A model generated the notes under the pieces. It saw only the letters and a program-made list of their open reading frames with translations, was not told the DNA's origin and did not search any database. From a candidate division KSB1 bacterium (GTDB lineage: Bacteria > Electryoneota > RPQS01): a stretch of 64,000 nt of DNA. The DNA is taken from NCBI GenBank assembly GCA_016214895.1, contig JACRMR010000020.1, positions 167,812 through 231,811 on the forward strand, given 5' to 3'. Made by a program: the position numbers and the translations under genes. Positions 1 to 64,000 of the stretch are shown in pieces. Numbering within the stretch: position 1 is the stretch's first letter; every line of letters starts with the position of its first letter.

Positions 1-2
1 GT

Positions 3-398
3 GAGCATGTTTCCTACTACTGGCATGTGCTGGCTAATTCGCTCTATCCTCCGCTTGCGGTGCGCAGTATCGAGCAAGATCCATTCGTTCTGGACACGAC
101 GCAGGCGACGGCGAACCGCACGACCGAGTTGCCGCGCGAGTTTGCCTTGCGGGCGATCTATCCCAATCCGTTTAACTCGTCGACGACGATTTCCTTTGAC
201 TTACCGCGCCCGAGCGCGGTATCGATGCGCGTCTACGATGTGACCGGTCGGGCCACCGCGACGTTGATCGAATCGCCACTGGAGGCCGGATCACACCGCC
301 TGACTTTTGATGCCCACGGATTGGCCGCGGGAGTGTATTTTGTAAGCCTGCAGGCGGAGGGATATTCCGCCACGCGCAAGCTGTTGTTGTTGAAATGA
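3..398 (+). CDS. C-terminal end of secreted protein with T9SS type A-like sorting domain (partial)
   Basis: The reading frame is open from the left edge, so the gene begins outside the window and only about 131 residues are seen. The last 85 residues form a Por-type (type A) C-terminal sorting domain: the diagnostic YPNPFNSST stretch is followed by a hydrophobic beta strand (ISFDLP), a VYDVTGR strand, the GSHRLTFDA and GLAAGVYFVSL strands, and a short basic end (ATRKLLLLK). In Bacteroidota such domains direct export and surface anchoring through the type IX system; in related FCB candidate phyla the same domain is frequent even where the export machinery is less clear. The passenger domain cannot be named. 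Confidence 0.85.
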   Translation, partial: EHVSYYWHVLANSLYPPLAVRSIEQDPFVLDTTQATANRTTELPREFALRAIYPNPFNSSTTISFDLPRPSAVSMRVYDVTGRATATLIESPLEAGSHRLTFDAHGLAAGVYFVSLQAEGYSATRKLLLLK

Positions 399-420
399 AG
401 GATATCTTTTCGAGGACTCC

Positions 421-2097
421 ATGACGAAGCGTTTGTGGGTTACGCTGGCGGCGTTCTGGTTGGGCGCAAGCTCGGTCTGGGCCGGACGGCCTTCGGCGCA
501 GGATACGCTGTACGAGCAGATTCGACACAACATCAATCTGTTCGGCGACGTGTACCGCGAAATCACCTTGAAGTATGTCGATACGATCGACCCGAACCAG
601 TTTATTCAGGCGGGCATCGACGGCATGCTCTCGACACTCGATCCGTACACGGTGTTCATCGCCGAAGACGAGACGGACGATCTCGACGTGATCACGCAGG
701 GCAAGTACGGCGGCGTGGGGTTGGAGATCGGCGTGCGCGGCACGGACAAAGTGCTGACCGTGATTTCGGCCATGGACGATTCGCCGGCGCAGCGCGTAGG
801 TATTCGCAACGGTGACCGCGTATTGGCGATTGACGGCAAATCGACGCTGGGATTTTCGACCAACGACGCCGCGCATTTGCTGCGCGGCGAGCCGGGCACG
901 GAGGTGAGTCTGACGATTGAGCGGACGGGCAGTTCCGAACCGATCGAATTCGTGATCACGCGCCGCGACATTGATATCAAAGATGTCCCGTACTCCGGTT
1001 TCGTGAAGCCGGGCGTGGGCTATCTCAAGCTTTCGCATTTTTCGCGGCGGGCGCCGGACGAGCTGGAAGCGGCGATCCGGGAACTCAAGGAAGGCGGCAT
1101 GACGTCGCTGATTCTCGACTTGCGCGGCAATCCGGGTGGACTTCTGAGTTCGGCGATTGGTGTGTTGCAGCGGTTTTGCGGCAAGGGTGAAGAGGTGCTC
1201 GCCGTGCGCGGTCGCGGTGCGGAAGCGGGACAAGTCTTCCGCATGCCTGCCGATCCCGTGGCGGGCGACATACCGCTGGCCGTGCTCGTCGATGGCGGTT
1301 CCGCTTCGGCGGCGGAGATTGTGGCCGGGGCGGTGCAGGACCTCGATCGCGGCGTGATTATCGGCGAAACCACGTTCGGCAAGGGCCTGGTGCAATCCGT
1401 GATCGCGTTTGAAACGGGTGAAGCGCTGAAACTGACGACGGCGAAGTACTACACGCCGTCCGGCCGCCTGATTCAGCGCGTTGACTATTTCCACGACCAG
1501 GACAGCGTGATCGTCCTCCCCGCCTCGGAAAACCGCGCCGGCAGCTTCGTCACCCGTAACGGTCGGCCGGTCGAAGGCGGCGGCGGCATCGATCCTGATC
1601 TCGAGGTCGCGACTCCCAAACCCGGTCCGCTCGGCACGGAACTTTGGCGTCAGGGATTGTTCTTTGACTATGCGACAGAATACCGTGCCACTCATCCCAC
1701 GCTGACATCCGAGAAGCTGGATGACGGTACGATGGCGAATTTTCGAGCCTGGCTGCTGGCACGCGGATTCAGTTACGATGTGGACGGGCACCAGGAAGTA
1801 ATGGCGCTCAAGAAAATGCTGGAAGATGCCGGACTCGCGGACAGTTCGAGCGCGGATTTTGACCATCTTGAGCAGTTGTTGAGCAAACGCCGTGATCAGG
1901 ATTTCGCCGCCGAGCGCGATTTTATTCGTCGCAGCATCGAACAGGAGATTGCGACGAGTTTATGGGGACCGCGCGGGCGCATCGAGGCGACGTTCGACGA
2001 CGATTCGCAGATTCAGAAAGCGGTGGAGGTGCTCGAAAGTCGCGACGAGTACGGAAAAGTACTGGCGGTGGATGATTCAGCGGCAAAGAAGCAGTAA
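421..2097 (+). CDS. S41 family C-terminal processing peptidase with PDZ domain
   Basis: Predicted periplasmic serine protease of the CtpA/Prc family, 558 residues. A signal peptide (residues 1-21) is followed by an N-terminal helical region, a PDZ domain near residues 95-170 and the S41 core near 190-350. The Ser/Lys dyad reads as Ser296 in the GGSASAAEI motif and Lys321 in FGKGLVQ, with the 25-residue spacing of the family. About 150 extra residues after the core are rich in charged residues and resemble the C-terminal helical tails of larger CtpA proteins. Such enzymes trim C-termini of envelope proteins. The gene starts 22 bases after the sorting-domain protein ends; the two may be cotranscribed. 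Confidence 0.95.
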   Translation: MTKRLWVTLAAFWLGASSVWAGRPSAQDTLYEQIRHNINLFGDVYREITLKYVDTIDPNQFIQAGIDGMLSTLDPYTVFIAEDETDDLDVITQGKYGGVGLEIGVRGTDKVLTVISAMDDSPAQRVGIRNGDRVLAIDGKSTLGFSTNDAAHLLRGEPGTEVSLTIERTGSSEPIEFVITRRDIDIKDVPYSGFVKPGVGYLKLSHFSRRAPDELEAAIRELKEGGMTSLILDLRGNPGGLLSSAIGVLQRFCGKGEEVLAVRGRGAEAGQVFRMPADPVAGDIPLAVLVDGGSASAAEIVAGAVQDLDRGVIIGETTFGKGLVQSVIAFETGEALKLTTAKYYTPSGRLIQRVDYFHDQDSVIVLPASENRAGSFVTRNGRPVEGGGGIDPDLEVATPKPGPLGTELWRQGLFFDYATEYRATHPTLTSEKLDDGTMANFRAWLLARGFSYDVDGHQEVMALKKMLEDAGLADSSSADFDHLEQLLSKRRDQDFAAERDFIRRSIEQEIATSLWGPRGRIEATFDDDSQIQKAVEVLESRDEYGKVLAVDDSAAKKQ

Positions 2098-2138
2098 GCT
2101 GACGGCGGCGAATCCGATCTGGTGTCGATTGTTACTGG

Positions 2139-3773
2139 ATGAAAAGGAATTTGCACATGATGAGCTTGAGTTTGAACCTGTTATTGATCCTGATGCTCGC
2201 CGGGGCGGCCTGGTCGCAGCCCGCCTCGTCGAGCCGCGTGGTCGTGCACCTGAAGGCCGAGGCCGCGCAAGAATTTCGCGCGGGTCTGCTCACGGCCGCC
2301 GAGCTGTCGCCGCTTGCGGGTGCGCTGACTCCCGTCTTTTACGCTCCCCGCATTCCGGAGCGATCGGCGCTATTTGACCGGCTCGGCATGGCGAACTGGT
2401 TCGTGGTCACGTCCCAGGACGGCGATGCCTCCGCCTTGGCAGGCGACCTTGCGGGTGATCGACGCGTGATCTCCGCTTACCCCGAGCAGCGTGTGGAGAC
2501 GACGGTGCTGCCGAGCGACTTTGCGGTTTACAACATGTGGGGACTATCGAAGATGCAGTGCCCGGCGGCGTGGAATCTCGACCACGGCGATTCGGAGATT
2601 CTGATCACGACGATCGACACCGGCTGCAAGATTCAGCACCCGGACCTCGCGGCCAACATCCATGTGAATCCCGGCGAGGACCTGGACTCGAACGGCTTAT
2701 GGGACGTTTCCGACAACAACGGCGTGGATGACGACAGCAACGGCTTCATCGATGATCTTGTCGGCTGGGACTTCGTGTCCGACACGATCAGTGCCGGCTC
2801 ACAGGCGGTCGGCGAAGATTACGGTCCGCGCGACAACCTGATCTATCCCGATATTCATGGTCACGGCACTCACGTCATGGGAACCGCTGCGGCGGTGACC
2901 GGCAACGGAGTGGGCGTCCCCTCCGCCTCCTGGAATGGGAAGGCGTTCCCGCTGCGCGCCGGCTATGCTTGGATCGACGGCGGCGGCACGATGCGCGGTT
3001 CCGGAAACGAGACCGACTTTGCCGCGGCGATTCAGTATGCCGTGGACATGGACACGCGCATTATCAGCATTTCGTTCGGTGGCACCTACTACGACACGAC
3101 GTTCGCGCTGGCCTGCCAGTATGCCCGCGGCAGCGGCGTGCTCGTGTTCGCTTCGGCGGGGAACAGCAACAATCAGACGATCCAATATCCGGCGGGATTC
3201 GCGGGGGTAATTTCCGTGGCAGCCACCGACTCCTTCGATGCCAAGGCGTCGTTTTCGACCTATGGCACCTGGGTGGATATCTCGGCGCCGGGCGTGTACA
3301 TCTGGAGCACGATCTCGAACAGCAGCTATCGACCGGGAGATTACAGCGCGTTGAACGGAACGTCCATGGCCTGCCCGAATACGGCTTCCGTGGCGGCATT
3401 GTTGTACAATTTCTATCCGGCACTGAACGCGGATTCCGTGGAGTCGATTCTGTTGCGCACGGCGGACAATATTGACGCGCAAAATCCCACGCGGATCGGG
3501 CTGCTGGGCAGCGGACGAGTGAACGCTTACGCCGCGCTTAGCGAGGCATGCCTCACCAATCCGCTCCATACTCCGCGGATTGTGGTGCAGCAGATTGGGA
3601 GCGATGTAAAGGTAACATGGCCGAAGGTCCCGTGCGCAAGTTCGTACGAGGTCTCCTACGCGGACTCGCTGAGTGGCGGCTTTCAACAGCTTGCCGTCAC
3701 GACGGACACAACCGCGATCGATCCCACCGCCGCGAACTTGAAGCGCTTCTACTCCGTGAAGGCCTATGAATAG
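2139..3773 (+). CDS. Secreted S8 subtilisin-like protease
   Basis: 544-residue secreted subtilase. The signal peptide follows the start at 2139; ATGs at 2157 and 2160 are alternatives that would still leave a hydrophobic leader. The catalytic triad is visible as Asp160 (TIDTGCK), His242 (HGHGTHV) and Ser409 (NGTSMACP), with the oxyanion Asn in ASAGNSNN. Residues 30-130 look like an I9-type prodomain. An insertion rich in Asp and Asn after the Asp motif (DLDSNGLWDVSDNNG) looks like a calcium-binding loop. The C-terminal 90 residues form an fn3-like domain. It overlaps the next gene by 8 bases, suggesting coupling. Confidence 0.95.
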   Translation: MKRNLHMMSLSLNLLLILMLAGAAWSQPASSSRVVVHLKAEAAQEFRAGLLTAAELSPLAGALTPVFYAPRIPERSALFDRLGMANWFVVTSQDGDASALAGDLAGDRRVISAYPEQRVETTVLPSDFAVYNMWGLSKMQCPAAWNLDHGDSEILITTIDTGCKIQHPDLAANIHVNPGEDLDSNGLWDVSDNNGVDDDSNGFIDDLVGWDFVSDTISAGSQAVGEDYGPRDNLIYPDIHGHGTHVMGTAAAVTGNGVGVPSASWNGKAFPLRAGYAWIDGGGTMRGSGNETDFAAAIQYAVDMDTRIISISFGGTYYDTTFALACQYARGSGVLVFASAGNSNNQTIQYPAGFAGVISVAATDSFDAKASFSTYGTWVDISAPGVYIWSTISNSSYRPGDYSALNGTSMACPNTASVAALLYNFYPALNADSVESILLRTADNIDAQNPTRIGLLGSGRVNAYAALSEACLTNPLHTPRIVVQQIGSDVKVTWPKVPCASSYEVSYADSLSGGFQQLAVTTDTTAIDPTAANLKRFYSVKAYE

Positions 3774-4773
3774 TGCCTGCTGTGGCCGGTTGCGGGCGGC
3801 CTTGCTCCTGGTGCTGCTGCTGACTTCGCTCGGCTGCCGGGAAGACGAGTCCAGCGAAGAAACCCTTCCGCCGGTGATCGGGAGTGTGAAGGGGGTCTCG
3901 ATTTCGCCGCGATCGTTCGGGCAGGCGGACTTCGAGCAGTTTCTGGGACTCGTGGCTGACGGTGGTGACTGGTTGACCTGGGCCGGCGATTGGATTCAGT
4001 TGGGTGATACGTCGGCCGGGCCGCATGCAGTGGAGACTTTCGAAGCGGACTATCACTTTTCCACGGTTCCGATTGCCACGCTGTTCGGCAGTGACTTGCA
4101 GCCGCTCCGGCCGCTGAGCGATTCCATGTTGACCGCGTACGCATCGCAGGCGGCGTTCTATGCGCGGCGCTACTATCCTGAATTCATGGGCCTTGGGATC
4201 GAGGTCAACCGCATCTATGACTCCGCCGCGCCGGACGCCTATCAGGCGTTTGTCGAGTTCTTTCCGCGCGCGGCCGATTCGGTCAAGGCGGCCTCACCCG
4301 ATACGAGAGTATTTACCGTGTTTCAGTTGGAGTGGCTGAAGGGTCTGCGCGGCGGGCTGTATGGTGGCGTGAACGATACGACGCGGAATCAGTGGCAGCT
4401 CGCCGCGGATTTTCCTGCCGCGGACTTCATCGCGCTCACCACTTACCCCGGACTGATTTACCGCGATCCCACGGAGATTCCGGCGGACTACTACGCGGGA
4501 CTTGCGGCGCGCCTCGGCAAACCGATTGCCTTCACGGAAGTGGGCTGGCACAGTGCGGCATCGCCCGCGGGCTGGGAGAGTAGCGAAGGCGAGCAGGCAG
4601 AGTTCTTGACGCGGTGGATCAGTCTGATCGCACCGCTCGATCCGGTACTCGTGATCTGGCCGTTCCTGTTCGATCCGGCCGCTCAAGAGCCGTTCAATAC
4701 GATGGGATTGTGGAGGACGTCCGATGGGCAGGCGAAAGCCGCCTGGCTTGTCTGGTCGAGCGCTAACCTGTGA
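3766..4773 (+). CDS. Glycoside-hydrolase-like TIM-barrel lipoprotein
   Basis: 335 residues with a lipobox (LLTSLGC, Cys near residue 24), so probably a lipoprotein on the periplasmic or outer face. The remainder looks like a (beta/alpha)8 hydrolase of the clan A type: Glu146 in GIEVNRIYD and Glu258 in FTEVGWHS sit where acid/base and nucleophile are expected at the ends of strands 4 and 7, and a YPG loop follows a strand (IALTTYPG). The resemblance is closest to GH53/GH5-like cellulase-fold lipoproteins, but the family cannot be fixed by eye, so substrate is unknown. It overlaps both neighbours (8 and 4 bases) in what looks like one transcription unit. Confidence 0.7.
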   Translation: MNSACCGRLRAALLLVLLLTSLGCREDESSEETLPPVIGSVKGVSISPRSFGQADFEQFLGLVADGGDWLTWAGDWIQLGDTSAGPHAVETFEADYHFSTVPIATLFGSDLQPLRPLSDSMLTAYASQAAFYARRYYPEFMGLGIEVNRIYDSAAPDAYQAFVEFFPRAADSVKAASPDTRVFTVFQLEWLKGLRGGLYGGVNDTTRNQWQLAADFPAADFIALTTYPGLIYRDPTEIPADYYAGLAARLGKPIAFTEVGWHSAASPAGWESSEGEQAEFLTRWISLIAPLDPVLVIWPFLFDPAAQEPFNTMGLWRTSDGQAKAAWLVWSSANL

Positions 4774-5564
4774 CCGCGATTCCGCTATTTCTGCTGGGGC
4801 TTGTGACAGGCGTCTTGGGCGGTTTTCTGGGCGTCGGTGGTGGGCTGGTGATCACCGTTGTCTTGCTGGAAGTGCTGAAAGCGCAGGGGATGCCGGACGA
4901 TGTGCGCTATCACGTGGCGTTCGGCACGACGCTGGTGGGGATTATCGGCACCGCGCTCTCGTCGAGCTTCACGTATGCGCGGATGGGTCGCGTGATCTGG
5001 CGCGTCGTGGCAATTGTCAGCGTGAGCGCCGTGTTATTCTCATTGATCGGCTCGAAACTGGCGGCGGAGTCTTCCGCGAATCTGCTGCACACTGTGTTCA
5101 TCGCATTTTGCTTCGTGATGGTCGTGTTGCTGCTTACGCGCAAGGCACGACAGCAAGCCGATGGTCATGTGCACTCGGCCTGGAAGCTGCTGACGATTGG
5201 TGCGGGCGCGGGGCTGCTCTCCGCGTATCTCGGAGTGGCGGGCGGCGCGGTGATGGTCCCGACGATGATCTTGTGGGCGCATGTCGCCGCGGAATACGCT
5301 CCCGGGACGAGCAATGCGGTGGGTGTGTTGACGAGTCTGGTCGGCGCGGTCGGTTACATGATTCACGGCGCGGGCGCGGCGAATTTGCCGGCGGGTTCGT
5401 GGGGGTTCATTGTTCCGGCCTACGCGATTCCGCTCTTCTTCGGCACCCTGATCGGCGGACCGTTCGGCAGTCAGTTAAATAAGCGCTACGGCCGCGATTC
5501 GTTCCGCTATGTGTTCGCGGCGTTTCTGCTGGTGGTGGCGGTGAAGATGTGGTTCGAACATTAA
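4770..5564 (+). CDS. TauE/SafE family sulfite exporter-like membrane protein
   Basis: 264-residue integral membrane protein with about eight hydrophobic helices in two halves. The glycine-rich first helix (TGVLGGFLGVGGGLVI) and the repeated element in the second half (GAGLLSAYLGVAGGAVMVP) are typical of the TauE/SafE (DUF81) family, which exports sulfite, sulfoacetate or related anions. The GTG start shares GTGA with the stop of the upstream lipoprotein gene, implying translational coupling. The substrate cannot be deduced from the neighbours. Confidence 0.92.
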   Translation: MTAIPLFLLGLVTGVLGGFLGVGGGLVITVVLLEVLKAQGMPDDVRYHVAFGTTLVGIIGTALSSSFTYARMGRVIWRVVAIVSVSAVLFSLIGSKLAAESSANLLHTVFIAFCFVMVVLLLTRKARQQADGHVHSAWKLLTIGAGAGLLSAYLGVAGGAVMVPTMILWAHVAAEYAPGTSNAVGVLTSLVGAVGYMIHGAGAANLPAGSWGFIVPAYAIPLFFGTLIGGPFGSQLNKRYGRDSFRYVFAAFLLVVAVKMWFEH

Positions 5565-5656
5565 GCGGGTGCCAAGTGGTAGCCTGTTGCCGCTCGTCTC
5601 TAATTGGCAAAGTCGATGGTGGACGGTTCGGCTGAAAGAAGTATCAGGAGTGTCTC

Positions 5657-6505
5657 ATGATCCAGTGCCTTGTAGAAGGCTGCAAGACTCCGGTGGCCAA
5701 AGAAGGTCACGACATATGTTTCGACCATTGGAAGGCCAATCGTGATGGCAAATTGAAGAAGTGCGAGAAGTGCGGAAGGCTGATGGAAAAGGACAAACCC
5801 CTCTGTCTTGACTGCTACAACAAGGGACGAGAGGGGCAGGCAACGGGTCGAGCACTCACGGCGACTGCGATTGGTGAAAAGGTGGCATTGACGGCTAACA
5901 GAGTCAATGCAATTCTGGTTGAGTTGGCGTGGATTACGAAGGGGCCTGGGGATCACGGCTGGATCAGCACTCCACAAGGGCGGAAGAACGGCGCAGTTGA
6001 TCGAGAGTTTGGTACGGATAAGACGCCGTTCGTTCAATGGAGTGAGGGCATCCTGCGCAATCGCGCTTTCACGGATGCGGTTCGAGACTTTAAGGGAGAA
6101 AAGCCGGTCATTCCGGAAACGTCGTCTGGCGCCAAGTCTGACGAATTGGGATTCCGCGAGAAGTTCCCGGCAACACATCGCGCTACGGACGGACACATGG
6201 TTCGATCACGGGGAGAGATGCTTATCGACAACTGGCTCTACGCGGCACAAGTAATTCATGCTTATGAGCGGAAGGTACCCATTGAAGAGGAGTTGTACTG
6301 CGACTTCTATCTCCCGACGGGGAAAGTGTATCTCGAGTTCTGGGGAATGGAGAATGATCCGGCCTACGCGGCACGAAAGCGGGCAAAGTTGGAGTTGTAT
6401 AAGAAAAACGGACTCAATCTGATTGAGTTGAAGGACGCCGACCTCTTGAAACTCGATGATGTCATGCCCGCCAAACTTCGCCCATTCGATATCAAGGTAT
6501 CTTGA
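5657..6505 (+). CDS. Zinc-ribbon / winged-helix / PD-(D/E)XK nuclease-like protein
   Basis: 282 residues in three parts. Residues 1-55 carry Cys/His pairs (CxxxxC, CxDHW, CEKCG, CLDC) that should bind two zinc ions. Residues 65-130 look like a winged helix (TATAIGEKVALTANRVNAIL) followed by a WISTPQG wing. Residues 180-282 resemble an endonuclease fold: Glu187 (SRGEMLIDNWL), Asp216 (CDFYLP) and Glu227 in LEFWG fit the E...D...ExW arrangement of Vsr/DUF559-like nucleases, followed by KRAKLELYKKNG and LIELKDADL strands. A Shine-Dalgarno GGAG at 5647 fixes the start. The role is unknown; DNA cleavage or repair is inferred from fold only. Confidence 0.65.
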   Translation: MIQCLVEGCKTPVAKEGHDICFDHWKANRDGKLKKCEKCGRLMEKDKPLCLDCYNKGREGQATGRALTATAIGEKVALTANRVNAILVELAWITKGPGDHGWISTPQGRKNGAVDREFGTDKTPFVQWSEGILRNRAFTDAVRDFKGEKPVIPETSSGAKSDELGFREKFPATHRATDGHMVRSRGEMLIDNWLYAAQVIHAYERKVPIEEELYCDFYLPTGKVYLEFWGMENDPAYAARKRAKLELYKKNGLNLIELKDADLLKLDDVMPAKLRPFDIKVS

Positions 6506-7041
6506 TGCGTGTACGTGATGCGTCGCTGCGCGCCAATGCGCAGATGGCGGCGAAGAAGTTCGTGGTACTGAGGTAGCCTTCTTCTCCGCCCCGACGCAAA
6601 TTAGTCGCCTCGACCAGCCCTCCCGATGCCTCCATTTTGAGTGCTTGTATGTTCAAGTAACTGTTTTTTATATGGGTCGCGGATTTGCGTTTTTGGCTTT
6701 TTCTTATTATATTTAGGTCATTATGTCCTGTGCCTGCTTGCCCCTCCTTGCGCTGTGTTTCCCTTGCTCTTGACCCCGTTTCGCGACATCCCTGATACGC
6801 GTCTAATTCTTTTTATCAAAAGAAGTTAGGCGGTTTTGTTTGGTCAAATAATATTTTGTCGCCATCCTCGGAATTCACCATTTATCTCCATTGTAGCTGG
6901 ATTAGATTTCCGCCGAGCGGGCCCCCTCACCCCGCCGGAGCTGCAATCCTACCCGCCGAGCCGGGTTAAGTCTTCGCAACCCGGCCGGAATCGGACTCTG
7001 TACGCACGCAGTGCCGCACTGCTTACAGCCATATCTCCGTC
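6506..7041 (+). other. Non-coding T-rich gap before purC
   Basis: About 535 bases without a convincing gene. A 23-codon frame (6505-6576) begins in the TGATG overlap with the stop of the nuclease-like gene and could be a coupled micro-ORF, but its sequence is not recognisable. From about 6640 to 6890 the DNA is markedly T-rich and poor in codon structure, unlike the rest of the window. The last 90 bases hold a copy of the dispersed hairpin repeat described separately. Confidence 0.5.
6952..6994 (-). repeat. Dispersed 43-bp hairpin repeat, copy A
   Basis: Read on the minus strand this segment matches 34591-34633 at 39 of 43 positions. It contains an 8-bp inverted repeat, GCCGGGTT at 6960-6967 and AACCCGGC at 6978-6985, around a 10-base loop. 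It lies about 50 bases upstream of purC. A shorter copy lies directly downstream of purC at 7903-7933. Confidence 0.75.
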
Positions 7042-7896
7042 ATGCCCCCCACTCCCCGCTTTCTCCGCCGCGGCAAGGTCCGCGATATTTATGAACTCGA
7101 TGCCGATCATCTGCTGATCGTCACGACCGACCGGCTGTCGGCGTTTGATGTGGTGCTGCCCGATCCGATTCCGGGGAAGGGCAAAGTGCTGGCATCGATT
7201 ACACGCTTCTGGATGCGGAAGTTTGCAGGGATTGTGGGGAATCATCTGACGGACATTACCCCCCCCAGCCCCCCCAACCGAGTTGGGGGGGAGACGTACT
7301 CTTCCGAGCAGCTTGATGTGGTGAAGAAATGCGAGGTGATTCCGGTGGAGTGCATCGTTCGCGGGTTCATCACCGGCTCAGGGTGGAAGGACTATCTGAA
7401 GACTGGCGAGGTGTGCGGGTACAAGCTGCCGGCCGGACTCAAGCAGTGCGCGGAACTGCCCGAGCCGCTGTTCACACCGTCCACGAAAGCGGAAGCGGGG
7501 CACGATCAGAACATCTCACCGGCTGAGGCGGCCAGGCTGATCGGAGCAGAGACGGCAAAGCGGATTGAAGAACTCGCAGTGAAGATTTACACGGCGGGTC
7601 GTGAGCATGCCCGGCAGCGGGGGATCTTGATCGCCGATACGAAGTTCGAGTTCGGCATTCGTGACGGCGAAATCCTCCTGATCGACGAAGTGCTGACGCC
7701 GGATTCCTCACGCTTCTGGCCCGAGGACAAATATGAACCGGGCCACGATCAGCCAAGCTTCGACAAACAGATCATCCGCAATTATCTCGAAACGCTGGAC
7801 TGGGACAAAGCCGATCCAGGCCCGAAGTTGCCGCCGGAGATCATCGCCAGGACGCAGCGGGCGTATGCGGAGATCTTGCAGCGGCTGACGACGTAA
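7042..7896 (+). CDS. purC: Phosphoribosylaminoimidazole-succinocarboxamide synthase (SAICAR synthase)
   Basis: 284-residue cytosolic enzyme that joins aspartate to CAIR in de novo purine synthesis. Family motifs are clear: RRGKVRDIYELD near the start, TDRLSAFDVVLPD, IPVECIVRGFITGSGW, and DTKFEFGIRDGEILLIDEVLTPDSSRFW. The only oddity is residues 73-90, where the usual NHL loop is filled by a Pro/Gly stretch encoded by an in-frame C-run/G-run palindrome (7260-7291). The ATG at 7042 matches the usual family start. purK and purE lie elsewhere in the window, so the pathway is not in one operon. Confidence 0.97.
   Translation: MPPTPRFLRRGKVRDIYELDADHLLIVTTDRLSAFDVVLPDPIPGKGKVLASITRFWMRKFAGIVGNHLTDITPPSPPNRVGGETYSSEQLDVVKKCEVIPVECIVRGFITGSGWKDYLKTGEVCGYKLPAGLKQCAELPEPLFTPSTKAEAGHDQNISPAEAARLIGAETAKRIEELAVKIYTAGREHARQRGILIADTKFEFGIRDGEILLIDEVLTPDSSRFWPEDKYEPGHDQPSFDKQIIRNYLETLDWDKADPGPKLPPEIIARTQRAYAEILQRLTT
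7260..7291. repeat. GC-rich palindromic insertion inside purC
   Basis: A C-rich run followed by a perfect 10-bp stem with a 3-base loop: CCCCCCCAAC at 7269-7278 and GTTGGGGGGG at 7282-7291. It is read through in frame as PPSPPNRVGG and sits in a surface loop of SAICAR synthase. Base composition is quite unlike the surrounding gene. This looks like a small palindromic repeat that was captured as coding sequence. Confidence 0.7.
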
Positions 7897-7902
7897 GATG
7901 GC

Positions 7903-7933
7903 GGCCGGGTTGCGGCCTCAACCCGGCTCGGCG
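7903..7933 (+). repeat. Dispersed hairpin repeat, copy B (short)
   Basis: Shares GGCCGGGTTGCG and AACCCGGCTCGGCG with copies A and C but has a loop two bases shorter. It fills most of the 46-base space between the purC stop and the cupin ATG, so it could act as a processing or attenuation hairpin for that junction. Confidence 0.7.
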
Positions 7934-7942
7934 AGCACAACA

Positions 7943-8248
7943 ATGAACAAAATCAATCTCACGCAATCCATCGAATACAATCCGGATGCCGTGGTGAGCA
8001 AGACGCTGGTGAAGCAGCCCCACGGAACGGTGACGCTGTTTGCCTTTGACAAAGGGCAGGAGCTGTCCGAGCATTCGGCGCCGTTCGATGCGCTGGTGCA
8101 TGTGCTCGACGGCGAGGCGGAGCTGATCATCGGCGGTGAACCGGTGCGCGCAAATGCCGGGGAGTTCGTGAACATGCCCGCGAATATTCCGCACGCGGTG
8201 AAGGCGGTCACGCGATTCAAGATGTTGCTGACGATGATCAAGGGTTGA
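7943..8248 (+). CDS. Small cupin-domain protein
   Basis: 101-residue single-domain cupin. The two cupin motifs are recognisable: ELSEHSAPFDALVHVLDGEAE (His/Glu-bearing motif 1) and ANAGEFVNMPANIPHAV (motif 2, ending in the metal-binding His). Proteins of this size often bind a divalent metal and are annotated as quercetin-2,3-dioxygenase-like, but substrate is unknown. The frame is also open from 7898; the ATG at 7943 is preferred because the upstream codons derive from the hairpin repeat. It probably shares a transcript with purC. Confidence 0.9.
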   Translation: MNKINLTQSIEYNPDAVVSKTLVKQPHGTVTLFAFDKGQELSEHSAPFDALVHVLDGEAELIIGGEPVRANAGEFVNMPANIPHAVKAVTRFKMLLTMIKG

Positions 8249-8283
8249 ATATGACTCGGCGAGTCCAAATATAGCAAGCAGAG

Positions 8284-8312
8284 TTGCGGATAAGGGCAGA
8301 ATCGCGTATATT
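8284..8312 (+). promoter_or_regulatory. Putative sigma-70-type promoter for asnA
   Basis: TTGCGG (8284-8289), a 17-base spacer and TATATT (8307-8312), located about 140 bases upstream of the asnA start in a gap with no coding signal. Confidence 0.45.
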
Positions 8313-8449
8313 AGAGCAGTCAGGCGCACCGATGCGCAGTTTTTGGGCGGCTAATTGTGAAATTATTCACAATTTACGATGGTTTGCCGCCGCCAATGTC
8401 ACCCTCCCTCCCACCCCCACCAACGTTCAAACCTGTGGAGTCAGTCCTC

Positions 8450-9583
8450 ATGTCGAACAAGCAAGCCGACCTCGCCGGCCCCGGAATCGGCACCTACGAA
8501 GAAGTTGAAAAGATCCTCCCGACGGCCTATCAGTCGCTGCTCACGCCGAAGGAGACGCAGATCGCGCTGGCCAAGCTGAAGCGGTTCATCGAGGACGGGA
8601 TGTGCAAGTCGCTGAACCTGTTCCGCGTGGAGTGCCCGCTGATTGTGGATACGACCAGCGGCGTGAACGACTACCTGGACCGTGACGGCTCGCGTACGCC
8701 GATCGACTTCCATATCAACAACGACTACAACAAGAATCCGATTGACGCACAGGTGGTGCAGGCAGCGACGAAGTGGAAGCGCGTCGCTCTGAAGCAGTTC
8801 GACTGCCACGTCGGCGAAGGCATCATGACCGATATGCGCGCCGTGCGCAAAGACTACTTTCTCGATCACGATCACAGCGCGTATGTGGACCAGTGGGACT
8901 GGGAGCGCGTGATCACGATGGCCGACCGCAATCTGGACTTCCTGAAGCGGATCGTCACGAATATCTGGAAGGTCCTGACGGACAGCGAGGATTTCATTCA
9001 GAGCGAGTTCCCCAAACTGAAGAGCTCGAAGTGGCCCAACCTGCCGAAGGAGCTGGTGTTCCTGCATGCGGAAGAGATTTTGGATATGTATCCGGATCTG
9101 CCGCGCAAGCAGCGGGAGACGAAAATCCTGTCGGAGAAGTATCCGGCGGTGTTCATCATTGGCATCGGCTGGACGCTGAAAGACGGCTACCCGCACGAGA
9201 TGCGCGCGGCCGACTATGACGACTGGGTGACGCCGAGCGTCGTAAAGAACGGGCAGCAGATGCACGGCTTGAACGGCGACATTCTGGTGTGGAATCACGT
9301 GACGAAGCGCCGTCATGAGCTGACGTCGATGGGAATCCGCGTGACGAAAGAGACGCTGAAGCAGCAGCTCGAAGCGACGAAGCAGTTGCACTTCCTCGAC
9401 ATGCCGTATCATCAGGCGATCATGAAGGACGAGATTCCGCTGTCGATCGGCGGCGGGATAGGTCAGGCGCGGACGTGCATGTCGATCTTGAAGAAGGCGC
9501 ATCTCGGCGAGGTCAGCGTGACCGTGTGGCCGAAGGTGCTGAAGGAGATGTGCGCGCAACGACAGATTCACGTGTTGAACTGA
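8450..9583 (+). CDS. asnA: Aspartate--ammonia ligase (asparagine synthetase A)
   Basis: 377 residues; makes asparagine from aspartate, ammonia and ATP in the cytosol, with a fold related to class II aminoacyl-tRNA synthetases. Recognisable family stretches are FRVECPLIVD, GVNDYLDRDGSRTPIDF, KQFDCHVGEGIMTDMRA, DQWDWERVI and, at the end, the motif 3-like IGGGIGQAR. The start at 8450 has GGAG nine bases upstream; the frame is open from 8357 but the extra residues do not fit the family. The gene faces hsp20 across a hairpin terminator. Confidence 0.96.
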   Translation: MSNKQADLAGPGIGTYEEVEKILPTAYQSLLTPKETQIALAKLKRFIEDGMCKSLNLFRVECPLIVDTTSGVNDYLDRDGSRTPIDFHINNDYNKNPIDAQVVQAATKWKRVALKQFDCHVGEGIMTDMRAVRKDYFLDHDHSAYVDQWDWERVITMADRNLDFLKRIVTNIWKVLTDSEDFIQSEFPKLKSSKWPNLPKELVFLHAEEILDMYPDLPRKQRETKILSEKYPAVFIIGIGWTLKDGYPHEMRAADYDDWVTPSVVKNGQQMHGLNGDILVWNHVTKRRHELTSMGIRVTKETLKQQLEATKQLHFLDMPYHQAIMKDEIPLSIGGGIGQARTCMSILKKAHLGEVSVTVWPKVLKEMCAQRQIHVLN

Positions 9584-9611
9584 TTTTTGCGGAGAACACC
9601 GGGGCAGACAA

Positions 9612-9641
9612 GCAGCGCGAGACCCGAGGGTCTCGCGCTGC
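9612..9641. terminator. Hairpin between convergent asnA and hsp20
   Basis: A 14-bp inverted repeat, GCAGCGCGAGACCC (9612-9625) and GGGTCTCGCGCTGC (9628-9641), almost without loop. There is no T-run, so it may act on both strands as a weak terminator or RNA end protector. Confidence 0.65.
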
Positions 9642-9662
9642 GCATGTGGGGTGTCGGGAGAG

Positions 9663-10118
9663 TTACTTCGGCTGGATCGTGATCGTGCGGCTCTTGGCCT
9701 CTTCAGCCTTGGGCAGCTTGATCACAAGGACGCCGTCTTCGAACCGGGCCGTCACCGCGTCAGCCTTGACGGTGCGCGGCAGGGAAAAGCTGCGTTCGAA
9801 CCGGCCATAGGTGCGCTCGACGCGGAGCAAGTCGTGCTTGCCCTCGCGGACGTCCTGCTTGCGGTCCCCGGAAACGGTGAGCACATTGTTGTTCAGCGTG
9901 AGATTGACGTCTTCGAGTTTGACACCGGGCAGCTCCGCCAGAATCTCGTAGCTGTCGGTGTGCTCGACGATGTCAACGTTGGGCCCCCAGAACATGGAGT
10001 CGGAATTCTCGCGAGTGGTGTTGAAAAACTCATCGAGCACGCGCGAGATGGGGGCCATCTCCCGGTGCCAGCACGGGGCCAGTTCAGGCTGGCCGGGTTT
10101 GAAACGGATGACAGACAT
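9663..10118 (-). CDS. Hsp20 family small heat-shock protein
   Basis: 151-residue alpha-crystallin-type chaperone that should hold unfolding proteins in an ATP-independent way. The alpha-crystallin domain spans about residues 45-150, with VDIVEHTDSYEILAELPGV, the NNNVLTVSGDR strand, and the RSFSLPRTV and FEDGVLVIKLPK signature strands. The C-terminal I-x-I-like tail is ITIQPK. The start at 10118 has GAGGAA about eight bases upstream; a longer frame to 10151 exists but lacks support. Confidence 0.95.
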   Translation of the reverse strand: MSVIRFKPGQPELAPCWHREMAPISRVLDEFFNTTRENSDSMFWGPNVDIVEHTDSYEILAELPGVKLEDVNLTLNNNVLTVSGDRKQDVREGKHDLLRVERTYGRFERSFSLPRTVKADAVTARFEDGVLVIKLPKAEEAKSRTITIQPK

Positions 10119-10572
10119 GGTCGTGTTCCTCGGAATTGTGTTGCAGTTCATTTTGCGCTTTGGTTAGTGTCGTTTGGTCGTAGAATTGGGCTTCCGGCAT
10201 CAGCAATTACAAGCCTCGTGCCAAAGACATAATATTTTGGTTATTATTAGTTTATGAGGATATGATGTTATGTCGCGACGGATGGCACGTGCCGGAACGG
10301 CAGTATGTCGTGCCAAGATGTCACGGTTGAGTATCGAAATGGCAGGCCTGATGTCCTTGGCTCACAGGAGTTGTCGCTCGTCGCGGGTGACAGACGGAGC
10401 TTGCAAGTATCGGCGTAATGGTTAAATTATGTCACATACGCAAACGACTGATTCTCAACTGCAACAAATAGAGCGGTTCGTGAATCTGACCGATGGAGGC
10501 CGGAAATGCGGCTTTTGCACGACGCAAGCGAAGCAGCATTCCGGAGGGCGAGGCAATCGGGTCCGTAACTCC
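10119..10572. other. Divergent regulatory gap upstream of hsp20
   Basis: About 450 bases without a gene, AT-rich around 10225-10275. On the minus strand the element TGGCACG, four bases, TTGTA (10208-10223) is close to a sigma-54 site, with GT instead of GC at -12. The segment CGTGCCAAG recurs near 10218 and 10309, and GGCACGTGCC near 10285 is palindromic. No terminator or RNA is recognised. Confidence 0.4.
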
Positions 10573-10601
10573 TTGCATGCTCTGTGAGAACAGTGTATAT
10601 T
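10573..10601 (+). promoter_or_regulatory. Putative promoter for the zinc-ribbon membrane protein gene
   Basis: TTGCAT (10573-10578), 17 bases, TATATT (10596-10601), 44 bases before the ATG at 10645. The -10 is strong and the -35 shares the TTGC start seen at other promoters in the window. Confidence 0.45.
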
Positions 10602-10644
10602 CGGCTTTCTGTGGACACTGCACAAAGTACATCCGTCTCCGCCC

Positions 10645-11427
10645 ATGTCACCGAAACGCTGCATACATTGCCAGAAGCCGATTCCGTTACGAAAGCGCTT
10701 CAGCCGTCGTTGCCCCTTCTGCTTCAAGGCCTTTCGCCGTCGCAGCGGAATCAGCGAGCGTGGAACCGCGGGGCAATGGATGGAGGACCGCGGCAAATCC
10801 TTCTGGTTCTTGCTGCTCAGTGCGGTTCTGGTGATTGGCGGTGCCATGGGGCAGATTCTGGGCCAGCCGGACCTCATCAATTTCATCGACGCGCGACCTG
10901 TCTGGTTCTTCGTGTCGGTATTCTGGCTGGCGATGTTCGCCTCGGTGATCGGCCGTATCTTCTTTCCCTTGCTCCTGGGCGCGCCGACCATCTTGCGCAA
11001 AGAGCGGCACATGATCAGGCAGTACAAGACTCTGACCGCTATCGGTTTTGTGCTGGGCGTGGTTTTGGCCGTGTTGATGATCGGAGCGGATCGACTGTGG
11101 CAGGTCTTTCCGGGAACGGCTTTTTTGGTGACGGTTCCGATCGCCCTCATGTGGGGTTATCTGGCGTTAGTGCTGCAGGAGGGTGACTACGACGATGATC
11201 GGGTGTGGAGTTTTCTGTCGGAGATCGGCGCATCGGATCGCCTGGAACACCGGCAGAACGGCTACTTTGCATTGATCGGGCTGCCCCTGGCGGGACTGCT
11301 GTTCTTCTACTTCATGACGCATCCCTGGATGGCTTGGGCGATTCGCAATTCCACGCTGCTGGCAATGTTCCGCGAACTTTGGCGCAGGGCGACGGATCGT
11401 TCCACACTGGGCGGCGGATTAGGATAG
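10645..11427 (+). CDS. Zinc-ribbon-headed integral membrane protein of unknown function
   Basis: 260 residues. Residues 6-27 form a small zinc ribbon (CIHCQKPIP and CPFC), a feature of membrane proteins that carry a cytoplasmic N-terminal rubredoxin-like head. Five hydrophobic segments follow, at roughly 52-70, 84-105, 130-148, 160-180 and 208-230. No enzyme motif is visible. No clear Shine-Dalgarno precedes the start; a putative promoter lies just upstream. I do not recognise a family beyond this layout. Confidence 0.75.
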   Translation: MSPKRCIHCQKPIPLRKRFSRRCPFCFKAFRRRSGISERGTAGQWMEDRGKSFWFLLLSAVLVIGGAMGQILGQPDLINFIDARPVWFFVSVFWLAMFASVIGRIFFPLLLGAPTILRKERHMIRQYKTLTAIGFVLGVVLAVLMIGADRLWQVFPGTAFLVTVPIALMWGYLALVLQEGDYDDDRVWSFLSEIGASDRLEHRQNGYFALIGLPLAGLLFFYFMTHPWMAWAIRNSTLLAMFRELWRRATDRSTLGGGLG

Positions 11428-11508
11428 TCGCCCGGCCTGACGGTCGGCGGGCGCGCATTGCAGCGGGCTGGTGAAGTCCGCGGGTCTAAACCAATATTTG
11501 GCTACAGA

Positions 11509-13527
11509 ATGGCAAAGCAGAGAGTTGACAAGCGCCTTGTTTCGGCGACGGATTTTGCGGAGTTGAAGCATCCGCGCGCCTTGGCGTTGAGCCCGGACGG
11601 CGAATTGCTGGCATACACTCAGTGGTGGTGTGACCTGGCAAAGCAGAAGTACTTTGCCAATTTGCATATCTTGGAGACGCGCACCGGCGACAGCCATCAG
11701 TGGACGTTCGGTGAACACAGCGATCGCGCTCCCGTGTGGTCGCCCGACGGCACGAAGCTGGCGTTCTTACGGGTAGAGCAGGGCGCGGACTGCATCTTCG
11801 TGGTCGCGCGCTCGGGCGGCGCTCCGCAGCGGCTATTTAAGCGGCGCGGGAGCTTGGATTCCGTAAAGTGGGCGCAGGGCGGAGAATGCTTAATTCTCAG
11901 ATTCCGTCCGGCCGATCCCGACGAAGCGGCGGACACCGCGGTTGCACAGGACAAGCAGCCTGAGGAGAAGCAGCCCGCGGTGCGCAAACTCAGCCGGCTG
12001 TATTACCGGTTGGACGGCGACGGGTTCTTCCCGCAGGAGCGCTATCAGCTCTACAAGCTTAGCCTCGCTGACGGCAAGCTCACGCAGTTGACCAAAGGGT
12101 TGGAAGATGTCGGCGGGTTCGATGTTGCGCCCGACGGCGCGCACGTCTGTTACATCGCGAATATTCAGCGCGATCCGGACACGAAGCCGTATCACCAGCA
12201 GTTATTCGTGCTCAACCTCAAGTCGCGCAAAAGCCAAGCGCTGAGGGTGGGTTTCGGCGAAAAGCATTCGCCGACTTACAGTCCGGACGGCCGGCACCTG
12301 GTCTATTTCGGTCACCACAACCTGAAAGACGCGTGGAGTGTCGAACCGGTTCACCCGTGGCTGGTTGACTTGAAGAGCGGCAAGGAGCGGAATCTGACGC
12401 CGAACTTCGATCGGATGGCCGGCGATCAATCGATCGGTGATCTTGGATTCGGTTCCGATTCGCCCGTGGTGGTTTGGAGCGGCGACGGCAAGTCGTTCTA
12501 CTATCAGGTCTCCGACGAAGGCGACGTTTACCTCGTGCGCAAGGACCTGCGGGTGGGCGATCCGGAGCGGATCTGGCACGTGAAAGGCTGTGTTCCGCTA
12601 TGGGACCTGGCGGCGGACAAGCTCGTGCTGCATCACCTGGACTTTCACGATCTGGGGACGCTGCACATCTGCCGCAAGGCCGGCGCGGCGCGTCCGGTAT
12701 TCCACGTGCTCCGAAAGTTCAATGCGGAGTACGAAGCGCAGCGGGAACTCGGCCGGGTGCGCGAAGTGCACTTCAAGTCAGCGGACGGCGCGCGCGTGCA
12801 TGGCTGGCTGTTGACGCCGCCCGACTTCAATCCAAAGCGGAAGTACCCTTCGATTCTGGAAGTACACGGCGGGCCGCGGGCACAGTACGCGCGGGTGTTT
12901 TTCCACGAGATGCAATATCTTGCGGCGCAGGGTTATGTGGTGATGTTCACGAATCCGCGCGGTTCACAGGGCTACGGGCGGGACTTCGCCGGCGCCATTA
13001 TCGCGGCCTGGGGCACGAAGGATTACGATGATGTGATGGCTGCCGCGGACTGGCTGGAAGCGCAGCCATACATCGACAAGCGGCGGATCGGGATCACCGG
13101 CGGTTCGTACGGCGGCTATATGACGAATATCGTGGTCGGTCGCACGCGCCGGTTTCGCGCGGCGGTTACCCAGCGCTCGGTCTTTGATCTCGAGTCGTTC
13201 TGCGGCACGTCGGACATTGGCCACCTCGACAGCTATGAGTTCGGCGGGTTCCCGTGGGAGAATCCGGATGGCTATCGAGTCCAGAATCCGCTCACCTATG
13301 TCGGCAATATCCATACGCCGCTCTTGATCGAACATCAGGAAGCGGATTTTCGCTGTCCAATTGAGCAGGCGGAGCAGCTGTACGGCCAACTGAAGCTCAG
13401 GGGCAGAATCGTCGAGCTGCACCGCTATCCGGAAGAGAGCCACGGCATGTCGCGCGGCGGCCGGCCGGACCGCCGCGTGATCCGACTGGAGGCGATGGCG
13501 GGCTGGTTCAAGAAATACATGAAGTAA
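11509..13527 (+). CDS. S9 family prolyl oligopeptidase / acylaminoacyl-peptidase
   Basis: 672 residues. The N-terminal 400 residues form a TolB/beta-propeller region with repeated ALSPDGELLAYT, WSPDGTKLAFLR, VAPDGAHVCYI and YSPDGRHLVYF blades. The C-terminal 250 residues are the alpha/beta hydrolase domain with Ser533 in GGSYGGYM, Asp613 in HQEADFRCP and His645 in EESHGMSRGG. Such enzymes cleave short peptides, mostly in the cytosol; no signal peptide is seen. The ATG at 11509 is preferred over a GTG-type upstream frame because KRLVSATDF is the usual beginning of the family. Confidence 0.95.
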   Translation: MAKQRVDKRLVSATDFAELKHPRALALSPDGELLAYTQWWCDLAKQKYFANLHILETRTGDSHQWTFGEHSDRAPVWSPDGTKLAFLRVEQGADCIFVVARSGGAPQRLFKRRGSLDSVKWAQGGECLILRFRPADPDEAADTAVAQDKQPEEKQPAVRKLSRLYYRLDGDGFFPQERYQLYKLSLADGKLTQLTKGLEDVGGFDVAPDGAHVCYIANIQRDPDTKPYHQQLFVLNLKSRKSQALRVGFGEKHSPTYSPDGRHLVYFGHHNLKDAWSVEPVHPWLVDLKSGKERNLTPNFDRMAGDQSIGDLGFGSDSPVVVWSGDGKSFYYQVSDEGDVYLVRKDLRVGDPERIWHVKGCVPLWDLAADKLVLHHLDFHDLGTLHICRKAGAARPVFHVLRKFNAEYEAQRELGRVREVHFKSADGARVHGWLLTPPDFNPKRKYPSILEVHGGPRAQYARVFFHEMQYLAAQGYVVMFTNPRGSQGYGRDFAGAIIAAWGTKDYDDVMAAADWLEAQPYIDKRRIGITGGSYGGYMTNIVVGRTRRFRAAVTQRSVFDLESFCGTSDIGHLDSYEFGGFPWENPDGYRVQNPLTYVGNIHTPLLIEHQEADFRCPIEQAEQLYGQLKLRGRIVELHRYPEESHGMSRGGRPDRRVIRLEAMAGWFKKYMK

Positions 13528-13609
13528 GGCGCGGCGTACGTTGCAGGTCAATCGTGTAGGAGCGATCATGCCTCGAGTTATGCAACGGAAAGGCCAGGAG
13601 TGTTGGTCA

Positions 13610-13642
13610 GGACACGCGGGGGCGTCGAACCCCCGCGTGTCC
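13610..13642. other. Strong hairpin between S9 peptidase and cytochrome genes
   Basis: Perfect 13-bp stem, GGACACGCGGGGG (13610-13622) and CCCCCGCGTGTCC (13630-13642), with a 7-base loop. No T-run follows. It lies 83 bases after the peptidase stop and 36 bases before the cytochrome start, so it could be a terminator for the first or a 5' leader structure for the second. Confidence 0.65.
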
Positions 13643-13677
13643 AGTAATGCATGGGTTTAGCGCAGGAGGCAAGGGCA

Positions 13678-14634
13678 ATGATTCCGGGAGTTCGGGTTAG
13701 GATCTTGAAATGGATCGTGCGGTTGTTGATAACAGTGGTAGCCGTGATCGCGGTTGCGGCCGGCTACATCTACTGGGCATCAAGCGCAGTCCTAAACAAG
13801 GACTACAGCCACATTGCGAAGGGACAGCCGATTTATGCGCCGGGCGACAGTGCGGCCCTGGTGTGGGGGACGCACTTGGCGAAATCGATCGCGATGTGCG
13901 AGGAGTGTCACGGCGAAGGCATGACGGGGTTTACGTTAGTGGACGATCCGATGTTTGGCCGGCTCGCGACACCCAACGTGACGCGTGGCGGCAAAGGCAG
14001 CGAAGTCCCGGCGAGCTTTGATATTGCGGATTTTGAGCGCTTGATTCGGCACGGTGTCACACCGAAGAATAGGGGTGTGATCCTGATGCCGTCTTTTCAC
14101 TACTGCTACATCTCGGACGAGGATATTGCCGCGTTGTGGACTTGGTACACTTCGTTGAAGCCGGTGGACAAAGAAGTTGAAGGGCCTCGTTACGGCCCGA
14201 TTGCACGGATGCTGATCGCACAGGACAAGTTCACGAAGTTATCACCGGAAATGGTGAATCATACGGCGAAGCGTCCTGCGAAGCCCGTGGCGGGAGAGTC
14301 GTGGGAGTATGGTGAATACCTCGCGCACGTGGGCTGTACGGGCTGTCACGGCATGGACCTGTCGGGAGGTCCGATCGAGGGCGGGCCACCGGAATGGCCG
14401 TTGGCCGCGAATTTGACGCGCGGCGGCATTGGCGCGACGTACACGGAAGCGGATTTCTTTCGCGCGCTGCGCGAGGGCATCCGCCCGGGGGGCAAGCCGC
14501 TGTCGGCGGTGATGCCGTTCAAGCGCACGACGAACTTGACAGATTCGGAGATTCGCGCGTTGTGGCTTTACGTTCAGCACGTTCCGGCCAAGCCGGTGGG
14601 CAGCTTTGTATGGAAGGATGAGCAGCGGCCGTAG
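13678..14634 (+). CDS. Membrane-anchored dihaem cytochrome c
   Basis: 318 residues with an N-terminal membrane anchor (residues 10-35) and two c-type haem sites, CEECH and CTGCH, each within a cytochrome c domain of about 110 residues. The two domains share the pattern of a haem site, a distal NxTRGG element (TPNVTRGG and AANLTRGG) and an FxRxxR helix, so they arose by duplication. This form resembles the cytochrome subunit of membrane-bound alcohol/gluconate dehydrogenases. AGGAGG at 13663 supports the ATG at 13678. It should carry electrons in the periplasm. Confidence 0.92.
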   Translation: MIPGVRVRILKWIVRLLITVVAVIAVAAGYIYWASSAVLNKDYSHIAKGQPIYAPGDSAALVWGTHLAKSIAMCEECHGEGMTGFTLVDDPMFGRLATPNVTRGGKGSEVPASFDIADFERLIRHGVTPKNRGVILMPSFHYCYISDEDIAALWTWYTSLKPVDKEVEGPRYGPIARMLIAQDKFTKLSPEMVNHTAKRPAKPVAGESWEYGEYLAHVGCTGCHGMDLSGGPIEGGPPEWPLAANLTRGGIGATYTEADFFRALREGIRPGGKPLSAVMPFKRTTNLTDSEIRALWLYVQHVPAKPVGSFVWKDEQRP

Positions 14635-14692
14635 GCGGAGCAGGGACAGGATCACAAGAAGAGAGATATATTCGGAGCGCGGAGCAACTGCA

Positions 14693-15253
14693 ATGCTACG
14701 AATCGCGACGATCGCAGGCTCACTGCGAATGGGGTCGTACAATCGGATGCTGATTGAATTGGCCGAGGGCTATCTCGAACAGACGGATGTTGAGATCGAT
14801 CGGCTCGACTTGCGTGACTTTCCGCTTCCGGTGTATGACGGGGATATTGAGGAGAAGCACGGGCTGCCGCAGGCCGCGTGGACGCTGAAGGCGCGACTCG
14901 CGGCAGCCCATGGCGTGCTGATCGCCGCCCCCGAGTACAATCACGGCATGTCGGGCATGTTCAAGAACATGATCGACTGGACCAGCCGGGGCAATTCTAA
15001 CCCGTGGGAAAGCAAGGTGATAAGTCTGATGGGCGCGACGGATGGGCCATGGGGCACGTTGCGCGCCATGCCGCAGTACCGGCAGACCTTTCTTTCCCTG
15101 GGAGCGCTACTCCATCCGCAATTTCTCAGCGTTCCATATGCGAACAAGGTCTGGCAGGCTGACGGGGAAATGGTCGATCAGACAGTGGCTCCCCGAGTCG
15201 AGAAACATGTTCGACGGTTTGTGGATTTGACCAGACGATTGAGAATCGCTTAG
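14693..15253 (+). CDS. NADPH-dependent FMN reductase family protein
   Basis: 186-residue flavodoxin-like protein. The phosphate loop GSLRMGSYNRML near residue 10, the APEYNHGMSGMFKNMIDW stretch and the late MGATDGPWGT element match FMN_red (azoreductase/chromate reductase) proteins, which reduce flavin, quinones or azo compounds with NAD(P)H. The ATG at 14693 has GGAG upstream and begins the conserved strand MLRIATIAGS. A stem-loop terminator follows at 15281. Confidence 0.93.
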   Translation: MLRIATIAGSLRMGSYNRMLIELAEGYLEQTDVEIDRLDLRDFPLPVYDGDIEEKHGLPQAAWTLKARLAAAHGVLIAAPEYNHGMSGMFKNMIDWTSRGNSNPWESKVISLMGATDGPWGTLRAMPQYRQTFLSLGALLHPQFLSVPYANKVWQADGEMVDQTVAPRVEKHVRRFVDLTRRLRIA

Positions 15254-15280
15254 CTCTGGTCCCATAAGGAGTTAGTCGAA

Positions 15281-15304
15281 AGACCCGGTTCACAGACCGG
15301 GTCT
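15281..15304 (+). terminator. Rho-independent-type terminator after the FMN reductase gene
   Basis: AGACCCGGT (15281-15289) and ACCGGGTCT (15296-15304) with a 6-base loop, followed by TCTGC rather than a long T-run. Confidence 0.65.
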
Positions 15305-15397
15305 TCTGCATTGATGAAATGCACCTGTGCGCAGCGCGTCGCATAAGTGGGCCACGAGAGTAGTCGCCCGAAATTTTCGTGCTTTCCCAGCAGCCCC

Positions 15398-15426
15398 TTG
15401 ACATCGCGGTCTGTATTGCTTACCTT
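15398..15426 (+). promoter_or_regulatory. Putative promoter of the surface-protein operon
   Basis: TTGACA at 15398-15403, 17 bases, TACCTT at 15421-15426, about 50 bases upstream of the GTG start. The -35 is a consensus match; the -10 is weak. Confidence 0.45.
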
Positions 15427-15475
15427 TTTGGTAAGATTCACGAAGCTGTACAACAATAAACAGGAGTAGTAGTCC

Positions 15476-16735
15476 GTGAAAAGATTCACTTGTATTACCT
15501 TGTTTGTGGTTACTCTGATGTTGGATGCCTCGTTCGCAAACGCGCCGCAGTACGTCAATTATCAGGGGACCCTTGCAAGCCCCGACGGCACGCCGCTCGA
15601 TACGACGGTAGCTGTCACAGTCTCGATCTACAATTCCCCTTCCGGCGGTGGGCCGCTTTGGTCGTCGACCTTTGAAGCGGTGACGGTCACGGATGGACAG
15701 TTCACGGTCCTCTTGGGAAGTCAGGAGCCGCTGTTGGGCCTCTTTTTGGCGCCGACTCGGTGGCTCGGCGTGACCATCGGGAACAACACGGAGATGACCC
15801 CGCGGCAAGTGATGGTTTCGGTACCGTATGCCTACCGCGTCGGCTCGATTGATACAACGAGCGGCGGCACAGTGTTCGGGAACGTGACGGTTTCAGGCGG
15901 CAACCTGCAGGTCAGCGGCAAGCTGAACGTGGGAAGCGGCAACACAAACACAGGGAGTTTCGCCAATGTGTTGGGGCAGGACAATCTCTCGTCGGGTCTG
16001 AATGCGGTGGTGGGCGGTGGGCGCAATAGCAAGGCGCGAGGAAGCTATTCTGTGGTTGCGGGCGGCGGCGGGGCGGCGCCAGACGATTCCAACTCGGCCA
16101 GTGGTGATTATTCCGCCATTGGCGGCGGCGCGCGCAATTTTGCTTCCGGCGCGGGTTCCACCGTTCCCGGCGGTCTCAATAACACAGCGCAGGGGACCAA
16201 TTCCTTCGCGTCCGGGCGCAGCGCGTATGCTTTCCACGACGGGTGCTTCGTCTGGGGCGATAACAACTCAGCCGTGGTTCAGTCCTATGATCTCAATATG
16301 TTTATGGCCCGGGCTACCGGGGGTTTTCACCTCTTCACCAACACCGCGCTGAATGCCGGCGCTCTTCTCCTGCCGGGCGGTGGAGCGTGGAGCACGTTCT
16401 CGGACAGCACAAAGAAGCGTAATGCGCGTGTTGTGGACACCAAGTCTATTTTGGAGAAGGTAAGGTCCCTGCCGATCAAGCAGTGGAGCTACAACTCTCA
16501 GAATCCATCCTTTGAACATGTTGGCCCGATGGCGCAGGATTTCTACGCGGCCTTCGGGCTGGGCGAGTGTGACACGCTGATTTCCACGATTGATCCGGAT
16601 GGGATTGCGCTGGCGGCGATTCAGGAGCTGGCAAAGCGGTTGGAAGCAGTCGAAGCCGAGAACATGACCCTGCGTTCGCGGCTTCAAACTTTAGAGGCAA
16701 GTGACAAGCAGTCCTTGAACAAACCCACGGAGTAG
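15476..16735 (+). CDS. Secreted YadA-head-repeat protein with Peptidase S74 chaperone domain
   Basis: 419 residues. After a signal peptide (1-22) comes a beta domain (25-120) opening with NYQGTLASPDGTPLDTTV, then YadA-head-like repeats (about 150-245) with alternating GGGxNxAxGxxS units, then a Peptidase S74 intramolecular chaperone from about residue 300. The Ser/Lys dyad reads as Ser309 and Lys314 in FSDSTKKRN, followed by the family's HVGPMAQDF stretch and a C-terminal coiled coil (LAKRLEAVEAENMTLRSRL). In phage tailspikes such domains trimerise the passenger and then cut themselves off. GGAG upstream supports the GTG start. First gene of a three-gene operon. Confidence 0.88.
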   Translation: MKRFTCITLFVVTLMLDASFANAPQYVNYQGTLASPDGTPLDTTVAVTVSIYNSPSGGGPLWSSTFEAVTVTDGQFTVLLGSQEPLLGLFLAPTRWLGVTIGNNTEMTPRQVMVSVPYAYRVGSIDTTSGGTVFGNVTVSGGNLQVSGKLNVGSGNTNTGSFANVLGQDNLSSGLNAVVGGGRNSKARGSYSVVAGGGGAAPDDSNSASGDYSAIGGGARNFASGAGSTVPGGLNNTAQGTNSFASGRSAYAFHDGCFVWGDNNSAVVQSYDLNMFMARATGGFHLFTNTALNAGALLLPGGGAWSTFSDSTKKRNARVVDTKSILEKVRSLPIKQWSYNSQNPSFEHVGPMAQDFYAAFGLGECDTLISTIDPDGIALAAIQELAKRLEAVEAENMTLRSRLQTLEASDKQSLNKPTE

Positions 16736-16741
16736 ATGGCC

Positions 16742-18796
16742 ATGAAGCGGTTCGTACTCTCGGTTCTATTGCTGGCGACTCAAGCTTCTGCCATTCCGCT
16801 GCTGGTCAATTACCAGGGTCAGCTCACCAGCTCCGGCGGAACGCCGTTGGACACAACCGTGAGCATAGCCGTTCGCATGTACACGGGTGCGGTCGGCGGT
16901 GCGCAATTGTGGGCGGAGACACACTCCGCTGTGCCGGTCGCCGACGGTCAGTTCCAGGTTAGCCTGGGCGAACTCTCCAGCTTGACCGATGTCATTTTCA
17001 ATCAGCCGCAAGTATGGCTCGGAGTGACCATCGGGAGCGACAGTGAACTGAGCCCGCGGACGCAACTGACATCTGTTGCCTATTCCTACTACACGGGAAC
17101 GGTACACGCGGCAACCGGGGGAACGGTGACCGGTGATGTCACGATTCTCGGCAAAGGCAACATCGGGACCGGCAATGCCAATACCGGCAGCGGTGCGTTT
17201 GTCGCGGGCAGCAATAATTTCGCCACGGGCCAGAATTCGACGGTCGGCGGCGGAACGGGAAACATCGCGGAGAATTTGGCGGCCGTCGTAAGCGGCGGCG
17301 CTTCCAACTTCGCTCGCGGCGCATATTCCACGGTTGCAGGCGGCGGCGGAACGACGCTCGCGGATTCCAATCTGGCCTCCGGTGACTATTCGGTCGTCAG
17401 CGGCGGGGCGGGGAATGCCGCCGATGGTTTTGTTGCCACGATCGCCGGCGGGTCGCGAAACATTGCTTCGGGATCGCGCGCCGCCATCGGCGGCGGCCGC
17501 GTGAATCGCGCCCGCGGAGATTTCTCCGTCGTGGCGGGCGGCGGCGGAACGGCTCTCGCCGATTCCAATTCCGCGAATTTCCCCTACGGCACGATTGGCG
17601 GCGGACAGGGCAATCACATTCTCGCGGACTATGGCACGATCTCCGGCGGTCTGGGAAATGAAGTCGGCTGGAGTTCGGCGGTCGTTGGCGGAGAGCACAA
17701 CGCGGCACAGGGAAATGCCGCCTTTATCGGCGGCGGTGTGAATAATTATGCGCGCGGCCCGTACTCGGTCATTTGCGGGGGAGGAAATGCCGTCGCCTCG
17801 GATTCCAATGCCATCGGCACCAACGGCTGGTACAGCTTTATCGGCGGGGGCCATCACAATACTGTCAGTAACCCCGAGGCGGTGGTCGTGGGGGGTGTCT
17901 TAAATCACGCCGAGGGCCACGCGTTTGTCGGGGGCGGGTATGGCAACGATGCGGCGGGCAATTACTCGGCGATCGGAGCCGGAGCTTCCAATACTGCATC
18001 CGGCGCCTACTCAACCATCGGCGCGGGCCGCGATAATGCAACCGACGATACAGCTTCGACGGTCGCCGGAGGACGATACTGTCGCGCGCGCGGCCGCTAT
18101 TCATCAGTGCTTGGTGGCGGAGGTTATAATGCCGCTGACTCCAACTCCGCAACGGGCGATTGGTCCACGGTGCTCGGTGGGCGCGCGTCGCGGGCCACCG
18201 CGGACTATGCCATTGCTCTGGGCCGCAAGGCCGTCGCCATGCATACCGGCAGCATTGTCATCACCGACGGGAATGACATCGCGTTTAACTCAACCGCCGA
18301 CAATCAGTGTATCATTCGGGCCAGCGGCGGAACCACGATCTACTCGGCCGCGTTGCCATTTTCCGGAGTATCCCTTGCCGCCGGAGGAAATGCATGGGTT
18401 GGCGTCTCCGACAGCACCAGAAAACGCGACATCCGTCTGACAGACACCAGATCCGTGCTCGCGAAGGTTTCATCACTTCCCGTTAAGGACTGGGAGTACA
18501 AATCCGAAGCTATAGGCGTCGAGCACATGGGTCCGATGGCGCAGGATTTTTGGAATGCGTTTCATCTGGGCAGTGATTCGCTCGGGATTGCCACGAATGA
18601 CGCGGATGGGGTGTTGTTCGCGGCAGTGCGGGAGTTGGCACAAAGGAATGCTGAATTAAGCACGGCTGTGAGGCACCACGAGGCCAGGCTGCTGGAGCTC
18701 GAGGCAAGGTTGGACAAAATCGCGTCCGCGACGGCGGGTGGCTTGACAGACATAGCTACAGGCGTTACATTGGTGAACGGAAAGCGAGGACAGTAG
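16742..18796 (+). CDS. Large secreted YadA-head-repeat protein with Peptidase S74 chaperone domain
   Basis: 684-residue paralogue of the preceding gene. Signal peptide 1-18; the same N-terminal beta domain (NYQGQLTSSGGTPLDTTV); then a long run of YadA-head repeats from about residue 140 to 490 with units such as GAYSTVAGGGG, NIASGSRAAIGGG and NYARGPYSVICGGG. The S74 domain follows with Ser556 and Lys561 in VSDSTRKRD and HMGPMAQDFW, then a coiled coil. The expected product is a trimeric beta-prism fibre after self-cleavage. GGAG at 16729-16732 favours the ATG at 16742 over that at 16736, which directly abuts the upstream stop. Confidence 0.88.
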   Translation: MKRFVLSVLLLATQASAIPLLVNYQGQLTSSGGTPLDTTVSIAVRMYTGAVGGAQLWAETHSAVPVADGQFQVSLGELSSLTDVIFNQPQVWLGVTIGSDSELSPRTQLTSVAYSYYTGTVHAATGGTVTGDVTILGKGNIGTGNANTGSGAFVAGSNNFATGQNSTVGGGTGNIAENLAAVVSGGASNFARGAYSTVAGGGGTTLADSNLASGDYSVVSGGAGNAADGFVATIAGGSRNIASGSRAAIGGGRVNRARGDFSVVAGGGGTALADSNSANFPYGTIGGGQGNHILADYGTISGGLGNEVGWSSAVVGGEHNAAQGNAAFIGGGVNNYARGPYSVICGGGNAVASDSNAIGTNGWYSFIGGGHHNTVSNPEAVVVGGVLNHAEGHAFVGGGYGNDAAGNYSAIGAGASNTASGAYSTIGAGRDNATDDTASTVAGGRYCRARGRYSSVLGGGGYNAADSNSATGDWSTVLGGRASRATADYAIALGRKAVAMHTGSIVITDGNDIAFNSTADNQCIIRASGGTTIYSAALPFSGVSLAAGGNAWVGVSDSTRKRDIRLTDTRSVLAKVSSLPVKDWEYKSEAIGVEHMGPMAQDFWNAFHLGSDSLGIATNDADGVLFAAVRELAQRNAELSTAVRHHEARLLELEARLDKIASATAGGLTDIATGVTLVNGKRGQ

Positions 18797-18797
18797 A

Positions 18798-19475
18798 ATG
18801 AAGCGCATATCACGGGTGCTGAACATTGGCTTAGTGCTTTGCCTGACAGCGGTTCCGCTGTCGGCGGTGGCCCAGCCGCAACAGAGCGAAAACTTCCGGA
18901 TCACGAAGTCGGTCCTCGACGCGGGCGGGGGTGCCTCCTCCTCAGCAAATTTCCAGCTCCATAGCGCGTTCGGCCAACCCACCCCGATTGGGGTCCAGAC
19001 CAGCGAGAACTTCATCCTCTACGCCGGGTACCTGACTCCGACTCTGGCACCCGGGGTTCTGAACCCGATTGACGACCTCGTGGTGGCGCGGGTAGTAGGA
19101 CCGGCCAACGATGTCCGGCTCAACTGGGGGAGAATTCCCGCCGCAGCTCAGTACAAGGTCTATCGCTCCAACGACCCGAATTTCGTACCCGGCGGTGGCA
19201 ATTTCCTCGTGGCGGCGACGGACACGTTCTACCTCGACCCGGGAGTCCTGTCCGGCCCGGAAGTCAAGTATTACTATATTGTAACGGCCACGGACGGGGC
19301 CGGGCTGCTGCTCACTCCGATCACGGCGCCCGCACGACCGGCGAGGGTGGCCTTGCAGCCGTCGCCGCTGGAGGCTGTTCCCGATGGGAGCACCACACCT
19401 GTCCCGAGTGTTCAGCCGTTGGATCCCAACCAGAAACCGTCGCCGGAGCCTAAGCGGCGGTCAGACATCCGATAA
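18798..19475 (+). CDS. Secreted fn3-domain protein of the surface operon
   Basis: 225 residues with a signal peptide (1-26). Residues 28-80 contain SENFRITKSVLDAGGG and SANFQLHSAFGQP, a pattern common at the start of secreted FCB proteins that end in sorting domains, and residues 90-180 form an fn3-like domain (VRLNWGRIPAAAQYKVYRS). The tail is Pro-rich and has no sorting signal. One base separates it from the S74 protein, so it is probably part of the same surface assembly; function is not known. Confidence 0.8.
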   Translation: MKRISRVLNIGLVLCLTAVPLSAVAQPQQSENFRITKSVLDAGGGASSSANFQLHSAFGQPTPIGVQTSENFILYAGYLTPTLAPGVLNPIDDLVVARVVGPANDVRLNWGRIPAAAQYKVYRSNDPNFVPGGGNFLVAATDTFYLDPGVLSGPEVKYYYIVTATDGAGLLLTPITAPARPARVALQPSPLEAVPDGSTTPVPSVQPLDPNQKPSPEPKRRSDIR

Positions 19476-19502
19476 CAGTCTTCCATAGCGCCGAAATGTG
19501 CG

Positions 19503-19533
19503 AAAGAGGCTGCTTCGGCGGCCTCTTTTGTTT
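19503..19533 (+). terminator. Rho-independent terminator of the surface operon
   Basis: AAAGAGGCTGC (19503-19513), a TTCG tetraloop, GCGGCCTCTTT with one G-T pair, then TTGTTTT. A textbook intrinsic terminator 28 bases after the last stop. Confidence 0.9.
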
Positions 19534-19572
19534 TGGTGCGAAATGGCGGGCAAAGTGGGTCGGGGTTGGTTC

Positions 19573-19601
19573 TTGACATTAATCCTCAAAATCCCTATAC
19601 T
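19573..19601 (+). promoter_or_regulatory. Sigma-70-type promoter for tRNA-Arg
   Basis: TTGACA (19573-19578), 17 bases, TATACT (19596-19601). The best promoter match in the window; the predicted RNA start is about 50 bases upstream of the tRNA. Confidence 0.75.
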
Positions 19602-19658
19602 TGTGATTCACGGTCAGACACGAGTCGGGTGCAGTAAGGGCCTGGAAACGTGCGGTTT

Positions 19659-19732
19659 GCGCCCGTAGCTCAACTGGATAGAGCGTCTGGCTACGGACCA
19701 GAAGGTTTGGGGTTCGAATCCCTACGGGCGTA
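19659..19732 (+). tRNA. tRNA-Arg (anticodon ACG)
   Basis: 74-base cloverleaf without encoded CCA. Acceptor GCGCCCG pairs with CGGGCGT (first pair G-U), D arm GCTCAACTGGATAGAGC, anticodon stem TCTGG/CCAGA with loop CTACGGA (anticodon ACG), T arm TGGGG/CCCTA around TTCGAAT. ACG is normally converted to ICG by TadA, whose gene lies 2.4 kb downstream. Confidence 0.95.
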
Positions 19733-19791
19733 CGAAGACAGATAGTCCCACTCCGCGGTAGTCCCCCAGCGAGGCGGGAGAGCAAGAGTTC

Positions 19792-19814
19792 AACCCCGCA
19801 CGTGCGGGGTTTTG
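19792..19814 (+). terminator. Terminator after tRNA-Arg
   Basis: AACCCCGCAC (19792-19801) and GTGCGGGGTT (19802-19811) form a perfect stem followed by TTG. It separates the tRNA transcript from the downstream two-gene unit. Confidence 0.75.
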
Positions 19815-19880
19815 CATGGATCGAAACCGAACAAACTCCCACCAATTTCCCATTGGCTCGGATACGAGGTTGCTAATACA

Positions 19881-21140
19881 GTGAAGAAGCGGATTTGGGA
19901 CGAGCAGTATTGGGTAAACGGTGTTCTCGCCAAAACCCAGATTCAGGCGCTTCAGGAAGCAGGTGAAATCAACACCGAGAGCGGGAGCTTATCGATTGGT
20001 GAGTCTTCGTTTGACCTGACCATCACCAATATGGCGTGGAAACTCAAACCGGGTCGCGGAACCATCAAGCCTTTCGGAGGAGTGTACCGGAATGTTCTGA
20101 ATGACGTTTCCTTGTTCGAGAAGATGATCCCCGAAGAGGATAATTCATTTGCCTTGGAGGATGGGCATACTTACGTATTTGGGGTCAACGAGCGCCTTCT
20201 TGTCGGTGGCGGTCCATTCAACGGTCATGCAACAGCCAAGAGTTCCGTCGGAAGGGTGGACGTGATTGTTCGCTTGATCGTTGATGGAGAGGACGAGTAC
20301 GACATCTATCACGCGGAGAATAGTCGACTCGGGCACAACGAAATGTTCATCGAAGTATCGCCAATTACGTTCTCAGTCCAGGTTCAGGTAGGCACTCCTT
20401 TGACCCAACTTCGGTTGTTTTATGGCCCCATCGAGGACGCAGAAATCGACAGCGCGTTCGTCAGATCACTTTGTATTGTCAGGGGTTGTGGGTCGGCATC
20501 CGACGGGATCTTACGCGTTGATCTCACTTCCGAGCATATTGGCGGTCTACCGGTTTGCGCATTCCAAGCCAACACCGACGAGGACCAACATCTTGATCCC
20601 ATCAAGCTGTTCAAGTCCGCGAATTTACCCGATCCGTGCAACTACTGGCGTTTCTGGACGGCGGACCAAGCGCAACGCTTGACGGTCGTCAAGAACAGGT
20701 TCTATATATTGCGCTCAAAGGAGCTGCTTGCGGTACCTCCGGGAGTCGCTGTTTATTGCAGGGCGATGGATGAAGCATTGGGGGAAATGCGGATCCACTA
20801 TGCCGGGTTTGTCCACCCGTACTTCGGATATGATCGTGAAGATCAGACAATCGGAACCCCGTTGATTTTCGAGCTTCGGGGACATGATCTCAATGTTACA
20901 CTCCGCGACGGGGAAAAGCTAGCCAAGCTCGTGTTCTACCGTATGTCCACGGAATACGATCCGACCAAGGACGAGGACAGGCAAACCAGACCGAAGTCGG
21001 ATGACTACACTAATCAGAGACTGAAGCTATCCAACTATTTCGCCAAGTTCCCAGATAGACTCGAACTATACGACCGTAACAGAGTTCGTGAGGCCCCTGC
21101 TCGTTCCACTGAATCGCGCCTAGAGAAGACAGATGCCTGA
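19881..21140 (+). CDS. DCD-type 2'-deoxycytidine 5'-triphosphate deaminase homologue (two-domain form)
   Basis: About 419 residues with two dUTPase/Dcd-like halves. The first carries KSSVGRVDV (Ser121/122) like the ARSSxGR motif of dCTP deaminases, and FIEVSPITFSVQV with Glu158 at the place of the catalytic Glu. The second half shows IHYAGFVHPYFGYD, LIFELRGHDLNVTLRDGEKL and LSNYFAKF, matching the long DCD form known from alphaproteobacteria. The expected reaction is dCTP to dUTP, changing pyrimidine pools. The GTG at 19881 is chosen for its GAGG and because the family begins near there; the frame extends to 19812. By eye its base composition is more AT-rich than its neighbours. It overlaps the next gene by 8 bases. 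Confidence 0.8.
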   Translation: MKKRIWDEQYWVNGVLAKTQIQALQEAGEINTESGSLSIGESSFDLTITNMAWKLKPGRGTIKPFGGVYRNVLNDVSLFEKMIPEEDNSFALEDGHTYVFGVNERLLVGGGPFNGHATAKSSVGRVDVIVRLIVDGEDEYDIYHAENSRLGHNEMFIEVSPITFSVQVQVGTPLTQLRLFYGPIEDAEIDSAFVRSLCIVRGCGSASDGILRVDLTSEHIGGLPVCAFQANTDEDQHLDPIKLFKSANLPDPCNYWRFWTADQAQRLTVVKNRFYILRSKELLAVPPGVAVYCRAMDEALGEMRIHYAGFVHPYFGYDREDQTIGTPLIFELRGHDLNVTLRDGEKLAKLVFYRMSTEYDPTKDEDRQTRPKSDDYTNQRLKLSNYFAKFPDRLELYDRNRVREAPARSTESRLEKTDA

Positions 21141-22164
21141 CCTCCTTCACACTACAAGCAAACTGGGGATTGCCTGCGTTAACGGTCGGGACGTATTAGG
21201 CGAGAGCGACAAGTATATCCACCTGAAGCGCTTGATTGCCGATCACGATGACATGTATCCCGGTATCGATCGCTGGTTTGATCGCAAGGTCAAGCCGGGG
21301 CTACAAACCGGTGAGCGGATTGCCTTCATCGGGTATGACGCGGCAGTCCCAATCGTGTCATCCGTGGTGAAGATTGATGGCGATTCTAAGTTCTGCCACC
21401 TTCATATCGATGAGCGTTACCGTGAAATGCAATTGGGCGAAGTGTTCTTCTCGATGATGTCCCTCGCAGTGAGTAGAAGCGCAACCCGAGTCCACTTTAC
21501 ACTGCCGGAGGGACTGTGGTCAGAACAGAAGGAGTTCTTCAAGAGCTTCGGCTTCGCGACCGCCCGAAATGCGCATGTCAACTATCGTCCGGGTCAGGAC
21601 GAACTCCTTTGTACCTCAAACTTCCAAGCCGTTTGGCAATCTGTCATCGCCAAGATCCCGAAGTTGATTGAGCGCTTTTCCACTGATGAGTCAACGTCAA
21701 ATGGGCTGTTGATGAGCATCAAATCCGACCATGCAAACAAGATTCTGTACGGGAACAAGCGTGTTGAGATTAGGAAGAAGTTCAGCCGCGAGTGGATCGG
21801 GCGCACCATTGTAATCTACTCGAGCGACAAACAGCAGAAACTAGCAGGGCAAGTGAGGATTGCCAATGTGGTAAGCGGCACGCCCGAGTCAGTTTGGGAG
21901 CGATTCAATACGGAGATCGGTTGTTCGGCTGCGGAGTACTTCTCTTACGCGGGTAATCATCATCAGGTATTCGCCTTGTTACTCGATTCGGTGGTACCAT
22001 ACGAGCGCAGTTTGACACTTACAGAGGCCAGAAAGTACAGCTCGCAAAGAATTACACCGCCACAATCATATTGTCGACTGACCGAGAACAAAGGATGGGC
22101 TGAAATCGTCACCCTGAACGAGATACTTGCAGGTCAATTTACAGCGAAGATAGATGTCGGTTAA
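21133..22164 (+). CDS. GNAT-like acetyltransferase fused to an ASCH/PUA-like domain
   Basis: 343 residues. Residues 20-160 resemble a GNAT fold: a strand HLHIDERYRE, the acetyl-CoA loop position QLGEVFFSMMSLAV, and EFFKSFGFATAR near the end. Residues 185-310 match an ASCH domain: LLMSIKSDHANKILYGNKRVEIRKKF in short pieces, IVIYSSDKQQ, GQVRIANVVSG and PESVWERF. ASCH domains are PUA-like and bind RNA or modified nucleotides. The start overlaps the stop of the dCTP deaminase-like gene, so the two are translationally coupled and probably act together. Function is inferred only from domains. Confidence 0.7.
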   Translation: MPDLLHTTSKLGIACVNGRDVLGESDKYIHLKRLIADHDDMYPGIDRWFDRKVKPGLQTGERIAFIGYDAAVPIVSSVVKIDGDSKFCHLHIDERYREMQLGEVFFSMMSLAVSRSATRVHFTLPEGLWSEQKEFFKSFGFATARNAHVNYRPGQDELLCTSNFQAVWQSVIAKIPKLIERFSTDESTSNGLLMSIKSDHANKILYGNKRVEIRKKFSREWIGRTIVIYSSDKQQKLAGQVRIANVVSGTPESVWERFNTEIGCSAAEYFSYAGNHHQVFALLLDSVVPYERSLTLTEARKYSSQRITPPQSYCRLTENKGWAEIVTLNEILAGQFTAKIDVG

Positions 22165-22173
22165 CGCTGATAG

Positions 22174-22689
22174 TTGATTTTGAATCTCTTTGAAACATTC
22201 GGCCACCCCGATCACTCGCGCTGGATGGGTGAGGCGTTGCGCGAGGCGGCGTTGGCCGAAGCCAAGGACGAGGTGCCGATTGGCTGCGTGATTGTTCACA
22301 ACGGGCTGGTGATCGGTCGCGGGCACAATCAGCTTGAGAGTCTGCAGGACCCGACGGCGCACGCCGAGATGATCGCGATCACCTCGGCGGCAGCAACCCT
22401 TGGTTCACGGCGATTGCTGGATTGCATTCTATACGTAACGCTGGAGCCGTGCGCGATGTGCGCCGGAGCGATTGTGCTGGCGCGGATTCCACTGGTTGTA
22501 TATGGAGCGGCTGATCCGAAGGCTGGCGCCGTGGATACGCATTACACGCTGTTGCAGGATTCGCGTTTGAATCACACCTGTTCAGTGGTGCGGGGCGTGC
22601 GAGGGGAGGAATGCGGGGCGGTGCTATCGACGTACTTCCGGAGTTTGCGTGCGCGGAAGAAGAGTGGCGGACCGGAACAGGACACCTAA
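22174..22689 (+). CDS. tadA: tRNA-specific adenosine deaminase
   Basis: 171 residues; converts A34 to inosine in tRNA-Arg(ACG). The zinc site is complete: HAE in PTAHAEMIAI and PCAMC in LEPCAMCAGAIVLARI. The N-terminus HSRWMGEALREAALAEAKDE aligns with E. coli TadA, so a start upstream of the ATG at 22225 is needed; TTG at 22174 or 22180 are the candidates. The C-terminal extension RSLRARKK is normal for the family. It follows the GNAT-ASCH gene by 9 bases. Confidence 0.95.
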   Translation: MILNLFETFGHPDHSRWMGEALREAALAEAKDEVPIGCVIVHNGLVIGRGHNQLESLQDPTAHAEMIAITSAAATLGSRRLLDCILYVTLEPCAMCAGAIVLARIPLVVYGAADPKAGAVDTHYTLLQDSRLNHTCSVVRGVRGEECGAVLSTYFRSLRARKKSGGPEQDT

Positions 22690-22704
22690 TCTGGGGAGAT
22701 TGCC

Positions 22705-23490
22705 ATGAAACCACTGCTGATATTCCTGGTCTGGGCGATTGCGCTGGCGCTGGCCCCGAACGGTTACGCGCAGGACCCCGAATGCGCGAAGCTGGTCTCC
22801 CGGGTGCAGGCACAGTGCGATCGCTTCATGGCGGAAGTCTTCGACATGACGGTCGTGCAGACGCTGAGTTCGCTGGACACGGAGACCCAGCAGCGGGTGT
22901 TGCGCAAAGGCACTAAGTCCCGGGTGGAAACCATCGTCTCGTCGCACTCACAAGATCTCGGCACGATTTCGAAGGTTCCCGAGGCCCGCAACAGCGTGTG
23001 GATCTTCGACGGGACGGACGGCTGGATAATCGAGGGCGGGAAGGCGAAGACGAAGATTGCGTCCACGGACTTGAAGGCCTACACGACGACAAATAGCTGC
23101 TGGGGTTTTCACGCCTCGAGCGCGGAGGTCGATCAAGCGCACAAGATTCCCGACAAGAATTGTTGCATAGTGGGATTGCAGGACGGCGACACTCGCTATG
23201 AATTGTTTTTGTGCACGGAGCGGCTGATCATTCTTGAGGGCAGCACCACCGACAAGGCGGGGCGCAGCCTGCACTGGGTGCATTCGGATTTCCGTAAATT
23301 GGGCGGCGATTTTTCGTTTCCGTTCAAGACCGAAGTGTACATCGATCGCGAGTTGCAGTCCACCACAATCGTAAAATCAATTGAGGTCAATTCCGGTCTG
23401 ACGGACGACCTGTTCGATGCCGATCACGAGGTACAGATGAAGAACGGGGTTCCCGATCAGCCGATTCAGGGCTCGCTGGAGCGGAATTGA
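22705..23490 (+). CDS. LolA-like secreted protein, paralogue 1
   Basis: 261 residues with a signal peptide (1-22). The body shows the half-barrel pattern of outer-membrane lipoprotein carrier-like proteins: VWIFDGTDGWII strand pair, a Cys-containing CWGF segment, and a WVHSDFRKLGGDFSFPFKTE strand group ending with VNSGLTDDLFDAD. Three further paralogues follow within 5 kb and share the MTVVQ-like start of the mature domain and the final VNxGLxDxxFD motif. Lipid binding is an inference. A GGGGAG Shine-Dalgarno precedes the ATG. Confidence 0.75.
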   Translation: MKPLLIFLVWAIALALAPNGYAQDPECAKLVSRVQAQCDRFMAEVFDMTVVQTLSSLDTETQQRVLRKGTKSRVETIVSSHSQDLGTISKVPEARNSVWIFDGTDGWIIEGGKAKTKIASTDLKAYTTTNSCWGFHASSAEVDQAHKIPDKNCCIVGLQDGDTRYELFLCTERLIILEGSTTDKAGRSLHWVHSDFRKLGGDFSFPFKTEVYIDRELQSTTIVKSIEVNSGLTDDLFDADHEVQMKNGVPDQPIQGSLERN

Positions 23491-24317
23491 AACCTGCGGA
23501 ATTTCTACACAGCATGCTGGCCATGTCGTGCGGTTTGACGCGGGGCATAGCGCGGTTCGGCAGTTTCCTGGCCGCGGGGCTGATGCTCTTGAGCCGCCCG
23601 ACCGGTGCCGCGGCGGCGGAGTTGCCTTCGGTACTGGTAGAGACGCAGAGCCGGTGTGAGCAGTTTCTCGCGTCGGCCAGGGACATGACGGTCGTTCAGG
23701 AGATGACGATGGCCGAGGCGGGCGACACCATTGTATCAGTGCAGACGATCTATCGCCGCGGTGCGGACAACCGGACGGACGTGCGGTTGCAGGGACCGGA
23801 TGGCTTGCCGGCCGGGATGCCGACCACGGTTATCACGCGCGGCGGCAAGACCACGCTGTTAACGCCCATGGGGGCGGAGGAGCTGGGTCCCGAGGCGGCG
23901 GCGGAGTACGAACCGGAGCGTATCTGTTGGGACTTTACGAATCATGAGGCGACGATTATAGGCGAGGCAACCGTTGACGGTCATGAGTGCGACGTGGTGG
24001 AGATGGTCGAGGATGATCAGCGCTTCAGGCTGAACGTGGATCGGGCGCGCTTTCTGGTTTTGGGCGGCGAGCTGGTTTCCGCGGACGGTGAGCAGCTGCA
24101 CTGGCGGTTTTCGGAATTCGCCCCGGCCTCCTATGATTTTGAGCTGCCACGCTTGATCGAGATGTACGCGGGGGACGTGCGGGTTTCGTTATTGCGCGTG
24201 ACCGCTGTCGCGGTGAACTCTGGCTTATCCGACGCCATCTTTGACCCGGCGCAAGTGGAGATGCCCACCGCGGATGAACTGCTCCAGCAGATGATGGGCG
24301 GACAGGAGCAGAAGTGA
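23487..24317 (+). CDS. LolA-like secreted protein, paralogue 2
   Basis: 276 residues; TTG start overlaps the previous stop (TTGA), while ATGs at 23514 and 23523 are alternatives giving a compact signal peptide ending near AAAAEL. Mature domain begins with RDMTVVQEMTMAE, as in paralogue 1, and contains ICWDFTNHEATI, VDGHECDVVEMV and VNSGLSDAIFDPAQVEMP, with a Met/Gln-rich C-terminal helix (ELLQQMMGGQ). Same proposed lipoprotein-carrier-like fold; partner unknown. Confidence 0.72.
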   Translation: MKPAEFLHSMLAMSCGLTRGIARFGSFLAAGLMLLSRPTGAAAAELPSVLVETQSRCEQFLASARDMTVVQEMTMAEAGDTIVSVQTIYRRGADNRTDVRLQGPDGLPAGMPTTVITRGGKTTLLTPMGAEELGPEAAAEYEPERICWDFTNHEATIIGEATVDGHECDVVEMVEDDQRFRLNVDRARFLVLGGELVSADGEQLHWRFSEFAPASYDFELPRLIEMYAGDVRVSLLRVTAVAVNSGLSDAIFDPAQVEMPTADELLQQMMGGQEQK

Positions 24318-24374
24318 CCGGGGGGACGTTGGGTTTGGGTCGAGTGCAGCGGCCGCGCTCGAAGGCTGAGGCCA

Positions 24375-25439
24375 ATGCGCCGGGGCATTAAGCGGCGCTC
24401 GCGGAAGGCCGGTCTGCCGCCGGGGACGCTGGTGCATATCGGCGAGCGGACGGGCGACCGGACGCGCGTGCGGGTACTGGCCTACGATGAGAATAGCTGC
24501 ACGGACCGCGAGTTGGATTCGATCGCGGATGCGGCGGGGCTGCTGGGTCAGTCGCGCATGCTCTGGATGAACATCGACGCGGTGCATGACGTGGCGTTGA
24601 TGGAGCAGGTCGGCAAGTTGTTTAACCTGCATCCGCTGGTGCTGGAGGATCTGGTCAACACCGATCAGCGTCCGAAAGTCGAGGATTACGGTGACTATGC
24701 CTTCGTGGTGTTGAAGCAGCTCAGCTATGATGACGCGGCCGGGGAAGTCGTCAGCGAGCAGGTCAGTCTGATACTGGGGCGGAATTTTGTGTTGTCGGTC
24801 GGGGAGCGCGAGGGGGATGTCTTCGATCAGGTGCGCGACCGTCTGCGCAACGCGAAGGGGCGGATTCGCGGGCAGAGTTCGGACTATCTGGTTTACCGTT
24901 TGCTCGACGCGGTGGTGGACCACTATTTTCTGGTACTGGAGAAACTGGGGGACCGGATTGAAGTGCTCGAGGATCGAGTGATCGGTGAAACCAGTGCGGA
25001 GATCTTGCGCGAGATCGACCGGATCAAGCGCGAGATGTTGTTTGTCCGCAGATCAGTCTGGCCGTTGCGGGAAGTGCTGACGGAACTCGAGCACGAGGAA
25101 TACGAGTTGATCGACCCGCGGACGGAAATCTACTTCCGCGACGTGTACGATCATACGATTCAGGTCATCGACACGGTCGAGACGTATCGCGATCTGCTGG
25201 CGGGGATGATGGACCTATATCAGTCGAACGTGAATCTGCGGCTGAATACGGTGATGAAAGTGTTGACCGTCATTTCCACGATCTTCCTGCCGTTGACGTT
25301 TTTGGCGGGCGTGTGGGGGATGAACTTCGTGAACATGCCGGAGCTGTATCAAGCAAATGGCTACTTTGTCGCTCTGGGGTTTATGGCGGTGCTGGCTGTC
25401 AGCATGGTCTGGTTTTTCAAGCACAAGGGTTGGATGTAA
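24375..25439 (+). CDS. corA: CorA family magnesium/cobalt transporter
   Basis: 354 residues. A large cytoplasmic N-terminal domain with a long helix is followed by two C-terminal membrane helices, the first ending in the signature GMNF (WGMNFVNMPEL) and the second running to a basic tail (FFKHKGWM). LHPLVLEDLVNTDQRPKVEDY is the typical CorA stretch. Pentameric Mg2+ channel by family knowledge. GAGG at 24369 supports the ATG. It interrupts the row of LolA-like paralogues. Confidence 0.96.
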   Translation: MRRGIKRRSRKAGLPPGTLVHIGERTGDRTRVRVLAYDENSCTDRELDSIADAAGLLGQSRMLWMNIDAVHDVALMEQVGKLFNLHPLVLEDLVNTDQRPKVEDYGDYAFVVLKQLSYDDAAGEVVSEQVSLILGRNFVLSVGEREGDVFDQVRDRLRNAKGRIRGQSSDYLVYRLLDAVVDHYFLVLEKLGDRIEVLEDRVIGETSAEILREIDRIKREMLFVRRSVWPLREVLTELEHEEYELIDPRTEIYFRDVYDHTIQVIDTVETYRDLLAGMMDLYQSNVNLRLNTVMKVLTVISTIFLPLTFLAGVWGMNFVNMPELYQANGYFVALGFMAVLAVSMVWFFKHKGWM

Positions 25440-25443
25440 TCGG

Positions 25444-26277
25444 ATGAAACGGATACCAAAGCGGAGCACGATGTTGACGAAGCGTCTTGTACTTGCCCTA
25501 TTCGCGGCCCTGATGGCCGGGCTGACGATTGACGCCGCTGCGATGGACATGGCGACTTTGATTGCGCAGGCCGAGGCCCAGCGGGAAGCGAACCGCGAAC
25601 TGATTCAGGATCTGACGGTGACACGCCAGAATACCATGAATACGCCGCGGGGTCCGCAGCAGATGACGGTGGTGACCGTGACGATGGGCGAAAAGATGCT
25701 CACGACCACGACCATGCCGGTGCCCCCGAAGCCCGGGGTCCCCGCGGGGCTGACCTCGATGACAAACATCACGCTGTTTGACGGGACGGACCATTGGGCG
25801 ATTAATTCCGCGGGCCGGCAGAAGTTGCCGAATGCGGACGGGCGCCAGGCAGACGGCGATCGAACATTGGACTTCCTCTCCGGCGCGACGTTGGCGGGTG
25901 AAGAGACCGTGGACGGTCACGATTGCTGGGTGGTCATTCCGAGCACGGAACTCAAGAAGACGAAGTTTACGAAGGTCTGGCTGGCGAAGCACGATCTGAC
26001 GTTGGTCCGCGGCGAAGGGGAAGAGAAGGGCCACACGATGCGGATGGCGAACAGCGATTTTCGCACGGTGGTCGGGCAGTATCAGATCGCCCATCACACG
26101 GAGCTGTTCCGGGGCGACGTTTCCGCGGGGACGATGGTTGTCAAGGATGTGAAGGTGAATCAAGGCTTGACGGATGCCGATTTTGTGGCTGACAATATCC
26201 CACTTCCCGAAGGGCCGAGCCTGAAGGAGATGCAGGAGATGATGCAGCGGACCGCGCCCCAACAGCCGCCGAAATGA
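25444..26277 (+). CDS. LolA-like secreted protein, paralogue 3
   Basis: 277 residues from the ATG at 25444; an ATG at 25471 with GGAG upstream gives a tidier signal peptide (MLTKRLVLALFAALMAG). Mature part starts with LIQDLTVTRQNTMNTP and contains NITLFDGTDHWAI, VDGHDCWVVIP, TKVWLAKHDLTLVRG and VNQGLTDADF, equivalent to the motifs in the other three copies. The C-terminal Met/Gln helix (KEMQEMMQ) is shared with paralogue 2. It follows corA by 4 bases and is probably cotranscribed. Confidence 0.72.
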   Translation: MKRIPKRSTMLTKRLVLALFAALMAGLTIDAAAMDMATLIAQAEAQREANRELIQDLTVTRQNTMNTPRGPQQMTVVTVTMGEKMLTTTTMPVPPKPGVPAGLTSMTNITLFDGTDHWAINSAGRQKLPNADGRQADGDRTLDFLSGATLAGEETVDGHDCWVVIPSTELKKTKFTKVWLAKHDLTLVRGEGEEKGHTMRMANSDFRTVVGQYQIAHHTELFRGDVSAGTMVVKDVKVNQGLTDADFVADNIPLPEGPSLKEMQEMMQRTAPQQPPK

Positions 26278-26344
26278 TGGCAGCCTGCGGACCTTCGTCG
26301 CGGGTCGGCCTCGAGCACCATCGTCTCGCACACGCTTTTGCACG

Positions 26345-26812
26345 ATGAGTGCGACACTGCTCTGCAAGCAGTTTGATTTCAATCAGCTGCTGATTACGCG
26401 GGGGATCGCAGACCTCTCGAATTCCGACAGTTTGCGGGGCCCACAGCCGGCGGGGAACTGCATCAATTGGGTGCTGGGGCATATTCTGCTGACACGGTCG
26501 CAACTCGAGCTGATGCTCGGTGCTCAACCCTTGTTGTCGGGACCACGCTGGGAGTGTTATGAATCCGGGCAAGACGATCTCGACCGACAATGTGCGATCG
26601 GCTTGGAAGAGCTCGAGCAAGTAACCGCCGAGTCGCTCTCGCACATGCAGGATGTGATCCGGGCAAGCGAACCGCGGATGGGCGAAGCAATTGGAACGCG
26701 CGGGCGAAACATCGCGGAGACGATCGGCACGTTTGTCAGTCACGAGGCGTACCATGCCGGTCAAATTCACCTGATCCGGCGCACCATCGGGAAAGCGGGT
26801 GTATTTAAGTAA
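26345..26812 (+). CDS. DinB superfamily protein
   Basis: 155-residue four-helix DinB/YfiT-like protein. The metal-binding His residues expected for the fold appear in WVLGHILLTRSQ and in SHEAYHAGQIHLIR. Members include mycothiol- and bacillithiol-dependent transferases and many proteins of unknown role. The stop overlaps the start of LolA-like paralogue 4, so the two are coupled. Confidence 0.88.
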   Translation: MSATLLCKQFDFNQLLITRGIADLSNSDSLRGPQPAGNCINWVLGHILLTRSQLELMLGAQPLLSGPRWECYESGQDDLDRQCAIGLEELEQVTAESLSHMQDVIRASEPRMGEAIGTRGRNIAETIGTFVSHEAYHAGQIHLIRRTIGKAGVFK

Positions 26813-27566
26813 GCGGACGTTGATGGCTGTCCTGATCGCCGTGCTGGCGGATGGGCTGCCGGTGTTTGGAATCGAGCAGTCCGCCGTATTGGATTCGATT
26901 CGCGTGCGCAAAGCACGTCTTGATGCTTCCGTGCGGAGTCTGGAAATCAGCCGCGAGTTGGTGGTCGAAACGGCCGCTACCGCAGCGGCTGCCAACACGA
27001 TACAGACCCTCTATTTGCAGGGGCCGAGCGCGCGACTTGAATCCGCGCGAGCGGGAGAGAAGTACGCGTTCGCCGTCGTGATCCATCACGCCGGCCGTAC
27101 CACGGAAGTGCTGCCACCGGCAAAGCAGCGGCGCGGGAACCGCAAGGACTTTGAGTTGCAGCGCGTGCGGTGGGATTGGTGGTCGGTCATGTCGGACAGT
27201 TCGACGATTATCGGTCTTGATGTGGTTGACGGAGTGAGCTGTTGGCAGGTCAGTTGCGGCGACCGGAAGCCGTGGAAGTCCGTCCGCTACTGGCTTGATC
27301 AACGCACTCTGGACTGTCTCAAAGGGGAGTGCAGCGACGGCAAGGGGGGGCGATTGCGCTGGAAGCACGGCGACTTCCGGGAGCTTGTCACGGGAGTGGC
27401 CATTCCCTACCTGACACAAACGTATGCCGGTGGCTCGCTCACATCATCGGCGCGCATACGAAGTCTCGAGCGGAATCCGGAGTTCAAACCGGAGTTATTC
27501 GATGTTGAAAAGGTGAAATTGCGGTCACAGCGGCAGTCACGGGAACGTCGGCGGTCTTCCGAGTAG
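26799..27566 (+). CDS. LolA-like secreted protein, paralogue 4
   Basis: 255 residues, starting with a GTG inside the end of the DinB gene (14-base overlap). Signal-like leader (LMAVLIAVLADGLPVFG), then a mature domain with VRSLEISRELVV, RVRWDWWSVMSDSSTIIGL, VDGVSCWQVSC, VRYWLDQRTLDCL and RNPEFKPELFD, each aligning with a motif of paralogues 1-3. It is the most diverged copy and ends in a basic tail (RQSRERRRSS). Confidence 0.68.
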   Translation: MYLSKRTLMAVLIAVLADGLPVFGIEQSAVLDSIRVRKARLDASVRSLEISRELVVETAATAAAANTIQTLYLQGPSARLESARAGEKYAFAVVIHHAGRTTEVLPPAKQRRGNRKDFELQRVRWDWWSVMSDSSTIIGLDVVDGVSCWQVSCGDRKPWKSVRYWLDQRTLDCLKGECSDGKGGRLRWKHGDFRELVTGVAIPYLTQTYAGGSLTSSARIRSLERNPEFKPELFDVEKVKLRSQRQSRERRRSSE

Positions 27567-27573
27567 TGGAATT

Positions 27574-27661
27574 GGTGAGGTGGCAGAGTGGTCGAATGCG
27601 GCGGTCTCGAAAGCCGTTGTACTCCTTGTGGGTACCGTGGGTTCGAATCCCACCCTCACCG
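27574..27661 (+). tRNA. tRNA-Ser (anticodon CGA)
   Basis: 88 bases, no encoded CCA. Acceptor GGTGAGG/CCTCACC with discriminator G, anticodon loop TCTCGAA-type with CGA, a long variable arm typical of tRNA-Ser, and T arm with GGTTCGAATCC. It begins 7 bases after the LolA-like gene stop. Confidence 0.95.
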
Positions 27662-27941
27662 CAGCGCGGCAGGTCGCGAACGGACACGGTCTGCGGCCCG
27701 CGGTGCAACCGCGCGGGCATGTCGAATGACGAAGGTTCTCCCATACTTCAAGGGACGGCAAACAGGACAACCCAATAGCACTTTCTCCGGGGGCGAAGAT
27801 TCCGGAGCGCGAGATCACCGTGATCTTGTCGGCGGCGATCTCAGCTCGGCTGCGAATCCTCGATCGCAGGCCTTGACACCAACCCAGACGGTCGGTCAAC
27901 GACAACTGACTCCGGTTGGACCTTAGCAAGGAGGAGGTACC

Positions 27942-28361
27942 ATGACCACGGGATTGACATCCGAACAGAAAGCGCAGTTGCTGCAGCGGCTGGCTGACGA
28001 AATGTTCTCTCGGGGCAACATGGGGATTGCCGACGAGATTACGACGGAGGACATGATCTACGAGAGTCCGACGGTGTACTGCAGCGGACGCGAGGAGTGC
28101 AAGCGGTACATCGCGACGTTGCGAACAGTGTGGTCTGGTCTGATCGTGGATGTCCGCGATGTCCGCGTGGAGGGCAACGAGGTTTCGGCCGGAATGACGT
28201 TCAGCGGCTTGCACGTGCGGGACTTCCTGGGCGTGCCGGCAAGTAACAAGCCGTTTGCGGTGAGCGGGAACGTGGTCGCGGAGTTGAACGGCAATCGGAT
28301 CTGTCGTGTGGATGTCACCTACTTGATCAACGATTTTTTCCGGCAAGTTGACGGCGACTGA
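27942..28361 (+). CDS. SnoaL/NTF2-like protein 1
   Basis: 139-residue protein of the SnoaL-like polyketide cyclase / ester cyclase group: helix-rich start (QLLQRLADEMFSRGN), DEITTEDMIYESP, then the curved sheet with VRDVRVEGNEV, GMTFSGLHVRDFLGVPAS and VDVTYLINDFFRQV. The motif HxxDFLGxP is shared with a second copy at 29668. Substrate is unknown. A strong AAGGAGGAGG Shine-Dalgarno lies about 6 bases upstream. Confidence 0.85.
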   Translation: MTTGLTSEQKAQLLQRLADEMFSRGNMGIADEITTEDMIYESPTVYCSGREECKRYIATLRTVWSGLIVDVRDVRVEGNEVSAGMTFSGLHVRDFLGVPASNKPFAVSGNVVAELNGNRICRVDVTYLINDFFRQVDGD

Positions 28362-28366
28362 TCTCC

Positions 28367-28939
28367 ATGGCTAAGCAAGAAATCAATCGCTGCGGGTGGC
28401 CGCTCACGGATCCGCTGCTGATCGAGTACCACGATCTCGAGTGGGGTGTTCCCGTGCACGATGACTCGTTGCACTACGAGTATCTCGTGCTGGACGCGGC
28501 GCAGGCCGGGTTGAGCTGGCGCACGGTGTTGTACAAGCGCGAGAACTACCGCAAGGCCTTCCACAAGTTCGACTATCATCGGATCGCGCGTTACGGCGCG
28601 AAAGATGTTGACCGCCTGCTGGCGAATGTGGGGATCATCCGGAATCGGCAGAAGATCATGTCCGCCATCGGGAATGCGCGCTGCTTCCTCCGCGTGCAGG
28701 AGGAGTTCGGCAGCTTTGACAAATATGTCTGGCGGTTTGTGAACGGGAAGTCGATTCGCAATCGCTGGAAGTCGCTGAACGAGCTGCCGGCAAAGACCTC
28801 AGAGAGCGAAGCGATGAGCAGGGACTTAGCGGGTCGTGGCTTCAAGTTTGTGGGACCGACAATCTGTTATGCCTATATGCAGGCCGCCGGACTGGTGAAC
28901 GACCATACGGTGGACTGCTTTCGACACAAGCAATTGTGA
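28367..28939 (+). CDS. tag: DNA-3-methyladenine glycosylase I
   Basis: 190 residues; removes 3-methyladenine from DNA. The zinc ligands of the Tag family are all present with E. coli spacing: Cys9 (NRCGW), His22 (EYHDLEWG), His180 and Cys184 (VNDHTVDC). The base-recognition region FEAF-type is replaced by YEYLVLDAAQAGLSW, a normal variant. Starts five bases after the SnoaL-like gene. Confidence 0.96.
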   Translation: MAKQEINRCGWPLTDPLLIEYHDLEWGVPVHDDSLHYEYLVLDAAQAGLSWRTVLYKRENYRKAFHKFDYHRIARYGAKDVDRLLANVGIIRNRQKIMSAIGNARCFLRVQEEFGSFDKYVWRFVNGKSIRNRWKSLNELPAKTSESEAMSRDLAGRGFKFVGPTICYAYMQAAGLVNDHTVDCFRHKQL

Positions 28940-28975
28940 TTGGGTAGCATCTCGGACTCCATCACGGGAGGTACC

Positions 28976-29419
28976 ATGCGTTGGACTTGGGTGTTGCTGA
29001 TGGCCGGGTTTGGGATCGTGATCGGACTCTTGAATTTGACCGGCTGGACGGAAGGCCGCGAGTGGTATTTGTGGATTGTCGTGGCGTTGATTTCCTCGCT
29101 GGTTCTGGCGCTGAAGGTCGGCGGCAAGTACTTTAAGCACGGCTTGGTTTCGGCGCTGATCGCCGCGGCGGTCAACACGCTGCTCATTTATGTGTTTTTT
29201 GATGAGTACCTGGCCAATAGTGCGAAGCTGCAAGAGGCGGTGAAGCAGGTCCCCGAGGGTTTCGACATGCGCAATCTGATGCTGATCAGCGCGCCGTTTA
29301 CGATTGCCATCAGTGGCGTGGTCCAGGGCGCGCTGACCCTGTTAATGGGCAAGCTGTTGGGCGAGAAGCCTGCGCCGCCGGTGCCCCCGCCTGACAATCC
29401 TGCTCCACCCGTACCCTGA
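28976..29419 (+). CDS. Small membrane protein of unknown function
   Basis: 147 residues from an ATG preceded by GGGAGG. Four hydrophobic segments are seen near residues 3-22, 32-50, 62-84 and 105-125, followed by a Pro-rich tail (PAPPVPPPDNPAPPVP). The layout resembles YIP1/DUF4199-type small membrane proteins but no family is certain. Confidence 0.7.
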   Translation: MRWTWVLLMAGFGIVIGLLNLTGWTEGREWYLWIVVALISSLVLALKVGGKYFKHGLVSALIAAAVNTLLIYVFFDEYLANSAKLQEAVKQVPEGFDMRNLMLISAPFTIAISGVVQGALTLLMGKLLGEKPAPPVPPPDNPAPPVP

Positions 29420-29667
29420 CAGACGGGCGGCGGCACGGTCGTGGTGCTGTAGCCGCGGATCCCGGACGTTGGTTGATTGACCTGTTGCAAGAACTTGAAG
29501 GCAAAGGTTCACATTCATGCAAGGAGACACGAATGGGAAGTAGTCCCGCGCGGTGAGATGCAGGGCGCGGGGCGCGGAATTGAAGAAGTCGAAATGTCAG
29601 TGCGAGCACTTTCGGGGAAGATGATTGACCGAGTGAGAGGTTCGGCTCAACCGACCGGAGGTTTACG

Positions 29668-30117
29668 ATGGAACTCGATCCCAGAGTTGCGCTGGCGAGA
29701 CGGCTGGTGGAGAATGTGATTCAGGAGCAGCGACACGAGGTGGCCGAGGAAATTCTGGCCGAAAACGTGGAGTATCATGGCCCGACAACCTCGACGACGG
29801 GCCGGCGGGAGTTTCTGCATTGGTGCGACACGGTGCATCGGGCGTGGAAGGACTTCACGATCAAGCCGCACCGGCACACGCTGACGACGCATACGGTAGC
29901 GCTCGATTATGTGATGTCGGGGTTTCACACATCCGACTTTCTGGGGATTCCGCCGAGCAACCGGCACTTCTCCGTGAAAGGCCGGATGACGATCCGGATC
30001 CGCAACGGGCGGATCATTTCGATTGAATCGGTGTACGACACTCAGTCCTTGTTGAAGCAGGTCGGCGTCCTGGAGCCGGTTGCGCACGGGGCGCGACACC
30101 GACATTCGCGAACATAG
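29668..30117 (+). CDS. SnoaL/NTF2-like protein 2
   Basis: 149 residues, a second member of the same group as the protein at 27942: ARRLVENVIQEQRHEVAEEI, LAENVEYHGP, GFHTSDFLGIPPSNRHFSV and IRIRNGRIISIESVYD. It lacks a signal peptide. GGAGG lies eight bases upstream of the ATG. The last 15 residues are His/Arg-rich. Confidence 0.85.
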   Translation: MELDPRVALARRLVENVIQEQRHEVAEEILAENVEYHGPTTSTTGRREFLHWCDTVHRAWKDFTIKPHRHTLTTHTVALDYVMSGFHTSDFLGIPPSNRHFSVKGRMTIRIRNGRIISIESVYDTQSLLKQVGVLEPVAHGARHRHSRT

Positions 30118-30146
30118 GGAGTCCTGCGGCCATTGGCCGCACGCAT

Positions 30147-30236
30147 GGAGAGATGGCCGAGTGGTTTAAGGCACACGCTTGGAAGGCGTGCGTGGGACTT
30201 ATCATCTCACCGGGGGTTCGAATCCCCCTCTCTCCG
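30147..30236 (+). tRNA. tRNA-Ser (anticodon GGA)
   Basis: 90-base cloverleaf: acceptor GGAGAGA/TCTCTCC with discriminator G, anticodon stem CACGC/GCGTG with loop TTGGAAG, long variable arm, T arm GGGGG/CCCCC with TTCGAAT. A terminator follows at 30322. Confidence 0.95.
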
Positions 30237-30321
30237 CAACGAAGCGAGACATTAGCTGATCGGTACGATGGCACATGCATTAGGCCAGCTGGCGGTCTCC
30301 CGGATATTGCTGTAGGCGGCG

Positions 30322-30349
30322 AAGCGCACAGGTGCCCTGTGCGCTTTTT
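30322..30349 (+). terminator. Terminator after tRNA-Ser(GGA)
   Basis: AAGCGCACAGG (30322-30332), TGC loop, CCTGTGCGCTT (30336-30346), then a run of T to 30349. Confidence 0.88.
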
Positions 30350-30430
30350 GCGTGCTTCGTTGACGGACATCGTTCCCGCGTTTCCCCGTGCAGTCTCTGA
30401 ACACCATTCTCCTTACGGATACTCCCCCCC

Positions 30431-32230
30431 ATGATTGGAATCACCGGATCCTCGACTGCGGTGCGTAAGCCCCGTTCCAAGCTACCTCAGAGTTTCTGGG
30501 TGGCGAACACGATGGAGATTTTTGAGCGGCTGGCCTGGTATGGCTTCTTCGCCGTTTCGTCGCTGTACATCACAGGCTCGCGGGCCGAGGGCGCGCTGGG
30601 GTTCACGTCCGAGCAGCGCGGCATGCTGCAAGGTGTCGTGCCGTTCATTCTGTATCTGCTGCCGGTGGTGTTCGGCGCGTTGGGGGACCGGTTTGGATAT
30701 AAGAAGACGTTTCTGGTCGCGTACACCTTGCTGGTCCCGGCATATTACCTGTTGGGCCAGTTTAGCGCGTTCGGCACGTTCTTCATGGCGTTTCTGTTTG
30801 TAGCAGTGGGCGCGGCGATCTTCAAACCGGTGGTCGTGGGCACGGTCGCGCGCACCACGGATGAGACGAACTCGTCCATGGGGTTCGGCATCTTCTACAT
30901 GATGGTGAATGTCGGAGGCTTTGTGGGGCCGATCGTGGCCGGCATCGTGCGTGTGCGCTACGGTTGGGATTGGGTCTTCATCGCCTCTTCGTTCTGGATC
31001 GCCTGCAACTTCATTTGGCTGCTGCTGTTCTATAAGGAGCCCACCACGGAGGCGGGCAGCGCGCAGAAGCGTTCGATCAAGCAGGTGCTCTCGGGCATCG
31101 TGGAAGTACTGGGCAATGGCCGCTTCTTCCTGATGATCTTCGTATTGCTGACGCTCTTGGCAATCTCGGGCCGTTACATCTCGTGGAATCAGATGCTGAT
31201 CGTAGCTGCGGTCTGGGTGGTGCTAAACGTGCTGCTGGACATTCCGCTGCGCGCACGGGCAACGGGTAAGCCGGGCGGCTTCTGGCTGACGCAGCCACTG
31301 AAGCTCGGCAATTGGAAGTTTGCGCTCTACTTGCTCATTCTGTCAGGGTTCTGGACTTCGTTCAATCAGATTTTTCTGACGATGCCCGAGTACATTCGCG
31401 ATTTCGTGGAAACCCGGGATATGGTGAACACGGCGCGGAACTGGGTCGGCGAGGATTTCGCGCGGGAATTCGCCGCGGTGAATGAAGACCTGCTGGCCGC
31501 GGAGATTCACAAGTTTGCGGCGGAGCAGCCGGCCGTACGAGCTACCGAACCGGAGAGTCCGGGAGTGATATTCGTCTCGGACGATCAGGCCACGAAATTC
31601 CGGCGGACGATGTTCGACTTCAAGGTTCGCGTACCCGAATCCGACATCAAGTCCTCCGTGTCGAATCTGAACCCGCATCCGGTGGGCGGCGGCAAATGGG
31701 GCGAGGACTCCACGCAGGTGCGTGCATTGGCGCACACTTGGGCGGAGAGTTATCGCCAGGTAAACCCGGAGTATATCATCAATATTGACGCGGGCGCGAT
31801 CGTCATTTTCCAGGTCTTGGTCTCATTCCTGATTGGCTTCTTCCCGCCGCTTTCCGTCATGGTGGTCGGCATTCTGGTCTCCGCGGTCGGCATCGGCATG
31901 AGCGCATGGCTGGCGACGGGCTGGCTGGTGACGCTTGCCATCACTATCTTTGCGTTCGGTGAAATGATTGCGTCGCCCAAGAGTCAGGAGTATGTCGGCC
32001 GCATCGCGCCGCAACAGAAAGTGGCCATGTACATGGGCTTCTATTTCTGGACGGTCGCGCTCGGCAATATCTTCGGTGGGCGGTTGTCGGGCGAACTCTA
32101 CGGTTCCCTGGCGCGCGATCAGGGCCGTCCCGATCTGATGTGGATGATTTTCGGCGGACTGGCGGTATTGACCGCAATTGTCCTCGTCATCTATGACCGC
32201 CTGATCTTGCGCAGAGGCAATCCCGAATAA
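30431..32230 (+). CDS. POT/PTR2 family proton-dependent oligopeptide transporter
   Basis: 599-residue major-facilitator protein. Helix 1 carries the proton-coupling motif as EIFERLAWYGFFAV (ExxER form) and the second-helix region GALGDRFGYKKTF is the MFS loop motif. About twelve to fourteen hydrophobic helices are seen. A soluble stretch of about 135 residues (roughly 325-460) between two helices, rich in charged residues, is longer than in well-studied POTs. Imports di/tripeptides by family knowledge. No strong Shine-Dalgarno is visible. Confidence 0.92.
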   Translation: MIGITGSSTAVRKPRSKLPQSFWVANTMEIFERLAWYGFFAVSSLYITGSRAEGALGFTSEQRGMLQGVVPFILYLLPVVFGALGDRFGYKKTFLVAYTLLVPAYYLLGQFSAFGTFFMAFLFVAVGAAIFKPVVVGTVARTTDETNSSMGFGIFYMMVNVGGFVGPIVAGIVRVRYGWDWVFIASSFWIACNFIWLLLFYKEPTTEAGSAQKRSIKQVLSGIVEVLGNGRFFLMIFVLLTLLAISGRYISWNQMLIVAAVWVVLNVLLDIPLRARATGKPGGFWLTQPLKLGNWKFALYLLILSGFWTSFNQIFLTMPEYIRDFVETRDMVNTARNWVGEDFAREFAAVNEDLLAAEIHKFAAEQPAVRATEPESPGVIFVSDDQATKFRRTMFDFKVRVPESDIKSSVSNLNPHPVGGGKWGEDSTQVRALAHTWAESYRQVNPEYIINIDAGAIVIFQVLVSFLIGFFPPLSVMVVGILVSAVGIGMSAWLATGWLVTLAITIFAFGEMIASPKSQEYVGRIAPQQKVAMYMGFYFWTVALGNIFGGRLSGELYGSLARDQGRPDLMWMIFGGLAVLTAIVLVIYDRLILRRGNPE

Positions 32231-32245
32231 TCCGGTGCTTCGCAT

Positions 32246-33019
32246 ATGAGCAAGTCTGCTGCATCAGTAAGCGTCGTGGATCTGACGCTGGAGAATATTC
32301 CTGAGTTGGGGTTGTTCTGCGTGACCAATCCGAAACACGAAGGCTATCAGGCCAAGCTCAAGTGGCTAGAGCAGCGCTTCGCTGAAGGCTTGAAGCTCAA
32401 GCTCGTCGTCCCCGCGGGCGGCGGCAAGCCGCTGGGTTTCATTGAATACGTGCCCGGTGAATTCGCGTGGCGCGCGGTTGCGGCAAGTGATTACCTGTTC
32501 ATTCATTGCATCTGGGTCTATCCGCGAATCCATCTCGGCAAGGGCTACGGCTCGCTGCTCGTCAAGACCTGCATCGAGGACGCCCGGGCGCGGAACCGCG
32601 CGGGAGTTGCCGTGATTGCGGGTGACACCCCGTGGCTGCCGGACCGCCGGTTGTTTCAGAAGAATGGGTTTGCGCTCGTGGAAACATCGGAGCACTACGA
32701 GCTGTGGGCGCTCGCGCTGAAGCACGCCAAGCCACCGCGGATTCTGGATTGGAAATCCGCGCGGGACCAGACCGGAGCCTTGACGCTGGCTTGCGCAAAT
32801 CAATGTCCGTACAGCGCCAAGGCGATGCTCGATCTGCGGGCCACCGCTGAGTCCACCGGAGCTGCACTGCGCGTGAAGGAGCTTAAGTCCGCGGCGGCGG
32901 CCCAAGCCGCGCCGTCAGGATACGGCGTCTTTTCACTTACATGCGAGGGCCGGCTATTGGCGGATCATTACATCAGTGGCACGCGCTTTCGGAATATCTT
33001 GCGACAGGGACTTAAGTAG
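32246..33019 (+). CDS. GNAT acetyltransferase with C-terminal YoaP-like domain
   Basis: 257 residues. The GNAT core occupies 1-165, with LFIHCIWVYPRIHLGKGYGSLL as strand 4 plus the acetyl-CoA loop (HLGKGYGS) and RLFQKNGFALVET near the end. The remaining 90 residues (PYSAKAMLDLRATAES and GYGVFSLTCEGRLLADHYISG) match the YoaP-like extension found in some acetyltransferases. Substrate is unknown. It begins 15 bases after the transporter. Confidence 0.85.
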   Translation: MSKSAASVSVVDLTLENIPELGLFCVTNPKHEGYQAKLKWLEQRFAEGLKLKLVVPAGGGKPLGFIEYVPGEFAWRAVAASDYLFIHCIWVYPRIHLGKGYGSLLVKTCIEDARARNRAGVAVIAGDTPWLPDRRLFQKNGFALVETSEHYELWALALKHAKPPRILDWKSARDQTGALTLACANQCPYSAKAMLDLRATAESTGAALRVKELKSAAAAQAAPSGYGVFSLTCEGRLLADHYISGTRFRNILRQGLK

Positions 33020-33058
33020 AACTTAGCGGGGCAAATCGCCCGGGAGACGAACTACAGA

Positions 33059-34516
33059 TTGGGCTCTTCACTGATCATCGCGCGCGGTGAGCGCGACTTG
33101 GAACTGGTTCCGAAGCGGGCGAACCGCCACGGCTTGATCGCCGGCGCGACGGGGACGGGCAAAACGGTTACGTTGCAGGTGATGGCGGAGCGGTTCAGTC
33201 ATCACGGCGTGCCCGTATTCGTCTCGGATGTCAAGGGCGACGTCTCCGGCGTAAGCCGGGCGGGCGGCGGAAATCCTAAAGTCGCAAGCCGCATTCAGCA
33301 ACTGGGACTGCAAGGGTTCAGCCATTCCGCGTGCCCGGTAACATTCTGGGACTTGTTCGGCGAGCAGGGACATCCGGTGCGCACGACGATCTCCGACATG
33401 GGGCCGCTGTTGCTGAGTCGCCTGCTCAATCTCAATGAAACGCAATCCGGCGTGCTGAATATTGTGTTTCAGGCGGCGGACGACAACGGCCTGCTATTGC
33501 TCGATCTGAAGGATTTGCGGGCGATGCTTGATGACGTCAGCCGGAACGCGAAGACGCTGTCGTCGCAGTACGGCCATGTCTCGGCCGCGAGCGTCGGCGC
33601 CATTCAGCGCGGACTCTTAACGCTCGATCAACAGGGCGGCGAGCAGTTCTTCGGCGAACCCGCGCTCGATCTCGACGACCTGCTGCAGACGGATGCCGGC
33701 GGCAAGGGCGTGGTAAACGTGCTCGCGGCGGACAAGCTGATGCAGTCGCCGCAGCTGTATGCCACCTTTCTGCTATGGCTGCTGTCGGAGTTGTTTGAGC
33801 GGTTGCCGGAAGTCGGTGATCCGGAACGGCCGAAGCTCGTGTTCTTCTTCGACGAAGCGCATTTGCTTTTTGATGATGCGCCCGACGCCTTACAGGAGAA
33901 GATTGAGCAAGTGGTCAGGCTGATCCGCTCCAAGGGCGTCGGCGTGTATTTCGTTACGCAGAATCCACTGGACTTGCCGGACAAGGTACTTGGGCAATTG
34001 GGTAATCGCGTGCAGCATGCCTTGCGGGCATTCACGCCGGCGGATCAGAAGGCGGTTAGAGCGGCGGCGCAGACGTTTCGCGCGAATCCGAAGCTCGACA
34101 CGGAGAAAGCGATTCTCGAACTGGGGATCGGGGAGGGCCTCGTCTCTTTTCTCGATGAGAGCGGAACGCCGGGCATCGTGGAGCGGGCGTTGATCTACCC
34201 ACCCATGAGTCACATCGGTCCCATCACTCCAGAGGAGCGGAAGCAGCACATGGCTTCGTCCCTGGTGGCCGGGCAATATGAAAAGCAGGTGGATCGCGAG
34301 TCTGCGTACGAGCTGCTGAAACAGCGCGGCGAGCAGACGGTTCAGGCTCAGTCAATGAAGTCACCGACCGCGAGACCCGTGTCGCAATCGAGCGGCGAAG
34401 TCCTCGAAGCGATGGTAAAGAGCGCGGCGCGCGCGATGGGCAGCACGGTGGGCAGGCAGATCATTCGCGGCGTGTTGGGCTCGCTTTTGGGCGGCGGCGG
34501 TACGCGACGGCGGTAG
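33059..34516 (+). CDS. HerA/DUF853-like ATPase
   Basis: 485 residues of the YjgR-like family. Walker A is GATGTGKT near residue 30, followed by [12 protein letters not shown]; Walker B is [14 protein letters not shown] near residue 262; an arginine-containing [20 protein letters not shown] segment follows. These FtsK/HerA-related ATPases are predicted hexameric DNA translocases, but this subgroup has no settled role. The TTG start fits the family beginning. The C-terminus ends in a Gly-rich [12 protein letters not shown] tail. Confidence 0.92.
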
Positions 34517-34539
34517 GCGGCGATCAAGTACAAATGCGG

Positions 34540-34567
34540 CGAGGGCACGCAATGATGCGTGCCCTCG
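34540..34567 (+). terminator. Terminator after the HerA-like gene
   Basis: CGAGGGCACGC (34540-34550), 6-base loop, GCGTGCCCTCG (34557-34567), then TTAGTTCT. Confidence 0.75.
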
Positions 34568-34590
34568 TTAGTTCTGCGCTGCCGGCGGTT

Positions 34591-34633
34591 CCGCTTCCGG
34601 CTGGGTTGCGCGGACTTAACCCGGCTCGGCGGG
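34591..34633 (+). repeat. Dispersed 43-bp hairpin repeat, copy C
   Basis: Matches copy A (6952-6994, opposite strand) at 39 of 43 positions. The stem GCTGGGTT/AACCCGGC has one G-T pair. It lies two bases downstream of the lemA stop, between convergent genes. Confidence 0.75.
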
Positions 34634-34635
34634 AT

Positions 34636-35187
34636 TCAGCGTAGATCGGCTCTGGGCGCTGCGCGCTCCTCGTCGGGAGTGGTATAGAACTTTTCCGGCT
34701 GGAAGGCGAACCAGCGCGCGATCAGATTCGACGGAAAGGTCTCGGTGCGATTATTCAGATCCATGACCGTCTGGTTGTAATTGCTGCGCATGTTGGCGAT
34801 CATGTTTTCGGTATTGGCCAGTTCCTCCTGCAAGCGGGAGACATTCTGATTTGCCTTGAGATCCGGATAGCTCTCGGCCACGGCAAATAGTGAGCGGAGC
34901 GCGCCGCTCAACTGGTTCTCGGCCATTGCTTTCTCCGGAATTCCCTGAGTGGACATCGCTTTGCCGCGAGCCTCCACGACCTTGCTCAGCGTCTCCTGCT
35001 CGTAACCCATATAGTCCTTGACGACCTCCACCAGATTGGGAATGAGGTCGTAGCGGCGTTTGAGCTGAACCTCAATCTGCGCCCAGAGCGTTCGTACCTG
35101 ATTGCGCAGCTTGACCAGTCCGTTGTAGATTCCGACGCCCCACAGGAGCAGGGCAACGATGATACCGAGATAGATGAGCAGAATCAT
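34636..35187 (-). CDS. lemA: LemA family membrane protein
   Basis: 183 residues. One N-terminal membrane helix (ILLIYLGIIVALLLWGVGIY) followed by a long cytoplasmic helical domain with the family signatures LVKLRNQVRTLWAQIEVQLKRR in pieces, DLIPNLVEVVKDY, and NTENMIANMRSNYNQTVMDLN. Function of LemA is not settled. The frame continues to 35328 but the ATG at 35187 begins the conserved helix. Sixteen bases after purK, likely one operon. Confidence 0.95.
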   Translation of the reverse strand: MILLIYLGIIVALLLWGVGIYNGLVKLRNQVRTLWAQIEVQLKRRYDLIPNLVEVVKDYMGYEQETLSKVVEARGKAMSTQGIPEKAMAENQLSGALRSLFAVAESYPDLKANQNVSRLQEELANTENMIANMRSNYNQTVMDLNNRTETFPSNLIARWFAFQPEKFYTTPDEERAAPRADLR

Positions 35188-35203
35188 GGTGAAGATAGTG
35201 AGC

Positions 35204-36307
35204 CTATTCGCCGTGGTTGAAGACGCGTTGCAGCGCGGGCTCATGCAGCAGCGTGTGCAGCAGAAACCCGTCTTCCGCGCAGATCGTAACATGACCGATT
35301 TTGCGGTTGGGCCGCGAAGACTTGCCATAGAGGTGCAGATGCACGTCCGGCAATTTCAGAATATCGGAAGTCTCGGGCGGCGAACCGATGATATTGAGCA
35401 TGGCCGCAGCTCCGCGCAGCCGGCAGGAACCGAGCGGCCAACCGAGGATCGCGCGCAGATGATTTTCGAACTGACTGGTCTCCGCGCCTTCGATCGTCCA
35501 GTGCCCTGAATTGTGTACGCGCGGCGCGACCTCATTGGCATAGAGCCGGCCATCCCACTCGAACAACTCGAGACAGATCACGCCGACGTAGTCAAGTGCG
35601 CGCATCACCAGCGTTGCGTAGTGCGCCGCTCGCCTCGCAACCTCAGCCGGGGTATCGGGCGCGGGTGCGATGGTTCGACGCAGTATTCCGTCACGGTGCA
35701 AGTTCTCCACCGGCGGATACGCGTCAGCTTCGCCGGAGCGAGAGCGCACCGCGAGGATCGAGAGTTCCCGCTGAAACGGGATGAACTGCTCGACCAGGCA
35801 GGGCGCGGATTCGAGGAGTCGGGCAGCGGTTGTGTGATCTTCAGCGGACCGCACGATGACCTGTCCCTTGCCGTCATAGCCGAGCCGGCGGGTCTTCACC
35901 ACTGCCGGATAGCCGACCGTTTCACAGGCGGCGGGCAGTTGTTCAGGAGTCTCGATCGCAACATACTTTGGAGTGGGAATCTCCAAACTCTCGAAGAGCT
36001 GCTTCTCTTGCAGGCGATCCTGCGCGACGGTCAGCGCATTGGTCGCCGGGTACACCGGCCGGTGCGCGGCGACGAGCTTCGCGGCGGCATCGGGAACGTT
36101 TTCAAACTCATACGTGACAACTTCAAGCCCGCGGCCGAATTCCGCTAACGCCGATTCGTCCGAGTACGCCGCGCAGACGAACTCACCAACGGCCTGCGCG
36201 GGTGAGTCGGCTATCGGATCGAAGAATCGGAATTGCAGACCCAGCGGCAGTCCCGCCAGACCAATCATTCTTCCCAGTTGGCCGCCGCCCAGCACGCCAA
36301 GCTTCAT
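35204..36307 (-). CDS. purK: N5-carboxyaminoimidazole ribonucleotide synthase
   Basis: 367 residues; ATP-grasp enzyme that forms N5-CAIR from AIR and bicarbonate. Begins with [24 protein letters not shown]-grasp region shows [17 protein letters not shown] and [18 protein letters not shown]; the end holds [28 protein letters not shown] in pieces. Overlaps purE by 4 bases (ATGA). Confidence 0.97.
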
Positions 36308-36798
36308 GCGCCGGTCCGCGGATCAGGATTGTCCAGCACATTCTGAGTCTGGCGCGCGCGAAACTGATCGAGCGCGACGGCGATCTCGGGGTGGTCCGCG
36401 GCTAAGATGCTCGCCGCGAACAGGGCGGCATTGATCGCTCCCGCTCTGCCGATCGCAAAGGTAGCGACGGGAATCCCCGCCGGCATTTGGACAATCGAGA
36501 GTAGTGAATCCACACCTTTCAGCGTCTTGGACTCCACCGGAACACCGAGCACCGGCAGGCGGGTCTTAGCGGCAGCCATACCCGGCAGATGCGCCGCGCC
36601 CCCGGCTCCGGCGATGATGACGCGCAGGCCACGCTCGCACGCCGCGCCGGCGAACGAGAACAGCAGGTCAGGAGTCCGGTGAGCCGAGATCACTTTGACC
36701 TCGTGCGGGATACGCAGCTCTTCCAGTGTTGCGGCGGTGTGCGACATGGTTTCCCAGTCGGAGCGGGAACCCATGATGATCGCGACAAGTGGGGACAT
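36304..36798 (-). CDS. purE: N5-carboxyaminoimidazole ribonucleotide mutase
   Basis: 164 residues. [48 protein letters not shown] and [26 protein letters not shown] are all diagnostic of class I PurE. First gene of the purE-purK-lemA unit. Confidence 0.97.
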
Positions 36799-37102
36799 GG
36801 ATGAGTCGGAAGTTTCGGGGAATGTACAGGGCCAACACCTAATGTAAGGTCGATTTGGGCAGAAGTCAACTCCGGGCTGTCATTGCCCCAGCCGAGTTGC
36901 TCATCAAAATGTCATGCAAATTATGGTCTCGCTTCACAATGTCGCGTCTTAGTTGACGGGCCACTTGTCCCGGAATTGCGGCGGCAACCCGTCGCCGCTG
37001 TGGCGTAGGTTCATTGCAATTCTGACGAAATCCGTGTAGATTTTAGCGTGGAGGCATGGCCACCGTTCAACATGACTAAGGGAATATTAAACAATATCTT
37101 GG
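36799..37102. other. Divergent promoter region between purE and the SpoIIE-type gene
   Basis: About 300 bases with no coding signal. On the plus strand TTGCAA (37014-37019), 17 bases, TAGATT (37037-37042) is a plausible promoter for the gene at 37103. No riboswitch or other structured leader for purE could be recognised. Confidence 0.5.
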
Positions 37103-39691
37103 ATGAATAGGGCGAACATAAAGTCAGCACTCGACAACTTAGTCCGGATGGCCATCGCGGTCCTCGGGCTTGGTTTGTTTGTATTCGTGTTCATCTTTTA
37201 CGCACGCGAGGCGACGAAAGTTCAGAGCTGGCGGCGGTCAGGGACAACACTTTCCGAGGTCCGCAACGGGAACGGACCCCGGCCGGTCTTTGCGGTGGTG
37301 GATTCCACGGATTTCGCGGCTGCCCCATACCCGTCTTGGGGCGACACGGTCGTGACGATCGGGGACTCGGTCGCGACACCCGATCGCTGGGCGCGTTACT
37401 TTGGATCTCCGGGCCGGGCGGGCGAGCGCACGGAGATTTCCTGGCGCACGGCTCGCGGCGACACGCTGCGGAATGTGGTGATCGAGCAGTTGCCGCAGAC
37501 GCACCAGTTGCGCGACATGATCATCCTTCAGGTCTTGCGCTTTCTGGTATCGTTCTTGTTTGTCGGGGTCGGACTCTGGGCGTTCTTTGCGCGGCCGCAG
37601 GCCGCTGACGTGCGGGTGTTCACGTTGTTTTGCCTGTCGATGGCCGCGTTCATGATCGCGGGCGTGAACGCGCTCGGGAAGGCGTTCGCGGCGTTCGATA
37701 TCATCTACCTGAATACGATTATCGCGGTGCTCTCAACGCTCGGCTCGCTGTTCGCACCGTTCTGGCTGCACCTCAATCTGGTGTTTCCCCGGCCGCTTAA
37801 GTTCATCGAACGGCGACCCTGGCTGACCTATGTGATCTGCTATTCGATCAGTGCCGCGATCCTGATTTGGAACGGTCTCTTCGTTGACGGACAACAGGGT
37901 CGCACGGTCATCAATGTGTTCTTTGGGGCGCTCGCGGTGGAGATCGCGGTCGGCTTCCTGATTCTTGTCTATCGCAAAAAACGCGCGACGGATATCTTGG
38001 AACGGCGACAGGCGAACCTGGTTTCCTGGGGAGCGGGTGTCAGTCTGGGGCTGTTGCTGGTGCTGGTGTTGGCGGTGAATCTGTTCTCGGTGTGGTTTCA
38101 ACGGCATCCGCAGTTGACGATTCTCGCGATCAACTTCGCCTTTCTCGGAATGCTGTCTGCGCCGCTTTCGTTTGCCTACGCCTTCGGACGCTGGCGGCTG
38201 CTGGATGTTGAGGCGCGGATTCGTCGCGGCACCCGCTACCTCTTGATAACGGGACTGGCGTTTGTCGTGCTCAGCCTGTTGGCGATGGGCTTGGGCTACT
38301 TGGTGGGAACGAATTTCACACCCCGCAATCAGATCGTTGTGGTGGCGGTCGCGATCGCGTTGACAGCCCCGTTACAAAGGCGCCTGCGGAACCGGATTGA
38401 GCGGCGGGTGTACCCGGAGCGAGAGCGCCTCCGCCAGCTGATCCGTGATTTCTTGCAGCGGGCGCTCCTGCTGTCGGACAAGGAGTCGTTTTGGACGCAG
38501 CTCGAAGAGCGGTTGCGCGCGGGTCTCTTGGTCGAGACGGTGTACCCGGTGGTACTTTCCGGCGAGGATGGCCGGTTCATCGGCTTTCGCGGCGCGCTGA
38601 CGCCGTTCTGTCTTGGGACTGATTTTGTGTTGGCGTTGGAGCGCGAGTCCCGGCCGGTTTTGATTGACGAGGTGATCGCCAGCTCGCGCGTGCGGATGCG
38701 CGCGGATGAATCCTCGTGGTTGACCCAGCACGGCGTGGCACTCGTGCTGCCGTTGGTGGCCCAACAACGCTTGGTCGGTTTTCTCGGACTGGGCCGCAAA
38801 CTCGAGCGCGAGGACTTCTCGGCGGAAGAGCTGCGCATTCTGGATTCGCTGGCTCCGCAGATTGCGTTGGCCAGTGAGAACATGCGGCTCATCGAGGAGA
38901 ACGTTGAGAAGCAGCGGCTGGAAGAGCAGATGAAGATTGCCCGGCAGATTCAACAGGGTCTGCTCCCGCATGATCTGCCGGACACGCCGGGGCTTGAAAT
39001 CGCGACCTGCTCGCACTTTTCTCTGGACGTCGCGGGCGACTATTTTGACGTCATTCCGCTGGCGAACGGCGAAACGGTGCTCTCGGTGGGGGATGTTTCC
39101 GGAAAGGGCGCCGGGGCGGCACTGTTGATGGCGAACTTGCAAGCCTCGCTGCGCACGGCGATCGACATCGGGGTCCCGCTGACGAAGACGGTGTCCCGCG
39201 TCAATGAGCTGATTCTGCGGAACACACCGCCGGAACAGTATATCACTTTCTTTGTCGGCATCTATGAACCCCGCGGTCAGGTCTTCACGTATGTGAACGC
39301 CGGACACAACGCTCCGATCCTGATTCGCGCGTCAGGGGAAACGCATGCCTTGGACACCGGTGGGCTGATTCTGGGCTGCGTCGAGGGTGTCGTGTACGAA
39401 CAGGAATCCGTCAGGCTGGAAGATGGTGACGTGATCGTGCTGTACACGGACGGCGTCAGTGAGGCCATGAATCCGGACGAAGAGGAGTTTGGCGAGCAGC
39501 GTATTCTTGACCACGTCGTGCAAAACCGGCATCGCGGTCCGCGCGAACTTGTGCGCGGACTGGAGTCGGATGTGGTTCGGTTCCACGGTCAGGATCAGTT
39601 TGACGACGACTTCACGTTGATGATCGTACGCGGAATGAAGGGTACGGCCCGATTGGCCGGGAGGAGCGTGGATGGAACAGACCAGGCGTGA
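37103..39691 (+). CDS. Membrane-bound SpoIIE/RsbU-type PP2C phosphatase with GAF domain
   Basis: 862 residues. Helix 1 (13-34) is followed by an extracytoplasmic PDZ-like segment (about 50-130), then seven or so helices (140-430), a GAF domain (about 445-600), a short coiled coil (EENVEKQRLEEQMKIARQI) and a PP2C domain (620-850). The PP2C metal Asp residues appear in LDVAGDYFDVI, VGDVSGKGAGAALLM and QFDDDFTLMIV. Such proteins dephosphorylate anti-sigma-factor antagonists in partner-switching stress systems; no STAS or anti-sigma gene is nearby. Its end overlaps the Rieske gene by 20 bases. Confidence 0.93.
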   Translation: MNRANIKSALDNLVRMAIAVLGLGLFVFVFIFYAREATKVQSWRRSGTTLSEVRNGNGPRPVFAVVDSTDFAAAPYPSWGDTVVTIGDSVATPDRWARYFGSPGRAGERTEISWRTARGDTLRNVVIEQLPQTHQLRDMIILQVLRFLVSFLFVGVGLWAFFARPQAADVRVFTLFCLSMAAFMIAGVNALGKAFAAFDIIYLNTIIAVLSTLGSLFAPFWLHLNLVFPRPLKFIERRPWLTYVICYSISAAILIWNGLFVDGQQGRTVINVFFGALAVEIAVGFLILVYRKKRATDILERRQANLVSWGAGVSLGLLLVLVLAVNLFSVWFQRHPQLTILAINFAFLGMLSAPLSFAYAFGRWRLLDVEARIRRGTRYLLITGLAFVVLSLLAMGLGYLVGTNFTPRNQIVVVAVAIALTAPLQRRLRNRIERRVYPERERLRQLIRDFLQRALLLSDKESFWTQLEERLRAGLLVETVYPVVLSGEDGRFIGFRGALTPFCLGTDFVLALERESRPVLIDEVIASSRVRMRADESSWLTQHGVALVLPLVAQQRLVGFLGLGRKLEREDFSAEELRILDSLAPQIALASENMRLIEENVEKQRLEEQMKIARQIQQGLLPHDLPDTPGLEIATCSHFSLDVAGDYFDVIPLANGETVLSVGDVSGKGAGAALLMANLQASLRTAIDIGVPLTKTVSRVNELILRNTPPEQYITFFVGIYEPRGQVFTYVNAGHNAPILIRASGETHALDTGGLILGCVEGVVYEQESVRLEDGDVIVLYTDGVSEAMNPDEEEFGEQRILDHVVQNRHRGPRELVRGLESDVVRFHGQDQFDDDFTLMIVRGMKGTARLAGRSVDGTDQA

Positions 39692-40124
39692 GTTCTTGCG
39701 CACGTGCGCGATCGCCGGCGCGGCGGGGCTATTGGCCGCCGGCGGGATCGGTTGCAAACAGGACGACGGGGACGATGACGCCGGAAGCGGCTGTCCGTTC
39801 ACGATCGACGAGAACAACAACGTTCGGCTTGACCTTAATGACTGCGGCGAGTTGCTCGCGGATAACACCGCGATTCGACTTGACAACACGCCGCTGGGCC
39901 GACCCTTGCTCGTTACCCACACCAGTGGCGAGAGCTATTTCGCGCTGGATAGCCGCTGCACTCACCAGGGGTGCACCGTCGCCGCATCCACTCCGACTCT
40001 GAACTGCCCGTGTCACGGCTCGAAATTCAATCTCACCGGAACCGTCAATCAAGGACCGGCAGCATCCCCGCTGCGCGAGATACCGCTGACCAAACAGGGA
40101 TCGGTACTGATCATCGAGCTGTAA
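39672..40124 (+). CDS. TAT-exported Rieske 2Fe-2S protein
   Basis: 150 residues. Twin-arginine leader TRREFLRTCAIAGAAG, then the Rieske cluster boxes CTHQGC and CPCHGSKF, with ASPLREIPLTKQG before the final strand. Likely a periplasmic small electron carrier. A Cys after the leader (GGIGCKQDD) could be a lipobox, so it may be membrane-tethered. No cytochrome b partner is adjacent. Confidence 0.93.
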   Translation: MEQTRREFLRTCAIAGAAGLLAAGGIGCKQDDGDDDAGSGCPFTIDENNNVRLDLNDCGELLADNTAIRLDNTPLGRPLLVTHTSGESYFALDSRCTHQGCTVAASTPTLNCPCHGSKFNLTGTVNQGPAASPLREIPLTKQGSVLIIEL

Positions 40125-40146
40125 CGGGCGTTATGCCCAAATGCGC

Positions 40147-40173
40147 AAGGGGTGCCCAATCGCACCCCTTTTT
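40147..40173 (+). terminator. Rho-independent terminator after the Rieske gene
   Basis: AAGGGGTGC (40147-40155), 6-base loop, GCACCCCTT (40162-40170), then TTT. Confidence 0.88.
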
Positions 40174-40263
40174 CATTGGACGGCGCGTGCGAGGGACCTC
40201 TCGCTGGGCAACGACCCACGGCAGTTAATCTTGTCAGTGCTGTGAAAACAATGCATGGTCGCA

Positions 40264-40292
40264 TTGACTTCGCTTGTCATTTTGGTTATCTT
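40264..40292 (+). promoter_or_regulatory. Putative promoter of the secreted protease gene
   Basis: TTGACT (40264-40269), 17 bases, TATCTT (40287-40292), about 100 bases upstream of the ATG. Confidence 0.5.
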
Positions 40293-40390
40293 TGTGGGAA
40301 CAATCTCGTTCGCCGCTCAGCCATCCGAGTCCTTCAACTGGCGGGCGAGAATTGCTGACCCAGTGTCTTCATGATTATTGAGGAGTGACA

Positions 40391-43300
40391 ATGTACATTT
40401 CGCGTGATTTCATGCAAAAGAGTGCTCGCAATCGAATGATATCGCAAGTCGTCTGCATTAGTGCAGCAATCTTGATGGTATTGACCGCCGCGCACGCGCA
40501 GGTTAGTGCGGGTGGTTCGCCGCTTTCGTTTCAGCAAGGCCTGACTGACGTCATACCTACGGTTAGCATGGCCGGCGTGGACGTCAACGCCTACCTCGCG
40601 GAGGACGCGTTGGCGGACAAGGACGAGCCGTATCGGTTTGGTGCCAGTCTCGACGTGCACCTGACGCTGGACAACTCCGGGAAGTGGACCGCGCTCCCCG
40701 ACGGCAGCCGTCTCTGGCGGCTTCGCCTTGCCTCACCGGGTGCGTATTCGATCAGCGTGCTCTATGACCGCTGGTTCATTCCCGAAGGCTGCGACCTGTT
40801 TATCTACAACGATGAGCGCGACCGGGTGATCGGCGCGTTCACGTCATTCAACAACTGGATTGACGGAACGAACATCACGGCGCCGGTCGCCGGCGATGCG
40901 GTCACACTGGAATACCATGAATCGGCGGAGCAATTCGGACAGGGCGTGCTGTCGATTTCCAATGTTGTGCACGCCTATCGCAATCTGTTCGGTCGGCCGG
41001 CGGACCACGCGATCGATGCCTTTGGCTCCTCCGGTTCGTGCAACAACAACGTGAATTGTCCCGAAGGCGCGACCTGGCAGACCAACAAGCGTGGCGTGAC
41101 CATGATCCTGACGTCCGGCGGCTCGCGCATCTGCACGGGTTCGCTGATCAACAATACGGCACAGGATCAGACCCCGTACTTCCTGACGGCCAATCACTGC
41201 CTCGGCGGCAATAACACCTGGCAGTTCATGTTCAACTATGAATCGCCGGGCTGCCCGAATGTCGACGGTCCGACGAACCAAACGGTCTCGAATTCGACGC
41301 TGCGCGCGAACTGGTCCGGCTCGGATTTCGCCTTGCTGCAATTGTCATCCACGCCGCCCGCGGGTTACAGTCCGTACTATAACGGCTGGAATCGTGTCGA
41401 TGCGGCGGCGACGAATTCCGTTTGCATTCATCATCCGAGCGGGGACATCAAGAAGATCTCCTTCGACAATAATGCTCCCACCAGCGATACGTGGTCTGGC
41501 ACTCCGGCGAACTCGCACTGGCGCATTTTAGCGTGGGATGACGGCACGACCGAGCCCGGTTCGTCAGGGTCTCCGCTGTTCGATCAGAACCATCGCATCA
41601 CGGGCCAGCTTCACGGCGGCACCGCCTCCTGCTCCAACAACATCGACGATTACTTCGGCAAATTCGCCCTGTCCTGGGCGGGCAACGGCACCAATGCCAC
41701 GCGGCTGAGCAATTGGCTTGATCCCTCAAGCTCCGGCGTCAGCACGCTTGACGGGCTGGAAGGCTCGTCCGCCGCGTCGATTACCGTTACCGCGCCGAAC
41801 GGCGGTGAGACCTGGGTTGAGGGATCGACGGTCACGGTCACGTGGACTTCGGTGAATGTGACCGGCAACGTGAACATTGACCTGAATCGCAGCTACTCCG
41901 GCGGAACCTGGGAGTCGATCGCCGCGAACACGGCAAACGACGGGACGCAGACGTGGACCGTGACGCTGCCCGCGTCAGCGGCGCTCGCGCGGGTCCGCAT
42001 CACCAGCGTGTCGGCGCCGACGGTCAGTGATGTTTCCAACGCCAATTTTACCATCGCGGCGCGGTCGATCACCGTGTCGGTGCCCAACGGTGGTGAAACA
42101 TGGATCGACGGCGTGTCGCAGAACATTACGTGGACTTCGGTAGGGTTGACGGGCAACGTGAACATCGAGTTGAATCGTACCTACCCCAGCGTGACATGGG
42201 AGAGCCTTGCCGCCAACACGGCGAATGATGGGACTCAGGTCTGGACCGTTACCCTCCCCGCGAGCACGACCGCGCGCGTACGGATTTCCAGCATTGCCTA
42301 CCCCACGGTGGTGGACACGTCCAACGCGAATTTCACGATTGCCGCACGTGTGATTACCGTGACGGTTCCCAACGGCGGTGAATCCTGGGTCGAAGGAACC
42401 GCGCAGAATATCACCTGGACATCGGCCAATGTGACGGGTACGGTGAACATCGACTTGAATCGCAGTTACTCGGGCGGCGCATGGGAGCCGATCGTAGCGG
42501 GCACGACCAACGATGGAACGCACCCGTGGACGGTCTCACTTCCCGCGAGCTCGCTGGCGCGTGTGCGGGTAACCAGCGTCAGCTTTCCCGCCGTGTCGGA
42601 CGTGTCCAACGCCGATTTCACGATCGCGGCCCGGACCATCACCGTGACGTCGCCGAATGGCGGCGAAACGTGGGTTGACGGCTCAAGTCACAATCTGACG
42701 TGGACCTCCTCCAACGTTACGGGGAACGTGAATATCGAGTTGAATCGCAGCTATGCCGGCGGCGCGTGGGAACCGGTGGCCATGAATGTGGCAAATGACG
42801 GCAGCGAGCCGTGGACCGTAACGTCTCCCGTTTCCACGCTCTGCCGCATGCGCGTCACCAGCGTTTCATATCCGACGGCGACCGACGAGTCGAACGCCAA
42901 CTTCACGATTCAGGCGGGCAACACGCCGCCGGTCATCGCTCACGACCGGCTGGATGATCAACTCCCGGCCCCGTTCACGGCGACCGCAATCGTCACGGAT
43001 AACGCCGGTGGTTTTGTGACTCGACTTATCTACTGGCCCGCCTCCGGTGGACCGAGCGATTCCGCATTGTTCAGCTCGACCGGAAATCCGGATGAATACG
43101 CGACGTCGATGCCGACGCTTGCGGAAGGCGGCTTCCGCTATTTCATTCGTTCAACCGACATCGCGGCATTGCAGTCGCTGACGGACACCCTGGAGTTTGA
43201 GGTGCGTTCGACCTGCGGCAGCGAATTGGGCTACGATGATGGCGTTGCCGAGGCCAGTCACTATTCGACGAACGTCGGCTATCGCTGGGCCGTCAAGTTC

Positions 43301-43960
43301 ACGCCGGGTGCGACCTTCGCGTTGTGCTTTGCGCGGGTAGGAATCTCGGCGGTGAATCCGGATTCAACCCATTCGCCGATCGAGGTTTCTGTGTATCTCG
43401 CCGACGGACTCGGCGGCTTGCCGGGGACGCTGCTATCGAGTAAGCTCGTAGGCAGTGTCGGTAATCAGATTGGTGGCTTGCCGGCGGATCCGGCCAGCTA
43501 CGCCGATGTCGCGCTGCGCGACGTGCTCGGCGATCCGTTGGGCGTCGCGAGTGATTTCTACATCGCGGTTTCAAACCCGGAATCCGGCAAGTACGAGGCT
43601 TTCTTGCATGATACGTCGGGCGTCGCCGCCGGGCACTCCTTCGTTTATGATCCGTGCGATTCGCTCTGGATCGACGAAACGGCGGTGCATGTGTCGGCTC
43701 GCCGCGGCAATCGCATGATTCGCGCGGTTGGCTATTCGCTGGTCCCGCCGGTTGTGGTCGTCTCGCGATCCGGCAATGACATTCGTCTGGATTGGTCCGC
43801 CACCGGCGCGGCTCAATATCACATCTACTCCGACACGATAGCAGATGGCGCCTTCGCCACATTTGAAGGCAGCAGCGCGACGAACTCGTTTATTGACATC
43901 GGCGTACTGCCGATCGATGCCCGCCGTTTCTACCGCGTGGTCTCGTCAACAACTCCCTGA
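40391..43960 (+). CDS. Secreted trypsin-like serine protease with four Kre9/KNH-like repeats
   Basis: 1189 residues. Signal peptide (about 1-37), a beta propeptide-like region to about 215, then a chymotrypsin-fold protease with His269 (LTANHCLGG), Asp312 (SDFALLQL) and Ser392 (PGSSGSPLF), closest in style to lysyl endopeptidase-like S1 proteases. Four tandem repeats of about 95 residues, each opening with ITVxxPNGGExW and ending FTIAAR, follow (41777-42919). The C-terminal 340 residues hold an Ig-like part, a jelly-roll-like part (GYDDGVAEASHYS) and a final fn3 domain. No sorting domain is seen. GAGGAG precedes the start. Confidence 0.9.
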   Translation: MYISRDFMQKSARNRMISQVVCISAAILMVLTAAHAQVSAGGSPLSFQQGLTDVIPTVSMAGVDVNAYLAEDALADKDEPYRFGASLDVHLTLDNSGKWTALPDGSRLWRLRLASPGAYSISVLYDRWFIPEGCDLFIYNDERDRVIGAFTSFNNWIDGTNITAPVAGDAVTLEYHESAEQFGQGVLSISNVVHAYRNLFGRPADHAIDAFGSSGSCNNNVNCPEGATWQTNKRGVTMILTSGGSRICTGSLINNTAQDQTPYFLTANHCLGGNNTWQFMFNYESPGCPNVDGPTNQTVSNSTLRANWSGSDFALLQLSSTPPAGYSPYYNGWNRVDAAATNSVCIHHPSGDIKKISFDNNAPTSDTWSGTPANSHWRILAWDDGTTEPGSSGSPLFDQNHRITGQLHGGTASCSNNIDDYFGKFALSWAGNGTNATRLSNWLDPSSSGVSTLDGLEGSSAASITVTAPNGGETWVEGSTVTVTWTSVNVTGNVNIDLNRSYSGGTWESIAANTANDGTQTWTVTLPASAALARVRITSVSAPTVSDVSNANFTIAARSITVSVPNGGETWIDGVSQNITWTSVGLTGNVNIELNRTYPSVTWESLAANTANDGTQVWTVTLPASTTARVRISSIAYPTVVDTSNANFTIAARVITVTVPNGGESWVEGTAQNITWTSANVTGTVNIDLNRSYSGGAWEPIVAGTTNDGTHPWTVSLPASSLARVRVTSVSFPAVSDVSNADFTIAARTITVTSPNGGETWVDGSSHNLTWTSSNVTGNVNIELNRSYAGGAWEPVAMNVANDGSEPWTVTSPVSTLCRMRVTSVSYPTATDESNANFTIQAGNTPPVIAHDRLDDQLPAPFTATAIVTDNAGGFVTRLIYWPASGGPSDSALFSSTGNPDEYATSMPTLAEGGFRYFIRSTDIAALQSLTDTLEFEVRSTCGSELGYDDGVAEASHYSTNVGYRWAVKFTPGATFALCFARVGISAVNPDSTHSPIEVSVYLADGLGGLPGTLLSSKLVGSVGNQIGGLPADPASYADVALRDVLGDPLGVASDFYIAVSNPESGKYEAFLHDTSGVAAGHSFVYDPCDSLWIDETAVHVSARRGNRMIRAVGYSLVPPVVVVSRSGNDIRLDWSATGAAQYHIYSDTIADGAFATFEGSSATNSFIDIGVLPIDARRFYRVVSSTTP
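41777..42919 (+). repeat. Four tandem domain repeats inside the protease gene
   Basis: Units begin at 41777, 42065, 42350 and 42635, with lengths of 288, 285, 285 and about 285 bases. Each encodes a PNGGExW start, a TWTS strand, an NVNIxLNRSY segment and a closing NANFTI strand, as in Kre9/KNH-type Ser-Thr domains. DNA identity between units is clearly visible. Confidence 0.9.
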
Positions 43961-44004
43961 GTGATATTGGCAAGTGGTGGTCGCAGACCGCCTTTATAGA
44001 CGCG

Positions 44005-44030
44005 AAGCGGCGGCCGATTGGCCGCCGCTT
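44005..44030 (+). terminator. Terminator after the protease gene
   Basis: AAGCGGCGGCC (44005-44015), GATT loop, GGCCGCCGCTT (44020-44030), followed by TTAC. It lies between convergent genes. Confidence 0.85.
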
Positions 44031-44059
44031 TTACATGATCGACGATTCCTGGTGACCGA

Positions 44060-44866
44060 TCAGCGCGCGGCTTGCTCGCCCGCCAGATAGAATTCCGTGC
44101 GGCGCTCATGCATCAGGTCGTTATAAATGTTGATGTGCTTGTCATCCGCCTGCGCCGGATCAATCTCCGCGGTAATGACTCCGGAACTCGAGCGCGGGGC
44201 CGAGGCGAGGACATCCCCGCGCGCCCCGACGATTTGCGAGACCCCCGTGAAATGGACGACACGTCCGTCCCGGTCCTCGGTACCGATGCGATTGGCGGTC
44301 ATCGCAAAGACGTGGTTTTCCAGCGTGCGCGTGATCATAGCCTTCTGCGCGTAGGGCAGGACGAGATTGGACGGGTGTGCGATGATTTGCGCACCGAGCA
44401 GCGTAAGCGTCCGCGCGACTTCCGGGAATCGCCAGTCGAAACAGATCATCACGCCGATCCGCGCGTGGCCGATATCCTGTACGGAGAGCGGAATGTTGCC
44501 GCGATCAAAGCGCTCCGTCTCCTTGTCGAACAGATGCAATTTGCGATAACGGGAGATCACTCCTTTGGGGCTCATGAACATCGATGAGTTATAGAGTCCC
44601 TGTCCTTCGCGCTCGGGCAAGCCGATAATCGCATGACAATTGCGGTCATTGCAGAACCGCCGCAGCCACGTCGCGGTCTTGCCGTTGGGGACTTCCTCGG
44701 CCAGCTCGTCAACTTCCTGACGGCCTTGGAACTCATAACCGGTCAGGGCCAGTTCGGACATGACCCAGAGGTCGGCATGGGTACTGCCGACAATCTCCTC
44801 CAGTTGTTTCTGATTGCTTTCGACGTCGCCGAAGACGGGATGATTCTGAACAATGCCAATGATCAT
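44060..44866 (-). CDS. Carbon-nitrogen hydrolase (nitrilase superfamily)
   Basis: 268 residues. The Glu-Lys-Cys triad is readable in VMSELALTGY (Glu), YRKLHLFD (Lys) and VMICFDWRFPE (Cys). Members hydrolyse amides or nitriles in the cytosol; the closest types are beta-ureidopropionase or omega-amidase-like. Substrate cannot be decided from the neighbours, which are two sugar-phosphate-type transporters. Confidence 0.94.
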   Translation of the reverse strand: MIIGIVQNHPVFGDVESNQKQLEEIVGSTHADLWVMSELALTGYEFQGRQEVDELAEEVPNGKTATWLRRFCNDRNCHAIIGLPEREGQGLYNSSMFMSPKGVISRYRKLHLFDKETERFDRGNIPLSVQDIGHARIGVMICFDWRFPEVARTLTLLGAQIIAHPSNLVLPYAQKAMITRTLENHVFAMTANRIGTEDRDGRVVHFTGVSQIVGARGDVLASAPRSSSGVITAEIDPAQADDKHINIYNDLMHERRTEFYLAGEQAAR

Positions 44867-44911
44867 GGAGTCGGAATGGTGTGAGAGTGCAGAGGGGGCG
44901 AAATTGTGAAA

Positions 44912-46288
44912 TCAGTGCGCGACGTACCCGGCGGGCCGCGCGTTCCAGAGTGAGAACATCAGCAAGGCTCCGAGCGCGCTGAAGCCGATAATCCCCCAGG
45001 TCCAGCTGCCCCAGCCGAAGGTGTCGAGAAACCAGCCCAGGCCCCATCCGACGACGCCGCCGGCGAGGTATTGACAGCCGTCGAACATCCCTGCCGCCGA
45101 TGCCGCCGCGCGTTTGCCGCCGAAGTCCATGGATGCGACGCCGGAAAGCAGGCTATGGGTCGCTTGAATGCACACGGAAACCAGCATGAACATCCAGATC
45201 GAATACAGCGGCCCCCAGCCCTGACTGAAGTGCAAACCGAGCAGTGCGACCCCCTGTCCGACAAAGAAGATGGCAGCCACCGGCGGACGACGCGAACCAA
45301 ACACCTTGTCGCTCACAGTCCCGGCGACCAGCCCACCGACAATTGCTCCGACCGGCATTCCGACGGCGGTCAGCAGGAATTCTTTGGAATTGAATCCGAC
45401 CTGATGAACTTCGCGCATGAAACTCGGAAACCATTGGTCGATTCCGTGGCGGACAAAACCGGTGCAGAACTCGGCCAACGCAATGGTCAACATGGTCTTA
45501 TTGGTGAAGACCTTTTTGATAATCCACGCGTAATTGACTTTGATACCCTTCTCCGCTTCAGAGCCATCACCCGGGTCGAGGTGCTTGAAGCCAACCTCAT
45601 CCGGCCCGTTGGCGATCATCTTGTAGCCAAGCAGGACAATCAAGAGCAGCAGGGCCGCCGGAATGAAGAAGACGTATTGCCAGGCCATGTAGGTAACGAT
45701 CAGTCCGCCCACCGCCATGATCCCCAGTCGTCCGGCCTGGATCATGATGCCGAAGATGCCGCCAAACACGCCGCGTTCACGAACATGGAACCAGCCGGCG
45801 TTGACTTTTACGATTGAAAGCGCGCCGAAGGATTGGAAATAGCTGTTCGCCATCCAGATCAGGATCATGACCGTCATGAGCACCGACGTGGACTGGGTAA
45901 ACGCTCCCACGGCCGTTGCCGCGACGCCGAACAACAAGCTGAAGGCCACCACAAAGGATCCGCCGATCAGAATCGCTTTTCGCCCGCCGATGCGATCGGC
46001 CATCGGCCCGTTTAAGAACACGGCCAGCGCATAGGTCCAGAAACCGGCCGATACGATCATTCCCATCTGCTCCTTCGACCAGCCGAAGGTCTCACGCAGA
46101 ATAGGATTGGCAATTGTGATATTGTAGCGGCACATGTAATACGCCGCATAGAGCAGTCCCAGAGACACCCAGTTTTGAGCGCGTCGCTTGCGAAAGCCCG
46201 GCTGGTCGAGGTAGGAGCGATCGAATCCGCCATTTGAGGAAGGCGGTGCGGGAGCGCGGGGCGGACTGGGCGGCGAAGCGACGGTCAT
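44912..46288 (-). CDS. MFS transporter, OPA (organophosphate antiporter)-like, copy 1
   Basis: 458 residues with about twelve membrane helices. The start of the fold, NWVSLGLLYAAYYMCRYNITIA, and the loop MADRIGGRKAILIGG resemble GlpT/UhpT-type antiporters. Residues 230-260 form a cytoplasmic loop. The neighbour at 46338 is a paralogue on the same strand 49 bases upstream. The transported solute is unknown. Confidence 0.9.
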   Translation of the reverse strand: MTVASPPSPPRAPAPPSSNGGFDRSYLDQPGFRKRRAQNWVSLGLLYAAYYMCRYNITIANPILRETFGWSKEQMGMIVSAGFWTYALAVFLNGPMADRIGGRKAILIGGSFVVAFSLLFGVAATAVGAFTQSTSVLMTVMILIWMANSYFQSFGALSIVKVNAGWFHVRERGVFGGIFGIMIQAGRLGIMAVGGLIVTYMAWQYVFFIPAALLLLIVLLGYKMIANGPDEVGFKHLDPGDGSEAEKGIKVNYAWIIKKVFTNKTMLTIALAEFCTGFVRHGIDQWFPSFMREVHQVGFNSKEFLLTAVGMPVGAIVGGLVAGTVSDKVFGSRRPPVAAIFFVGQGVALLGLHFSQGWGPLYSIWMFMLVSVCIQATHSLLSGVASMDFGGKRAAASAAGMFDGCQYLAGGVVGWGLGWFLDTFGWGSWTWGIIGFSALGALLMFSLWNARPAGYVAH

Positions 46289-46337
46289 AGGTACGACTCC
46301 TTCAGCTCATCGTGTCAGGCAGCGAGGGGGCAGGTCG

Positions 46338-47600
46338 TTATTTTGCGCGGGCATTCCAAAGCAGACTCATGAGAATTCCTCCGACGAGGGCGAATCCGGC
46401 CAGACTAAGTGTCCAGCCTTCCCATCCGTAACGGTCGATCACACCGCCCACGACCGGCTGCACGAGCCCGGCGCCGACGTATTGAGCAGCGTCGATCATC
46501 CCTGCGGCACTGCCCGCGGCCTTGCGGCCGCCGAAGTCCATGGCCGCGGCGCCGCCGAGCAGGCTGTGCGGGCCATTGACGAAGAAGGAAATCAGGATAA
46601 GGTAGATCGCCACGCCAGTCGCGTCACCGGGCAGATAGCGAAACATCAGCAGCAGCACAAACTGCATGAAGTACATGATAGCCGTCGGTGGCCCGCGTCG
46701 CGACCCAAAAAGTTTGTCGGACGCCACCCCGGCCGCGAACGCCCCGAGCGTGGCAGCCACGGGGAGGGCCAATGCCTTGAGCTGGAAGGCGACGGAGTTC
46801 GTCGGTAGTTTCATCACTTCCTGCAGATAGGCCGGGAACCACTGCTCGAAGCCGTGGCGCACCCAGCCGGTGCAGAAGTAGGCGGCGGAAATGATCCAGA
46901 GCGTTCGACTGCTGACGACACGTTTCAGCGTCCAGAGAATTCCCATCGGCTCCGTGCTGCCATGGTCGTCATGGCTGGAACCGGGTGGCGCGTCGAAGCC
47001 AAGCTCTTCCGGGTGATCTCGAATGGTGTACCACGCTATGACGGCGAACCCGGCGGTAATCAGTGCCGGAACCGTGAACAGCGCGGGCCACTCATAATTT
47101 GCAATCAGCCAACCGCCCAGCAGGGTGATGCCGAAGCGACCGAGCTGAATCATCATGCCGAAAATTCCGGTGAACGTGCCGCGTTCGCTGAGCGCGAACC
47201 AGTTGCCGTTCACGCTGACAATCGAGGGCGCGCCGAAGGCCTGAAAGTACCCGTTCGCGCCCCACATGATCGCGAAGTAGGTGAGAGTGCCAAAATCGCC
47301 GCCGGCCGACATCAGCAGGTTCAAGCTGACCGTCCCCACGGCCCCGAACACAATCGCACGACGTCCACCCCAGCGGTCGGTAATCAGTCCGTTCACGAAC
47401 TGCCCGAGCGCGTACATCCAGAAGAACGAAGCGCTGATCCATCCCCACTGTTCGTTGGTCCACCCGAACTGCTCCGTCATCGTCGTCTTGCCGAACGACA
47501 GGTTATAGCGCGTCATGTAGTAAGACGCGTACATGAACCCCAACGGCAACCAGACGGTCGAGCGCACGCGACGATAGATCGGTGACTTGTGGTCCGTCAT
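46338..47600 (-). CDS. MFS transporter, OPA-like, copy 2
   Basis: 420 residues. VWLPLGFMYASYYMTRYNLSFG and GLITDRWGGRRAIVFG align with copy 1, as do the late MDFGGRKAAGSAAGMIDAAQY and MDFGGKRAAASAAGMFDGCQY segments in pieces. The two are a tandem duplication. Its start abuts the stop of the lipoprotein gene upstream with no gap. Confidence 0.9.
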   Translation of the reverse strand: MTDHKSPIYRRVRSTVWLPLGFMYASYYMTRYNLSFGKTTMTEQFGWTNEQWGWISASFFWMYALGQFVNGLITDRWGGRRAIVFGAVGTVSLNLLMSAGGDFGTLTYFAIMWGANGYFQAFGAPSIVSVNGNWFALSERGTFTGIFGMMIQLGRFGITLLGGWLIANYEWPALFTVPALITAGFAVIAWYTIRDHPEELGFDAPPGSSHDDHGSTEPMGILWTLKRVVSSRTLWIISAAYFCTGWVRHGFEQWFPAYLQEVMKLPTNSVAFQLKALALPVAATLGAFAAGVASDKLFGSRRGPPTAIMYFMQFVLLLMFRYLPGDATGVAIYLILISFFVNGPHSLLGGAAAMDFGGRKAAGSAAGMIDAAQYVGAGLVQPVVGGVIDRYGWEGWTLSLAGFALVGGILMSLLWNARAK

Positions 47601-48125
47601 CTAACCCTTGTCCGCCGTCGCCATCAGATCGGCAATGTACTCGTGCATTTCTTCCTTGCGCGGAAGTCTCCAGACCCGCGGGGATTGCGGCTGGAGTTTG
47701 GTAAACGCGAAGGGATAGCGGTCCGTGCCGACCGGCTGCGCCACGAGAATACTAATCTCGCCGGGTCTAACGATCACGGAATCGAGCGCGCCCCCGGACG
47801 TTGGATTCAGTTTTCGCACCCAGGCCACGGCCGTGACCCGGTACACTCCGGACGGAACATTGAGCACCAGTGTCGATTGCAGGTCGGCCATCGGCACGCG
47901 GGGCAGCGCGCGGGTGTCCACTCCGCCTTCGAGTTGAATCTGCGACATCCAGCTTTCGCGGTCAAAATCCGCGAGTTTCGGGAAGCGCACGAGTACGGCG
48001 CCCGTTTGCGCGTCGAGCATCACGCTGCTCGGCGGGCCGGAGTCCTCCGCGTGCTTGCCCTTGCAGCCGGCGAGGACGGCAATGACAAGGATTGCGCTCA
48101 ACGTGAGTTGCCGCTTACTTCGCAC
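47601..48125 (-). CDS. Lipoprotein of unknown function
   Basis: 174 residues with a lipobox (VIAVLAGCKG, Cys near residue 21). The remainder is beta-rich (TLVLNVPSGVYRVTAVAWVRK) and ends in a basic helix (EEMHEYIADLMATADKG). No family recognised. Overlaps the ankyrin gene by 11 bases and abuts the transporter gene, so it belongs to the same operon. Confidence 0.75.
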   Translation of the reverse strand: MRSKRQLTLSAILVIAVLAGCKGKHAEDSGPPSSVMLDAQTGAVLVRFPKLADFDRESWMSQIQLEGGVDTRALPRVPMADLQSTLVLNVPSGVYRVTAVAWVRKLNPTSGGALDSVIVRPGEISILVAQPVGTDRYPFAFTKLQPQSPRVWRLPRKEEMHEYIADLMATADKG

Positions 48126-48672
48126 CGAGCGACCCCAGATATTCGACGACTTCCTTGCTTCCCATCTCTTGAGCCAGCAGCAGCGCGGTTTCGCCGTGGT
48201 CCGCCTGGGCGTTGATGTTGGCGCCTTTGCCGATCAGAAATTTGACCATGCCAATCTGATTCCGGCGCGCGGCCCACAGCAGCGGTGTCTTCCCGTGTAT
48301 ATCACCAAACTCGATATCTGCCTTGTGATTCAGCAGCAGCTCGGCCATGCGAAGTTTGCCGCCGTATGCCGCACGATTAAGGGGAGTCAATCCCGCTTCA
48401 TCGCGGGAATCCACGAGCGCGCCGGATTGCAACAGAAACTCCGTGATCTCGTAGCGGTCGTAGGCCACCGCGATGTGCATCGCCGTCGCCCCGTGGTCCG
48501 TGGGAGTCTCGAGCTTCCAGCCGTGGTCGATGAATCGCTTGACATCTTCGAAGTTATTGTTGCGGATCGCCGCAAAAATGTCATGGGATACCGGCGTCGG
48601 CCCCTTGCAGGCGCCGACAAGCATGGTCACTACCAGCAGCGTTGACAAAAGCCGGGCGAAGGAACGCATCAT
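48115..48672 (-). CDS. Ankyrin-repeat lipoprotein
   Basis: 185 residues. Leader with lipobox LVGACKG, then about four ankyrin repeats: TDHGATAMHIAVAYDRYEI, DEAGLTPLNRAAYGGKLRM, DIHGKTPLLWAARRNQIGM and ADHGETALLLAQEMGSKEV. Ankyrin proteins bind partner proteins; here in the periplasm or outer membrane. Confidence 0.93.
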   Translation of the reverse strand: MMRSFARLLSTLLVVTMLVGACKGPTPVSHDIFAAIRNNNFEDVKRFIDHGWKLETPTDHGATAMHIAVAYDRYEITEFLLQSGALVDSRDEAGLTPLNRAAYGGKLRMAELLLNHKADIEFGDIHGKTPLLWAARRNQIGMVKFLIGKGANINAQADHGETALLLAQEMGSKEVVEYLGSLGAK

Positions 48673-48690
48673 CTTGGATCATCGGGTTAG

Positions 48691-50139
48691 TTAATACGGG
48701 TAGGGGTATCGCCCGCGGGAACCGCCGTATCCGGGCGGCGCGATGCCATAGGAGATGCCGAACGACAGCGACCGCGTTCGGTAGAAGTGATCGGGGAATG
48801 GTCGGTCTTGGTTTTCGTCGAAGTCCAGATTGATCGACAACTTGTCCTCGACAAAGTAGCGCAGATCCGCGGAGAATCCGACGCTCCAGGTGTCGTAGGT
48901 GCCGCTGTACGGGCTGGATGGCTCGGAGATCCGGCGATTCGTGAAGATTCCGGCCGCGGCTTGCCAACGGCCGGCAATAACGTATTCGGCGGATAGTTCT
49001 GAATTGGTCTCGAACCCGTCCACCGTGTCGTTCAATGCGAAGACAGCTTCCGCCGCAGCGCCTAACTGCCAGCGCATGCCGATGGGCAGGAAATACTCCC
49101 CGCGCAGACCCGCCAGCACGTCGTCGTCGAAACTCTGGGAGCGTTGGTATTCCGCCCGCGCGGAATCATACGTAATGACACCGTTGGCCGCATCGATCTG
49201 CTGCCAGTAGGTGGTCGATCTGTCAATGGAATTCCGGTGCCGCGCACTCAGCACGGGGCCGACGAAATAGCCGCGCTGGCGCAAGAAGGATCGGAACGCT
49301 TCGCTGCCGAGCGGCTCGTCAATGCGATACAGGTTGTAGGCATCGAGGCCGCGGCCGCGAACGGCCGGATCGTCGCGCAGTAGTTTTTCGATATCAGACC
49401 AGAAAAAGCGATCCGGCCGATTGTGCAAGCTCTTGTAATCGCTTCGTTGAAACAGCAGCGCGGCGACCTTGCGGCGAGTCTCGGCGGTCAGTCCGCTTTC
49501 GATATAACCGGACTCGAGTAAGCGCTCCTCGAATATTCGCGTCAGATAGACGGCATTCACGTCGCGGACGCGGCCGTAGCCCACACTCAGATCGGCATTC
49601 CCGGAGTAGTGGTAATCCCAACTCTCGCGGCGATCCTCGTGCAGCGAATACAGGGTGTCGCCGACAAGTTGACTACCGGACGAGTTCCAATACTGGTAAT
49701 AGGATGCGGCGCCGCCAAGGCTCACTTCGCCGCCCACCGCCATCGCCCACGGGTACAATCGCGCATCGGCGTTGCCGCTGACGGATTCGTTGAGCTGACG
49801 AGTGCGCGAGTCCTGGTCGTGTTCGCCACTCGTCACGATCTGATCATGGTGGGACCAACTGCGTCGCCCATCGCCGCTGCCGCGCAGACTGAAGGACAAT
49901 CGTCGCGGGTCCGAATCGAACAGCCGGGAATAGTAGCCGCTCGCCCCGCCCGTGTAGTTCTCCGCCTTGTCGCCGTAGTCGATCCCCGACGAGTGACGCT
50001 GGGCATAGCTGCCATCCATCGCGAGATACCACTTCTGCACGTGATGCGCAGGAATCCGAAAGTCCTTGAAGTCGTCAGCCCGCGCTCCCGTGCAGTAACT
50101 GAAGATCAAGATCAAGGAAACCAGCCTGACATGAACCAT
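48691..50139 (-). CDS. Putative beta-barrel outer membrane protein
   Basis: 482 residues with a signal peptide (1-20). The sequence alternates aromatic/hydrophobic and polar residues (SASYYQYW-like, LRGEYFLPIGMRW, FSADLRYFVEDKLSINLDFDEN) and ends in a short Gly/Tyr/Pro-rich tail (GSRGRYPYPY). A helical part in the middle (EKLLRDDPAVRGRGLDAYNL) suggests a periplasmic insertion. Overall like a porin-type or DUF-type barrel; no family certain. Confidence 0.65.
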   Translation of the reverse strand: MVHVRLVSLILIFSYCTGARADDFKDFRIPAHHVQKWYLAMDGSYAQRHSSGIDYGDKAENYTGGASGYYSRLFDSDPRRLSFSLRGSGDGRRSWSHHDQIVTSGEHDQDSRTRQLNESVSGNADARLYPWAMAVGGEVSLGGAASYYQYWNSSGSQLVGDTLYSLHEDRRESWDYHYSGNADLSVGYGRVRDVNAVYLTRIFEERLLESGYIESGLTAETRRKVAALLFQRSDYKSLHNRPDRFFWSDIEKLLRDDPAVRGRGLDAYNLYRIDEPLGSEAFRSFLRQRGYFVGPVLSARHRNSIDRSTTYWQQIDAANGVITYDSARAEYQRSQSFDDDVLAGLRGEYFLPIGMRWQLGAAAEAVFALNDTVDGFETNSELSAEYVIAGRWQAAAGIFTNRRISEPSSPYSGTYDTWSVGFSADLRYFVEDKLSINLDFDENQDRPFPDHFYRTRSLSFGISYGIAPPGYGGSRGRYPYPY

Positions 50140-50213
50140 GACAAGCCTCGATGTGTGAAGATATGTGCATGCCCGTTACCCCCATGGTGACGGGACCGTC
50201 AGTCGTTTCGCGC

Positions 50214-51218
50214 TCACGGATCCGCGACCGCCACCACCCCGGTACCCGTGAATTTGCTATGCTTCAATGCGAGTAAGTGTTCGTTCAAGTGCTCGAAGTC
50301 AAAGACGGTAATGTCCGGACGCAAGCGCATTCGCGCGGCGATCTCGAGCAGTTCGCGAACATCGGCGCGCGTGGAATTGGCCACGCTGCGGATGCTGCGC
50401 TCGCCCCACAGTGGCTCATAGGGAAAGGCGGGAATATCGGACATGTGAATCCCGGCGCAAACTACCGAACCGCCCTTCACCAGCTGCGTGAGCGCGCGTG
50501 GCACCAATTCTCCTGCGGCAGCAAAAATGATCACACTGTCGAGTGGAACGGGCGGCTGGTCGTCCGGTCCGCCCGCCCATTTCGCACCTATCTTTCGTGC
50601 GTGTTCCTGCCCGGCCTCGCCGCGTGTGATGACATAGCACTCCGCGCCGCAGTCATGGGCGACCTGCAGTGTGAGATGAGCCGACGAGCCGAATCCGTAC
50701 AAACCGAGTCGTCCTCCGCGCGGGACATGGGCGAGCTTCAAAGCACGGTAGCCGATGACACCGGAGCACAACAGCGGCGCTTGCAATACCGGCTCAACAT
50801 GCGGCGACAACGGATAGACGAAAGTCGCCCGCGCCGTCATGTACTCGGCAAAGCCGCCGTCGGTGTGCTGTCCCGTATAGCGGCCATGATCACAGAGATT
50901 CTCGCGATCGCTCCGGCAATAGGCGCACACGCCGCACGTCCCGGCGAGCCACGGCACACCTACGCGCTCGCCCGTTCGCAGGTAGTTGACGCCTTCACCG
51001 AGTTTGTCCACGACTCCGACGATCTGATGACCCGGCGTGATCGGCAGCTTCGGCAGCGGGATCTCGCCCTCGATGGTATGCAGATCCGTCCGGCACAACG
51101 CGCAGCACAGGACGCGAATCCGCACGTCACCCGTTCCCGGCTCCGGCAGCGGTCGCTCAACGAGCCTTAAGGGTCGCGTCTCAATGCTTGCGGGTAGGTC
51201 CAGGATCCAGGCACGCAT
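50214..51218 (-). CDS. Zinc-dependent alcohol dehydrogenase family protein
   Basis: 334 residues. Catalytic zinc Cys in CCALCRTDLHTIEG, GHQIVGVVDKLGEGV following, structural zinc cluster GTCGVCAYCRSDRENLC, and NAD(P) loop GLYGFGSSAHL. The family reduces aldehydes or oxidises alcohols. It begins 3 bases after the stop of the DUF2064 gene, in one transcription unit with DUF2064 and DUF547. Confidence 0.95.
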   Translation of the reverse strand: MRAWILDLPASIETRPLRLVERPLPEPGTGDVRIRVLCCALCRTDLHTIEGEIPLPKLPITPGHQIVGVVDKLGEGVNYLRTGERVGVPWLAGTCGVCAYCRSDRENLCDHGRYTGQHTDGGFAEYMTARATFVYPLSPHVEPVLQAPLLCSGVIGYRALKLAHVPRGGRLGLYGFGSSAHLTLQVAHDCGAECYVITRGEAGQEHARKIGAKWAGGPDDQPPVPLDSVIIFAAAGELVPRALTQLVKGGSVVCAGIHMSDIPAFPYEPLWGERSIRSVANSTRADVRELLEIAARMRLRPDITVFDFEHLNEHLLALKHSKFTGTGVVAVADP

Positions 51219-51221
51219 AAA

Positions 51222-51866
51222 TTAACCGCGCAGACTCCGTTGGTAGTCGTCCCAGTCGGCCTGCGTTTCGACGATTCGCTGTGGCGCGACTTCGGTCCAG
51301 GCGGAATTCCGGGCGCGCAGCAGATCGCGAACATCATCCATGAAGAAACGCGAATCCCAATTCACTTGTTCAAACACGTCGGATAACGGAGCCGAAAGCC
51401 CCAGCAGATAGAGTCCGCCGTTCGACGCCGGGCCGAGCACGAGGTCCGCGCCCTTGAGGGCGAGGAACGCCTGTATTAGATGCAGTTTCGTCAGCCACGG
51501 ACACTCGGCAACGGTAATCACCAGACGCGACACGCCGCGGACGAGCATCTCACGGGACATTGCGCGGATCCGCTCGCCGACGTCGGCATGAGCAGTCGTC
51601 AATGCCGTCACGCGCGGCCCGAAAAACCGTCGCAATTCCGGCTCGTCCACCGCGCGATCGACGGAAACATGGATAGCCGTAGTGACAGGCAGGCTGTTCA
51701 ACAGTCGATCGGCGATGACCAACAGCGACTCCGCGGCAATCAAGGCTTGCTCTTCGCCCGCGGTTTCGGCGAACATCGGCAACACCGCTCCGCGTTCCGG
51801 CCAGTGGATGATGCAGGCGACGGCGTCCTTCGCCGTTGCCACAGCATCGCCGGCGCTATTCGCCAT
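51222..51866 (-). CDS. DUF2064/TIGR04282-like glycosyltransferase-fold protein
   Basis: 214 residues. The stretch ADLVLGPASNGGLYLLGL corresponds to the GPAxDGGYYLIGL signature of the DUF2064 family, and VAECPWL occupies the position of the DCPDL metal-binding segment, whose first Asp is changed. Members are seen in arsenosugar-type clusters, but no arsM or arsS is present here. Overlaps DUF547 by 11 bases. Confidence 0.85.
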   Translation of the reverse strand: MANSAGDAVATAKDAVACIIHWPERGAVLPMFAETAGEEQALIAAESLLVIADRLLNSLPVTTAIHVSVDRAVDEPELRRFFGPRVTALTTAHADVGERIRAMSREMLVRGVSRLVITVAECPWLTKLHLIQAFLALKGADLVLGPASNGGLYLLGLSAPLSDVFEQVNWDSRFFMDDVRDLLRARNSAWTEVAPQRIVETQADWDDYQRSLRG

Positions 51867-52644
51867 TCAGCGACCAATCGAATTCAGTGTATTCCAATCT
51901 CGGTTCGGGGGGGGCGCCGGGAAAATAGGTGCGGACAAAGGTCAGGATTCCGGCACGCTTGCCGAAGTCCATACTATACCAATCGAAGATCGGGGAGAGG
52001 GTCAGCGTTCCGTCGGCGAAGCGATTGCAGTCGGGGCGCTCGGTCATGAACGCGCGGACCTGATCGTCAAGCTGTGCATCGACGTGCTCCGGGAGGTAGG
52101 GGTCGCCGCGCAGTCGCGGACTGCCAACCGCGGCATTGCAGATGGCGAAATGCGTGCGTGGATCTTTGAAGGACGGCCGCAGCACGTCGTGCTCGAGATT
52201 GCCGAGCGAAACCGTGTGACCAAACAGGGGGATGAACTCGACGTTCCAGGGGGAGGTGAAGAAGCCAAGGTCTTTGACGGAGGTCAGCGGCCAGTGATTC
52301 AGGACGAGCTGAATCACCGCCGCATTATAGAGGTTCAATACGAAGGCGAGTCGCTCTGACCGGGTCCAGCGTTCGAACTCGGCGTAAGGTACCCGATCGG
52401 CCTCCGCGACAAAGCCGTCGAGTAGGGCACGGTCTTTGGCCAGCTCACCATACTGGACCTGGCCCTGATGCACGTGATTCGACAGGACCGCGCTCCAGCC
52501 GACATAGGAGTGGTCGAAGGCGTACGCCGAACCCAAGACTTGTAGCAGCACAGCGCAACGGAGCACGCAGCGACTCAGCAAGCGGCTCTCCCGTCTGTCA
52601 GGCGGGCGGTCTTGCGCGGGCCGACCCGGACGAATCCGAGCCAA
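51856..52644 (-). CDS. DUF547 domain protein
   Basis: 262 residues with a long N-terminus and a signal-like helix (CAVLLQVLGSAYAF). The DUF547 core shows VQYGELAKDRALLDGF, FVLNLYNAAVIQLVL, SLGNLEHDVLRPSF, HFAICNAAVGSPRL and LSPIFDWYSMDFG. The fold is a papain-like cysteine-protease relative of unknown activity; Cys in AICNAA and His in THF are compatible with the site. A MerA-like gene is divergent. Confidence 0.92.
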   Translation of the reverse strand: MARIRPGRPAQDRPPDRRESRLLSRCVLRCAVLLQVLGSAYAFDHSYVGWSAVLSNHVHQGQVQYGELAKDRALLDGFVAEADRVPYAEFERWTRSERLAFVLNLYNAAVIQLVLNHWPLTSVKDLGFFTSPWNVEFIPLFGHTVSLGNLEHDVLRPSFKDPRTHFAICNAAVGSPRLRGDPYLPEHVDAQLDDQVRAFMTERPDCNRFADGTLTLSPIFDWYSMDFGKRAGILTFVRTYFPGAPPEPRLEYTEFDWSLNGE

Positions 52645-52676
52645 ATGCTATCAGCGAACAACGTATCGCCTCGGGC

Positions 52677-52704
52677 TTGCACATCTGACCAAAACTGCTA
52701 TATT
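52677..52704 (+). promoter_or_regulatory. Putative promoter of the MerA-like gene
   Basis: TTGCAC (52677-52682), 16 bases, TATATT (52699-52704). A start at the TTG at 52703 would fall on the -10, which supports translation starting downstream at 52799. Confidence 0.5.
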
Positions 52705-52798
52705 GACAGGAAAATATAGCGAACTTTCGGCGAAGTCGCAACGCAGTTTGCAGAGCGGAAACCTTCAACTATTCGTCTGCAATTCATCACGATTCGGG

Positions 52799-54241
52799 AT
52801 GAGTCACGGACCTCCAGGCATCATGGGCACTGGCCAACAAGATAGTTCTCCCTTTCATTTGATCGTGATCGGAAGCGGACCCGCGGGCTGGGGTGCCGCT
52901 GTCGCCGCGGCGGGGCTTGGCGCGCGTGTCGCGCTGATCGAGCGCGGGACCGTCGGCGGCGATGGATTCCTCTCGTGCGCCGTCGCCTACCAGTGGTTCC
53001 GTGCCGCGTTGCTGAAGCCGTGGCCCGCGCCGAACGCCGGGCCGTCGGCCACGCCGCGCCACACCGACTTTGCGCGGATTTGCCGGGAGTCCCGGCAGGC
53101 GCAAGCACAAATTGCGAGTCGGCATCGACCGGACCAGCTTAGCGCGACGCAGGTCGAGTTGATCCGCGGTGAAGCGCGGTTTGTGGATGAACGGACGCTG
53201 GTTGTCGCCAACCGGAGCCTTCAGATTTCTCGCGCGGTAATTGCCAGCGGATCCCGGAACCGGATCCCGGAGCTTTCCGGCCTGCGCGCCGAACACTACA
53301 TTTTTCCGGAGCAGATTGTCGAACTCGATTCGCTCCCCGAACGAGTCGGTGTCGTTGGCGCAGGTTCACGGGGCGTGGAGGTCGCGCAATGTTTCGCGCG
53401 TCTGGGCAGCAAGGTCACGCTTTACGAGCGAAACCCGCGAATCCTCGCGGGTTTCCCGGACGAGGTCGCTTCGCTGCTTCGTCGGCAGTTGCTTTCCGAA
53501 GGTGTTGAACTCCGCGAAGATTGTCGCGATGAAGCGGTGTGCGATGCCAACGCGGGAGTATGGATCGCCGGGGAGTGTGCGACCGGACGTTATCGCGATG
53601 CGGCTCTGAAGATCGTCGTCACCTGCGGTCGAATCGCGAATACCGAGCGCCTGGATCTTGCGCGCGCGGGCATCGAGTGTGCGGACGGCATCGTGGACGT
53701 CGGCGATCGCCTGCGAACGACCAATCGCCGCGTATTCGCGGCCGGCGATGTCTGCGCGCTCGATCGCTCTGTGCACGGCGCCCGGGCGCAGGCCCGGTTG
53801 GTCGTGGCGAATGCGCTGTTTTTCGGACGGGAGCGATTATCGAATCTGCACGTGCCACGATGCATCCACACGGATCCGGGCGTCGCCCTGCTCGGGTGGA
53901 GTCAGGCGGAGTCGGCGCGGCGGAGCACAACGTCGCTTTCGCTGAGCGAAGTCGATGCGGATTTGCACGGGGAGCATCCGGACGGTTACGTTTCGCTGGC
54001 CTGCGATCAAGCCGGCTACGTCCGGGGCGGGGTGGTCGTTTCTCGTTTCGCCGAGACGCTCATCGGCGAACTGGAACTGGCGGTTCATCATCGCCTCCGG
54101 CTCTCCTCTCTGACCTCTACGCTGCATCCCTATGGCTCTTCTGCCGAGGCCTTTCGGGTGGCGGCGGATCGTTTCCGTCGTTCGCTGCTCACGCCGTTTA
54201 CCGCCGCCATCCTGAAGCGCGTGGCAAAGCTCAAAAGATGA
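52799..54241 (+). CDS. MerA/Lpd-like FAD oxidoreductase lacking the redox disulfide
   Basis: 480 residues. FAD site IVIGSGPAGWGAAVAAAG, NAD(P) site VGVVGAGSRGVEVAQCF, second FAD motif RVFAAGDVCA and a dimerisation domain ending LHPYGSSAEAFRVAADRF. Where relatives have GGDCxNxGCVPSK, this protein reads GGDGFLSCAVAY: the first Cys is Gly, the spacing is one shorter and the Lys is lost. It is therefore unlikely to work as a disulfide reductase. The ATG at 52799 is chosen over the frame start at 52703; 52823 is another candidate. Confidence 0.85.
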   Translation: MSHGPPGIMGTGQQDSSPFHLIVIGSGPAGWGAAVAAAGLGARVALIERGTVGGDGFLSCAVAYQWFRAALLKPWPAPNAGPSATPRHTDFARICRESRQAQAQIASRHRPDQLSATQVELIRGEARFVDERTLVVANRSLQISRAVIASGSRNRIPELSGLRAEHYIFPEQIVELDSLPERVGVVGAGSRGVEVAQCFARLGSKVTLYERNPRILAGFPDEVASLLRRQLLSEGVELREDCRDEAVCDANAGVWIAGECATGRYRDAALKIVVTCGRIANTERLDLARAGIECADGIVDVGDRLRTTNRRVFAAGDVCALDRSVHGARAQARLVVANALFFGRERLSNLHVPRCIHTDPGVALLGWSQAESARRSTTSLSLSEVDADLHGEHPDGYVSLACDQAGYVRGGVVVSRFAETLIGELELAVHHRLRLSSLTSTLHPYGSSAEAFRVAADRFRRSLLTPFTAAILKRVAKLKR

Positions 54242-54260
54242 TCGGCCGCGGCCATCACAA

Positions 54261-54300
54261 TTATGGAAGAGGCGAACCATCGGGTTCGCCTCTTCCATAA
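54261..54300. terminator. Bidirectional hairpin terminator
   Basis: An 18-bp perfect stem, TTATGGAAGAGGCGAACC (54261-54278) and its complement (54283-54300), with loop ATCG, between convergent genes. Flanked by A/T at both ends. Confidence 0.85.
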
Positions 54301-54305
54301 CAGCC

Positions 54306-55448
54306 TCACACATCATCGCCGTCGTCATCCGAATCTCCGCCGCCACCCCCGCTGAAGCCACCGGGAGTGTAGTTTTCGTCCGGCGATTTACGCTGAGCCA
54401 GCTTTCGCTTGAGACAATTGAAACAGTACTTCTCAACCGACAGCCAACCAAACATCTGGCCGCACCCCTCGCATTTCAGCAACCTGCGCTCGCCTCGCGG
54501 GGCTTTGGGCTTCGGTCGGGGCGGAAGTGCCGCCCGCGGGACCTCGACCAGTTCAGGATCCAGCAATTCCAGCGGCACGTCGAGCGGATCGATATCGATG
54601 GCATCGGGGCTGATGACGTCCTCGTCATCGACGGGGAGGTCGTCCTCCAGTTCTTCCAGAAAATCACTGTCCGCATCAAACGCTCGCGGCGCTCGCGAAC
54701 CGCGGGAGCTGCCACGAGTTCGCTTTGGCTCGAAGAACTCATCAGAGGCGTCATCGGTCCCTGCTTCGCTGTCCGAATCGGAATCGGCCCCACCGTCCTG
54801 ACTCCCGTTGAAGAGCCGATTGTTCGGCGCCTCCACACTGAGGGCTGGCAGGTCCGTGCCGGGCTCAGCCGCCGCGGACTTGACGGCTTTCCGACTGGGC
54901 TTCGCGGTCTTTTCGACCGGAACCGGGACGATCGATGTAGTCTCAGCTAAGTCAGGGCTATCCAGCTTTGCGGACTTGCTGGGCCGGCCTCGCTTTGTCG
55001 GTTTCTCCGGCAACGGAGTCGCGGCAACCGTGGGCAGTTCCGCGGGAGATCGAGGAGCGATTTTCGGCGGCGGCACCGCACCGCTCGCTTTGGGAACGCT
55101 CGGTGCCTCGACCGCTGTTTTCAGTTTGTCGCGCTTTGCAGTTGGCTCCGCGGCTTCGACACGACGCTTCTTATTCTCGACAGGCATAGGCTGTGGTTTC
55201 TGGGCAGGCAGTGGGGGAGCAGCCTTCGCCTTTGCGGGCTTGGGGAGCACTTTCTGTGCCGACGGTTTGACCGGCTTCGGCTTCACGGCCTTAGGCCGCG
55301 AAGTCTGTTTAACCGCTTTCGTCGGCTTTGGGTTTCGCGTTGCCACGGCCTTTTTGGCGGGGGGCATAGCCTTCTTCTTGGCTGGCGCCGGCCGCTTGGA
55401 AACCTTGGATCGGGTCGAGCCGGAGTTGCGAGTCGCGGAAGGCGACAT
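54306..55448 (-). CDS. Lys/Pro/Ala-rich protein with C-terminal zinc ribbon
   Basis: 380 residues. The first 110 residues are very rich in Lys, Ala and Pro (KVSKRPAPAKKKAMPPAKKA, KPVKPSAQKVLPKPAKAKA), like histone H1-type bacterial proteins; residues 190-300 are acidic; residues 325-350 hold a zinc ribbon CEGCGQMF...CFNC; the tail is Gly/Asp-rich. By composition a basic, possibly nucleic-acid-binding protein; function is not known. AGGAG lies 6 bases before the ATG and a minus-strand promoter lies at 55534. Confidence 0.7.
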   Translation of the reverse strand: MSPSATRNSGSTRSKVSKRPAPAKKKAMPPAKKAVATRNPKPTKAVKQTSRPKAVKPKPVKPSAQKVLPKPAKAKAAPPLPAQKPQPMPVENKKRRVEAAEPTAKRDKLKTAVEAPSVPKASGAVPPPKIAPRSPAELPTVAATPLPEKPTKRGRPSKSAKLDSPDLAETTSIVPVPVEKTAKPSRKAVKSAAAEPGTDLPALSVEAPNNRLFNGSQDGGADSDSDSEAGTDDASDEFFEPKRTRGSSRGSRAPRAFDADSDFLEELEDDLPVDDEDVISPDAIDIDPLDVPLELLDPELVEVPRAALPPRPKPKAPRGERRLLKCEGCGQMFGWLSVEKYCFNCLKRKLAQRKSPDENYTPGGFSGGGGGDSDDDGDDV

Positions 55449-55837
55449 GTGGACTCCTGAGGTGGAACGGTACTGCCGACCGAACGCAGAGGCGACAAGA
55501 ACCAGAGGACGCTCGGCTACATTCTGGCAAGCTAATATAGGCGGCAGCAGTGCTGAAAATCAAGTGATTCCTCCGCGCCGGCGGCTCAGCTTAGTTCCGT
55601 ACGCAGCGCAAGTAACATTATTATAAACAATGTAGTAGAAAGCGCATCTGGCTCAGCTAATCAAAACAGTCGTACACGCGCATCACATTTTGTACACATG
55701 CCTCTCCTGCGTCAACGGGGGTAGAGGTTTTCCGCCCGACAGAGACGACCAGGGAAGCAACCTCTGGCGAAGAGTATGCAGCGCTGCACAGCCCGCCGAG
55801 GATTTGCGATTCCAAATCAAATATTGTAAATTCGGCC
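55449..55837. other. Intergenic region with a minus-strand promoter
   Basis: About 390 bases without a gene. On the minus strand TTGATT, 18 bases, TATATT (55534-55563) precedes the Lys-rich gene. The part from 55610 to 55700 is AT-rich. Nothing else is recognised. Confidence 0.5.
55534..55563 (-). promoter_or_regulatory. Putative promoter of the Lys-rich protein gene
   Basis: On the minus strand: TTGATT (complement of 55558-55563), 18 bases, TATATT (complement of 55534-55539), about 85 bases before the ATG at 55448. Confidence 0.45.
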
Positions 55838-56422
55838 ATGTCTGGTTTTGCGGCAAGGCTTGCTTGTTGGATCGGTTTGGTCGGCCTCTGTGCCGCCTCG
55901 TGCTCAGGGTCCTCATCGTCGCCGGGCCCTTATCGCCGCATGGAGTTCGCCGTTGACTCGACGCGTTTGGGCGTCGGCGTCACCGAGGGACAGGTCACAT
56001 TGCTTGCGCCGGCAGGTTGGCCGCTCGCCGACAGCGCCACGACGGGTCGAATTCGTAGCGCCGTAGCGGGGGACACGAGCCGGTTTCGGTTCGAAGTGTC
56101 GTCCGCCTACATTGACGGTGTGGGCGGAGCGGCCTTGATTGTCAAACGATTCGCTGAAGTTCCGAACTTCCTTCCCTGGGCGCGCGACTTGGTTGCCGAG
56201 CTGAGGTCAGTGCGCAGCGGTCAGGACATCCGGGAAGAATGGCTGCTATTTGGCGATCTCGCCGGTGTCCAAGTATACGCAGCGGATTCGACACGCGTGC
56301 AGTTCTCGATTTTATTGGACACGCGTCCGATCACCGGACTTGACTACATCGTTCCTCGAGCTCACTGGGAGCATCAGGTTCGTTCCGTCGAGTCATCGCT
56401 TGGGACGATTCGCCGTCGCTGA
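55838..56422 (+). CDS. Lipoprotein of unknown function
   Basis: 194 residues. Leader LACWIGLVGLCAASCSGSSSS with a lipobox Cys at about 22, then a mixed alpha/beta body (VTLLAPAGWPLADS, AALIVKRFAEVPNF, QFSILLDTRPITGLDY). The pattern recalls PsbP/DUF-type lipoproteins that bind protein surfaces, but no family is certain. A short hairpin (56423-56440) follows. Confidence 0.7.
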   Translation: MSGFAARLACWIGLVGLCAASCSGSSSSPGPYRRMEFAVDSTRLGVGVTEGQVTLLAPAGWPLADSATTGRIRSAVAGDTSRFRFEVSSAYIDGVGGAALIVKRFAEVPNFLPWARDLVAELRSVRSGQDIREEWLLFGDLAGVQVYAADSTRVQFSILLDTRPITGLDYIVPRAHWEHQVRSVESSLGTIRRR

Positions 56423-56520
56423 TCCGCGCCTTCGCGCGGACTCGCGAGTATGCTCCGCTTGATTGATCGAAATCCCCTTCCAACATACACATCCACATTT
56501 CCAGACGGAGGAAACTTCCC

Positions 56521-56814
56521 ATGAAGAAGCTGGTTGCATTGCTGTTGATCGTCTCCCTGAGCTTCGCGTTCGTTGGCTGTTACACGTTTGAGCATCAGGT
56601 CGGCAAGGGTGCCCAAACCGGCATGAAGGTCGAAAAGAAGCAGTGGTTCATTCTGTGGGGCCTGGTTCCGCTGAGCGCGGTCGATTCGCAGGCGATGGCC
56701 AAGGGCGCCGCGGACTACACAATTAAGACCGAGATGAGCCCGGTTGACGTGGTGGTGAGCATCGTCACGAGCTGGCTGACGGTCTATCCCCAGACGGTCA
56801 CGGTGACGAAATAG
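56521..56814 (+). CDS. Small Bor-like lipoprotein
   Basis: 97 residues; leader with lipobox FAFVGCYTF. The order of a Lys-Trp segment (KKQWFILWGLVPL), an Ala/Lys stretch (MAKGAADYTIKTEM) and a final strand (LTVYPQTVTVTK) resembles Bor/Lom-type small surface lipoproteins. Well placed ribosome site (GGAGGAAAC). A terminator with a long T-run follows. Confidence 0.8.
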   Translation: MKKLVALLLIVSLSFAFVGCYTFEHQVGKGAQTGMKVEKKQWFILWGLVPLSAVDSQAMAKGAADYTIKTEMSPVDVVVSIVTSWLTVYPQTVTVTK

Positions 56815-56836
56815 ACTGGGAGGCGGCAGAGTTTGC

Positions 56837-56866
56837 AGGGGCACGGGCGACCGGGCCCCTTTTTTT
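56837..56866 (+). terminator. Rho-independent terminator
   Basis: AGGGGC (56837-56842) pairs with GCCCCT (56855-56860), with a small inner stem, followed by seven T. Confidence 0.88.
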
Positions 56867-56918
56867 GTGCTGTGCCGCAACAGAATTTCTGGCACTGGGC
56901 TTGCAACACGGAGAGGGT

Positions 56919-58556
56919 ATGGCCTTCAGTGCAATCGACCCCCTGCAACCCTCGTCCGCTCCACCGCCGCCACACCGCGAGACGGGCCGGGTGCTGTTGC
57001 TCGCCCGGGACTCGCACTGGACGACTCAGCTCCTCGATACCCTGAAGCGCTTGGGTCTGAGCACACAGCGGCTGGACGGACCGATCGACGCGCTGGCGAG
57101 CATCGCGGATTTCGATCCGGCGCTGTTCATCATTGGCGATTATGCCGGAGACCTTTCGCTCATTGACATTTGCGACGCGATCCGCGTACCGCGTCAGCGT
57201 CGCCCGTTTGGCCTGCTGGTAACCACGCTGGTCCCGCTGCCGGGCGACGCGGAGATCAGCGAGTTGGGAATCGACGACATTCTCTGCGCGGAAACGGATC
57301 CCGGTTCGCAGTCGGCGACGCTGCTGCAACATTATCGCCTCGCGCGGATGAGTCAGCGCGTGCTCGAGCGGGAGCAGGAAATTCTGGACGGCTTGCCCGA
57401 TCCGCTGTTCGTAGTGGACGGCGCGCTGCGACTCTGGAAATCGAATCACTCCTTCATCAGTCTGGTCGGCGGTCGATCCGAACTCGACGTCCGGGCCTTG
57501 CTGGGGCAACCCCTTGACAGGGTGCTTAGGATCACGGCGGGCGAACAGTCATCCAGCTTCGACGAGCTCGGCCTCAGTCTTGCCCGGGCGCTGTCCGAAC
57601 ACGCCCCCGGCTTTCGCTGCCGGCTGTTTGTGGGTGGCGAGGATCGCAGTTTCTCGGCCCGGGTAACGCCGTTACAACTGCAGGCGGACCATGTACTGGT
57701 GGATCTGCGCGACGTAACGGAACATGAACGCAGCCTGCTTGCCGATGCCCGGCGTGAGCGACTGGCGACCATTGGCAATCTCGCGCTCGGCGTGGCTCAC
57801 GAGATTCAGAATCCAAATACTTTCAGTCGCGTTAACGCGGAAAACTTGCGTGAGTTGTTCGAGACGTTGAAACCTTTGCTTGCCGCCCAGGCCGCGGAAC
57901 AGCCGGACTGTCGCGCCGGAACGATGCCCGTCGCTCGCGCACTGGCCATGATTGACGGAGCGATCGGCGGTGTGCGCGCAGCCAGTGACCGCATCGCGCA
58001 AGTGCTTGACGGCCTGAAGAGCTACGGAAAGATTGACGCCGGCACGGATCAGCCCTTCGACCCGCGCGCGGCGGTGGACGAAGCGATCCTGTTGACCAAA
58101 CACGTCGTGCGGGATGTCTGCGAAATCCGGGTGAACTTACCTGAACATCTTCCGCCCGTCCATGGTTCGCGCGTCGAACTGTCGCAGGTGCTGGTCAACT
58201 TGATCGAGAACGCAACCCACGCACTCCGCGAGTCCGGACCGGGCGGCGCCGGGCTGCTCCGCATTTCGCTGGAGGAAGCGACGGCTGGCCACCTGGTGAT
58301 CGCGGTGGCGGACAACGGGCCGGGCATCGATCCGGCGATTCAGACCAAGATTTTCCGTCCGTATTTCACGACCCGGGGCCAGGCCGACGGCACCGGACTC
58401 GGTCTCGCACTTTCATCGGAAATTATGCATCGTCTCGGCGGTGATTTGACGGTTCGCAGTCGTCCCGGTCGCGGCGCGACTTTTCTCGTGACCTTGAAGA
58501 AAGCAGTCCTCGCGCAACAGTCGATGCCGGGGCTGGAGGAAAAACATGGCCTATAA
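56919..58556 (+). CDS. Sensor histidine kinase with receiver-like and PAS domains
   Basis: 545 residues, no membrane helix, so cytosolic. Residues 15-135 look like a receiver-type domain (RVLLLARDSHW, PALFIIGDYAGD); a PAS domain follows (EILDGLPDPLFVVDG to about 270); the HisKA box is GVAHEIQNPN with the phospho-His; the ATPase domain shows NLIENATHAL, VADNGPGIDP and GTGLGLALSSEI. The ATG at 56919 has GGAG upstream. It overlaps the response regulator by 11 bases. Confidence 0.93.
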   Translation: MAFSAIDPLQPSSAPPPPHRETGRVLLLARDSHWTTQLLDTLKRLGLSTQRLDGPIDALASIADFDPALFIIGDYAGDLSLIDICDAIRVPRQRRPFGLLVTTLVPLPGDAEISELGIDDILCAETDPGSQSATLLQHYRLARMSQRVLEREQEILDGLPDPLFVVDGALRLWKSNHSFISLVGGRSELDVRALLGQPLDRVLRITAGEQSSSFDELGLSLARALSEHAPGFRCRLFVGGEDRSFSARVTPLQLQADHVLVDLRDVTEHERSLLADARRERLATIGNLALGVAHEIQNPNTFSRVNAENLRELFETLKPLLAAQAAEQPDCRAGTMPVARALAMIDGAIGGVRAASDRIAQVLDGLKSYGKIDAGTDQPFDPRAAVDEAILLTKHVVRDVCEIRVNLPEHLPPVHGSRVELSQVLVNLIENATHALRESGPGGAGLLRISLEEATAGHLVIAVADNGPGIDPAIQTKIFRPYFTTRGQADGTGLGLALSSEIMHRLGGDLTVRSRPGRGATFLVTLKKAVLAQQSMPGLEEKHGL

Positions 58557-58980
58557 GTTACTGGTCGTCGATGATGAAGCGCAAATTCTTAGCGCACTCG
58601 ATACGTACTTCACACTGCGCGGTTACGAGGTCACGACGTGTCTGAGTCCCGTGGACGCCTTGGACCTGATCTCACGCTCCAAGTTTCACGTCGCGCTCTG
58701 CGACATTAACATGCCCGTCATGAGCGGGATCGAGCTGCTGCGCAAGATCAAAGATGCGCGGCCGACCGTGCAGGTCGTGATGATGACGGCCTACACGACG
58801 ATTGAAAAGGCCATCGAGTGCGTGGAGCACGGTGCCAGCGACTACCTGCTGAAACCGTTCCCGGAAATGAAGGATTTGGAAAATGTCGTTCGCCTGGCCA
58901 GCGAACGCGTGGCCAGATGGGAGCGCGTTGCCGCGGAAAGCCTGCGCAATCCCCGCGACGTCAGCCTCCACAAGGTATAA
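58546..58980 (+). CDS. Single-domain response regulator
   Basis: 144 residues: receiver domain only, with acidic pair Asp9/Asp10, phospho-acceptor Asp53 (CDINMPVMSG), MMTAYTT and KPF (LLKPFPEM). About 20 residues after the domain have no DNA-binding fold, so it should act by protein contact. Partner of the upstream kinase. Confidence 0.95.
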   Translation: MAYKLLVVDDEAQILSALDTYFTLRGYEVTTCLSPVDALDLISRSKFHVALCDINMPVMSGIELLRKIKDARPTVQVVMMTAYTTIEKAIECVEHGASDYLLKPFPEMKDLENVVRLASERVARWERVAAESLRNPRDVSLHKV

Positions 58981-59109
58981 TCTGGGTAGAGGCGACCCTG
59001 CGTGACGGTGTAACCAGGGTAGAGGCGCCCCTGCGAGACGGTGTAATCAGGGTAGAGACGACCCTGCATGACGGTGTAATCAGGGTAGAGACGACCCTGC
59101 GTGGTCGTG
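58978..59109 (+). repeat. 33-bp tandem repeat, four copies
   Basis: Units start at 58978, 59011, 59044 and 59077. The last unit diverges in its final ten bases. Each unit holds a small hairpin, CAGGGT...ACCCTG, around a 7-base loop in the better copies. It starts on the stop codon of the response-regulator gene and ends before the terminator at 59128. Confidence 0.9.
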
Positions 59110-59127
59110 CGCAATGACATGACGAAA

Positions 59128-59151
59128 CAAGGCGACCCGCGGGTCGCCTTG
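59128..59151. terminator. Palindromic terminator between convergent genes
   Basis: CAAGGCGACCC (59128-59138) and GGGTCGCCTTG (59141-59151) form a 24-base perfect palindrome, then CTCGTTCTC. Confidence 0.75.
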
Positions 59152-59184
59152 CTCGTTCTCTAATCTCACTGCGCGCTCGCAGCG

Positions 59185-60201
59185 TCAGGCTTTCACCGCC
59201 ACCCCGTACTGCTTCTCCATCCACGCCTTGTAGTCCGCCTGCTTCTGCTTGATGGCGCGCCACCACTCTTCGTGTTTGACGTACCACTCGACGGTCTTCT
59301 TGATCCCGGCTTGGAAATCATGGCGCGGCTTCCAGCCTAACTTGCCGATCTTCTCGATATCGACGGCATAGCGGCGGTCATGTCCGGGCCGGTCCTGTAC
59401 GTAGGTAATGAGGTCTTCACCCTTGCCCAACAGCGTCAGGATCGACTTGGTGACGACAATATTAAATTCTTCGTTGTTCGCACCCACATTGTAGATCTCT
59501 CCGACCTCGCCTTTCGTGAGCACCAGGTCCAGCGCTTCGCACTGATCCTCGACATAGAGCCAATCGCGCACCTGCTTACCATCGCCATAGACCGGCACCG
59601 GTTTGTTCTCGATCAGATTCGTGGTGAACAGCGGAATCAGCTTCTCCGGATATTGAAACGGCCCGAAATTATTCGACGAGCGCGTGATCAGCACGGGCAG
59701 TTTGTACGTCACGAAATACGAGCGCGCCAGCAGCTCGCCGCCCGCCTTTGCCGAGGAATAAGGCGACGACGGATTCAATCGGTCCAACTCTGTAAAGTGG
59801 CCGTTGTCAATGGAGCCATAGACTTCATCGGTGGAGATATGCAGAAACCGTTTCACATTCTGCCTCCGCGCCTCTTCGCAGAGCACGAACACGCCGCGCA
59901 CGTCAGTCTCCACAAACGCGCCGCCTTCATGAATTGAGCGGTCCACATGCGTCTCCGCCGCGAAATTGACCACCGCGTCGCACCCCGCCATCGCCTTCGC
60001 CACGGCCACCGGATCGCAGATATTGCCATGCACGAACGAATAGCGCGGATCATTCTTGATATCTTCGAGATTCGCCAGATTCCCCGCATACGTCAGCGCA
60101 TCGAGGTTGACGATCTCCAACTTCGGATACTTCGCGAGCATCCAGTGCACAAAATTGGAGCCGATAAACCCAGCCCCCCCGGTAACAAGCGAACGTTTCA
60201 T
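59185..60201 (-). CDS. rfbB: dTDP-glucose 4,6-dehydratase
   Basis: 338 residues. NAD-binding VTGGAGFIGSNFVHWM, STDEVYGS, YSSAKAGGELLARSY (YxxxK) and RSSNNFGPFQYPEKLIPLF are diagnostic. Converts dTDP-glucose to the 4-keto-6-deoxy sugar for rhamnose-type sugars. Its ATG directly abuts the stop of a restriction enzyme gene; the rfbC homologue lies 2.7 kb upstream on the same strand. Confidence 0.97.
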   Translation of the reverse strand: MKRSLVTGGAGFIGSNFVHWMLAKYPKLEIVNLDALTYAGNLANLEDIKNDPRYSFVHGNICDPVAVAKAMAGCDAVVNFAAETHVDRSIHEGGAFVETDVRGVFVLCEEARRQNVKRFLHISTDEVYGSIDNGHFTELDRLNPSSPYSSAKAGGELLARSYFVTYKLPVLITRSSNNFGPFQYPEKLIPLFTTNLIENKPVPVYGDGKQVRDWLYVEDQCEALDLVLTKGEVGEIYNVGANNEEFNIVVTKSILTLLGKGEDLITYVQDRPGHDRRYAVDIEKIGKLGWKPRHDFQAGIKKTVEWYVKHEEWWRAIKQKQADYKAWMEKQYGVAVKA

Positions 60202-60825
60202 TCAGATAATCTCGTGTTCATCAAACTCGATCAGCAGATCGTTATCCTTCTTCTCGTAGTAAATGATGCGTATTGGAGAACTCTCCGGGAGTTGCGACAT
60301 CGCTTTGTACGTCAGCGGCTTTATTGAGACTGTTGTCTGGCCGATTGATCCGTCAATTCCTCGCGACTCTTCGTCAGGCTCTGCCAGCCGATAGTCAAGG
60401 CCAAGCTGTGCAGCGATTCCGGCAAGAATAGCTTCTTGGAATCGCAGTCCCACAAAGGTCTTCACCAGCACCAAGTCACGCACCCACCGTTCCACCATAG
60501 CCCGATCTATCTTGTGAACTGCATCCTTCAGCTTTAGTATCATCGGCCAAAATCGGTCTGCCGCAGTATCAATTCTATCGCCATACTTCGATAGATACCA
60601 TTTCTCCCATTCGGCCACCGTCTTGCCATCGAACTCCTGAACAAGTTCGCTCATTTGACCAACAACTCTTGGGCGCGTTCCTTGCGAATTTTGGTTGGCC
60701 AAATTGATGAGCTGGCTGGTATATTGTGGCAGATTCAAAGGATCAGCATCCAGCAGATCACGCACTCTGTCCGAAGTCAGCTTAATTCGCAACTGCCGCT
60801 CCTGGCTTGCGACGAAACCGCTCAA
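60202..60825 (-). CDS. MjaI-type type II restriction endonuclease
   Basis: 207 residues. The order LPQYTSQLINLANQNSQGTRP, VVGQMSELVQEF, EWEKWYLSKYGD, LVLVKTFVGLRFQEAIL, SRGIDGSIGQ and VSIKPLTYK (in pieces) matches the MjaI family, whose members cut CTAG. Glu in FQEAIL, Asp in GIDG and Lys in SIKP are likely metal/catalytic residues. A TTG at 60792 with AGGAG six bases before is a good alternative start and would shorten the overlap with the methyltransferase from 44 to 11 bases. By eye AT-richer than its neighbours. Confidence 0.85.
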   Translation of the reverse strand: MSGFVASQERQLRIKLTSDRVRDLLDADPLNLPQYTSQLINLANQNSQGTRPRVVGQMSELVQEFDGKTVAEWEKWYLSKYGDRIDTAADRFWPMILKLKDAVHKIDRAMVERWVRDLVLVKTFVGLRFQEAILAGIAAQLGLDYRLAEPDEESRGIDGSIGQTTVSIKPLTYKAMSQLPESSPIRIIYYEKKDNDLLIEFDEHEII

Positions 60826-62092
60826 GTGAATCCATCTTGCTCAATGGCCGCGAAGTATCGAGCTTGGCGAGCCCCCGCTTCAACAAGTGCCCATTTACAA
60901 AAGTCCTATCAGCAAGATATACATAAGCCAGAAGTCGATGTGTCTGATCGTACTTCTCTCCGTCAAAGCGCAACCCAACTCGACCGCCAATCAGTATCTT
61001 AGTCAGAAACTCGATTGCGTCCGTGGAACGAGCGGGATCGGATTGAATACCGAGCAGCCTTACAACTTGCCCGCCCTCTATTTCAATCTCGGTAGAACTC
61101 AGAACTCGCACGACTTTCGCACCCAGCTCGTTCGCTTCCTTCCCCGTAATCTTCGACCCAAACAGCAACCTTCTCGGATCAGTCTGCTTGTTCACCTTCA
61201 CGTGGTCCGCAAACCGATGGGGCAAGCCGGCGCGCATATCGGTCAGCTCGTCCATCGCAGGGCCGACATCTGCTACTCGCGCAATTTGAAGATTCGAAAG
61301 TAAATGCTGCTCGTCGTCTAAACGACGGAGCGCAAAGTCACTGAACTCCGGGTTCACCTCGTACCCCACGGAATTCCGACCCAGCCTTGCGGCGGCAACG
61401 GACGTGGTCCCACTCCCCAAGAATGGATCGAGCACCGTCTCCTCGGGAAACGAAAACATCCGAATCAGCCGATGAGGCAGCTCAATCGGAAAGCGAGCGA
61501 TATGGCCTTCCTGCTTTTCACCGGCGAAGTTCCAGTGACCGGCAAAATACGAGTTCCACTCCTCGGTCGTCAACCTTGCCTCATCCTTCTGCCGGGCAGA
61601 GGGCTTCGGTGCATCGCCCAGCTTCTTGAACAGCAGGATGAACTCATAGTCCAGCTTCAGAATCCCATTGCGCGGATACGGGAAGGACCCCATGATGGAA
61701 GCACCGCCCGTCGTATTCGTGGTGGTTACCTTCTGCCAGATCACCGCTCCCATGTAGTCCATCCCGATTGCTTCGCAGAACTTGATGATCTCCGTGCGTA
61801 TCGGAATAACCTTATAACGCCCATAATAGACGGCGCGCGCGAATTGATCCCCAATATTGATGCAGAGCCGACAACCCGGATGCAGTACTCGATTGCACTC
61901 CTGCCATACCAAATTCAAGTTGTTAATATAGTCTTCGTAGGTATCGTCAAAGCCGATTTGTCCGGCCACGCCATAGTCCTTGAGCTGCCAATAGGGCGGC
62001 GACGTGATGACAAGATGCACCGACTCCTTCGCCACAGAACACATCCGGCGCGAATCTCCCACGACCAATGTATGCGAGGACCTCAGTTGCAT
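60782..62092 (-). CDS. DNA methyltransferase fused to a degenerate SNase-like domain
   Basis: 436 residues. Residues 1-255 are a beta-class methyltransferase: motif IV TSPPYW (Ser31-Pro-Pro-Tyr34) comes first and the SAM motif DPFLGSGTTSVAAARLG later, with NSVGYEVNPEF. TSPPY is typical of N4-cytosine enzymes, and the partner suggests CTAG. Residues 335-430 resemble a staphylococcal-nuclease (SNc) fold: VVRLLGIQSDPARS, LIGGRVGLRF, HRLLAYVYLADRTFVNGHLLKRGLA in pieces. The nuclease acids (DGDT, DxPE) are replaced, so it is probably non-catalytic. Confidence 0.88.
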   Translation of the reverse strand: MQLRSSHTLVVGDSRRMCSVAKESVHLVITSPPYWQLKDYGVAGQIGFDDTYEDYINNLNLVWQECNRVLHPGCRLCINIGDQFARAVYYGRYKVIPIRTEIIKFCEAIGMDYMGAVIWQKVTTTNTTGGASIMGSFPYPRNGILKLDYEFILLFKKLGDAPKPSARQKDEARLTTEEWNSYFAGHWNFAGEKQEGHIARFPIELPHRLIRMFSFPEETVLDPFLGSGTTSVAAARLGRNSVGYEVNPEFSDFALRRLDDEQHLLSNLQIARVADVGPAMDELTDMRAGLPHRFADHVKVNKQTDPRRLLFGSKITGKEANELGAKVVRVLSSTEIEIEGGQVVRLLGIQSDPARSTDAIEFLTKILIGGRVGLRFDGEKYDQTHRLLAYVYLADRTFVNGHLLKRGLAKLDTSRPLSKMDSLERFRRKPGAAVAN

Positions 62093-62101
62093 GGGCAGAA
62101 T

Positions 62102-62716
62102 TTAGACCTCATCCAATTCCGGAAACAACTTCTTCCATTTGGGGCCGCGGCGGCGCCACAGCAGGTAAGACTTTTCGCCGGGGCCGACCAGATAAACGGC
62201 ATCAATCGGCTGATGCAGGAATTTGCCGAAATGCCCGCGCACGACACTGGCCAGATGCGCGACGTCGTTCTTGGTTGAGGAGAAGCGCAGTGTCGAGGGA
62301 TGGGCGAGTGTGATCAGCAAGGCGAGCGGCAGGCCCGTATCCTGCGCGCCGTACTTCTTGATCTTGCGCTTCAGCGCGCCGACGACGCGCTGCTCCAACA
62401 GCTTCTGCCGTGATATCCCCTCCTCATCATCGTCACCACCCTCCGCCCCATGATGAGACCCGTTGCTCGAGACCGGCACCGGACGGCGCACAACATCCTC
62501 GGGTTTCAGCGGCGATGTGATCTCGAAGCCGACCTCCTCGTGCCCGCGCAGCGCGATCACGTCCGGCCAGTGATCGTTGGTGCGACCGGAAATGACACGG
62601 AAATGGGCCGGACCGTAGCGCGCAGAGACCGTCGCATGGAACCAATCCCATGTGCGCTGCTCGATGACATCGTTGGTGGGGCCGTTGTTTTTGTGAGGGT
62701 CGGGGTTGTCGCCCAT
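62102..62716 (-). CDS. Unknown protein of the restriction-modification cassette
   Basis: 204 residues from the ATG at 62716; an extended GTG start at 62755 is possible. Early EQRTWDWFHATVSARYG and WPDVIALRGHEEVGFEITSP suggest a PD-(D/E)XK-like core (Asp, then Glu ten residues later, with Thr where Lys is expected). A middle acidic/Ser linker (GAEGGDDDEEG) precedes a second half with LPLALLITLAHPS and AVYLVGPGEKSYLLWRR. It ends 9 bases before the methyltransferase start and is likely part of the same unit; it could be an accessory nuclease. Confidence 0.6.
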   Translation of the reverse strand: MGDNPDPHKNNGPTNDVIEQRTWDWFHATVSARYGPAHFRVISGRTNDHWPDVIALRGHEEVGFEITSPLKPEDVVRRPVPVSSNGSHHGAEGGDDDEEGISRQKLLEQRVVGALKRKIKKYGAQDTGLPLALLITLAHPSTLRFSSTKNDVAHLASVVRGHFGKFLHQPIDAVYLVGPGEKSYLLWRRRGPKWKKLFPELDEV

Positions 62717-62892
62717 GGGAATCGCGAATCTACGTGCTCCAGCAGTCACCTTCACGGTCTGAGAAGGCCCGGATTCACCAGCGGCGTAACGGGCCGAGTT
62801 GCGTCAGTTGGATTTCAACGCATGAACTGCGAAGTATGACCTATGAAGCAGAACCGGAGTCGGCCTCATAATTCATACCTCATACCTCATAC

Positions 62893-63348
62893 TTACTTAT
62901 AGACGATGTCCCAGTGGTAGGGGATCTTGGGATCGTCGAACGCCGCGCGATGTTCGTCGGGATTCTGGTAATCATAGAGTTGATCCGGGCAATTCACGAC
63001 CACGGATTCGCCCTCGCTGATGCACTTCCACCCGTGATAGACCCCCGGCGGAATCACGATCAGCATCGGATTGTACTCGCCGACGAAAAACTCGTTGACT
63101 TCGCCTTGGGTCGGCGAGCCGTCGCGCGCATCGTACAGCACAACCTTGACCATGCCCTTGACGCAGGTCATCTGGTCGGATTGCCGTTTGTGAAAATGCC
63201 ACGCTTTCACCACGCTCGGGTAGTTCGTGGTCATATAGACTTGCGCAATCGGCAGATAATCCGCATCATCCTTGCGCAGGATTTCCAGCAGTCGTCCCCG
63301 CTCGTCGGGGATCAGTCGCAATTTCTTGGTCTTGACGTCGTGAATCAT
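62893..63348 (-). CDS. rfbC: dTDP-4-dehydrorhamnose 3,5-epimerase-like protein (RmlC-like cupin)
   Basis: 151 residues, shorter than the usual 180. PDERGRLLEILRKDD, IAQVYMTTNYPSVVKAWHFHK, MVKVVLYDARDGSPT, NPMLIVIPPGVYHGWKC and NCPDQLYDYQNPDE follow the RmlC pattern, with the active His in WHFHK and HGW. It probably works with rfbB in making an activated deoxysugar. Confidence 0.85.
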   Translation of the reverse strand: MIHDVKTKKLRLIPDERGRLLEILRKDDADYLPIAQVYMTTNYPSVVKAWHFHKRQSDQMTCVKGMVKVVLYDARDGSPTQGEVNEFFVGEYNPMLIVIPPGVYHGWKCISEGESVVVNCPDQLYDYQNPDEHRAAFDDPKIPYHWDIVYK

Positions 63349-63356
63349 GCTTCGGT

Positions 63357-63842
63357 TTATGCAGTGGCTTCCGTTTCTTCACTGATCTTCGCCGCGTTTA
63401 AGAGGGGGATTCCGAAATCCCATTTGCCCTGTTTGATCGCCGTCTCCATCCGCAGGGCCGCGACCGCGCTACAAACTAAGTAGGAGAATGTGAGCTTTTC
63501 CTGAACAAACGACGCCGTTACCTCGTCCAGCGCAAGCTCTCCCCTCGCCGCCAATCGTATCTGCTGCTTCGTCAGCTCGGGCAGGACGAATCGATCGAAC
63601 ACATAAATGCTGAACTTGTCCATGCCACGCTTGCCATCGTGATGCTGCTTCAGCCGCTCGCGCAGACCTCGATGTTTCTTGCCGGTACCGGCCACGCCGA
63701 CGTACAGAAAGCTCCGCCCCCGCCAAATGGTGTAAACACCCGCCTCGGCCGGAATCTCGCGTCTGATGTCGGCCCAACCACTGAAACGAATCCGCGATTG
63801 ACCGGCCAACTTGCTGCACAGTCTGGAATCAGAAATTGTCAT
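63357..63842 (-). CDS. GIY-YIG nuclease family protein
   Basis: 161 residues. GVYTIW (35-40) and LYVGVAG (46-52) are the GIY and YIG strands and GLRERLKQHH gives the catalytic Arg helix. About 60 further residues are helical. Such single-domain proteins cut or nick DNA in repair or mobile elements; here the role is unknown. It begins upstream of rfbC with 8 bases between the genes. Confidence 0.9.
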   Translation of the reverse strand: MTISDSRLCSKLAGQSRIRFSGWADIRREIPAEAGVYTIWRGRSFLYVGVAGTGKKHRGLRERLKQHHDGKRGMDKFSIYVFDRFVLPELTKQQIRLAARGELALDEVTASFVQEKLTFSYLVCSAVAALRMETAIKQGKWDFGIPLLNAAKISEETEATA

Positions 63843-63927
63843 AGTCGATGGACATCTGTTGAGTTAGGTAACCCGGTCCTCTTGACCTTTTCCAGCGCCG
63901 CCTCCTGAATCTACCCGCCAACCACGC

Positions 63928-64000
63928 TCAGGCGATCGGCGCCACCCGAGTCGGCCACAACCACTCGATCACCCCCTCCGCCGCCGCCCGGGCGCGATCG
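63928..64000 (-). CDS. C-terminal fragment of an unidentified gene
   Basis: An open minus-strand frame enters from the right edge and ends at TGA (complement of 63928-63930); 23 codons are visible, ending EWLWPTRVAPIA. Codon usage looks genuine, but nothing can be said of function. Confidence 0.35.
   Translation of the reverse strand, partial: DRARAAAEGVIEWLWPTRVAPIA

Follow-up and report, generated by a model that had tools for sequence, protein, structure and literature searches.

The gap between a tRNA-Arg gene and tadA in the window analysed here (the whole stretch of 64,000 nucleotides) holds two coupled genes, and raises the question whether a deaminase-like protein and its acetyltransferase-like partner act in phage defence, as a toxin–antitoxin pair or in ordinary nucleotide metabolism. 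All features of this locus lie on the forward strand. The tRNA-Arg (ACG) gene at 19659–19733, identified with ARAGORN, is the insertion site of the unit. Between it and the first gene a GC-rich hairpin followed by a T-run (19793–19815) is probably a transcription terminator; it was missed by a pattern scan, and an 8-bp GC stem is seen within the folded stretch 19734–19881. Gene A (19881–21140) encodes a long two-domain DCD protein (dCTP deaminase/dUTPase fold) of ∼419 amino acids counted from a GTG. Its reading frame is open from a TTG at 19812; because a GAGG precedes the GTG and this codon lines up with the Met region of the genome G002 homologue, GTG 19881 is the likely start and the unit thus spans 19881–22164. 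Gene B (21133–22164, 343 amino acids) encodes a GNAT acetyltransferase fold (residues ∼7–165) fused to an ASCH domain (∼190–320). Both frames described in the initial annotation were found, sharing the eight bases 21133–21140, and the unit lies where that annotation had placed it, with the tRNA on its 5′ side and tadA on its 3′ side. The tadA gene, encoding the tRNA adenosine deaminase (22180–22689; PF14437/PF00383), is the ancestral right-hand neighbour. Elsewhere in the window (15476–18796) we noted by eye two adjoining secreted proteins; they carry numerous SGxxSxVxGGxxN repeats resembling the YadA head, and their C-terminal end is peptidase_S74-like.

The product of gene A matches Pfam DCD_N (PF06559, 2.9e-23) and DCD_C (PF22569, 5e-26) across its whole length. 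Its AlphaFold model (pLDDT 75.7, pTM 0.80) has its best match in the long DCD structure 2r9q (TM by target 0.87–0.90, E 1.7e-28), followed by short DCDs and dUTPases. The KSSxGR and Glu motifs are intact; Pfam and fold comparison thus agree with the two DCD halves initially read from the letters. S144, R148 and E181 (P0001 numbering) are the equivalents of E. coli Dcd Ser111, Arg115 and Glu138 and are invariant across the system DCDs and the housekeeping long DCDs, as are further residues of the C-terminal half (H329, A331, G332, F333, E354, R356 and H358). Since the active-site residues are invariant, gene A likely encodes a competent enzyme. Although fold and active-site residues are common to gene A and the long dCTP deaminases (PRK07559/NF005734, PDB 2r9q) over the full length, gene A is only 26–30% identical to the long bacterial enzymes and scores 165.1 bits, below the curated NF005734 equivalog cut-off of 283. 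System DCDs are paired with a GNAT-ASCH protein; in alphaproteobacteria the long DCDs observed stand alone. A branch with 100/100 support in the tree separates the housekeeping long DCDs from the system DCDs, which are joined by two same-clade proteins lacking a GNAT-ASCH partner (L023:8352–10300 and L026:8679–10591). Each of these genes shares 4 bases with the 3′ end of a ParA/Soj gene, which makes a ParA-DCD operon in two genera.

The acetyltransferase-like fold and the ASCH domain proposed for gene B were also recovered: the ASCH part is weak in Pfam, where it stays below threshold (1e-3), but strong in PADLOC (PDC-M11B, 5.7e-26) and PHROG (3136, 5.5e-28) and in fold comparison. In the model (pLDDT 85.2) a GNAT domain is followed by an ASCH domain, and a second PUA-like domain is absent. 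The N-terminal half has its best solved matches in many GNAT acetyltransferases, the C-terminal half in ZmASCH (1.6e-11). Only the second Gly of the GNAT acetyl-CoA motif is invariant; the first is replaced in several system GNATs. Gene B shares the ASCH fold with the ZmASCH ssRNase (5guq), and the equivalents of its Tyr47 and Ser128 (Y229 and S312) are invariant, but Lys53 is not conserved and is a Gln in the window protein. The same fold is found in YqfB, an ASCH amidohydrolase of N4-acetylcytidine (PMC6972931), which brings up the handling of N4-acylated cytidine, with the GNAT making the modification, the ASCH domain removing it in a YqfB-like manner and the DCD deaminating. Each of the three folds includes members acting on the N4 of cytosine, yet of the Thr-Lys-Glu triad of YqfB the nucleophile Thr24 is replaced by Glu in 10/10 aligned system proteins, with only Lys21 and Arg26 kept; YqfB chemistry, as known, is thereby excluded for gene B, and we consider the whole scheme highly improbable. 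In one of the GNAT-ASCH proteins (L041:3700–4836) an N-terminal segment is tandemly duplicated (SEVKLKDLQKSI.ECEDL repeated).

In order to place the pair among known systems we compared both proteins with defence families. Judged by profile matches, the nearest kin of gene B is the PADLOC candidate defence family PDC-M11 (GNAT-EVE + ASCH), which upholds the initial idea of a defence connection on the side of the second gene. The ASCH part of the GNAT-ASCH proteins matches PDC-M11B in 9/9 members (best 2.8e-27) and the GNAT part matches PDC-M11A in 5/9 (best 3.7e-6), while a GNAT-EVE protein as such is not present. In Escherichia phage PhiR47_2 the proteins annotated as toxin (GevT) and antitoxin (GevA) correspond to PDC-M11A (2.1e-133) and PDC-M11B (6.8e-52), respectively. 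The kinship of the GNAT part is distant (a three-sequence hmmsearch gave 0.016 for GevT and 0.0009 for a Rahnella GNAT-EVE protein), so that a derivation from PDC-M11 is argued mainly from the ASCH part. PDC-M11/GevAT and the unit have in common the ASCH family, distantly the GNAT, the order of two overlapping genes and the position of ASCH in the second; the unit differs in having neither EVE nor PIN, in the fusion of ASCH to GNAT and in a separate DCD as obligatory partner. It looks like PDC-M11 re-wired, with the EVE domain gone, ASCH joined to GNAT and an active-site-intact deaminase as partner. Operons of the (PIN)-GNAT-EVE + ASCH type are predicted toxin–antitoxin or defence systems, and as of 2020 this was still a prediction (PMC7641849). 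In a literature search with subscription journals and preprints largely outside its reach, a DCD together with ASCH was not described and the names PDC-M11 and GevAT were absent.

The kinship proposed for the first gene fared differently. AvcD and DcdV, the defence deaminases to which it had been likened, belong to the zinc CDA superfamily. Gene A has the dUTPase/DCD fold, no PF00383 match and no match in PADLOC, deaminase models included; because these zinc deaminases are of another fold, the comparison is wrong by descent, membership is rejected, and with homology not found the predicted chemistry alone is shared. That chemistry, dCTP to dUTP, is anti-phage in AvcD (PMC10511110), and the initial annotation could be read as implying a convergent dCTP depletion of the AvcD/DcdV type under the control of an RNA antitoxin. 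In addition to the different fold and family of gene A, the leader 19734–19881 as a whole folds no better than shuffled sequences (z −0.9) and nothing points to an RNA antitoxin, which makes this version very unlikely.

We then asked how firmly the two genes are associated. A profile search of genome contigs with the GNAT-ASCH alignment retrieved 11 loci, from Calditrichaeota, Caldithrix, Hatepunaea, Ignavibacteriae, Stahlbacteria, WOR-3, LCP-89 and Tariuqbacter, among others, that is, from Calditrichota-like phyla, Ignavibacteriae and WOR-3/Stahlbacteria; the search rested on a single conserved peptide pattern and is not exhaustive. In all 11 a DCD gene lies directly upstream on the same strand (in L033 and L036 it runs off the contig end), so with the window the two are paired at 12/12 loci. 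Gene A lies directly upstream of gene B in each of the eight nearest gene B carriers among the first 60 related genomes. The divergences of the two proteins correlate pairwise (Mantel r = 0.90, 0/5000 permutations), for which a shared species history alone could suffice. The full-length fusion occurs in 9/386 genomes, all of the window's own phylum (9/39 there), a patchy distribution unlike that of a housekeeping pair; the other 347 genomes yielded no full-length fusion, with ASCH-only matches of ∼1e-22 as against 1e-144 or better. L030, a candidate third solo DCD, is the 5′ half of the gene in genome G032, split over two contigs with a 127-bp exact overlap. In the phage records searched for related genes DCD was not found, and ASCH occurred alone.

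The site is empty in seven same-family genomes (G001, G003, G004, G006, G007, G008 and G010), where tRNA-Arg (ACG) is followed by a short spacer and then tadA; at L071 and L075 the tadA frame lies under a longer open reading frame and was read from the sequence. The unit fills this gap in the window. In G002 the copy also follows the same tRNA-Arg; the contig stops just past gene B and another G002 contig begins with tadA, so this copy probably occupies the same site. Occupancy is thus 2/9 in this family, and the tadA tree is compatible with gain and loss alike. In the relatives tadA is 70–77% identical and adjacent to the tRNA. Between G000 and G002 the system proteins are 45–47% identical compared with 76% for tadA, so the unit diverges fast or was replaced. 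No other 2.3-kb stretch of the window is so rich in AT (GC content of the unit 51.5% versus 59.7 ± 1.9% for stretches of equal size, 0/572 lower), and in 8/8 loci measured the unit is AT-richer than its flanks by 7–13 points. The AT-richness that had been judged by eye is therefore borne out by measurement and, with the empty and occupied sites and the patchy distribution, the proposal of a transferred cassette stands. In other lineages the unit is located elsewhere. Its flanking genes are common within two genome pairs (L025/L028 and L021/L030), which points to stable inheritance there and to a unit that is not purely mobile; an integrase and flanking or att repeats were looked for at the unit and none were found. 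Obligatory pairing, insertion into the tRNA-Arg/tadA gap and intact DCD active-site residues are shown by comparison. We conclude that the pair is genuine, conserved and laterally distributed.

A long DCD in this genome would be a supplement to existing enzymes. The window's genome has a dUTPase and a dCMP deaminase-like PF00383 protein with HAE and PCxxC motifs, both of which are also found in same-family relatives without the unit; since these are already present, the long DCD is an extra, accessory enzyme. A PF22769 match elsewhere in the genome, considered as a second Dcd, is the dUTPase. The pair could also belong to accessory nucleotide metabolism and have no role in conflict: the additional dCTP deaminase would serve dTTP supply or salvage, and its GNAT-ASCH partner regulation or repair. 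Active-site residues shared with housekeeping long DCDs, the position of most loci among ordinary genes and the two clade members standing solo behind a ParA gene are in keeping with such a role, but the dCMP deaminase and dUTPase already in the genome and a patchy, site-inserted, AT-rich and fast-diverging unit argue against it, and we regard it as unlikely.

In the gene neighbourhoods surveyed the pairing is conserved throughout; clear defence neighbours occur at 2/12 loci only, the others lying among ordinary genes. At the G032 copy (L030) Septu PtuAB is encoded ∼5 kb upstream; the L035 copy is followed by a type II methyltransferase operon. The latter (L035:8030–10281) consists of a DNA methyltransferase (PDLC03351, 3.7e-138) and an overlapping 385-aa gene of no known family with a distant homologue in Halobaculum, possibly the type II restriction partner. 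A PADLOC ‘mad3’ match next to L028 was left out of the defence count, the protein being an ABC-transporter-like ATPase. No defence island was found around the window copy, and the neighbours at two loci are weak support for a defence role.

Taking all conflict readings together, a role in defence or as a toxin–antitoxin system is predicted as the more probable outcome, and the unit looks like a known candidate family, anti-phage or toxin–antitoxin, in a new arrangement. Our leading reading, to which we give a probability of roughly 0.37, is a horizontally carried, fast-diverging conflict module in which a DCD effector is under GNAT-ASCH control. The second gene would derive from the PDC-M11/GevAT (GNAT-EVE + ASCH) family. 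The DCD would act on deoxycytidine nucleotides, converting dCTP or phage-modified dCTP to the dU form and so starving or sanitising the nucleotide pool; the GNAT-ASCH protein would be its controller: its ASCH cleft would bind the signal, either RNA or a modified base, and its GNAT would acetylate a partner (deaminase, nucleotide or tRNA) to switch the state. The assignment of the effector and controller roles to the two genes is a guess. In favour of the module we count the constant pairing, the congruent divergence, the patchiness, the empty and occupied sites, the AT-richness, the PDC-M11/GevAT kinship, the intact active site, the host dCMP deaminase and dUTPase and the defence neighbours at two loci; against it, the lack of an integrase or att sites, the fixed place in some lineages, the window copy outside a defence island, the clear defence neighbours at no more than 2/12 loci, the mostly unconserved CoA motif and the partnerless L023 and L026. 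Put more boldly, the unit may be a hitherto undescribed immune module. Its dCTP deaminase, of the dUTPase fold, would stand in for the modified-base reader of a GNAT-EVE/ASCH system, so that an acetyltransferase-ASCH switch would be linked to the sensing or destruction of deoxycytidine nucleotides, perhaps phage-modified ones; this proposal is tentative, at somewhat less than an even chance.

The roles could also be reversed. DCD-family enzymes are regulated by dTTP (cf. the titles of 2j4q and 2qxx), a general property that would suit a DCD in the role of the PDC-M11 EVE reader, where it would sense either the dCTP/dTTP pool or a modified form of a cytosine nucleotide; the GNAT would then be a toxin that acetylates charged tRNA or other RNA, with the fused ASCH domain as its restraint. 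The kin system annotates its GNAT-EVE protein as toxin and its ASCH protein as antitoxin, GNAT toxins acting on aminoacyl-tRNA and EVE domains reading modified cytosine are known (PMC7641849), and the DCD takes the position that an EVE would have. However, its catalytic residues are fully kept, beyond the need of a mere sensor, and several of the GNATs have lost the first Gly of the CoA motif; we rank this doubtful alternative next after the DCD-effector reading.

Recruitment of a second, unrelated deaminase fold to a conflict system would be a case of convergent evolution of nucleotide-pool immunity; to our knowledge, the known anti-phage deoxycytidine deaminases are zinc enzymes. The uncharacterised GNAT-EVE/ASCH family would also be tied to an assayable small-molecule substrate, which would make its function testable.

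A stand-alone GNAT of exactly the gene B subfamily (hmm 2.7e-58) is encoded on a single phage-like contig (L042:5393–6082, IMGVR_UViG_3300018005_000481) among the phage records. It is accompanied by neither ASCH nor DCD and is possibly a decoy or antagonist of the system.
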